A stretch of DNA of 32,968 nucleotides from Tetragenococcus sp. (lineage in GTDB: Bacteria > Bacillota > Bacilli > Lactobacillales > Enterococcaceae). Shown here piece after piece: positions 1 through 32,968 of this stretch (positions within the stretch are counted from its first letter, which is position 1; each line of letters starts with the position of its first letter). The stretch is from contig JAKDZT010000008.1 of assembly GCA_030462125.1 (NCBI GenBank), positions 1 through 32,968 on the forward strand. The letters run 5' to 3'. A program made the position numbers and the translations under genes. The notes beneath the pieces are model-generated. The model had not been told where the DNA came from, made no database searches, and worked only from the letters and a program-made list of their open reading frames with translations.

Positions 1-2
1 GG

Positions 3-86
3 ACATTGAATCGTTCGAAGAAAAAATCATTTGATTGGTATAAAAAAGTTATCGCGACAAATGGCGAAGACTTAACTAACGATTAA
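3..86 (+). CDS. C-terminal end of a probable GH1 6-phospho-beta-glucosidase (truncated by window start)
   Basis: Frame 3 reads TLNRSKKKSFDWYKKVIATNGEDLTND*. The SFDWYKKVIATNGEDL tail is typical of 6-phospho-beta-glucosidase C-termini. Confidence 0.7.
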   Translation, partial: TLNRSKKKSFDWYKKVIATNGEDLTND

Positions 87-220
87 AAGCTGCAAGAAAA
101 ATATTAAACAACATATTTCGACCCCTGTACCAGATACGATGTCATAGTCGTCTGATATGGGGGTATTTGGTATATAAAACTTACTTTTTTGCACCTTGGG
201 AACTGAATGTTATCAGATTA

Positions 221-229
221 TGGTATAAT
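221..229 (+). promoter_or_regulatory. Probable extended -10 promoter element upstream of pgcA
   Basis: TGGTATAAT; TATAAT at 224-229, about 35 nt before the ATG. No good -35 seen. Confidence 0.5.
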
Positions 230-263
230 TGAATGGACAAAATAAATAAAGAGGTGGTTTGTT

Positions 264-1991
264 ATGTCCTGGAAGGATATTTATGAACAATGGGCCAATG
301 ATGATTTTCTGGATAGTCATTTAAAAGACCAATTAGACAAGCTAAAAGAAAACGAGACGGAGTTAGAAGATGCCTTTTATGCTCCGCTGGAATTTGGTAC
401 GGCGGGGATGCGTGGTATTTTAGGTCCCGGTATTAATCGAATGAATATTTATACCGTTCGTCAAGCAACGGAAGGTTTAGCACGCTTTATGGTCAAACAA
501 GGATTCGATGCTGCTAGCAGAGGAGTGGCTATTGCCTATGATTCTAGACACTTTTCCCAAGAATTTGCCTTAGAAGCAGCTAAAATATTAGCTTATAATA
601 ATATTCCTGCCTATGTTTTTGAAAGTTTACGGCCCACACCGGAATTATCTTTTGCGGTTCGTTACTTAGGAACATTTACAGGAATTATGATTACAGCTTC
701 TCACAACCCGCCAGAATATAATGGCTACAAAGTATACGGTGAAGATGGAGGACAAATGCCGCCAGCCGATGCTGATCTTGTGACAGCCTTAATTCGGGAA
801 GTAGATAATCCTCTAACTATTCCCGTGATGTCAGAAACAGCGGCTAAAGAAGCCGGCCTTATTACGATGATCGGTGAAGAAGTCGACCAGGCTTATTTAG
901 CTGAGTTGAGTACCGTCACTATCGATCAAAATGTGATTGATGAAATGGGAGATCAATTAAAATTAGTTTATACGCCCTTACACGGGACAGGAAAAATGCT
1001 AGGTGAAAGAGCTTTACAACAAGCAGGTTTTAAAGAATTTATTTTAGAACCTGAACAGGCGGTAGCTGATCCTGAATTTTCAACGGTGAAATCGCCCAAT
1101 CCAGAAGAAGCTTCCGCGTTTGAGTATTCGATGCGTTTAGGGAAAAAAGAAAATGCTGATCTACTCATCGCGACAGATCCTGATGCAGACCGCTTGGGTG
1201 CTGCAGTGCGTATGCCTAACGGGGAGTACAAAGTGTTAAGTGGTAACCAAATTGGCGCTTTATTCATTCGGTATATTTTGGAAGCTCGGAAAAAAACAAA
1301 CGCTCTACCAGAAGATGCGGTGATTTTAAAATCAATTGTTTCTAGTGAATTAGCCACAGCAATTGCTCAAAGTTATGGCGTACCGATGGTTAACGTCTTA
1401 ACGGGATTCAAATTTATTGCCGAAAAGATTAAAGAATTTGAATCTGATCAAAGCCACACCTTTATCTTTGGTTTTGAAGAAAGTTATGGTTTCTTAGTTC
1501 AACCTTTTGTACGAGATAAAGATGCTTTACAAGCACTTGTTTTGTTAGCCGAAGTGGCAGCTGCTTATAAAAAGCAAGGGAAGACGCTATATGACGCCTT
1601 ACAAGAAATTTTTGCCGAATATGGTTATTACGCAGAAAAAACGATTTCGTTGACTAAGACAGGACAAGAAGGTTCTGCTCAAATTACTGCTTTAATGAAA
1701 TCTTTTAGAGAACAAACGCCCACTGAATTTGCAGGCATTAAAGTCGTTCAAACGGAAGATTTTCAACAATTGATTCGTAAAAATGTAGCTGGCGAAACTG
1801 AAGAAATCACGACGCCTCCAGCTGATGTTTTGAAATACACCTTAGAAGATGGCAGCTGGTTGGCAATTCGGCCTTCGGGTACCGAGCCCAAAATTAAGTT
1901 TTATATTGGCGTGAGAGCTGATTCGGATGAACGTGCTCAACAAAAAATTGAACTGTTACAAGCTGCTATCAATGAAATTACGGAAAATTAG
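264..1991 (+). CDS. pgcA: Phospho-sugar mutase (phosphoglucomutase/phosphomannomutase)
   Basis: 575 aa ORF with TASHNPPEYNGYKVY active-site motif, DPDADR metal loop and RPSGTEPKIKFY phosphate-binding motif. Confidence 0.93.
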   Translation: MSWKDIYEQWANDDFLDSHLKDQLDKLKENETELEDAFYAPLEFGTAGMRGILGPGINRMNIYTVRQATEGLARFMVKQGFDAASRGVAIAYDSRHFSQEFALEAAKILAYNNIPAYVFESLRPTPELSFAVRYLGTFTGIMITASHNPPEYNGYKVYGEDGGQMPPADADLVTALIREVDNPLTIPVMSETAAKEAGLITMIGEEVDQAYLAELSTVTIDQNVIDEMGDQLKLVYTPLHGTGKMLGERALQQAGFKEFILEPEQAVADPEFSTVKSPNPEEASAFEYSMRLGKKENADLLIATDPDADRLGAAVRMPNGEYKVLSGNQIGALFIRYILEARKKTNALPEDAVILKSIVSSELATAIAQSYGVPMVNVLTGFKFIAEKIKEFESDQSHTFIFGFEESYGFLVQPFVRDKDALQALVLLAEVAAAYKKQGKTLYDALQEIFAEYGYYAEKTISLTKTGQEGSAQITALMKSFREQTPTEFAGIKVVQTEDFQQLIRKNVAGETEEITTPPADVLKYTLEDGSWLAIRPSGTEPKIKFYIGVRADSDERAQQKIELLQAAINEITEN

Positions 1992-2036
1992 TTGTATAAT
2001 AGAAACGTTTCTTGCTAGACTTAGTAAGTAAAATTT

Positions 2037-2078
2037 AACTGGGACAAGGATCAGGCTGATTTTTGTCCTAGTTTTCTT
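2037..2078 (+). terminator. Rho-independent terminator after pgcA
   Basis: AACTGGGACAA...TTGTCCTAGTT stem followed by TTCTTC. Confidence 0.65.
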
Positions 2079-2107
2079 CACATGAAAAGCCAGTAGAGGG
2101 GGCCGCT

Positions 2108-2401
2108 ATGGATAAAGCACCGATTCAAGATATCGAACACGTCAGTCAAATTTATAAAGTACTAAGTGATGTGACACGCTTAAAAATAGTACTAGCAGTA
2201 AAAGAAGGCGAAAAAAATGTGACAACGATTGCTAATGAAGTAGGTATGGAACAATCTGCTGTTTCTCATCAATTGAAATTATTGCGCGACAACCGCGTAG
2301 TAAAAACGAGAAGGCAAGGCAAAGCGATATTATATAGTGTCGATGACGCCCACATTTTAGATATTCTAGAACAAACTTTTAAACACATTCATCACCGCTA
2401 A
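2108..2401 (+). CDS. ArsR/SmtB-family (CzrA-like) metal-responsive repressor
   Basis: 97 aa winged HTH (QSAVSHQLKLLRDNRVV...GKAILYSVDDAHILDIL). C-terminal D-x-H-x10-H-x2-H matches the alpha5 metal-site spacing of CzrA-type sensors. Confidence 0.85.
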   Translation: MDKAPIQDIEHVSQIYKVLSDVTRLKIVLAVKEGEKNVTTIANEVGMEQSAVSHQLKLLRDNRVVKTRRQGKAILYSVDDAHILDILEQTFKHIHHR

Positions 2402-2436
2402 AAAAGGACTTTCAAGCAGAAAGTTCTTTTTTTCTA
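2402..2436 (+). terminator. Rho-independent terminator after arsR-like gene
   Basis: AGGACTTTC-AAGCA-GAAAGTTCT followed by TTTTTTC. Confidence 0.8.
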
Positions 2437-2526
2437 AGTAGAATTTTGTTATGCTTAGACAAGTAATTTAGAAGTTTATGAAAGTGTTTCTAACCTGAGA
2501 ATTAGAGCGCTTTGAAATTTTTATTG

Positions 2527-2792
2527 AGGACAAAAGTTCGCCAAAAAAGTGTCCTATTTGATGATATAGGACAAAAAAGGTTCAAACTATTGTCCTATTC
2601 AGCGTTTTAGGACAAAAGGTAACTAAATTAATGTCCTATATTGGTGAAAAAAGGCATTTTAGAGGCTTTTATCACGATTATAGGACAAAAGTTGTTCGAA
2701 AGAATGTCCTATTCTGAACTATAGGACAAAATAATAGCAAAGTAATGTCCTATTCTGTGCTATAGGACAAAAGTTTGCCAAATTAATGTCCT
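2527..2792. repeat. Tandem array of six inverted-repeat units, AGGACA-N17-TGTCCT, 41-bp period
   Basis: AGGACA starts at 2527, 2568, 2609, 2682, 2723 and 2764. TGTCCT starts exactly 23 bp after each (2550, 2591, 2632, 2705, 2746, 2787). Periods are 41, 41, 73, 41, 41. Confidence 0.97.
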
Positions 2793-2847
2793 TGATAAGA
2801 AAAGCTCACGAATATTTCAGGTTTGATGACACCTTGAAGGAGTAAGT

Positions 2848-4104
2848 ATGGAAAAAGAAGTAAAGATCGCTGTCTTAGGGTTAGGTGTTGTGGCAAATGG
2901 CCTTGTCAAAAACTTAGAAGCTGCCCAAGAAAAAATCAGACAACAGACGGGTTTAAGTTTTTCGATTGCAAAAGTATTAGTACGTTCCAAGGAAAATAAA
3001 CAAGTACAAGCAAAAAAGCAGCAACTGTCATTAACGACCGACATCGCTGAAATTCTCGATGATCCTAACATTGATATTGTGGTCGAACTAATAGGCGGCG
3101 TTGATTCTGCTAAAAAATGGATCACACAAGCATTACAACAAAAAAAGCATGTGGTTACAGCCAATAAAGATTTAATTGCCCAGTTTGGTAATGAATTAAC
3201 GGCAATTGCTAAAGAAAATGATGTTTCTTTATTTTATGAAGCAAGCGTGGCTGGTGGTATTCCCATCTTACAAAATTTAAATAGCAGTTTTATGGTCGAT
3301 GAAATTACAGGGATACAGGGAGTTTTAAACGGCACAACCAATTTCATGCTAACTCAAATGGCTGAATCGAGAATTTCTTACACAGAAGCATTAAAAGCAG
3401 CTCAAGCTTCTGGATTTGCAGAAGCGGACCCGTCAAATGATGTAGACGGGTGGGATGCTGTATATAAATTAATTATTTTAGTACGACTAGCATTGGGTAG
3501 AGATTTGTCATTAAGCGATGTGCAAATGAATGGGATACGCGCAATCACACAAGCAGATATTTTTTATGCTCAAAAATTTGGCTATCAGGTTAAACTAGTA
3601 GCTCAAGCAGAAAAAATGGCAGAAAAAATTTACGCTGCGGTATCACCGGTCCTTATTCCTCAATCGCACCCATTAGCATTTGTAAAAAATGAAATGAACG
3701 GCGTTTTTATTACAAGCGAGGCCATTGGATCTTCCATGCTTTATGGACCTGGCGCTGGAGCAATGCCAACAGCAGCTAGTGTGCTCACAGATATAGTAAA
3801 AATTACGCAAAATGAAATGTCTGACCTTCCAGCATTACAAATGAGTAGAGCGGATTTGCCAAAAGGTGAATCCTACAAAGAGGTAGTTGCTAGTTATTAT
3901 TTCTTACTTTCAGATTGCAGTGTTGATATATTCACATTTTTGAAAAAGCAACAGATAGAACCAATACGGTTAGAACAACAGCAAGAAAATGGAGAAATTG
4001 CCTTTATTACAGGTCGACTAACATTGGAACAAAAAAATTCATTGCTGGAACAATTACGACAAGTCAGCCATATCAAACAAATTTTAAATGTCTGGGGGAA
4101 GTAG
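2848..4104 (+). CDS. hom: Homoserine dehydrogenase
   Basis: 418 aa. N-terminal Rossmann start VKIAVLGLGVVANGLV, VTANKDLIA, and GVLNGTTNFMLTQM...AEADPSNDVDGWDA. Confidence 0.95.
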   Translation: MEKEVKIAVLGLGVVANGLVKNLEAAQEKIRQQTGLSFSIAKVLVRSKENKQVQAKKQQLSLTTDIAEILDDPNIDIVVELIGGVDSAKKWITQALQQKKHVVTANKDLIAQFGNELTAIAKENDVSLFYEASVAGGIPILQNLNSSFMVDEITGIQGVLNGTTNFMLTQMAESRISYTEALKAAQASGFAEADPSNDVDGWDAVYKLIILVRLALGRDLSLSDVQMNGIRAITQADIFYAQKFGYQVKLVAQAEKMAEKIYAAVSPVLIPQSHPLAFVKNEMNGVFITSEAIGSSMLYGPGAGAMPTAASVLTDIVKITQNEMSDLPALQMSRADLPKGESYKEVVASYYFLLSDCSVDIFTFLKKQQIEPIRLEQQQENGEIAFITGRLTLEQKNSLLEQLRQVSHIKQILNVWGK

Positions 4105-4107
4105 AAA

Positions 4108-4983
4108 ATGAAAATCCGTGTTCCGGCTACCAGCGCTAATTTAGGTCCTGGTTTTGATTCATGTGGCCTTGCTTTATCAAGGTATTTAACGATTGAAGTC
4201 ATAAAAGAAGATACAAAGTGGACAGTTGAGCACGAACTAGGGAAGACGATTCCTCAAGATGAACAAAATCTTCTCGTACAAGCAGCGCAAACAGTTGCAC
4301 CTGCTTTGAAGCCTCATCATGTAAAAATGTCTTCTTCAATTCCTATCGCAAGTGGGGTAGGAAGTAGTTCTTCCGTTATTGTCGCAGGCATTGAACTGGC
4401 AAATCGGCTGGAAAATTTAAACTTAACAGAAAGACAAAAAATTGAGATTGCGACTTCCATTGAAGGCCATCCTGACAATTGTACGCCAGCTATTTGTGGG
4501 GATTTTGTGGTTGCTAGTTATTTTTTCAGTGAAAATAAACCGACTGTTCATTATGTAAAACACTATTTTCCAGAGTGTCGGGTTATTGCTTATATTCCCA
4601 ACTCGCAGGTATTAACTAAGGAAAGCCGTGGCGTGCTTCCTGAAACTCTCTCTTTTTCAGAAGCAGTTAAAGCTAGTTCCATTGCTAATGTGATGATCGC
4701 AGCTGTTTTAAACGGTGATTTATTACTGGCTGGTCAAATGATGGAACAAGATCGCTGGCATGAAGCTTATCGAGAAAAATTTGTTCCTCATCTAGGAACA
4801 ATTCGACAAATTGTCAAACGAAATGGAGGTTACGCTGCCTTTCTTAGTGGGGCGGGACCTACTGTATTAGTTTTAACCAGTGAAGAAAAAGCAGATTTAA
4901 TTACTTATGAACTAGAACAAATGGGCGGTTCGGCGCGAATTGAACAACTATCTTTTGATCGAGAAGGCGTACAAGTATTTTAA
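4108..4983 (+). CDS. thrB: Homoserine kinase
   Basis: 291 aa GHMP kinase with VPATSANLGPGFDSCGLAL and PIASGVGSSSSVIVAG; follows hom directly. Confidence 0.95.
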   Translation: MKIRVPATSANLGPGFDSCGLALSRYLTIEVIKEDTKWTVEHELGKTIPQDEQNLLVQAAQTVAPALKPHHVKMSSSIPIASGVGSSSSVIVAGIELANRLENLNLTERQKIEIATSIEGHPDNCTPAICGDFVVASYFFSENKPTVHYVKHYFPECRVIAYIPNSQVLTKESRGVLPETLSFSEAVKASSIANVMIAAVLNGDLLLAGQMMEQDRWHEAYREKFVPHLGTIRQIVKRNGGYAAFLSGAGPTVLVLTSEEKADLITYELEQMGGSARIEQLSFDREGVQVF

Positions 4984-4984
4984 T

Positions 4985-5021
4985 AAGAAGGGTTTTGACA
5001 AAAATGCCAAAACCCTTCTTT
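4985..5021. terminator. Bidirectional terminator between convergent thrB and ppsR-like gene
   Basis: AAGAAGGGTTTTG (4985-4997) / CAAAACCCTTCTT (5008-5020), perfect 13-bp stem. Confidence 0.85.
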
Positions 5022-5883
5022 AAATATCTTCAATTTCTTCTTCCGATCCATAATAGCCATGATCTTCCAAATCCAACTCGTTCATAATAACAGAAGCCGT
5101 TTCTTCAATTGACAATGAAGCGACATTAATAATAATACAACCTAATTTTTCGTAAAGTTCTTTAGCAAAGTTTAGCTCTTCTTTAATCTTATCTATATCT
5201 GAGTAAGCAGAATCAGGATTTAATCCATAGGCTACCATGCGTTCTTTACGGATCGTATTAAGTAATTCTGGATCATTTGTTAAACCAACAATTTTGTTTG
5301 GATCAACTTCCCAAATTTGTTTGGGGATATGCGCTTGCGGAACAATCGGCAGGTTTGCTACTTTTAAGTTTTTATTTGCTAAAAATAGACTTAAAGGTGT
5401 CTTGGATGTGCGGGAGACACCAAGCAATACGACATCAGCTTCTAAAAAGCCGCGGGGATCTTTTCCGTCATCATATTTTACGGCAAACTCCATCGCTTTA
5501 ATACGTTTAAAATAGTTCCTATCTAAATGATGCATCGCCCCAGGTTCATCTAGTGACTCTGCTCCTGTTCTTTTAGCAACTTCTGAGACAGGAGGCGTCA
5601 AGACATCAAATTGATAGAGTTGATTTTCTTGGCAAAATTGGTGCGCGATTTTTACCAAATGTTTATTAATTAGTGTATGCAAGATGATAGCATCATGCTT
5701 TTTTGCATCTTTTAATGCTTTAATTAAGGAGTTATCTGTTGTAATGAACGTGCGTCTAAATAAATTGAATTCGACTGCAGGATATTGTGCCATGGTTGCT
5801 TGTGCTAGTTTTGAGGCAGTCTCTCCGGCGGAGTCTGAAATTACAAATATCGTTACATTCGTTTTATCGTTTTCTTCTGTCAT
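5020..5883 (-). CDS. Pyruvate, phosphate dikinase regulatory protein family (DUF299 bifunctional kinase/pyrophosphorylase)
   Basis: 287 aa with VISDSAGETASKLAQA, LGVSRTSKTPLSLFLA and HIPKQIWEVDPNKIVGLT family motifs. Confidence 0.92.
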   Translation of the reverse strand: MTEENDKTNVTIFVISDSAGETASKLAQATMAQYPAVEFNLFRRTFITTDNSLIKALKDAKKHDAIILHTLINKHLVKIAHQFCQENQLYQFDVLTPPVSEVAKRTGAESLDEPGAMHHLDRNYFKRIKAMEFAVKYDDGKDPRGFLEADVVLLGVSRTSKTPLSLFLANKNLKVANLPIVPQAHIPKQIWEVDPNKIVGLTNDPELLNTIRKERMVAYGLNPDSAYSDIDKIKEELNFAKELYEKLGCIIINVASLSIEETASVIMNELDLEDHGYYGSEEEIEDI

Positions 5884-5973
5884 TTTTTATCCCTCGCTTG
5901 CAATTTAATTAGGATTATTATAACATAAATGCAAAAATGAAATCGGAATGATTTTGGTTTGGAGGAAAATGAG

Positions 5974-6414
5974 ATGGAAAATCAAACAGCGATTAATGCA
6001 GCGATGCAACAAATGAAGGCCTATGGTTTTAAGAATACAAAGAAAAGAGAAACGATCATTTCCTACTTAGCAAAAACAAATCGATATGTATCAGCAAAAG
6101 AATTACATGATTTTTTAGCTCAAAAATACTCTGGTATCAGTTATGACACCATTTATCGTAATTTACGTGATTTTGCGGCCATCGGGATTTTAGAAGATAC
6201 GGAATTAGAAGGTGAGATGAAGTTTTGCTTTAATTGTTCACTTCAAGGAGCTGAAAGTCATCATCACCACTTTATTTGTACGATATGCGGAAAAACAAAA
6301 GAAGTGACAACTTGTCCGATGAGCTTTTTTAAAGATCAGTTACCTGGCTGTACAATTGAAGATCATCGTTTTGAAATTTACGGGCATTGTGAAGCTTGTC
6401 AAAACGTGGCTTAA
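5974..6414 (+). CDS. zur: Fur-family regulator, closest to zinc-uptake regulator Zur
   Basis: ATG at 5974 has GGAGG at 5961-5965; the ORF-track start at 5959 is a TTG upstream of it. GISYDTIYRNLRDFAAIGILEDTELEGE, HHHHFICTICGKTKEVTTCPM and FEIYGHCEAC resemble Bacillus Zur rather than PerR or Fur. Confidence 0.82.
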   Translation: MENQTAINAAMQQMKAYGFKNTKKRETIISYLAKTNRYVSAKELHDFLAQKYSGISYDTIYRNLRDFAAIGILEDTELEGEMKFCFNCSLQGAESHHHHFICTICGKTKEVTTCPMSFFKDQLPGCTIEDHRFEIYGHCEACQNVA

Positions 6415-6499
6415 GAATAAACGAAAGGGTAGCTACTAAATAGCATCCGCTACCAAAATTTTTTAACTTAACAATTATAAAGGGGGAATTATCTGCTAT

Positions 6500-7783
6500 A
6501 TGGATTCGAGTCAATTAACAAGCATTATTTTGTTTATTATTTGCATACTTTTGTCAGCCTATTTTTCATCTTCAGAAACTGCTTTTACTTCATTAAGTAA
6601 AATTCGTTTAAAAAATGAAGCAAAAGATGGGGATAAAAGAGCCGGAGAAACAATGAAATTACAAGAGAAATTTGAAGCATTACTATCTACTGTTTTAATA
6701 GGGAACAATTTGGTGAATATCGCTGGATCAGCTATTGCAACCGTCTTTTTTGTTAACCTTTTTCCTAGATATGGAGCGACAATCGCGACGATTGCTACCA
6801 CTGTACTTTTGTTACTATTTAGCGAAATTGCACCTAAATTACTGGCAAAATTGGCTCCAGAACGTGTGGCAAAATTGTCGACTCCTATCTTAAAACTTTT
6901 AATGTTTCTTTTTAAACCACTTGTTTGGTTGTTAAGCCAGTGGCAGCAATTTGTTAAAAAACTGGTCCCAGTTGGAGCTACTCAATCTATTAGTGAAGAA
7001 GAACTACTTTCTCTGGTGGATGAAGCTCAAATGGAGGGCAGTATCGAATATGATGAGCGTCGTTTAGTTAAAGCAGCTATTGAATTTGACGATGTCGACG
7101 TTTCTTCAATTTTGACGCCCAGAGTGGACGTGATGGGAATAGATATTGAAGAATCTGATGAAAAAATTGAACAGGTTTTTGAACAAAATGTGTACTCTCG
7201 CTTAATTGTCTATGAAGAGACGATAGATAACGTGATTGGTGTCTTACATGAAAAAAACTTTCATCGATATTTGCGAGTAAAGACAAGAAAAGACTCGAAA
7301 GTTCCGACGATTGAAAGCCTGCTTTCTGAAGTATTATTTGTTCCACCAACTATGAAATTGTCAGATTTATTGAAAATGATGCAACGTGATAAAAACCATA
7401 TGGCTGTTGTTGTGGATGAATACGGAGGAACGCTGGGCGTTGCTACGATGGAAGACGCCTTAGAAGAACTTGTCGGAGAAATCTGGGATGAAACAGATGT
7501 GGTACAAAAAGAAGTAGAAGTTGTTGAAGAAGGAAAAACTTATAAAATCAAAGGGTCTTACTCTTTAGACAAAATGTTTGATTTATTTAATATTCATACC
7601 AACGAAGAATGGCTCTCGAATACCGTGAGTGGTTTTGTTATTGAACAATTAGAAAAAGTCCCCGCAACCAATGATTCGTTTGTTTTCGATCATTTATATT
7701 TTACTGTACTTAACGCCCAAAACCGACGAGTAAATGAAGTTTTAATCGAAAAACTCCCATTTGATGAAGATAGTAAGAAATAA
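6500..7783 (+). CDS. HlyC/CorC-family membrane protein (DUF21 + CBS pair + CorC_HlyC domain)
   Basis: N-terminal SAYFSSSETAFTSLSKIRLKNEA, LTPRVDVMGIDIEES, MAVVVDEYGGTLGVATMEDALEELVGEIWDE. Confidence 0.93.
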   Translation: MDSSQLTSIILFIICILLSAYFSSSETAFTSLSKIRLKNEAKDGDKRAGETMKLQEKFEALLSTVLIGNNLVNIAGSAIATVFFVNLFPRYGATIATIATTVLLLLFSEIAPKLLAKLAPERVAKLSTPILKLLMFLFKPLVWLLSQWQQFVKKLVPVGATQSISEEELLSLVDEAQMEGSIEYDERRLVKAAIEFDDVDVSSILTPRVDVMGIDIEESDEKIEQVFEQNVYSRLIVYEETIDNVIGVLHEKNFHRYLRVKTRKDSKVPTIESLLSEVLFVPPTMKLSDLLKMMQRDKNHMAVVVDEYGGTLGVATMEDALEELVGEIWDETDVVQKEVEVVEEGKTYKIKGSYSLDKMFDLFNIHTNEEWLSNTVSGFVIEQLEKVPATNDSFVFDHLYFTVLNAQNRRVNEVLIEKLPFDEDSKK

Positions 7784-7788
7784 GAAAA

Positions 7789-7828
7789 ATCTTTCAAGCA
7801 AAGGAATAACTGTGCTTGAAAGATTTTT
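7789..7828. terminator. Bidirectional terminator
   Basis: AAATCTTTCAAGCA...TGCTTGAAAGATTT followed by T-run, between convergent genes. Confidence 0.85.
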
Positions 7829-8748
7829 TATTGATCTTCAAAATAGTCATTTTCTTCTAAAAATTGTTCAGCGACGATCGAAGGCTCAACTAAATTATTA
7901 TCGGATTCATAATTTAGTTCTTGCATTGTTTCTGTATCGATCGTGTCCACTAGCCTATCTAAAACATCTTTAGCTTCAGGGTATTGATCTAAAAAGCTTT
8001 GATTGGCGATCATTGTTGCATCATATGGCGGGAAAAACTGCTTATCATCTTCTAACATCACCAAATTATTGCTAGCAATTCGACCATCTGTGGAATAACC
8101 TAAGACGACATCTACTCGATCAGCTGCTACTGCATCGTAAACAAGTCCAATTTGCATCGGCAACATTTTGTCAAACTCAAAACCATATTCTTGAATAAAA
8201 CCGGGGTAACCATCCCCAGCTCGCGTTATCCATGGACGATCTGTTCCAACGGTTACTTGATCAGCAATTGCCTCTAAATCACTAACCTTTTCTAAGTTGT
8301 ACTCTTGAGCTGTATCTTTCCGTACTAAAAAGACAAATGTATTGTCAAATCCATACGGAGGAAAGCGATATTGATTATAACGAGCCATCACTTCATTTTT
8401 GGATACCTCAAAAGCTTCTTCTGGATCTTTAATGGCATCCATTTGCAAAATTGTGATAATATCAGTACCCGTATATCTAGCTGCAGAAATATCAGCGTCT
8501 CCATTAAGCAAAGCTTGTTGGTCGATTTGAGCTGTCCCTAAATTGTTAATAATACTGGTCCGATAATCAGTGTAATGTTCAATCATACCACTGGCGAGAC
8601 TAGCTAAAATTTGCGATTCGGTCGTAACTCCACCTGTGATAGAGATAACATCAGAATCTTTATTGGAAGGCAAACCTGGTAAAGAAGAGCACCCAGTTAA
8701 AAATAGGAAACAGAATAATAAAAGAAAAAGATTTTTTATTTTTTTCAT
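7828..8748 (-). CDS. Osmoprotectant/glycine betaine-type ABC transporter substrate-binding lipoprotein (OpuAC/OpuCC-like), orphan
   Basis: Lipobox LFLTGCSS; ITGGVTTESQILASLASGMIEHYTDY; LVYDAVAADRVDVVLGYSTDGRIASNNLVMLEDDKQFFPPYDA. Confidence 0.85.
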   Translation of the reverse strand: MKKIKNLFLLLFCFLFLTGCSSLPGLPSNKDSDVISITGGVTTESQILASLASGMIEHYTDYRTSIINNLGTAQIDQQALLNGDADISAARYTGTDIITILQMDAIKDPEEAFEVSKNEVMARYNQYRFPPYGFDNTFVFLVRKDTAQEYNLEKVSDLEAIADQVTVGTDRPWITRAGDGYPGFIQEYGFEFDKMLPMQIGLVYDAVAADRVDVVLGYSTDGRIASNNLVMLEDDKQFFPPYDATMIANQSFLDQYPEAKDVLDRLVDTIDTETMQELNYESDNNLVEPSIVAEQFLEENDYFEDQ

Positions 8749-8898
8749 AATGTCGACTCCTTTATCAGAAAATTCGTGAGACTTTTTTTAAGTATGATGG
8801 AAAACGCTAAAAATTACAACTGATCCATTTGTTCTACTAAGACATAAGAAGAATGATGATATACTATAAAAATAGCTAGACCTTTTGGTTAAAACAGC

Positions 8899-8927
8899 TT
8901 GACACATTTTCTCGTCTTAGCTATAAT
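8899..8927 (+). promoter_or_regulatory. Consensus sigma-A promoter for rpsU
   Basis: TTGACA (8899-8904), 17-nt spacer, TATAAT (8922-8927). Confidence 0.9.
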
Positions 8928-9008
8928 TTTAGTGGACAGTGTTGTTATTGGATAGTTTTTTCTAATAGCAAAGACGGTTACTACTTGAGCTCGGAGGGAG
9001 GGAATTAT

Positions 9009-9185
9009 ATGTCAAAAACAGTCGTTCATAACAACGAATCTCTTGATGATGCTCTTCGTCGCTTCAAACGTTCCGTTTCGAAAGCAGGTACATTGCAAGA
9101 ATCTCGGAAACGTGAATTCTACGAAAAACCAAGTGAGAAACGTAAGAAAAAATCTGAAGCAGCTAGAAAACGTAAAAAATATTAA
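9009..9185 (+). CDS. rpsU: 30S ribosomal protein S21
   Basis: [61 protein letters not shown] at 9009 preceded by GGAGGGAGG; the ORF-track start (8985) is too early. Confidence 0.97.
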
Positions 9186-9215
9186 TTTCATCTGTAAAGA
9201 AGTGGAGCTGGTAGT

Positions 9216-9665
9216 GTGACACTGCTTACGAAGTTAAACGATGATCTAAAAGCTGCTATGAAGAATAAGGATAAAGAGTCTTTACAAGTCATCCGCATGC
9301 TCAAAACATCGTTGCAAAATGAACAGATCAATCTAGGCCGTGACTTGACTGAGGAAGAAGAATTAACGATTATCTCACGTGAGATGAAACAACGTCGTGA
9401 TTCTTTGGCCGAATTTGAACAAGCTGGCCGCGATGATTTAGCTGAAAAAACGAAAAGCGAGATTGCGATTGTAGAAAAATACTTACCCACTCAGTTAACC
9501 GAAGAAGATCTTCGTCCCATTATTAGTGATGCCATTGAACAGACAGGTGCTAGTTCACCGAAAGAATTTGGCAAAGTTATGGGTGTGGTGATGCCTAAAG
9601 TAAAAGGCAAAGCTGATGGTAACCAAGTGAATGCGATCGTTAAAGAGTTATTAAATCAAAAATAA
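9216..9665 (+). CDS. yqeY: GatB/YqeY domain-containing protein
   Basis: 149 aa, GTG start. EEELTIISREMKQRRDSLAEFEQAGRDDLAEKTKSEIAIVEKYLPTQLTEEDL; conserved position after rpsU. Confidence 0.94.
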   Translation: MTLLTKLNDDLKAAMKNKDKESLQVIRMLKTSLQNEQINLGRDLTEEEELTIISREMKQRRDSLAEFEQAGRDDLAEKTKSEIAIVEKYLPTQLTEEDLRPIISDAIEQTGASSPKEFGKVMGVVMPKVKGKADGNQVNAIVKELLNQK

Positions 9666-9671
9666 AGATAG

Positions 9672-9711
9672 AAGCTGTTGTAAGACTTACAATTCTTACA
9701 ACAGCTTTATT
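9672..9711 (+). terminator. Rho-independent terminator after yqeY
   Basis: AAGCTGTTGTAAGA (9672-9685) / TCTTACAACAGCTT (9694-9707), perfect 14-bp stem followed by T-rich sequence. Confidence 0.85.
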
Positions 9712-9814
9712 TGTTTGTTATAGCCCAAAGCAATTTTTCTTTTGGTTTTTCTGTGGTATGATATGGTAGTATAAATGCGGCTTGTAGATGCCGCTGGTGA
9801 AAATAAATCATTAA

Positions 9815-10840
9815 ATGGATGGAAACAGCGAAACAGTCAGTAAGAAAAGACGAACCGCTGTAGTAAAAGGAGCGAGTTTTTTGACGGAAGATTTTACGTC
9901 TTTTGAATTAAAAGTAACACAACCGCAAGACATGGACCTACTTTTGGGCACCCATGATAAACACGTTAGTCTAATGGAAGAAACAACGAACACGACCATT
10001 CGTGCTCGCGGAGAAACCATTCAAATTCAAGGAGACCAGGCAAGCGTTGATTTAGTGGTTGCTGTTTTTCAGTCTTTGCAAGAATTAATTAAACGAGGAA
10101 TCCAAATTGCTACGCCTGATGTGGTTTCTGCTTTAAATTTAGCCAAGCAAGGGGAATTATCCTCCTTTATTGAAATGTATGAAAAAGAAATTATTAAAGA
10201 TTATAATGGAAAGCCTATTCGCGCTAAAAATTTAGGACAAAAAAGGTATATTGATGCGATAAATAAACATGATGTTACTTTTGGGATCGGACCAGCAGGG
10301 ACTGGAAAGACTTTCTTAGCTGTTGTTCTAGCCATTGCGGCTTTAAAAAAGGGCTCAGTCGAACGAATCATTTTGACCAGACCAGCCATTGAAGCTGGTG
10401 AAAGCCTAGGTTTTTTGCCAGGGGATTTAAAAGAAAAAGTGGATCCTTATCTACGTCCAGTGTATGATGCGCTTTATCAAGTTTTTGGCGTCGAACATAC
10501 CAACCGCTTAATGGAGCGCGGCGTCGTAGAAATTGCGCCTTTAGCTTATATGCGTGGACGTACATTAGATGATGCGTTTGTTATTTTAGATGAAGCGCAA
10601 AATACGACGGTCGCTCAAATGAAAATGTTTTTGACCCGGCTAGGCTTTCATTCGAAAATGATCGTGAATGGTGATATTAGCCAAATTGATTTACCCAAAG
10701 GTGCAACGAGTGGTTTAGTCGATGCACAGAAAACTTTGAGTAATATTAAAAATATTGCTTTTGTCAACTTTGATGCCAGTGATGTGGTACGTCACCCTGT
10801 TGTGGCACAGATCATTGCGGCTTATGACCAAAAAAAGTAA
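9815..10840 (+). CDS. phoH: PhoH-like ATPase
   Basis: Walker A GIGPAGTGKTFLAV, ILTRPAIEAGESLGFLPGDLKEKVDPYLRPVYDAL, VILDEAQNTT. Confidence 0.95.
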   Translation: MDGNSETVSKKRRTAVVKGASFLTEDFTSFELKVTQPQDMDLLLGTHDKHVSLMEETTNTTIRARGETIQIQGDQASVDLVVAVFQSLQELIKRGIQIATPDVVSALNLAKQGELSSFIEMYEKEIIKDYNGKPIRAKNLGQKRYIDAINKHDVTFGIGPAGTGKTFLAVVLAIAALKKGSVERIILTRPAIEAGESLGFLPGDLKEKVDPYLRPVYDALYQVFGVEHTNRLMERGVVEIAPLAYMRGRTLDDAFVILDEAQNTTVAQMKMFLTRLGFHSKMIVNGDISQIDLPKGATSGLVDAQKTLSNIKNIAFVNFDASDVVRHPVVAQIIAAYDQKK

Positions 10841-10900
10841 AAAAGATAGCCTAAAGCCTCGGTTTGTTTGCCAGAAAACAACAGAGGAGGAAGGAAAAAT

Positions 10901-13075
10901 ATGATCATTGCACCTTTGAAACGTTTAAAAAATAAAATGGGAAAGTACTTTCTACCCGTTTTGCTACTACTCTTTTTTCTAATTACTAGTGGCATTCTTT
11001 ATTCGAGTGTGCATCAAACAGATACCAACTATAAAGAAGGCCAAGTGGCAGAAGAAAGTATTCGAGCGAATAAAACAGTGGAAGATACCCCTGCTACTGA
11101 TCAAAAAAAAGAACTGGCTGCTGATGCAGTCGTTCCCGAATATACCTATCAGGACGAGGTTACTAGTGAACAACACCAGTTAATTGAACAGTTATTCGAT
11201 ATGGTAGAAAAGGTTAGAAAAGACAGTGAAGAAGCAGAGGATGATTCGGATGAAGAAGTGACAGAAGATGAAAAAATGTCTGCTTTAAAGAAGGAACTAG
11301 AGCAAGTTGATAGTGATGATATCACCTTCTATCAACAAATTCCTCGTAGCTTTTACCAACTGGCTTTTGATTTGAATCAAGATGATTTAACGCAAGTCAA
11401 AGAAGAAAGTTTGCAAGCTGTTGATCAGAAAATGGACGAGCAAGTCCGTCAATCCAATTTAGATTCAGCTCGTCAGGAAGCACAAGAACAAGTGAATGAG
11501 TTGGATTTATCCAATGAACAAAAAGAAGCAGTAAATTATCTAGTGGACGAAGGTGTTGACGTAAATACCTTTTTAAATGAAGAAAAAACGGATGAATTAA
11601 AGCAAGAAGCCGAAGATTCGGTAGAGCCGGTAATGATCTATCAAGGCGAAGTAATTGTGCGCGAAGGTTCGCAAATTGACTCAACGGCCATTCAAAAACT
11701 GAATGTATTAGGAATGACGGAGAAAAATCAATCCTTCTTTCCTTTTGTAGCGATTATTTTAGTTTCACTACTGCAAATTGTTGTTTTACTTTATTTTACA
11801 TATCCAGTAAAAAATAAAGATGAACGGGAAAACCAAATGGTTTTTTATACAGCTGCCATGACATTGAGTCTAGTGTTTATGAAATTTTTCCAACTTTTTC
11901 AAACAGAAGCGGTTGCCTATATTCCGTTATTTTTCCCAGCAGCCTTTATTCCTGTCGTTTTGAATTTATTTGTTAATCGTCGCTCTGGAATTTTAGCAGC
12001 AGCCTTTCAGGTTGTACTCGCAACTTTCATTTTTTATGATGCAGTAGGAACGAATGTCTTGCCTATCATTTTAATTACCTATATGTTTTCTGGGCTTATG
12101 GGAACTTTGCTGGCAAGAAAACGCATTTCTCATCAAGGACGACAGTCGGTACTATGGATTGTTGTATTTCCTTTCTTAGTTAGCGTTATTTTATTTGTAC
12201 TACAAGGCGTTGATTTTGCGGATAGTCAAACATGGATCGCGCTAGCTTGCAGTTTAGCAGGAAGCATTTTGTCATTACTAATGGGCGTTGGACTGTATCA
12301 ATTTATTGAATTAATGGTAACAGATAATAGTGATATTGTTTTAAATGAACTAAGCAACCCGAATCATCCATTATTGAAAAAGTTATTAGAAGAAGCGCCA
12401 GGTACTTATCATCATAGTATGATGGTAGCTAATCTAAGTGCCAACGCTGTAGCTGAACTTAACGGAGATTCATTATTAACGCGAGTCGCTTGTTATTATC
12501 ATGATATCGGCAAGTTAAAACATGCGAATTTCTTTGTAGAAAACTTACCTCAAGGAGCCGAAAATCCGCATAATTTCTTGTTACCAGAAGATAGCAAACA
12601 AATTATATTTGGACATGTGAGCGATGGCGTGGCAGTTTTAAAACAAGAAAAAATGCCACAAATGGTTATTGATATTTGTCAACAGCATCATGGGACGACC
12701 TTGATGAAATTCTTCTATTCCAAAGCCAAAGAGCGTAATCCTGAAGTTACTGAAGAAGACTTTCGTTATCCAGGTCCTATTCCTCAAACAAAAGAAGCTG
12801 GCGTCGTTAGCATTGCTGACAGTTGTGAAGCAGCCGTTCGGGCGATGGATGAGCCGACCAATGAAAAAATTGATGAATTTGTCTCAAATTTAATTACGGA
12901 CCGGATGCTTGATGGACAGTTAGACGATGCACAATTAACCTTAAAAGAATTGAAAATAATCAAAAGATCTCTCATTAACGGCTTGTGCAGTACCTTCCAT
13001 TCTCGGATTAAATATCCTAAAATGAAGTCTGAAGCTGAAAAAATGAAAGAAGAACAGGAAAGAAGCGGACAATAA
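10901..13075 (+). CDS. pgpH: 7TM-7TMR-HDED/HD phosphohydrolase, probable c-di-AMP phosphodiesterase PgpH
   Basis: ATG at 10901 preceded by GAGGAGGAAGG; the ORF-track start at 10868 is a TTG. N-terminal TM plus large extracellular domain, multi-TM region, then HHSMMVANLSANAV...ACYYHDIGKLKH HD domain. Confidence 0.92.
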   Translation: MIIAPLKRLKNKMGKYFLPVLLLLFFLITSGILYSSVHQTDTNYKEGQVAEESIRANKTVEDTPATDQKKELAADAVVPEYTYQDEVTSEQHQLIEQLFDMVEKVRKDSEEAEDDSDEEVTEDEKMSALKKELEQVDSDDITFYQQIPRSFYQLAFDLNQDDLTQVKEESLQAVDQKMDEQVRQSNLDSARQEAQEQVNELDLSNEQKEAVNYLVDEGVDVNTFLNEEKTDELKQEAEDSVEPVMIYQGEVIVREGSQIDSTAIQKLNVLGMTEKNQSFFPFVAIILVSLLQIVVLLYFTYPVKNKDERENQMVFYTAAMTLSLVFMKFFQLFQTEAVAYIPLFFPAAFIPVVLNLFVNRRSGILAAAFQVVLATFIFYDAVGTNVLPIILITYMFSGLMGTLLARKRISHQGRQSVLWIVVFPFLVSVILFVLQGVDFADSQTWIALACSLAGSILSLLMGVGLYQFIELMVTDNSDIVLNELSNPNHPLLKKLLEEAPGTYHHSMMVANLSANAVAELNGDSLLTRVACYYHDIGKLKHANFFVENLPQGAENPHNFLLPEDSKQIIFGHVSDGVAVLKQEKMPQMVIDICQQHHGTTLMKFFYSKAKERNPEVTEEDFRYPGPIPQTKEAGVVSIADSCEAAVRAMDEPTNEKIDEFVSNLITDRMLDGQLDDAQLTLKELKIIKRSLINGLCSTFHSRIKYPKMKSEAEKMKEEQERSGQ

Positions 13076-13554
13076 TGGAAATTACTTTTATTGATGATAC
13101 TAAGCAGGTAAGTAAAAAAGAAATGACAGATATCGAAAGTCTGCTGCAATTTGCTGCAGACTACTTGAAACTTCCAGATAATACTGAAATGTCCGTGACT
13201 TTTATGGATAATGAAGGAATTCAAGAGATTAATCGTGACTATCGTGGAAAAGACGCACCGACCGATGTTATTAGTTTTGCCATTGAAGACGAAGGAGAAG
13301 AGGAAACTCCAATCTTTTTTGCTGCGGACGAGTGGACGGATTTGCCTAATGAGTTAGGAGACATTATGATTTCAACTGAGCGGGCTTACGAACAAGCTAG
13401 GGAATACGGACACAGTTACGAGCGTGAAGTTGGTTTCTTAGCTCTTCATGGCTTTTTGCATATCAACCGCTACGATCACATGACGCCTGAAGATGAAAAA
13501 GTGATGTTTGGATTACAAAAGGAAATTTTGAATGCCTATGGACTCAAACGATAA
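13075..13554 (+). CDS. ybeY: Endoribonuclease YbeY
   Basis: VTFMDNEGIQEINRDYRGKDAPTDVISFA, LGDIMIS, LALHGFLHINRYDHMTPEDEKVMF. Confidence 0.95.
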   Translation: MEITFIDDTKQVSKKEMTDIESLLQFAADYLKLPDNTEMSVTFMDNEGIQEINRDYRGKDAPTDVISFAIEDEGEEETPIFFAADEWTDLPNELGDIMISTERAYEQAREYGHSYEREVGFLALHGFLHINRYDHMTPEDEKVMFGLQKEILNAYGLKR

Positions 13555-13939
13555 AAAAAACAATGTAGAAAAAAGTAAAAGTCTAATAAACTCGATCGAA
13601 TTTGCGATGACTGGGGTAAAAACGGTCTATAAAGATGAACGAAATATGCGCATTCATACAGTTTGCGCGTTTTTAGTTATTCTTTTAGGTTTTTTATTCC
13701 AGCTTGACCGTTTTGAATGGTTGTGGATTGGACTCTGTATTTTTTTAGTACTGGCAATGGAAATGCTAAATACTGTTTGCGAAAATATTGTAAATATGAC
13801 AACAGGTAGACACTTTCATCCATTAGGAAAAAAAGCAAAGGACATTGCAGCAGCAGCTGTTTTAATGACGGCTATTTTTTCTATATTTGTAGCGGCACTC
13901 ATCTTTTTACCGAAAATTTATCAATTGTTAATCTATTAG
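13532..13939 (+). CDS. dgkA: Diacylglycerol/undecaprenol kinase family protein
   Basis: GVKTVYKDERNMRIHTVCAFLVI, EMLNTVCENIVNM, KDIAAAAVLM. Overlaps the ybeY 3' end. Confidence 0.93.
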   Translation: MPMDSNDKKNNVEKSKSLINSIEFAMTGVKTVYKDERNMRIHTVCAFLVILLGFLFQLDRFEWLWIGLCIFLVLAMEMLNTVCENIVNMTTGRHFHPLGKKAKDIAAAAVLMTAIFSIFVAALIFLPKIYQLLIY

Positions 13940-13957
13940 AAAAGAGGAAAATAGTAA

Positions 13958-14857
13958 ATGACAGAACATAAATCTGGATTTGTGGCGATTGTTGGTCGTC
14001 CCAATGTAGGAAAATCCACCTTGTTAAACCGTATTGTCGAGCAAAAAATTGCTATTATGAGTGATAAAGCACAAACAACGCGTAACAAAATTCAAGGCGT
14101 CTATACGACAGAAAACATACAGATGGTTTTTATCGATACACCGGGGATTCATAAACCACAACATCGTCTAGGCGATTATATGGTAAATGAAGCCTATGAC
14201 GCTTTACAAGAAGTTGAAGCAGTATTGTTTATGGTTAGTGCCGATGAAAAGCGTGGAAAAGGGGATAACTTTATTATTGAAAGGTTACAAAAACTGGAAG
14301 CCCCTGTCTTTTTAGTGATTAATAAAATTGATAAAGTCCATCCGGATGATTTATTAACGATCATTGAAGATTACGCTAAGCAAATGGCATTTACTGAAGT
14401 CGTTCCGCTTTCGGCCACACAAGGCAATAATTTTGCCACTTTAATGCAATTACTAGAAGAACAAATGCCTGAAGGCCCCCAATACTTCCCCGAAGAACAA
14501 ATTACGGATCATCCTGAATATTTTATTGTATCAGAATTCATTCGTGAAAAAGTCTTGCTTTTGACACAAGAAGAAGTACCACATTCGGTGGCTATAACAA
14601 TTGATTCGATGAAACGAGACGAAAATGACAAAATCCGTATTCAAGCAACAATCATTGTTGAGCGGGATAGCCAAAAAGGGATTATTATCGGTAAAGGCGG
14701 GAAAATGCTGAAACAAATCGGGATTAAAGCCCGCCAAGATATCGAAAAAATGTTAGGAGATAAAGTCTATCTAGAACTCTGGGTAAAAGTCCAAAAAGAC
14801 TGGCGCGATAAACAACGGTCCTTAGATGATTTCGGTTATAAGAAAGAAACACTTTAA
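13958..14857 (+). CDS. era: GTPase Era
   Basis: [36 protein letters not shown] domain [17 protein letters not shown]. Confidence 0.98.
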
Positions 14858-14882
14858 CCTTCTACTCAAAGGAGATGGGGGC

Positions 14883-15650
14883 ATGAATCAAGCTGAAACA
14901 AAGGGAATTATTTTATTTCGCAAGGATCATAAAGAAAAAGATATGTTAGTTAAAATTTTTACTGAATCTAGTGGAAAGTTAATGTTTTATGTCAAAGGGG
15001 CGCATCGTAAAAATAACCCTCTGACGCCAGCTATTTTACCTTATACACAAGCGACTTATATTGGTAAATTCAACAGCGAAGGGCTTTCTTTTTTGAATAG
15101 TGCCAAGTTTATCCATCCCTTTACACATATTCAAGAAGATATTTTTGCGGCGGGTTATGCTACTTATATGATGAATTTAGCTGACGCTGCAATTGAAGAT
15201 AAAGTTTATGATCCTCATCTTTATTCCTTTTTATATCAAGCATTGGCTCTACTAGATGAGGGGATTGATGGCCAGGTTTTAACCAATATTTTTGAAATTC
15301 AAATTTTACAGCGTTTCGGTATTACTATTAACTGGCGTGAATGTGCGGTTTGTGGTAGGACGCAGGGAAAGTTTGATTATTCTTCCAAATATAATGGAAT
15401 TTTATGCGAAAAACATTGGGATCGTGATTTCTATCGTTATCATGCGGATCCGCGGGCAATTCATTTTATTCGTCTTTTCTCGCAAATTTCTTATGATAAA
15501 ATTCACTCTATCAAAGTAAAAAAAGAGATAAAAAAAGCGATTCGACAAACCATTGACCAACTTTATGAAGAGTACGTTGGCCTAAATTTAAAAAGTAAAA
15601 AATTTATCGATCAAATGGATGACTGGGGTGAGGTTTTAAAGCCTAAATAA
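14883..15650 (+). CDS. recO: DNA repair protein RecO
   Basis: Start at 14883 after AAAGGAGATGGGG. ETKGIILFRKDHKEKDMLVKIFTESSGKLMFYVKGAHRKN; C-terminal CAVCGRTQGKFDYSSKYNGILC zinc-binding segment. Confidence 0.94.
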   Translation: MNQAETKGIILFRKDHKEKDMLVKIFTESSGKLMFYVKGAHRKNNPLTPAILPYTQATYIGKFNSEGLSFLNSAKFIHPFTHIQEDIFAAGYATYMMNLADAAIEDKVYDPHLYSFLYQALALLDEGIDGQVLTNIFEIQILQRFGITINWRECAVCGRTQGKFDYSSKYNGILCEKHWDRDFYRYHADPRAIHFIRLFSQISYDKIHSIKVKKEIKKAIRQTIDQLYEEYVGLNLKSKKFIDQMDDWGEVLKPK

Positions 15651-15682
15651 GCTGAAGACTTTCAGAAAGTTTTATTTTTTAT

Positions 15683-15712
15683 TTGACAAATGACTCCTTT
15701 TGCAACTATGAT
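15683..15712 (+). promoter_or_regulatory. Sigma-A-like promoter for T-box/glyQS
   Basis: TTGACA (15683-15688), 18-nt spacer, TATGAT (15707-15712). Confidence 0.75.
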
Positions 15713-15724
15713 AGTATTAATAAA

Positions 15725-15927
15725 AATAGTGCGATGACCTTTTAAAGGAAGAGAAAACCTTCTTTGAGCGAGTCTGGGAGAGTGTAAGCCAGATAGAAGA
15801 CCTTTTACCACAGGCGTTAGGGAGCACAAGCAAAAAGCTGCCGATATTTTATCGGAAGTAGGGTGGAACCGCGAGTTATTCGTCCCTATATCTATACATA
15901 GCTTGTATAGGTATAGGGACTTTTTTA
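15725..15927 (+). promoter_or_regulatory. T-box leader of glyQS (tRNA-Gly responsive)
   Basis: T-box core AGGGTGGAACCGCG (15860-15873); terminator GTCCCTATA..TATAGGGAC then TTTTTTATT (15882-15927); candidate specifier GGC (15813-15815); glyQ follows directly. Confidence 0.93.
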
Positions 15928-15953
15928 TTGATAAATTTGAAGGGAGAAAAAAA

Positions 15954-16868
15954 ATGACAAAAAAAGTAACGCTACAAGAAATGATTTTAAGCTTGCAAAA
16001 ATATTGGTCAGACAATGGCTGTATGCTTATGCAAGCCTATGATACAGAAAAAGGGGCAGGAACCATGAGCCCGTATACGCTTTTACGTGCGATTGGCCCA
16101 GAGCCATGGAATGCCTGTTATGTTGAACCTTCAAGAAGACCCGCAGATGGCCGTTATGGAGAAAATCCTAACCGCTTGTATCAGCATCATCAACTACAAG
16201 TGGTGATGAAGCCGTCGCCTGAAAATATTCAAGATCTTTATCTAGGAAGTTTAACTTTGTTAGGAATTGATCCTTTAGAACATGATATTCGTTTTGTGGA
16301 AGATAACTGGGAGAACCCTTCGATGGGTTGTGCTGGTGTTGGTTGGGAAGTGTGGTTGGATGGCATGGAAATCACCCAGTTCACTTATTTCCAACAAGTG
16401 GGCGGTTTAGCTTGCTATCCAGTCACTGCAGAATTGACTTACGGTCTAGAACGTTTGGCTTCTTATATCCAAGAAGTGGATAATGTTTTTGATTTAGAAT
16501 GGACCGAAGGCATTAAATATGGGGAAATTTTTAAACAACCCGAATATGAACATTCTCGTTATTCTTTTGATCTGAGTAATCAAGAGATGCTATTAGATAA
16601 TTTTGAAAAATTTGAAGACGAAGCGCAACGTTGTATCGCTGAAAATCTCGTTCATCCGGCCTATGATTATATTTTAAAATGTAGTCATACCTTTAACTTA
16701 TTAGATGCAAGAGGCGCGGTTTCAGTGACCGAGCGTGCAGGCTATTTAGCGCGTATTCGCAATATGGCAAAAGAAGTAGCCAAATTATTTGTCGAAGAAC
16801 GTAAAAAACTTGGTTATCCATTACTAGATCGTGCGCAAGCAGAAGAATTGTTGAAGGAGGAAGACTAA
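15954..16868 (+). CDS. glyQ: Glycyl-tRNA synthetase alpha subunit
   Basis: [68 protein letters not shown]. True start 15954 (AGGGAG upstream). Confidence 0.98.
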
Positions 16869-16869
16869 A

Positions 16870-18939
16870 ATGACGGAAAATTTATTAGTGGAAGTCGGAT
16901 TAGAAGAAATGCCAGCCTATGTGGTTGCACCAAGCATTTTACAATTAGAAGAAAAGACGAAGCAGTTTTTACAAGAAAATCATTTAGCGTTTTCAGCTAT
17001 CAACTCTTTTTCCACGCCTAGACGTTTAGCTATTCAAGTACAAGACTTAGCAGAAAAACAAGCAGATACCGAAGAAGAAATTAAAGGTCCGGCGAAAAAA
17101 ATTGCATTAGATGAAAATGGCCATTGGAGTAAAGCGGCTCAAGGTTTTGTTCGTGGCCAAGGATTAACGACAGATGATATTTACTTTAAAACAATCAAAG
17201 ATACAGAATATGTTTATGTAACAAAGAAAACAGTAGGGAAAAACGCGTTTGATGTATTGTCTGGTTTAAAAGATGTTATCACCAGTTTGACATTTCCAGT
17301 GACCATGCATTGGAATAAGTTTGATTTTGAATATATACGTCCTATCCGTTGGTTAGTTGCATTATTGGGTGAACAAGTTGTACCGTTTAAGATTTTAGAC
17401 GTTCAAACAGATCGTATCACTTACGGTCATCGTTTTTTAGGTAAGTCAGTTAAATTAGCACATGCTGATATGTATGAAGAACAATTACAAGAACAATTTG
17501 TTATTGCAAATCATTTTAAACGACAAGAAATGATTGAAACACAAATGCAAGCTATTGCCCAAGAACATCATTGGCAAATTGACATGGATGAGGATTTATT
17601 AGCGGAGGTTAATAATTTAGTGGAATACCCCACAGCTTTTGTAGGAGATTTTGCAGATAAATATTTACAACTTCCAGTGGAAGTACTCGTTACTTCTATG
17701 AAAGAGCATCAGCGCTATTTTGCTGTAAAAACGCCAGAAGGTAAACTTTTACCTCATTTTATATCCGTGCGCAACGGAAATGAAACTAAAATTGAAAATG
17801 TTGCACAAGGGAACGAAAAAGTCCTAGTAGCACGCTTGGAAGATGCGGAATTCTTTTATCAAGAAGATCAAAAATTAAGCATTGATGAATGCGTCGAAAA
17901 GTTAAAGAATGTTACTTTTCATGAAAAAATTGGTTCCATGTATGAAAAAATGCAACGAGTCCAAACGATTACGCAAATTATTGGAAAATACCTAGGCTTA
18001 TCTACAGAAGAATTAGCGGATTTACAACGTGCAGCTCAAATCTATAAATTTGATTTAGTGACTAATATGGTTGACGAGTTCCCCGAATTACAAGGGATTA
18101 TGGGCGAAAAATATGCTTTATTAAAAGGTGAAAAGCCAGAGGTAGCTCAAGCGATACGAGAACATTATTTGCCTATTGCTAGTGAAGGAGAGTTACCAAC
18201 CTCAAATATCGGAGCTGTTTTAGCAATTGCTGATAAGTTGGATAGTTTATTGACCTTTTTTGCCGCAGGATTGAAACCGAAAAGTTCCAGCGATCCGTAT
18301 GCTTTAAGACGACAAACTTATGGCATTGTGCGAATTTTAGCTGCTAAGCATTGGCCATTTCCTTTTACTTCCTTACAACAAAAAATTGAAGAAACGATTA
18401 ACCAAAATGAAGGGCGTTACGGGGCTCATTTAGCAGACCAAGCCGCAGAAGTTCGTAACTTTTTAAAAGGACGTTTACGACAATTTTTATTAGCACAAGA
18501 GCATCGCTATGATGTCATTGACGCTGTTTTAGACGCTGATCAAGACGACCTACATCAATTATTTGAAGCCGCGAATACCTTAGGTCAACATTTACATGAT
18601 GAAGATTTCAAATCTTCCATTGAAGCTTTGACGCGCGTAATGAATTTAGGGCAAAAAGATCAAAGCAAAAATGCTGTTGATCCTTCGCTATTTGAAAATG
18701 AGACGGAAGAAAACTTATATCAAGCTGTTAAAGAACTTGAAGGAAAATTTGCTCAACAAACCGTGGAAGAAAATTACCAAGCTTTGACCCATCTACGTCC
18801 ACTTATTGAGGATTACTTTGATCAAACAATGGTAATGACAGACGATGAAGCGGTACGTAATAACCGTTTGGCGTTGTTAAGAAAAATCACGCAAATGGCT
18901 ATTGCTGTCGCAAGTTTAAATGACTTAGTAACCAAATAA
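16870..18939 (+). CDS. glyS: Glycyl-tRNA synthetase beta subunit
   Basis: [62 protein letters not shown]. Confidence 0.98.
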
Positions 18940-18940
18940 A

Positions 18941-18990
18941 ATAAAAGCCAAGTAAAGTCGGGATTTTACCTGATTTTACTTGGCTTTTAT
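18941..18990. terminator. Bidirectional terminator between glyS and AEC transporter
   Basis: ATAAAAGCCAAGTAAA (18941-18956) / TTTACTTGGCTTTTAT (18975-18990), perfect 16-bp stem. Confidence 0.85.
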
Positions 18991-19938
18991 TTATACCATA
19001 TAAATTATTTTTAATAAGAAAGGAATATAGAGTAAATACAATAAGACCGAATATCCCAAGCTAGAAGCGGCAAACTCTTCATCTGCACGATAGCTACGTG
19101 CGAGTATAGGGATAGAGTTTTGCACCGGCATTGCGGCTTGAATGATAAATACTTGCAACATTAAGGTAGGAACTGTAATCCATTGGCCTAACAACCAGAC
19201 AATTAAAGGAGAAAACACATAGCGCCCCAATAATACACCGATAATATCTTTATTTAATTTGAGATTTTTAATCCCATGAAAATAGACGATGATTCCTATG
19301 ATAAACATGGATAAAGGGGTCGTTAAGTTTGCCAGATAGGTTCCAAAGTCAGCGAGAAATTCGGGAACTTTGATATTTAATAACATCCAAACCAATCCGA
19401 TTAAAAAACCCAATAGAGCAGGAGAGAAGATTTTTTTAAGAACGGCTAAGGGATTGAAAGTGACGGTGGCTTCTTTGATCTGTGGACCGTCTAAGGCAAT
19501 AAAGTAAACCCCTAATGTCCAAAAAATCGTTGTATTGATGATGTAATACAACAAAACATAAGGGACAGCTTCTTCACCGAAAATAGCTAAGTTAATAGGT
19601 AAGCCAATAAAAATGGTATTTGAACAAGTAAAAATCGTTGTAAAAATCCCTCTACGGGAAGCTTTAACTTGAAAAAGCCGACGATAGACTATACTGACAA
19701 GCATGGTTAAAAGCATTGAAAGAATAGGAATGATCATTCCTTGAAAAAGAGATAGAAATTCCTCTTTAGAAAAATTGTCAGTTATCGTTAGAAACATATT
19801 AAAAGGTAAAGCCAAGTTTAATACGAGTTTAGAAAATACATCCGCTGTACGATTAGAAAACCATTGTCTATAAGATAAAAAATAACCGACAAACATTAAT
19901 AAAAAAATCACTAAAATATTTAAATAAGCTTCTAGCAA
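18991..19938 (-). CDS. AEC-family (auxin efflux carrier/malate permease type) transporter
   Basis: 315 aa multi-TM: FLLMFVGYFLSYRQWFSNRTADVFSKLVLNLALPFNMFLTIT; C-terminal AAMPVQNSIPILARSYRADEEFAASSLGYSVLLY. Confidence 0.88.
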   Translation of the reverse strand: MLEAYLNILVIFLLMFVGYFLSYRQWFSNRTADVFSKLVLNLALPFNMFLTITDNFSKEEFLSLFQGMIIPILSMLLTMLVSIVYRRLFQVKASRRGIFTTIFTCSNTIFIGLPINLAIFGEEAVPYVLLYYIINTTIFWTLGVYFIALDGPQIKEATVTFNPLAVLKKIFSPALLGFLIGLVWMLLNIKVPEFLADFGTYLANLTTPLSMFIIGIIVYFHGIKNLKLNKDIIGVLLGRYVFSPLIVWLLGQWITVPTLMLQVFIIQAAMPVQNSIPILARSYRADEEFAASSLGYSVLLYLLYIPFLLKIIYMV

Positions 19939-19953
19939 TAATGAGCGACCTCC

Positions 19954-19996
19954 TTAAAAAAAGCGAAAAAGGAAGAACTTCTTCCCATTTCGCTTC
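19954..19996 (-). terminator. Terminator downstream of yidC (minus strand)
   Basis: Minus strand AGCGAAATGGGAAGAAG-TTCTTCCTTTTTCGCT followed by TTTTTTT. Confidence 0.7.
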
Positions 19997-20000
19997 ATTC

Positions 20001-20945
20001 TTAATTATTGTTATGATGATGTTGCTGCTTACCCGCGTTTCTGTTTCTATTTTTATTAGAATTTGTCGGCTTAGCTGCTGCTTTTTGTTTAGCCTCAGTG
20101 GCAGGCGACGGCTCTTTTCGTTCAGTAACAACAGTTTTTGGCGGATTTTCTTCCATTTCTTTAGCAATTTGTTTTTTGATGCGCGGTTTCATCAAAACAT
20201 TGGTAATAAATGTTTGAATACATCCGATGATCCCACCAACAACCCAATATAAAGTAGTTCCAGCAGGTGAAGAAAGGGATACAAATACGATCATCATCGG
20301 TGAAACGATCATCATACTACGCATTTGTTTTTTCTGCTCAGCAGGAATTCCAATCATTGAAATAAACGATTGAGCGACATAAGCTAATCCGGCAAACACA
20401 ACGAGCGCTAAACTACGTTCACCTAGGTTCATACCAAAAAAGGTAGCTGATCCAATCCCCGGCGTATAACGGGTAGTAAAGAATAAGGCCGAAAAGATCG
20501 GCATTTGAATCAATAATGGTAAACAACCAATTCCACCGAACATACTGACATTGTTTTCTTTATAGACCTCTTGCATTTCTTTTTGTGCTTGCATTTGTTC
20601 TTCTTGGGAAGAGGCTTTTTTCATATTAGCTTGGGCAATATCGATTTGTGGTTTCAAATATTGCATTTTCTCTGATTGAAACATTGATTTACGCGATTGA
20701 TGAATCATTAACGGCATTAAAATAAAACGAATAATGATCGTTAAAACAATGATAGCCCAACCAAAACCTAATCCCCAATTATCAGCCATATAGGTTAAAA
20801 AGCTACCTAAGGGATTTACTAAAAAGCGATAAATGAGGCCACTAGGATCAGGCGATCCATCGTCTAGACGTTTTACGCAACCGCTAAGTGTGATCAACGT
20901 TGCTAAAAGGCCAGAAGTAAGCAGCCATTTTTTTATTTTATTCAT
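20001..20945 (-). CDS. yidC: Membrane protein insertase YidC/OxaA (lipoprotein-type)
   Basis: Lipobox TLSGCVK; GWAIIVLTIIIRFILMPLMIHQSRKSMFQSEKMQYLKPQ; GGIGCLPLLIQMPIFSALF; basic C-terminal tail. Confidence 0.96.
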   Translation of the reverse strand: MNKIKKWLLTSGLLATLITLSGCVKRLDDGSPDPSGLIYRFLVNPLGSFLTYMADNWGLGFGWAIIVLTIIIRFILMPLMIHQSRKSMFQSEKMQYLKPQIDIAQANMKKASSQEEQMQAQKEMQEVYKENNVSMFGGIGCLPLLIQMPIFSALFFTTRYTPGIGSATFFGMNLGERSLALVVFAGLAYVAQSFISMIGIPAEQKKQMRSMMIVSPMMIVFVSLSSPAGTTLYWVVGGIIGCIQTFITNVLMKPRIKKQIAKEMEENPPKTVVTERKEPSPATEAKQKAAAKPTNSNKNRNRNAGKQQHHHNNN

Positions 20946-21050
20946 GTTATTTTCCTTTACTTTCCTTAATTTTGCACAAACTTAACTATACTAAAAAACG
21001 GGCTGTTTTTCAATGTACAATAACAAAATAAAGGAAAGAAAAAGAAATTT

Positions 21051-21323
21051 TTAATTAGCGATAAAGCTATTGCGTTCTTTAATTGATGGATCATCTTCAA
21101 CTTTGATATTAGACACATGCCCTGCAGGAGAAGGGGATTCTTTAACCCTTTGAATAAAGCGTTCTATCGCATTATCTTCACCACAAGCTTCCATTGATAC
21201 CGAACCGTCCATTTCGTTTCTTGCAACGCCGGTAACGCCCAACTCATCAGCGACCATTTTGGTAGAATAACGAAAACCTACACCTTGTACACGTCCTTCG
21301 ACTATCATTCGTACTTTTCTCAT
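21051..21323 (-). CDS. acyP: Acylphosphatase
   Basis: VEGRVQGVGFRYSTKMVADELGVTGVARNEMDGSVSMEACGED. Confidence 0.95.
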   Translation of the reverse strand: MRKVRMIVEGRVQGVGFRYSTKMVADELGVTGVARNEMDGSVSMEACGEDNAIERFIQRVKESPSPAGHVSNIKVEDDPSIKERNSFIAN

Positions 21324-21393
21324 GTTGTAACCCTCCTCTTTTAACTACATAATAGCGCTTTTTAAAGAAATGAACAAGTAAAGCAATTTTTTG

Positions 21394-21402
21394 TGTTATA
21401 AT
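21394..21402 (+). promoter_or_regulatory. Extended -10 promoter for TrmH-family methyltransferase gene
   Basis: TGTTATAAT, TATAAT at 21397-21402. Confidence 0.55.
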
Positions 21403-21419
21403 AGCTTTGAGGTGAAATT

Positions 21420-22178
21420 GTGAAAGAGATCCAAGCAGCAAAAAATAACAAAATAAAAGAATTAAAGAAACTTCATCAAAGAAAATATCGTAGCCAATCG
21501 GAGAATTATTTATTAGAAGGCTTTCATTTAGTGGAAGAAGCGGCAAAGGCTAACGCAAAGATTAAAGAAGTTTATCTTGACGAACGCGGCTTGCAATTAT
21601 GGCAAGAATGGGTTGAGCGCTATCAGCTTGATTATTATTTACTTTCTGATGAGGCGATGAAAGCTCTATCTGAATTACCCACGCCTCAAGGGATGATTGC
21701 CTTAGTGCAAAAAAGTGATCCGAACCTTGCAGATTTTTCTGGCAAATGGTTGTTACTAGACAATGTGCAAGATCCTGGAAACGTTGGTACGATCGTACGA
21801 ACAGCTGATGCAGCAGGTTTTGATGGTGTGTTTCTAGGAAAAGGATCGGCTGACAAGTATAGTAGTAAAGTGTTACGAAGTATGCAAGGAAGCCAGTTTC
21901 ATTTACCCATTTTCAGCGGGGACATAAAAGAAACGATCCCTGAATTCAAAAAAATGGGTAGTAACGTTTACGGTACCAAATTAGATCAAGCAGCTTTATC
22001 CTACACACAGGTTGAAAAAACGCCATCTTTTGCTCTTATTCTAGGTAATGAAGGCCAAGGAATGACGGAAGAAATTTTACAAATGACAGACCAAAACTTG
22101 TATATTCCTATATATGGTGCTGCTGAATCGCTTAATGTCGGAGTTGCAGCCGGAATTTTAATGTATGCATTGATCTAA
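21420..22178 (+). CDS. TrmH/SpoU-family RNA methyltransferase
   Basis: GTG start. LLDNVQDPGNVGTIVRTADAAGFDGVFLG, LILGNEGQGM, IPIYGAAESLNVGVAAGILMY. Confidence 0.95.
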   Translation: MKEIQAAKNNKIKELKKLHQRKYRSQSENYLLEGFHLVEEAAKANAKIKEVYLDERGLQLWQEWVERYQLDYYLLSDEAMKALSELPTPQGMIALVQKSDPNLADFSGKWLLLDNVQDPGNVGTIVRTADAAGFDGVFLGKGSADKYSSKVLRSMQGSQFHLPIFSGDIKETIPEFKKMGSNVYGTKLDQAALSYTQVEKTPSFALILGNEGQGMTEEILQMTDQNLYIPIYGAAESLNVGVAAGILMYALI

Positions 22179-22300
22179 GAGGTTAAGGAACTTTTAAAAT
22201 TAAGCGTTTTTTTGTTTGAATGTTTAGCTTGTAGGTGAAAACGTGTTATACTCGAAAGTGTAAATATATAAAAGTCCAAAAAAGGTGGCAATCAATTTAT

Positions 22301-22804
22301 ATGAAAATAACTTGGCAAGAAGATCCGGAATATGTTTCCTATGTAGAGGATTTACTTGAAACAGAAGAGGTTCAAAAATTAGGCGTGTTTGTTCAACACA
22401 GACATTCTACACGTTTAGAACATTCTATCAGCGTTTCATATAGTAGTTATAAATTAGCAAAGAGATTCAACGGAGATGCCAAAGCTTGTGCTCGTGCAGG
22501 GTTGCTACATGACTTGTTTTATTACGATTGGCGCACAACCAAGTTTGATGAAGGAACTCATGCCTATGTGCATCCACGAATCGCTTGTAAAAACGCTGAA
22601 AAATTAACTGAATTAACAGACATGGAAAAAGATATTATCATTAAGCATATGTTTGGCGCTACCATTGCACCACCACGTTATAAAGAAAGTTATATCGTAA
22701 CAATGGTCGACAAATATTGTGCAGTAAAAGAAGCAAGTCTTCCAATGAGTGAACGAATTAAACATCGTTGGAATACAACATTTAAGAAAAAACAATCAGC
22801 TTAG
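22301..22804 (+). CDS. HD-domain protein (predicted phosphohydrolase)
   Basis: ATG at 22301 with AAAGGTGG upstream; the ORF-track start 22235 is likely too early. HSTRLEHSISVSYSSYKLAKRF...ARAGLLHDLFYYDW HD signature. Confidence 0.85.
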   Translation: MKITWQEDPEYVSYVEDLLETEEVQKLGVFVQHRHSTRLEHSISVSYSSYKLAKRFNGDAKACARAGLLHDLFYYDWRTTKFDEGTHAYVHPRIACKNAEKLTELTDMEKDIIIKHMFGATIAPPRYKESYIVTMVDKYCAVKEASLPMSERIKHRWNTTFKKKQSA

Positions 22805-22805
22805 A

Positions 22806-22843
22806 AAAAAACTTGAACTATTTTTTTAGTTCAAGTTTTTTTG
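22806..22843 (+). terminator. Rho-independent terminator
   Basis: AAAACTTGAACTA-TTTTTT-TAGTTCAAGTTTT then TTT. Confidence 0.85.
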
Positions 22844-22889
22844 CGCGATTGAGAGATTTAATCATAATATGAAAAGTTTTATTCGAATC

Positions 22890-23037
22890 CTACCCTAGTT
22901 TTCCTGGTTTCTAGGGTCCCTATTCTGAACCTACCCTAGATTTTTTATTTCTAGGGTCATTATTTTGAATCTACCCTAGATTTCTAATTTCTAGGGTCCC
23001 TATTTTGAATCTACCTTAGATTTCTAATTTCTAGAGC
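22890..23037. repeat. Tandem array of four inverted-repeat units, ACCCTAG-N11/12-CTAGGGT, 40-41-bp period
   Basis: CTACCCTAG at 22890, 22931, 22971, and CTACCTTAG at 23011. CTAGGGT at 22911, 22951, 22991, and degenerate CTAGAGC at 23031. Confidence 0.96.
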
Positions 23038-23205
23038 TACTTTCAAGAAACGCTCTCCATCTTTTGAAAAATAAGGGGCGTTGCCATTAGTAGCTGTCAC
23101 GATCTAATTACAAATAACGACTTTTTTTCCTCACTACTACAAGCCTTGATAAATTTTACACTTTACATACATTAAGCAAAAGTTCCCTTGTTGAATGCGC
23201 GGGTC

Positions 23206-24411
23206 TTAAGGGCTGAAGATTTGTGAAATAATGGATAGCCCTAATAATAAAAATCCCATCACACCAACAATGGTAAAATGCCGCTTTCGCTTCATAGCAA
23301 TGACGGCGATAAATTCGCGTAAAAAAGCGTTGGGAAGGTAGTAAAATGCTGTTTTGGCACCAATTCCTTCTGCTTTTAAATGCGCCATTTTTGCAAATAT
23401 CCCAGCGCGGAAAATATGGTAATTATTGGATGAAAAGATGACGTTAGGCGATTTGATTCCTGAATGGTCGATAATTTCTCGGGAATATTGCATATTTTCA
23501 AGTGTGGTGGCCGAGTTCGTTTCGATTAAAATATCCTCTTCTGGAATCCCTTGTTGAAGAGCATATTTTTTCATCGCTACCGCTTCAGGAACTTTTTCAT
23601 CTGGTCCTTGGCCACCAGACATAATAAATCTTACTAAATGTCGAGTATACTTTCGTTGTTGATAATAAAAAGTGATCGCGCGCTGAATACGACTAGCTAG
23701 TAAAGGAGAAACATATTCCCCATGAACTAGACCTGCGCCTAAAACAATAATAAAGTCTTGCTTATAAGAGGGACGGTTAAATTGATATAAAATCGAAGCG
23801 CTGAGAAAATTTAAAAAGGCAATAACAAAATAGGCAAACATTGCCGGTAAAATAGATAGTAATAATGTTGCCCAATTTGGCAGCATGTTAGCGATAAATG
23901 AATCATAAACCAACCATATAGACATTAAAACTGCTAAAATTAAGGTCAATAAGTTTGCTAATGAATGTGTTTCTCTTCTAATGACCACAAGAGCATTCCA
24001 GTAAAATAAAATAATCAAACCCGTAAAGCCAAATAAAGCAACCGCTAGAAATAAAATACCAACTAAAGAGAGCAAACCAAACACGAGTAGATCTTGTGTG
24101 ATTAAAAAATTATAGATTAAATAAATGCCCAAACTAATAATAAATAGGTTAAAAAGGAAACCATTCATCACACGTGCCTTTTCGCGGTGAAACATCCAAG
24201 CAAAAAGACCAAAAAAAAGCAGCGGAACAATAAAAAAATAACTTTTATTGAGAGCTTCAATAGTGGCTAAATATAGGATTAAATAGAAAAAAGATCCGTA
24301 GGCTAGTTTTAAAAAGAAACCAGGCTTGTTACTTTTTTTATGTCGTTTTATAAGGATAAAAACGAGTAATATATAAGGTAGCACAAACCAAGGGATGTAC
24401 TCATAGTTCAT
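23206..24411 (-). CDS. YdcF/DUF218 (ElyC/SanA-like) membrane protein
   Basis: N-terminal multi-TM; IIVLGAGLVHGEYVSPLLASRIQRAITFY, FIMSGGQGPDEKVPEAVAMKKYALQQGIPEEDILIETNSATTLENM. MNYEYIPW start at 24411 has AAGGAG upstream on the minus strand. Confidence 0.9.
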   Translation of the reverse strand: MNYEYIPWFVLPYILLVFILIKRHKKSNKPGFFLKLAYGSFFYLILYLATIEALNKSYFFIVPLLFFGLFAWMFHREKARVMNGFLFNLFIISLGIYLIYNFLITQDLLVFGLLSLVGILFLAVALFGFTGLIILFYWNALVVIRRETHSLANLLTLILAVLMSIWLVYDSFIANMLPNWATLLLSILPAMFAYFVIAFLNFLSASILYQFNRPSYKQDFIIVLGAGLVHGEYVSPLLASRIQRAITFYYQQRKYTRHLVRFIMSGGQGPDEKVPEAVAMKKYALQQGIPEEDILIETNSATTLENMQYSREIIDHSGIKSPNVIFSSNNYHIFRAGIFAKMAHLKAEGIGAKTAFYYLPNAFLREFIAVIAMKRKRHFTIVGVMGFLLLGLSIISQIFSP

Positions 24412-24528
24412 AAAATTCACTCCTTGTAGGCATAGTATAGCAAAATTTTTTAATAAATACTTGTAATATTCGCTCAATTGTAAAAAATTCGTTACAATAA
24501 AGAAGAGCAAAATGAAGGAGATGATTAT

Positions 24529-25011
24529 TTGGAACTAGGTGAAGTGATCCAAACGACTAAGCCAGTGTTTGTCGTTATTGGTAAAGAAGGTCAAGGGCCA
24601 GCAGAAGATGCCCCTACTTGGGTACCTGAATTGTGGAAAGCCGTTTATCAGGATTTGGACGAATTGAATGAACTTGTTGATAAAGAAACGGAAGAGGCAG
24701 ATTTATGGGGATTAATGTCAGATGATAAGCAGTGGCTGGCACCTTGGCAAGAACAAGGAAAATATTTAGCAGGAATTGAGCTGCCCGTCATTACTCCAGT
24801 GCCTGAAGGTTGGCAATACTGGGAAATTCCAGCAATGGAGTATTTAGTCGTTAAAACGGATGCGCCTAATCTTGATTCAATGACTCAGAAAATGTTTGAA
24901 GAAATTTTACCACGAGAAGGGCACAACCTAGTCGGAGCTGTTCAAGAACATTATCTACCTAATTTTACTTCGGGGGAAGTTGAGTTGTATTTTCCCGTTA
25001 AAATGATATAA
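24529..25011 (+). CDS. GyrI-like/effector-binding domain protein
   Basis: 160 aa, TTG start with AAGGAG upstream. AGIELPVITPVPEGWQYWEIPAMEYLVVKTD and EHYLPNFTSGEVELYFPVK are typical of stand-alone effector-binding domains. Confidence 0.72.
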   Translation: MELGEVIQTTKPVFVVIGKEGQGPAEDAPTWVPELWKAVYQDLDELNELVDKETEEADLWGLMSDDKQWLAPWQEQGKYLAGIELPVITPVPEGWQYWEIPAMEYLVVKTDAPNLDSMTQKMFEEILPREGHNLVGAVQEHYLPNFTSGEVELYFPVKMI

Positions 25012-25034
25012 AAACTTAGTAAATTTAGCTGTTT

Positions 25035-25068
25035 AAGACAGAGTGTTACGAAAGCTCTGTCTTATTTT
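25035..25068 (+). terminator. Rho-independent terminator
   Basis: AAGACAGAG...CTCTGTCTT followed by ATTTTTG. Confidence 0.8.
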
Positions 25069-25082
25069 TGACCAACAGAATA

Positions 25083-25140
25083 TTTCAAAAAAGCTGAACG
25101 ATTTAACATTTACCGTTAGTAAATGTTAAATCGTTCAGTT
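25083..25140 (-). terminator. Terminator of the D,D-carboxypeptidase gene, long perfect hairpin
   Basis: 19-bp perfect arms CTGAACGATTTAACATTTA (25094-25112) / TAAATGTTAAATCGTTCAG (25120-25138). Minus strand then reads CTTTTTTG. Confidence 0.8.
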
Positions 25141-25151
25141 ATCTGTTTTTG

Positions 25152-26441
25152 TTACTGAAAAATGCCTTTAATATTACGCCAAGCTGTGGTGAAAATATTC
25201 GCTTTTTCGGTACCAGAAGTTGTTACAATGGCGCTAGTGGAGCGCTCTTTACCATCTTCGTTATCCAAATAGCCTAAATCATCATCTTCGACTTGTGCTT
25301 GGACCGTGCCAACATTAGCACCAGATTCTACCGGAGCTTCTACCTCGTCATCTTCTAAAGACGTTTGATAAGAAACATCGTCTGTGTTTTTGTCAGTTGG
25401 CATCCAAAGGTCAATTTCATCTTGGACAGCTACTGGCAATGTTTGACTTTTTCCTTGAGGGACAGAGATTGAAGGCATTTCTGGAATTGGATCGTTATCT
25501 GTTAACACAGTTTCTTGTTTCCAATGATCAAATGTATAATCCATCAATTTATTGGTCTCATCAAACCGAGCGCCTTCATTTTCGATATCATCATGATCTG
25601 TTGCGTCTAAAATCACGGTGATGATCCGAGTACCATTTTGTTCAGTGGTACCGACAAAACAAGCTCCCGCTAATTCGGTCGTTCCAGTTTTCATTCCGTC
25701 TACGTCTGCTCTTTCTGAGGATAAACCAGGGAGCATTTTATTGAAATTTTCCATGTCAAAAGGTGTAGAAGTATCTGCGCCAAATTCTTTTTCTGGAATG
25801 CTTGTTACTTCTAGAATATCAGGAAAATCTTGTAACAAATTGCGAGTAACAATAGCTAAATCCTTAGCAGATAGTTCATTTTCATCTTCTTTTGTAGTTC
25901 CAGGATAAATGTTATCGCCTAAAAACTCATTCGATAAGCCTGTACTATTCACAATTTTAGCATCAATAATGCCCCAATCTTCGAGCTGTTCACGCATTTG
26001 GTCGACAAATTCTTCTTCAGAACCAGCCACTTTTTCTGCTAAAGCAATCGTTGCTGCATTCGCTGATTCAATGACAGCCGCTTCAAATAAGTCCTGTACT
26101 GTATAATGTTCGTTTTGGTCAAGAGGAACATTAGAAAGATCGAGATTTTCACTCAATTCTGCCACATCTTCTGAAATAGGAACTTCATCGTCCCAAGCAA
26201 GATCACCGTCTTGAATCTCTTTTTCAATTAGATATAGACTGATCAATTTGGTTGTTGAAGCAATTCCTCTGCTTTCATCACTATCTTGTTCATAGAAAAT
26301 CTTCCCTGTATCGTAGTCCACCGAAATAGCTGCCTCGGCTCTGATGTCAAGGTCTTCAGCTGCGACCTCAGTAGTAGAAAACAGCGAAGAAAGTAAAAAA
26401 ATAATCCCCATGACAAAGGGAATAAAACGTTTTTTATTCAT
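25152..26441 (-). CDS. dacA: D-alanyl-D-alanine carboxypeptidase (PBP5/DacA family)
   Basis: Signal peptide; IASTTKLISLYL (SxxK), ESANAATIALAEK (SxN), DGMKTGTTELAG (KTG). Confidence 0.93.
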   Translation of the reverse strand: MNKKRFIPFVMGIIFLLSSLFSTTEVAAEDLDIRAEAAISVDYDTGKIFYEQDSDESRGIASTTKLISLYLIEKEIQDGDLAWDDEVPISEDVAELSENLDLSNVPLDQNEHYTVQDLFEAAVIESANAATIALAEKVAGSEEEFVDQMREQLEDWGIIDAKIVNSTGLSNEFLGDNIYPGTTKEDENELSAKDLAIVTRNLLQDFPDILEVTSIPEKEFGADTSTPFDMENFNKMLPGLSSERADVDGMKTGTTELAGACFVGTTEQNGTRIITVILDATDHDDIENEGARFDETNKLMDYTFDHWKQETVLTDNDPIPEMPSISVPQGKSQTLPVAVQDEIDLWMPTDKNTDDVSYQTSLEDDEVEAPVESGANVGTVQAQVEDDDLGYLDNEDGKERSTSAIVTTSGTEKANIFTTAWRNIKGIFQ

Positions 26442-26633
26442 GTATGAGTCTCCTTTGATTTAATCAAGATGAATTCTACCAAAAGTTCAGGCAAGATTCA
26501 ATCTAAAATAAGCTCTAAGGAAATCTTTTATTTTGCTCATTATCAAATTTTTACTAAGCATAACGTAAATTAATCACGGTTTTTTAAGTAGAAATTAAGA
26601 AGATGTGGTAAAATTTTTGTAGCAGGTGATAAA

Positions 26634-27365
26634 ATGGAGTATAAACACGTTCAACTGGCTTATTTTCTACAAAGGAAAAACCGTTTTGTAGCAAGTTGTC
26701 GCTTAGAAAAAACTGGCGAAATTGTCGATGTCCACGTCAAAAATACAGGACGAGGCAAAGAAGTACTTGTTTCCGAGGCTTTAGTTGCTTTAAATTTTTT
26801 ACCCAATACTAAAAGAAAGACAGCTTATGATCTAATTGCAGTAAAAAAGCAAGATCACTGGTATAATATAGATAGTAGTGCCCCTAATGAAGTGATATTT
26901 AAGTCCTTACTTGAGCAAAGTATTGTTTTGCCCGGGTTAAAAGGCAAGATTACCTTACTTAAAAGAGAAGTCGCTTATGGCCAGTCACGTATAGATTTTT
27001 ACTTTGAAACCGATCAAGCAGAAACTGGATTCGTTGAAGTAAAAGGAATGACGTTGGAAAATAAACGAATCGGTGCATTTCCTGATGCGCCAACAAAACG
27101 CGGTTTAAAACATGTCCGCGAATTAATTCAAGCTCAAAAAAGCGGCGCCCATAGTTATGTTGTTTTTGTGGCACAATTTGAGAATATTGACGTAGCAACA
27201 ATTCATGAAGCAATGCAACCGGAATTAAAAAGCACAGCTCGTACAGCCATGGGAAATGGCGTTCGTTTTCTTTGTTATGCTTGTCAGGTGAGTGCGAGAC
27301 AACTTGAAATTATAAAAGAAGTGCCCTTTGATTTAGACGCTTCTTTTAGCGATCCACTTAAATAA
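26634..27365 (+). CDS. sfsA: SfsA-family DNA/RNA nuclease-like protein
   Basis: RFVASCRLEKTGEIVDVHVKNTGRGKEVLV, QSRIDFYFETDQAETGFVEVKGMTLENKRIGAFPDAPTKRGLKHVREL. Confidence 0.92.
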   Translation: MEYKHVQLAYFLQRKNRFVASCRLEKTGEIVDVHVKNTGRGKEVLVSEALVALNFLPNTKRKTAYDLIAVKKQDHWYNIDSSAPNEVIFKSLLEQSIVLPGLKGKITLLKREVAYGQSRIDFYFETDQAETGFVEVKGMTLENKRIGAFPDAPTKRGLKHVRELIQAQKSGAHSYVVFVAQFENIDVATIHEAMQPELKSTARTAMGNGVRFLCYACQVSARQLEIIKEVPFDLDASFSDPLK

Positions 27366-27381
27366 AGAAAAGAAAGAAGGA

Positions 27382-28395
27382 ATGACAATGATCCATTTAG
27401 GAATTATAGGAACCAACTGGATTACCCACCAATTTGTACAGGCTGCGCTTGCGACTGGAGAATACGAACTGTCAGCTGTTTATTCTCGTAAGCTTGCCAA
27501 AGCCCAAGAATTTGGCGAAAAATATGCAGGAACTCGGCAATATGTGGATGATTTAGCCGATTTTTTTGCCTTAGAAGAAATGGATACTGTCTATATTGCT
27601 TCTCCGAATAGTCTGCATTTTGTCCAAGCGCAACAAGCAATTGCGGCTGGTAAAAATGTGATTGTTGAAAAACCCGCATTTTCAACGCCTAAAGAAATGG
27701 CAACAATCATCAAACAAGCCAATGAAAATCAAGTCTTCTTTTTTGAAGCAGCTCGTAATATTCATGAAGAAAGCTTCAAAAAAATGAAAGAATTTTTACC
27801 TACGCTCAATCATATTATCGGCGCAAACTTCAGCTATATGAAATACTCCTCTCGTTATGATCAAGTCGTACAAGGAGAAGCTCCCAACATCTTTTCTCCT
27901 CATTTTTCAGGCGGATCTTTAGCGGATTTAGGTGTTTATCTCATTTATGCTGCCTTAGGTTGGTTTGGCGTGCCTAAAAAAGTTCATCACTTTGCGCAAA
28001 AAATCCAGACAGGCGTTGATGGGATGGGAATAATTATTCTTCGCTATGACAATTTTGATGTAGTCTTACAACACGGCAAAATTGGTGAAGCCCACTTGCC
28101 TTCAGAAATTTATTTTGACGATGGTACATTGTGGCTGGATGCGGTCAACTCGATCAATCAGGCAAGGTTGTATAAACGTACAGATGACCAAGTACCACTT
28201 GAAATCGAAGTTTCCGCTAAAGAAAACCCGATGATAGAAGAGGCAAGTGACTTTGCTAAAATTATCCAACACCCTACAGATGAAACTTGTGGACAAAGAT
28301 ATGAAGAATGGGTGGAACTAGCTCGTAATGTCAATTGGGTCATATATGAATTAAGAAAACAGGCGGGCGTCGTATTTGACGCCGACCAAGAATAG
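27382..28395 (+). CDS. Gfo/Idh/MocA-family oxidoreductase
   Basis: LGIIGTNWITHQFVQAAL, VYIASPNSLHFVQAQQAIAAGKNVIVEKPAF, LADLGVYLIYAALGWFG. Alternative start ATG at 27388. Confidence 0.92.
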   Translation: MTMIHLGIIGTNWITHQFVQAALATGEYELSAVYSRKLAKAQEFGEKYAGTRQYVDDLADFFALEEMDTVYIASPNSLHFVQAQQAIAAGKNVIVEKPAFSTPKEMATIIKQANENQVFFFEAARNIHEESFKKMKEFLPTLNHIIGANFSYMKYSSRYDQVVQGEAPNIFSPHFSGGSLADLGVYLIYAALGWFGVPKKVHHFAQKIQTGVDGMGIIILRYDNFDVVLQHGKIGEAHLPSEIYFDDGTLWLDAVNSINQARLYKRTDDQVPLEIEVSAKENPMIEEASDFAKIIQHPTDETCGQRYEEWVELARNVNWVIYELRKQAGVVFDADQE

Positions 28396-28404
28396 AGGAA
28401 AAAT

Positions 28405-29655
28405 ATGGAAAATCAATTCCTGCCAGAAATTTGGCAGCAAAGAGCAACATCAGCAGGCTTTGAGCAAGCAACTTTGATACAAGAAAGAGTTTTTTCTGAT
28501 CTATATCAAGGAAAAAGCCTTGTCGGCGTCGCCCCCACCGGGACCGGCAAGACATTAGCTTACCTGTGGCCAACACTTTTAAAAATTCAAGCAGGACATG
28601 GGAACCAATTACTCATTGTGACGCCTTCCCAAGAATTAGGCGTGCAAGTTGCTGATGTCGCACGAACCTGGGCAACAGATTTGGGGTTGCAAGTACAATC
28701 GCTCATTGGTGGAGCGAATAAGAAAAGACAAGTCGAAAAATTAAAAGCTAAACCTGAAGTACTTATTGGAACGCCCGGTCGTCTTGTAGAATTAATGAAA
28801 GATAAAAAGGTGAAGGCAGCGCATATACAAACGGTCATTTTAGATGAAGCCGATCAACTATTACAAAAAGAAGCGGTCGGCTTTATGCAATCGATCATTA
28901 AAAGTATTCCGAAAACCAGTCAGTATGCTTTCTTTTCTGCTACCGGAACAAAAGCTTTACCGATGATTAAGCAAGTATTTCAACAAGATCTACCGGTGAT
29001 CGATGTAACAAAAGAAGACGATAGCCATCAACAAGTTGCGCATTATTATTTGGTTTATCCTGCCAGAAGAACCGTAGATGCTTTGAGAAGGTTGGGTAAC
29101 GTGGCCGATTTTCAAGGGCTGGTCTTTTTTAACGAAGTACAAGATTTAGGTAGTGCGACAGAAAAGTTACAGTATCATCAGTTGCCGGTAGCTAGTTTAG
29201 CCTCGGACCAATCTAAGATGATGCGTAAACAAGCTTTGGTGAATTTTCGTCAGCAAAAACTGGTCGAATTATTGACGACAGACGTTGCTTCTCGTGGACT
29301 GGATATTGAAGATTTGTACTATGTGGTGAATGCAGAAGTGCCTAATTCTCAGGATAGTTACCTACATCGCGCGGGCCGTATTGGACGCATGGGAAAGGCA
29401 GGTGCTGTAATTACCATCGTGCAAGAAAGTACCTTGCCGGGACTAAAAAAAATCGCAAAAAGCTTAAATTTACCCCTACAAGAGGTTTATTTGCACGGGG
29501 GCAGCCTAACTACTGAAAAGCCTATAACGCAACCAGATCCGGAAAAATCCAAAGCAAAGAAAACAAGCAAAAATAAGCCGAAGAAGCCGAAAAAGGCAAA
29601 GAAAAAGCAAAAGAATAAAGGCGCTCCTAAAAATAAGACTTCTTCTAAAAGTTAA
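28405..29655 (+). CDS. DEAD-box RNA helicase with Lys-rich C-terminal tail
   Basis: VAPTGTGKTLAYLWP, GTPGRLVELM, LDEADQLL, FFSATGT, LLTTDVASRGLDIEDLYYVVN, HRAGRIGRMG. Confidence 0.96.
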   Translation: MENQFLPEIWQQRATSAGFEQATLIQERVFSDLYQGKSLVGVAPTGTGKTLAYLWPTLLKIQAGHGNQLLIVTPSQELGVQVADVARTWATDLGLQVQSLIGGANKKRQVEKLKAKPEVLIGTPGRLVELMKDKKVKAAHIQTVILDEADQLLQKEAVGFMQSIIKSIPKTSQYAFFSATGTKALPMIKQVFQQDLPVIDVTKEDDSHQQVAHYYLVYPARRTVDALRRLGNVADFQGLVFFNEVQDLGSATEKLQYHQLPVASLASDQSKMMRKQALVNFRQQKLVELLTTDVASRGLDIEDLYYVVNAEVPNSQDSYLHRAGRIGRMGKAGAVITIVQESTLPGLKKIAKSLNLPLQEVYLHGGSLTTEKPITQPDPEKSKAKKTSKNKPKKPKKAKKKQKNKGAPKNKTSSKS

Positions 29656-29728
29656 AGTCGTAAACGGTGAAAATGACTTACAACAAGAGGAAAATTTGAT
29701 GAAATAAAAATAAGGAGGAAGTACTCGT

Positions 29729-30049
29729 ATGGATGAGCAAGAAAATATGGAAGCTGTGATGGGACTAATTATGTATGGTGGTAATGCTAAAAGCGATGCG
29801 ATGGAAGCTATAGCGGCAGCTAAAAAAGGCGATTTTGAAACAGCTGATCAAAAGCTAAAAGATGCCGATGCATCATTGAGTCAAGCCCATCAATCACAGA
29901 CCAATATGCTGACCGAAGAAGCTCAGGGCAACCATGTGGATGTCACTTTGCTTATGGTGCACTCACAGGATCATTTGATGACAGCCATTGCTTTTAAAGA
30001 TTTAGCTACCGAAATTATTGACTTGTATCGCCGTTTAGACGAAAAATAA
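29729..30049 (+). CDS. PTS lactose/cellobiose-family IIA component
   Basis: MEAVMGLIMYGGNAKSDAMEAIAAAKKGDFETADQKLKDADASLSQAHQSQTNML, active-site context LLMVHSQDHLMTA. Confidence 0.94.
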   Translation: MDEQENMEAVMGLIMYGGNAKSDAMEAIAAAKKGDFETADQKLKDADASLSQAHQSQTNMLTEEAQGNHVDVTLLMVHSQDHLMTAIAFKDLATEIIDLYRRLDEK

Positions 30050-30075
30050 AAAAGTTAGGTCTGTAGGAGGGAAAC

Positions 30076-31326
30076 ATGGATAAATTTGTAAACTTTATGG
30101 AAGAAAAATTTGTACCCATTGCTTCCAAAATCGGTTCCCAGCGTCATCTTGTGGCGATTCGTGACTCATTTATGGTGACGATGCCATTATTAATCCTTGG
30201 CGGTCTAGCAACTATGATCAATAATTTGCCTGTGCCTGGATTCCAAGAACTGATGAATTCAATTTTTGCTAATGAATCTTGGAAAGGCGTTGGTGACTCC
30301 GTTTGGGAAGGTACTTTTGCAGTTCTATCCGTAATGATTGCGTATTTAGTGGCTAGTAACTTAGCCAAAGATTATGACAAAGATCCAGTTTCTACTGGGA
30401 TCGTTTCTTTAGCTTCGTTTTTTACGATTGGCGGTGCTACAGGCATGGATACTACTGGTCTGTTTGTCGCAATCATCGTGGCAATTATTTCGACAGAAGT
30501 ATTTGTGCGTTTAATCGATAATGATAAACTCGTGATTAAAATGCCAGAAGGCGTACCACCAGCAGTAGCCAAGTCTTTTGCGGCATTGTTACCTGCTATG
30601 ATTGTCATCACACTATTTGGCTTTGTATCAGCGATTTTTGCTGCCTTTGGCGTGGAAGATATGATTCATTCATTTTACGAAATTGTTCAACAACCATTTA
30701 TGGGGATGGCTAGTTCGTATGGTTCGGCTTTGTTAATCGCTTTTATTACGCCATTCTTATGGTTCTTTGGTTTGCATGGTGCCAATATGATTGATCCATT
30801 TATGCAAACGATTAATGCGCCAGCGATTGAAGCCAACGTCAACGCGATTAGTAGCGGTGAAGTAGCTCCTTATATCGTGAATAAGCCTTTTGTTGATTGT
30901 TTTGTCAACTTAGGAGGGACAGGAGCAACTTTAGGACTCATTATTGCCATTTATTTGGTTGGAAGAAGAAATAAAGCTTATAAAGTAGTCAATAATTTAA
31001 GCGTCGCGCCTGGGATTTTTAATATTAATGAACCCATGATGTTTGGATTACCTATTGTATTAAATCCTATCATGTTTATTCCCTTTATTATTGTTCCTAT
31101 GGTTTTGGTTAGTGTCGCTTATTTTTCTACTGGTTTGGGGTTAGTTCCAGTGGCAACATTCATGCCGCCATGGGTAACGCCTCCGATTATTGGAGGATTT
31201 TTGGCGACTCAAAGTTTTGCCGGAGCTATCTTAGCGGCTGTTAACTTAGTATTAGCGGTTGTCATTTACGTCCCATTTGTTAAACTGGGAGTAGATCAAG
31301 AATTAAAAAAAGCCGCAGAACAATAA
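30076..31326 (+). CDS. PTS cellobiose-family IIC component
   Basis: KFVPIASKIGSQRHLVAIRDSFMVTMPLLILGG, PFLWFFGLHGANMIDPFMQ, SVAPGIFNINEPMMFGLPIVLNPIMFIPF. Confidence 0.95.
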   Translation: MDKFVNFMEEKFVPIASKIGSQRHLVAIRDSFMVTMPLLILGGLATMINNLPVPGFQELMNSIFANESWKGVGDSVWEGTFAVLSVMIAYLVASNLAKDYDKDPVSTGIVSLASFFTIGGATGMDTTGLFVAIIVAIISTEVFVRLIDNDKLVIKMPEGVPPAVAKSFAALLPAMIVITLFGFVSAIFAAFGVEDMIHSFYEIVQQPFMGMASSYGSALLIAFITPFLWFFGLHGANMIDPFMQTINAPAIEANVNAISSGEVAPYIVNKPFVDCFVNLGGTGATLGLIIAIYLVGRRNKAYKVVNNLSVAPGIFNINEPMMFGLPIVLNPIMFIPFIIVPMVLVSVAYFSTGLGLVPVATFMPPWVTPPIIGGFLATQSFAGAILAAVNLVLAVVIYVPFVKLGVDQELKKAAEQ

Positions 31327-31332
31327 TGTAAT

Positions 31333-31376
31333 AAACTAAGATAGGCGGATAAAATTGCCTATCTTAGTTTATTTTA
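31333..31376 (+). terminator. Rho-independent terminator after PTS IIC
   Basis: AAACTAAGATAGGC (31333-31346) / GCCTATCTTAGTTT (31357-31370), then ATTTT. Confidence 0.85.
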
Positions 31377-31400
31377 AAAAATAAATAACGAGGTGAGACA

Positions 31401-32570
31401 GTGACACTAAAAAAATTACAGAATGAAAATTTTTCCGAAAGCTATCAATTAGCACAGTATGCTTTTCGCTTTTCGGATAATCAGCAAAATCAGGAAGAGT
31501 TGCGTACTTTGTTCGAACATTCGACAGTTTATGGCGCTTTTTCGGAAGACCAATTAGCAAGCCAAATTACTGCAACGCCTTTGAAAGTACAACTGTTCAA
31601 TCAAGTATTTGATATGGCTGGTATTGGTTTTGTTTCTTCAGATCCCTCGTTTCGCGGGCAAGGAAATATTGATCAATTGATGCAACAAATGCTGTTTGAT
31701 TGCTACCAAAACGGAGTTACCCTTTCTTATCTAGATCCTTTTTCTTATCCTTTTTATCGAAAATATGGCTATGAATTAACATTTGAACGGATTTGCTATG
31801 ATGTAGAAAGCCCTAAGTGGCCAGATAGCCCTAAAGTAGACGGTTATGTCCGACGCATGACTTGGGAAAAAGCCAAAGATGCCATCAAACAGATCGATCA
31901 ACAGTCTAATAAACATAAGCATGGCGGTCTTTTACGAGAAGACTGGTGGTATGATTATAAATTTAAAGGCAAAAATAATTATTATTTTGCGATTTACTAT
32001 AATGAACAAGATCAAGCAGCAGGCTATTTGATTTATCAAATCGAAGATGGGAAATTTATCTGTATACGTTGGTTGAATCTCACAGGAGCGGCTTACAAAG
32101 GGTTGAATCGTTATATCGCTTCACATAAAGATTCGACAAAACGTATTGTTTATGAACAAGGATATGAAAAAAATGAAAGCTTCTTCTTACATGAAAAACC
32201 AATAGAACAAGCAACGGTTCGACCTGAAATGATGGCGCGAATTGTTGATGTAAAAGCGTTCTTGGAAAAATATCCTTTAAAAAACTTAAAAGAGTCTTTT
32301 GCTATTACTATTGAAAAGGACCAATATGCGCCTTGGAATGAAGGAACTTTTGAGCTCATTAAAGCTGAGCAACCGAGCATTCGCCAAGTGACTTCCACTC
32401 AACTGCCTGAATTAAAAATTAGTGTCCAACGTTTCGCACAACTATTTTTAGGATATTGTTCTATAGATACGTTGATTTTTTATGAGTTAGTGCAAGCTGG
32501 TCAAAATATTGTGGATACTATTAAGCAACTAACACCACAACAAGCTCCTATATTAGAAGATTATTTTTAA
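31401..32570 (+). CDS. GNAT acetyltransferase, Eis-like (GNAT + SCP2-like domain)
   Basis: FDMAGIGFVSSDPSFRGQGNIDQLMQQML, LSYLDPFSYPFYRKYGYELTFERICYDV; ends FLGYCSIDTLIFYELVQAGQNIVDTIKQLTPQQAPILEDYF. Confidence 0.88.
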   Translation: MTLKKLQNENFSESYQLAQYAFRFSDNQQNQEELRTLFEHSTVYGAFSEDQLASQITATPLKVQLFNQVFDMAGIGFVSSDPSFRGQGNIDQLMQQMLFDCYQNGVTLSYLDPFSYPFYRKYGYELTFERICYDVESPKWPDSPKVDGYVRRMTWEKAKDAIKQIDQQSNKHKHGGLLREDWWYDYKFKGKNNYYFAIYYNEQDQAAGYLIYQIEDGKFICIRWLNLTGAAYKGLNRYIASHKDSTKRIVYEQGYEKNESFFLHEKPIEQATVRPEMMARIVDVKAFLEKYPLKNLKESFAITIEKDQYAPWNEGTFELIKAEQPSIRQVTSTQLPELKISVQRFAQLFLGYCSIDTLIFYELVQAGQNIVDTIKQLTPQQAPILEDYF

Positions 32571-32577
32571 TAAAAAA

Positions 32578-32619
32578 GCTGAAACCCTTGATCACACCAA
32601 AGGTTTCAGCCTTTTTTTC
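32578..32619 (+). terminator. Rho-independent terminator
   Basis: GCTGAAACC...GGTTTCAGC followed by CTTTTTTTC. Confidence 0.85.
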
Positions 32620-32622
32620 AAA

Positions 32623-32696
32623 CGTCCCTGAGAGGATTCGAACCTCCGACCTACTGCTTAGGAGGCAGTTGCTCTATCCTACTGAGCTACAGAGAC
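32623..32696 (-). tRNA. tRNA-Arg (anticodon CCU)
   Basis: Minus strand GTCTCTGTAGCTCAGTAGGATAGAGCAACTGCCTCCTAAGCAGTAGGTCGGAGGTTCGAATCCTCTCAGGGACG. 7-bp acceptor GTCTCTG/CAGGGAC, anticodon loop CTCCTAA, T-loop GGTTCGAATCC. No encoded CCA. Confidence 0.95.
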
Positions 32697-32715
32697 AATA
32701 AAAAATCCACCTCTT

Positions 32716-32744
32716 ATTTTATCTCTTTGCTTATAAAAGAGCAA
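32716..32744 (-). promoter_or_regulatory. Probable promoter of tRNA-Arg
   Basis: Minus strand TTGCTC (32744-32739), 17-nt spacer, TAAAAT (32721-32716). Confidence 0.6.
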
Positions 32745-32755
32745 GCTAATTTCAT

Positions 32756-32888
32756 TTTGAATTTACTCAAAAAATCAAAAAGGACAAACCAATAAAAAGC
32801 AACGACATCGTTACTCTCTGTGGTAAACAGGAGAACGACAGAGTTTTCTTTCTTCTCCATTTAGCGCAAACTTTTGGGTAAATTCAAA
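32756..32888. repeat. 133-bp non-coding segment bounded by 17-bp inverted repeats (MITE/IS-relic candidate)
   Basis: TTTGAATTTACTCAAAA (32756-32772) versus reverse complement of 32872-32888, TTTGAATTTACCCAAAA: 16/17 identical. Confidence 0.55.
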
Positions 32889-32968
32889 TCAATATCGAAT
32901 ATGTTTTTCAATGGAAAATCAAAATGACTTTACTCATGTTGAGATTGTAGACTACCATCGAGGATAGG

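What the first reader, a model, noticed from the sequence alone, without database searches (positions are those of the whole stretch)
2527..2792. Array 1: six AGGACA-N17-TGTCCT units with an exact 41-bp register upstream of hom-thrB
All six units have exactly 23 bp from AGGACA to TGTCCT, and neighbouring units are exactly 41 bp apart except for one gap of 73. The arms are invariant and often extend to ATAGGACA/TGTCCTAT. The inner 17 nt (roughly AAAGTTNGCNAAANTAA) and outer 12 nt vary. Each right arm can pair inward with its own left arm (17-nt loop) or outward with the next unit's left arm (TGTCCTAT-TCTGAACT-ATAGGACA, 8-nt loop), so the array could form alternating or mutually exclusive hairpins, or offer phased protein-binding half-sites near 4 helical turns. 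It is not a CRISPR array: the repeats are 6-8-bp inverted arms and the intervals are far too short. I know no standard name for it; function is inference.
Basis: seen in the sequence. Interest (0 to 1): 0.78.

Follow-up and report, generated by a model that had tools for sequence, protein, structure and literature searches.

The report
Rigid 41-bp binding-site arrays in Tetragenococcus
Gaps between genes in the salt-loving food bacterium Tetragenococcus carry an undescribed family of strictly measured 41-letter DNA repeats; they stay at the same places while their letters change species by species, as if an unknown protein reads them.

Summary
In detail: six AGGACA-N17-TGTCCT units at 2527-2792, spaced 41, 41, 73, 41, 41. 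It is one member of a Tetragenococcus-specific family (the nearest named genome is T. muriaticus DSM 15685). All nine genomes of the genus carry 41-bp arrays. No arrays were found elsewhere in the order, in viruses, phages or plasmids; no Rfam family matches.

Conserved are the geometry (unit 29 bp in all but two neighbouring pairs, spacer nearly always 12), CA...TG steps and, in several species, a 3 + 44-bp oriented core + 3 layout. The palindromic arms are not conserved: they fail to pair in three species and are lost in the most divergent one. Many arrays sit at the same intergenic positions across species (hom-thrB in five), yet their half-sites resemble other arrays of their own genome more than the orthologous array (p = 0.46 for any locus effect). 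Within a genome, extension of the palindrome is significantly avoided at fixed positions.

This favours double-stranded DNA sites for an unknown, cooperatively binding protein over RNA hairpins, REP/BIME elements or CRISPR. The reader protein was not found and nothing was tested experimentally. Novelty: new variant of a known kind (dispersed intergenic palindrome arrays).

The parts
2527..2555 (.). unit 1, AGGACA-N17-TGTCCT
   Evidence: exact match
2568..2596 (.). unit 2
   Evidence: exact match, 41 bp after unit 1
2609..2637 (.). unit 3
   Evidence: exact match, 41 bp after unit 2
2638..2681 (+). 44-bp central core, oriented and partly palindromic, with A/T tracts (GTGAAAAAAGGC...GCTTTTATCAC)
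   Evidence: 18 cores from six genomes align in one orientation: 18.6 identical of 44 per pair versus 14.4 +/- 0.16 for shuffled cores
2682..2710 (.). unit 4, 73 bp after unit 3
   Evidence: exact match
2723..2751 (.). unit 5
   Evidence: exact match
2764..2792 (.). unit 6
   Evidence: exact match
2447..2455 (+). extended -10-like box TGTTATGCT upstream of the array; would place the array in the hom-thrB leader (inferred)
   Evidence: conserved in eight of nine genomes at the hom locus, with or without the array; the consensus scan does not list it
2405..2433 (+). terminator-like hairpin plus T run after the ArsR-family gene
   Evidence: AGGACTTTC-AAGCA-GAAAGTTCT-TTTTTT read
2108..2401 (+). 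ArsR/SmtB-family regulator gene, left neighbour
   Evidence: NF033788
2848..4104 (+). hom, homoserine dehydrogenase, right neighbour
   Evidence: NF004976
4108..4983 (+). thrB, homoserine kinase
   Evidence: TIGR00191

Best explanation
The array is a double-stranded DNA nucleoprotein element: a row of alternately inverted half-sites (core CA/TG steps, 19 and 22 bp apart, repeat 41 bp or about four helical turns), typically three dimer sites, a 44-bp core, three dimer sites. An unknown Tetragenococcus DNA-binding protein occupies it cooperatively. Shown: the fixed geometry, the genus-wide occurrence at conserved intergenic positions, species-typical half-sites, and avoidance of longer palindromes. 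Inferred: that a protein reads it, that it binds along one face of the helix, and that its role is architectural or chromosomal rather than a regulon, because the neighbouring genes are unrelated housekeeping genes.
For: Half-sites located without fixing the spacing: 235 of 237 inward neighbours are exactly 29 bp; outward spacer 12 in 227, 13 in 9, 11 in 1, 43-44 in 14. The cross-species alignment needs no gaps and its invariant columns are CA/TG positions. The most divergent genome, G004, keeps CA-N17-TG-N20-CA eight and five times in a row although its arms are no longer palindromic. Arrays lie at orthologous positions, yet half-sites of orthologous arrays (0.619) are no more alike than non-orthologous ones (0.623, p = 0.46), while arrays within a genome are (0.705, 0.775): expected if a trans-acting reader changed specificity. 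The core is oriented. Spacings 41, 42, 73, 83 are near whole helical turns. No transposase or single regulon explains the loci.
Against: No reader protein was identified. The helical-phase argument rests on few independent numbers (83 = 41+42). Phased A/T curvature was tested and is not general (the signal was a harmonic artefact). Concerted evolution could also come from gene conversion or from local tandem amplification, which clearly occurs. The array folds strongly as RNA or single-stranded DNA.
Confidence: 0.5

Rival explanations
1. REP/BIME- or BOX-like dispersed hairpin repeats: originally mobile or selfish palindromes, now vertically inherited and amplified in tandem, acting, if at all, as RNA or single-stranded DNA hairpins at gene ends.
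For: Intergenic palindromic units of 29 bp in clusters; only 1 of 26 clusters with both neighbours known lies between divergent genes; recent tandem amplification to 9 units. Solitary perfect 29-bp palindromes of the same sequence, extended stem or T run, stand just after genes in another Enterococcaceae genome. Imperfect stems recall REPs, whose cleavage by RAYT needs unpaired residues (PMC3733652).
Against: No GTAG or CGTC tag; Y1 (IS200/RAYT-type) transposase absent from G003, which has many arrays; arms not paired in G005-G007 and lost in G004; unit length fixed despite free sequence.
Confidence: 0.25
2. RNA element: the arrays are transcribed (as in the hom-thrB leader) and fold into inward or outward hairpins that affect mRNA stability or attenuation.
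For: z = -8.6 for the window array as RNA; outward arms covary across species (60 cells changed on both sides versus 27 shuffled); probable position inside the hom leader.
Against: The covariation is between species and equally expected if one protein reads both half-sites. Within a genome the outward positions just beyond the arm and the inner inward positions pair less than chance. Many arrays lie between convergent genes; arms unpaired in G004-G007.
Confidence: 0.15
3. Neutral minisatellite: an old tandem repeat kept regular only by replication slippage and unequal crossing-over.
For: Long near-identical runs (9 units in L064, 9.6 in L145).
Against: Diverse units within most arrays, the same 41-bp period in all nine species with different letters, conserved loci and an oriented 44-bp core.
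Confidence: 0.08

Closest known systems
REP / BIME elements (GTAG-tagged repetitive extragenic palindromes with RAYT transposase)
   Same: Intergenic palindromic units of 20-40 bp, clustered in mosaic arrays near gene ends, imperfect stems, species-specific families.
   Different: No GTAG/CGTC tag, no consistent Y1 transposase, exact 29/12/41-bp geometry, positions conserved between species, arms dispensable in some species, oriented 44-bp core.
BOX elements of Streptococcus pneumoniae (from memory)
   Same: Modular intergenic element with a variable number of a middle repeat of about 45 bp in a Gram-positive coccus.
   Different: BOX has distinct boxA and boxC ends; here units are alike and no conserved ends were seen. 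No sequence comparison was made.
Operator, iteron or centromere-like site arrays (phased protein-binding sites; from memory)
   Same: Regularly spaced half-sites close to whole helical turns, array-wide regularity.
   Different: Dozens of chromosomal arrays next to unrelated genes, no adjacent reader gene, half-site letters drift by species.
Solitary 29-bp palindromes (A/G)GGACA(T/G)AAGTC-N5-GACTT(A/C)TGTCC(T/C) in another Enterococcaceae genome (G010)
   Same: Same length 29 and nearly the same letters as the AGGACATAAGTC half-site of G008 and T. muriaticus.
   Different: Single copies with perfect 11-12-bp arms, terminator-like, no 41-bp arrays seen.

Membership tests
REP/BIME (GTAG or CGTC REPs) | Tetranucleotide tag GTAG or CGTC at one end of the palindrome | tested here: not met
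   Units begin AGGACA and end TGTCCT; aligned flanks show no constant GTAG or CGTC
REP/BIME (GTAG or CGTC REPs) | Associated RAYT (Y1, IS200/IS605-like) transposase | tested here: not met
   PF01797 absent from G003 although it carries many arrays; other hits have the length of ordinary IS200-like genes and were not seen beside arrays
REP/BIME (GTAG or CGTC REPs) | Clustered intergenic imperfect palindromes of 20-40 bp | tested here: met
   29-bp units in intergenic clusters
CRISPR array | Near-identical direct repeats of 23-47 bp separated by unique spacers of similar length | tested here: not met
   Only short half-sites are constant and intervals are 12 and 17 bp
MITE | Terminal inverted repeats and target-site duplication; mobile copies at differing sites | tested here: not met
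   Flanks of clusters share nothing evident by eye and sites are largely orthologous between species; target duplications were not formally tested
Any catalogued RNA family (Rfam 15) | Match above the gathering score | tested here: not met
   No match over the array or related loci
BOX element | boxA-boxB-boxC sequence | not tested
   No BOX sequence was fetched for comparison
Phased protein-binding site array | Exact, conserved spacing of half-sites | tested here: met
   29 bp in 235 of 237 inward neighbours; spacer 12 in 227
Phased protein-binding site array | A protein that binds the sites | not testable with these tools
   Needs pull-down or EMSA

The most novel reading that the evidence does not exclude
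A genus-specific chromosomal nucleoprotein system: a dedicated protein co-evolving with dozens of fixed arrays (3 sites - core - 3 sites) that organise or mark the Tetragenococcus chromosome, whose recognition sequence was rewritten in each species while array positions and geometry stayed.
Probability: 0.3. Interest if true: 0.82.

Novelty: new variant of a known kind. Interest (0 to 1): 0.62.

Why it matters
Bacterial intergenic repeats are usually explained as mobile or RNA-hairpin elements. Here geometry and position are conserved while the letters change together within each genome. That is the pattern expected of a site family tracking its reader protein, and it gives a small, directly testable set of sites in an industrial food bacterium. 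It also shows that palindromic arms seen in one genome can be the less conserved part of such an element.

Tried and rejected
CRISPR, MITE and REP/RAYT (see membership tests). RNA hairpin as the common denominator: rejected because the arms do not pair in G005-G007 and are lost in G004. Intrinsic curvature by A/T tracts phased at 10.25 bp: looked strong, but that is a harmonic of the 41-bp repeat; the column-permutation control shows no general effect, only weak hints in G000, G005 and L145. Regulon idea: 30 neighbour genes of G008 are unrelated housekeeping functions. Polarity relative to chromosome position in G008: no clear pattern. Viral, phage and plasmid origin: no match. Literature: no paper found in the held library that describes the repeats; many subscription papers are not held. 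In one search the second helix was written one column out of register, so only helix 1 was used. The positive pairing signal at arm position 3 in G000 is not significant when loci are the unit of permutation.

Full report
OBSERVATION. The window holds six exact AGGACA-N17-TGTCCT units at 2527, 2568, 2609, 2682, 2723 and 2764. Spacings are 41, 41, 73, 41, 41. With up to two mismatches, shuffled windows contain 0.7 such matches on average. The genome from which the window comes (G000, 2.44 Mb, 398 contigs, 88% complete, 5% contamination) has 31 exact units and none of the reversed control pattern. They form about ten intergenic clusters. In every cluster that spans the middle there is exactly one longer gap of 73 bp (72 once), with two or three, once four, units on each side. 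So the element is 3 units, a 44-bp core, 3 units.

WHERE IT OCCURS. A scan of one genome per species for 85,462 species finds 41-bp double units in Tetragenococcus muriaticus DSM 15685, plus single hits in unrelated genomes that look like chance. Viral contigs, phages and plasmids give nothing. Among 398 genomes of the order only this genus has arrays; the one other match is a single weak hit. A sequence model built from 59 double units finds them in eight genus members at E <= 1e-5 and in one other family member of 97; the ninth, most divergent member (G004) matches weakly. G004 carries 41-bp arrays of 9.6 and 5.8 copies with no indels. The genus is inferred from T. muriaticus, whose contig lengths equal those of G002.

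WHAT IS CONSERVED. Letters differ by species: TC-AGGACATARNTY in G008 and T. muriaticus, AT-AGGACAWWANTT in G000, NGGACA in G003, AGCACA or ACNNCA types in G005-G007. Geometry does not. When half-sites were located one by one without fixing their distance, 235 of 237 inward neighbours were exactly 29 bp long, and the outward spacer was 12 bp in 227 cases, 13 in 9, 11 in 1 and 43-44 in 14. The alignment of double units across species has no gaps, and its invariant columns are C, A, T, G of the CA/TG steps. In G004 the arms are no longer palindromic, but CA-N17-TG-N20-CA is kept eight times in one array and five times in the other.

THE CORE. Eighteen 44-bp cores from six genomes align in a common orientation with 18.6 identical bases per pair against 14.4 +/- 0.16 for shuffled cores, and are partly palindromic. 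In the four strongly polar arrays of G000 the orientation of the core agrees with the polarity of the units. In G008 and T. muriaticus the middle is instead a 13-bp spacer (units 42 bp apart) or a stretch with a single half-site (83 bp = 41 + 42).

SAME PLACES, NEW LETTERS. Flanking genes show that 10 of the 12 G000 arrays scored lie at the same intergenic position as an array in another species. The hom-thrB array is present in five species and absent in G005-G007. Yet half-sites of orthologous G000-G008 arrays are 0.619 identical, non-orthologous ones 0.623 (permutation p = 0.46), while different loci within one genome reach 0.705 and 0.775. This is concerted evolution: either a trans-acting reader shifted its specificity or arrays exchange sequence within a genome. 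Local tandem amplification is evident (L064, L065, L078) but does not by itself explain agreement between distant loci.

PALINDROME BREAKING. Within genomes the two halves of a unit match less than expected at fixed inner positions: in G008 positions 9-10 (21 and 7 Watson-Crick pairs against 35.6 and 22.4 expected), in G000 positions 7-8 (11 and 15 against 21 and 24.4). The same holds outward, at spacer positions 3-4. With loci as the unit of permutation and both strands treated alike, the effect stays: inward 0.217 against 0.440 (G008), 0.205 against 0.438 (T. muriaticus), 0.294 against 0.482 (G000), 0.364 against 0.543 (G003); outward 0.240 against 0.453, 0.285 against 0.489, 0.155 against 0.356 and 0.264 against 0.420. 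So pairing beyond about 6-8 bp is avoided on both sides of each half-site. This could protect against cruciform or hairpin cleavage, or mark unit polarity; the data do not decide.

WHY NOT RNA. The window array folds well as RNA (z = -8.6) or DNA (z = -7.6), as any row of inverted repeats would. Outward arms covary across species, but that is equally expected when one reader changes both half-sites. The arms do not pair in G005-G007, and additional pairing is avoided. Many arrays lie between convergent genes. RNA roles at single loci remain possible: at hom-thrB a TGTTATGCT box conserved in eight of nine genomes lies upstream of the array, so the array is probably transcribed there.

WHY NOT KNOWN REPEAT FAMILIES. 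No Rfam family matches. REP/BIME elements are defined by GTAG-type tags and RAYT transposases (PMC3733652); the tag is absent and G003, rich in arrays, has no Y1 transposase. A likely relative was found: in G010, another genus of the family, solitary 29-bp palindromes such as AGGACATAAGTC-ATTTC-GACTTATGTCCT (11-12-bp arms, T runs in some) stand just after genes. The Tetragenococcus unit may descend from such a palindrome; this is inference. A pattern search for the perfect palindrome in 301 genomes of the class found only scattered single copies outside the genus.

MECHANISM. The best-supported reading is a double-stranded DNA scaffold: alternately inverted half-sites every 19 and 22 bp, on average two helical turns, occupied cooperatively by an unknown protein, three dimers on each side of a core. 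Neighbour genes are unrelated housekeeping genes, which favours a chromosomal or architectural role over a regulon. The reader protein is unknown, and phased curvature, first suggested, failed its control. I give this reading 0.5.

Noticed in passing
window 22885-23034: A second tandem array of four units, about ACCCTAGA-N9-TCTAGGGT, with a 40-41 bp period and unrelated letters, in another intergenic region; it may be a different family of similar period.
   Followed up: partly
L142:1503, L146:1500, L150:1513, L154:1500: Solitary 29-bp near-perfect palindromes (A/G)GGACA(T/G)AAGTC-N5-GACTT(A/C)TGTCC(T/C) just after genes in another Enterococcaceae genome, some with T runs, terminator-like.
   Followed up: partly
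G000 contig C308 (L133:389-540): An array with T. muriaticus/G008-like half-sites in the window's own assembly (5% contamination); may be a contaminating contig or a second half-site type.
   Followed up: no
L145:1204-1597 and L143:1467-1705: In the most divergent genus member, 41-bp arrays have become non-palindromic directional minisatellites that keep CA-N17-TG-N20.
   Followed up: yes
L107 and L110 (genome G006): A further half-site type (ACAACA/AGCACA) coexists with the AGCACA/ACCACA type in one genome.
   Followed up: no

What the first reader, a model, noticed from the sequence alone, without database searches (positions are those of the whole stretch)
22919..22930. The two arrays share an exact 12-nt spacer (CCTATTCTGAAC) and nearly the same period despite unrelated stems
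CCTATTCTGAAC occurs at 2708-2719 in array 1 and at 22919-22930 in array 2. In both it sits between the right arm of one unit and the left arm of the next. Other array 2 spacers read TATTTTGAATC and other array 1 spacers read CTATTCTGTGC or CTATTCAGC. Two loci 20 kb apart thus share architecture (inverted arms, 40/41-bp period) and spacer sequence, but have different internally complementary arms (AGGACA/TGTCCT versus ACCCTAG/CTAGGGT). This suggests one family in which stem identity is locus-specific and homogenised within an array, while the spacer is the conserved family signature.
Basis: partly seen in the sequence, partly recalled or inferred. Interest (0 to 1): 0.8.

Follow-up and report, generated by a model that had tools for sequence, protein, structure and literature searches.

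The report
Phased tandem-palindrome arrays between Tetragenococcus genes
The 12-base "shared spacer" is most likely a coincidence, but the two arrays do belong to a class of short repeats between genes in Tetragenococcus, in which at least five unrelated palindrome sequences all repeat every 40-42 bases, as if read by proteins that need them on one face of the DNA helix.

Summary
The 12-mer CCTATTCTGAAC is at 2708 and 22919 as stated, but the interpretation built on it fails. Dinucleotide shuffles of the two arrays share 12 or more bases in 2.3% of trials. The registers differ: CCT is arm in array 1 and spacer in array 2. A third copy lies outside any array. Other copies of the array-2 family read CTTTTCTGAACC, so the motif arose separately there. 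Arms, not spacers, are the signature. AGGACA/TGTCCT recurs at about ten loci per genome in three Tetragenococcus species, with unrelated spacer sequences of fixed length (17 and 12). At least five stem families share a 40-42 bp period: 11 of 12 arrays in 1.15 Mb of Tetragenococcus, 0 of 2 in 0.57 Mb of other Bacilli. Two families with unrelated arms also share a plan of three units, an arm-less centre of fixed length, and three units. Array 2 is the inner array of a dispersed MITE-like element. Near-absent arm covariation and fixed spacer lengths favour phased protein-binding DNA over RNA hairpins. No binding protein was identified.

The parts
2527..2555 (+). Array 1 (family F1), unit 1: AGGACA-17-TGTCCT
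2568..2596 (+). Array 1, unit 2
2609..2637 (+). Array 1, unit 3
2638..2681 (+). Array 1 centre: 44 bp without arms (12 + 32 bp), A-tract AAAAAA; same length at five of six other F1 copies examined in this genome, 43 at the sixth (L128)
2682..2710 (+). Array 1, unit 4; its right arm TGTCCT (2705-2710) supplies the CCT of the reported 12-mer
2723..2751 (+). Array 1, unit 5
2764..2792 (+). Array 1, unit 6; ends 55 bp before hom
22882..23163 (+). Left-truncated copy of the dispersed MITE-like F2 element; its right end (about 23085-23163) is shared with other copies
22892..22917 (+). Array 2 (family F2), unit 1: ACCCTAG...CTAGGGT
22918..22932 (+). Array 2 spacer holding the reported 12-mer (22919-22930)
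22933..22957 (+). Array 2, unit 2
22973..22997 (+). Array 2, unit 3
23013..23037 (+). Array 2, unit 4, degenerate arms (ACCTTAG...CTAGAGC)

Best explanation
Shown: both arrays belong to a class of intergenic tandem palindromes in Tetragenococcus. The class has several stem families (AGGACA/TGTCCT, CTAGGGT/ACCCTAG, GAGTAA/TTACTC, CCACCAAT/ATTGGTGG, GTTCATTC/GAATGAAC), each at several loci, all with a 40-42 bp period. In the AGGACA family, examined most closely, arms are conserved while loops and spacers are saturated in sequence and fixed in length. Inferred: each arm is a half-site for a DNA-binding protein. Half-sites of about 15 bp alternate in orientation roughly every 20 bp (two helical turns), so a pair takes about four turns and all dimers lie on one face of the DNA. 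The arm-less centre of the AGGACA and GAGTAA families adds 32 or 42 bp (three or four turns) and so keeps that face. The arrays change by whole units and behave as non-autonomous BOX/BIME-like repeats tolerated mainly beyond gene ends. The likeliest binder is either the enzyme that spreads them or a chromosome-architecture protein. The shared 12-mer is coincidence.
For: A scan open to any period from 20 to 75 bp found 12 tandem hairpin arrays in 1.15 Mb of Tetragenococcus DNA, 11 of them at 40, 41 or 42 bp and covering five stems; 0.57 Mb of 30 other Bacilli gave two, at 32 and 72 bp. Shuffled controls gave none. The AGGACA pattern gives 34, 57 and 54 matches in the window's genome, T. muriaticus and G103, 0-1 in 103 other genomes of the family (G102 = T. 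muriaticus) and none in 399 other Bacilli genomes. In the window's genome F1 steps are 41,41,73,41,41 at the four fully readable six-unit copies, and GAGTAA steps are 41,41,83,41,41 in the window's genome and in two T. halophilus-group genomes. Loops are 17 nt in 37 of 38 cases while their inner 13 nt are about 41% identical between arrays. Arm covariation is minimal: 4 compensatory double changes against 38 single ones. The centre is not a consistent hairpin. Three of four F1 loci compared are occupied at the orthologous place in G103, with that species' own arm form. One exact 41-bp gain or loss separates T. muriaticus from G103. Arrays are intergenic; convergent 11 to divergent 1, against 81 to 104 in the background, P = 0.0016.
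Against: No binding protein was found, and flanking genes are ordinary housekeeping genes. Four compensatory arm changes exceed shuffling (P = 0.018), which an RNA or cruciform reading would predict. Only a few independent step sizes exist (+32, +42, 40-42), so fit to helical turns is suggestive, not a statistical test. The common period could be inherited from one ancestral array. The GTTCATTC and CCACCAAT families lack the centre.
Confidence: 0.55

Rival explanations
1. One reading: one family whose signature is the spacer CTATTCTGAAC, with locus-specific stems.
For: Exact 12-mer in both arrays; P = 0.023 by shuffling.
Against: Stems recur at many loci and spacers vary. Registers differ. Other CTAGGGT-family copies do not carry the motif. 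No other F1 x F2 comparison made shares more than 10 bases, and a third copy of the 12-mer lies outside arrays.
Confidence: 0.03
2. RNA elements: the arrays are transcribed and act as strings of mRNA hairpins, as processing or decay barriers or weak terminators at gene ends.
For: Very stable predicted fold (z -8.6). Location beyond gene ends. Some compensatory arm changes. Terminator-like hairpins on the minus strand of array 1.
Against: Arm changes are mostly uncompensated (38 single against 4 compensated). Loop length is fixed while loop sequence is free, which hairpin loops do not need. Hairpin centres are not conserved. Array 2 has no terminator-like site. No Rfam family matches the arrays.
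Confidence: 0.2
3. Neutral minisatellites: arrays made by slippage at hairpins, the common period inherited from one old array whose arms drifted; no protein involved.
For: Whole-unit gain and loss between close relatives. Expanded homogeneous arrays in T. muriaticus and G103. An almost arm-less 41-bp direct repeat exists in G103.
Against: Does not explain why arms stay conserved while loops saturate, why arm sequence is shared genome-wide at loci with unrelated loops, or the fixed three-centre-three plan in two families.
Confidence: 0.2

Closest known systems
BOX elements of Streptococcus pneumoniae (boxA-boxB(n)-boxC; PMC3049150)
   Same: Intergenic, enriched between convergent genes, a tandem array of short units of variable number within a dispersed element. 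The F2 element of array 2 (conserved ends around 40-bp units) is built the same way.
   Different: Sequence homology was not tested. Several unrelated unit families here share one period. F1 and GAGTAA elements have no end modules but a fixed three-centre-three plan.
REP/BIME elements with RAYT transposases (PMC2817692)
   Same: Extragenic palindromes, regularly spaced, in mosaics; species-specific sequence.
   Different: No cognate RAYT: the window's genome has only a broken Y1 transposase, and T. halophilus has six Y1 genes but no AGGACA arrays. REP head not identified.
EFAR repeats of Enterococcus faecalis (from memory; the paper is not in the library)
   Same: Small composite palindromic repeats in the same family of bacteria.
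   Different: EFAR as recalled is a mosaic of about 170 bp; a phased 41-bp series is not described. Not compared by sequence.
CRISPR arrays
   Same: Palindromic repeats separated by fixed-length variable sequence.
   Different: Spacers of 12-17 nt, no cas association seen, many loci with common arms, loops similar within expanded arrays.

Membership tests
REP/BIME with RAYT | Extragenic palindromic units in regular arrays | tested here: met
   All F1-F4 arrays placed lie between predicted genes; one F5 array falls within a predicted ORF of the crude caller
REP/BIME with RAYT | Cognate Y1 (RAYT) gene flanked by the repeats and correlating with their number | tested here: not met
   Y1 counts do not follow AGGACA array counts; own copy broken
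BOX-like composite element | Conserved end modules around a variable number of tandem inner units | tested here: met
   F2 element (array 2): conserved ends seen among the nine copies laid out, some truncated; inner 40-bp units variable in number; no end modules seen for F1 or GAGTAA
BOX-like composite element | Sequence homology to boxA/B/C | not tested
   BOX sequences were not at hand
MITE (F2 element only) | Target-site duplication and empty sites | tested here: inconclusive
   8-bp candidate duplications at two copies read by eye (ATCATAGC, ACCCCTAT); shorter orthologous intergenic regions without it in G103 and T. halophilus
MITE (F2 element only) | Terminal inverted repeats matching a resident IS | not tested
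   Only an imperfect inverted repeat of about 22 bp seen by eye
Intrinsic terminator array | Hairpin followed by a T run on the transcribed strand | tested here: not met
   Three weak sites on the minus strand of array 1 only, antisense to hom; none in array 2
Known RNA family | Match to an Rfam model | tested here: not met
   Only a tRNA in the window
CRISPR | Unique spacers of about 26-72 nt beside cas genes | tested here: not met
   Spacers of 12-17 nt; flanking genes are housekeeping

The most novel reading that the evidence does not exclude
A re-programmable DNA-binding system: several paralogous proteins in one genus, each reading its own palindrome but all assembling on the same geometry (half-sites every two helical turns, three dimers - bend - three dimers), so that new specificities arise while the architecture is kept.
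Probability: 0.2. Interest if true: 0.8.

Novelty: new variant of a known kind. Interest (0 to 1): 0.55.

Why it matters
Interspersed palindromic repeats are common in bacteria, but unrelated sequences that share one period and one three-centre-three plan point to a geometric constraint rather than sequence descent alone. A pull-down with two arrays of different stems would test whether a family of related proteins reads them. That would give a clean case for how repeat-binding systems change specificity, and for whether such repeats are parasites or chromosome architecture.

Tried and rejected
Spacer as family signature: rejected. Locus-specific stems: rejected. RAYT mobilisation: no correlation. 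Phage or plasmid origin: no match to the AGGACA series in viral contigs, none of array 1 in plasmids. Widespread in Bacilli: the AGGACA series is absent from 399 other genomes; the Jeotgalicoccus array with AGGAC arms is a single locus with different arm spacing. Conserved central hairpin: notable for only two of thirteen centres. Self-regulated protein beside its own array: ten flanking proteins are housekeeping enzymes and transporters. Covariation as proof of RNA structure: weak, inner palindrome 4 compensatory changes (P = 0.018), outer palindrome 1. The literature searches found no description of these arrays in Tetragenococcus within the open-access library.

Full report
What was claimed and what is there. 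The window is contig C284 of a 2.44-Mb draft genome whose hom gene product is 68-71% identical to Tetragenococcus orthologues. CCTATTCTGAAC is exactly at 2708-2719 and 22919-22930, inside arrays with periods 41 and 40. Laid out by arms, array 1 is six units AGGACA-17-TGTCCT separated by 12 nt, with a 44-nt gap between units 3 and 4. Array 2 is four units ACCCTAG...CTAGGGT, the last degenerate. In array 1 the CCT of the 12-mer is part of the arm; in array 2 it lies in the spacer.

Is the 12-mer more than chance? Marginally at best. Dinucleotide shuffles of both arrays give a common word of 12 or more in 2.3% of 1000 trials, before allowing for the choice of motif. None of the 14 comparisons of array 1 or array 2 with other copies of the opposite family exceeds 10. 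A third exact copy lies at L065:3241 outside any array. Other copies of array 2's family read CACTTTTCGAATCC, CCCTTTTTGGATCC and TTACTTTTCTGAACC at that place, so the array-2 version is a private variant of its own family. I read the match as coincidence.

Array 2 belongs to a dispersed element. Sequence downstream of array 2 matches further loci of the same genome. The full copies have a conserved left end (GTTTTAAGTTATAAAGGTGT...), a variable number of 40-bp CTAGGGT units and a conserved right end (...CCTCAATAAATTTTACACTTA). Two copies show candidate 8-bp target duplications by eye. G103 and a T. halophilus-group genome have shorter orthologous regions without it, and G101 has it at one shared site. 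This is a BOX- or MITE-like build.

Array 1 is one of many copies of a discrete element. The pattern AGGACA-TGTCCT-AGGACA finds 34 matches in this genome, 57 in G102 (which is T. muriaticus DSM 15685) and 54 in G103, with 0-1 in 103 other genomes of the family and a zero control in these three. It is absent from 399 other Bacilli genomes, viral contigs and, as a similarity search with array 1, from plasmids. Start-to-start steps are 41,41,73,41,41 at all four fully readable six-unit copies; three more fit it with an end unit degenerate or cut and, at L128, a step of 72. Arms are intact in 85% of cases, while the inner 13 nt of the loops are 41% identical between arrays and 45% within. Loop length is nevertheless 17 in 37 of 38 cases.

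Other stem families share the geometry. A stem-blind scan first limited to periods of 34-50 bp, then opened to 20-75 bp, found arrays with five stems; 11 of 12 in 1.15 Mb had periods of 40, 41 or 42. Thirty stretches of other Bacilli (0.57 Mb) gave two arrays, at 32 and 72. The GAGTAA family occurs in six of nine genomes of the genus, always at 41 bp. Its copies repeat the three-centre-three plan with steps 41,41,83,41,41. Families with CCACCAAT and GTTCATTC arms step by 41-42 and 42 without a centre. G103 also has a 41-bp direct repeat with only weak arms. The five stems are thus not locus-specific, and the common feature is spacing.

Evolution. Of four F1 loci whose flanks could be matched in G103, three are occupied there by an array with that species' arm form (CAGGACATA...TATGTCCTG), while this genome mostly uses TAGGACAAAA...TGTCCTA. 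The fourth carries a different 41-bp repeat and a group II intron instead. Upstream of hom the array is present in T. muriaticus, reduced in T. solitarius and G101 and absent in T. halophilus. Loops at orthologous places are no more alike than background. Close relatives differ by an exact 41-bp unit. Arm form therefore changes genome-wide at fixed loci while loops drift freely, which suggests a trans-acting reader or conversion between loci; this step is inference.

DNA or RNA. Among 92 distinct units, arm changes are compensated 4 times and uncompensated 38 times for the inner palindrome, and 1 and 25 times for the outer one. The centre is a hairpin in only two of thirteen cases. Fixed lengths with free sequence fit helical phasing: 41 bp is about four turns, and the centre adds 32 or 42 bp, about three or four turns. 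I prefer protein-bound DNA, but the number of independent step sizes is too small for a formal test. The strong predicted RNA fold follows from the palindromes themselves and does not decide.

Placement and partners. Of 31 arrays with both neighbours known, 11 lie between convergent genes, 19 between co-directional and 1 between divergent genes; against a background of 81, 281 and 104 the convergent/divergent contrast has P = 0.0016. BOX and RUP show the same bias (PMC3049150). Gene calls were a crude ORF picker. Y1 transposase counts do not follow array counts. Ten flanking proteins are housekeeping enzymes and transporters. The binding protein is the missing piece.

Verdict. The shared spacer should be dropped. 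What remains is a genus-restricted class of intergenic palindrome arrays with several unrelated stems and one period, a new variant of the known interspersed palindromic repeats.

Noticed in passing
L156:17803-18082 (G103): Direct tandem repeat of exactly 41 bp (ATACAACAACGAATCACAATTCCTTTGTGCTATTTGAAGTG, 6.8 copies) with only weak inverted arms, beside a group II intron reverse transcriptase, at the orthologue of an F1 locus.
   Followed up: partly
L039:4759-4882 (Jeotgalicoccus meleagridis): Single array with AGGAC/GTCCT arms and period 41 in another family of Bacilli; arm spacing differs from Tetragenococcus by 2 bp.
   Followed up: partly
L032:7329-7504, L035, L034 (T. halophilus): GTTCATTC array upstream of pgm differs in unit number between T. 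halophilus strains: five units, more, and one or two remnants.
   Followed up: partly
L127:10891-11156: Units 1 and 4, and 2 and 5, have similar loops, as if a three-unit block had been duplicated to give the three-centre-three plan.
   Followed up: no
L130:15390-15660 and L118:9668-9946: An F1 array lies directly upstream of a gyrase B/topoisomerase IV B-type gene (parE-like) in this genome and, at the orthologous site, in G103.
   Followed up: no
window 29559-29615: 30-bp tandem repeat coding the lysine-rich tail of a DEAD-box helicase; ordinary.
   Followed up: no
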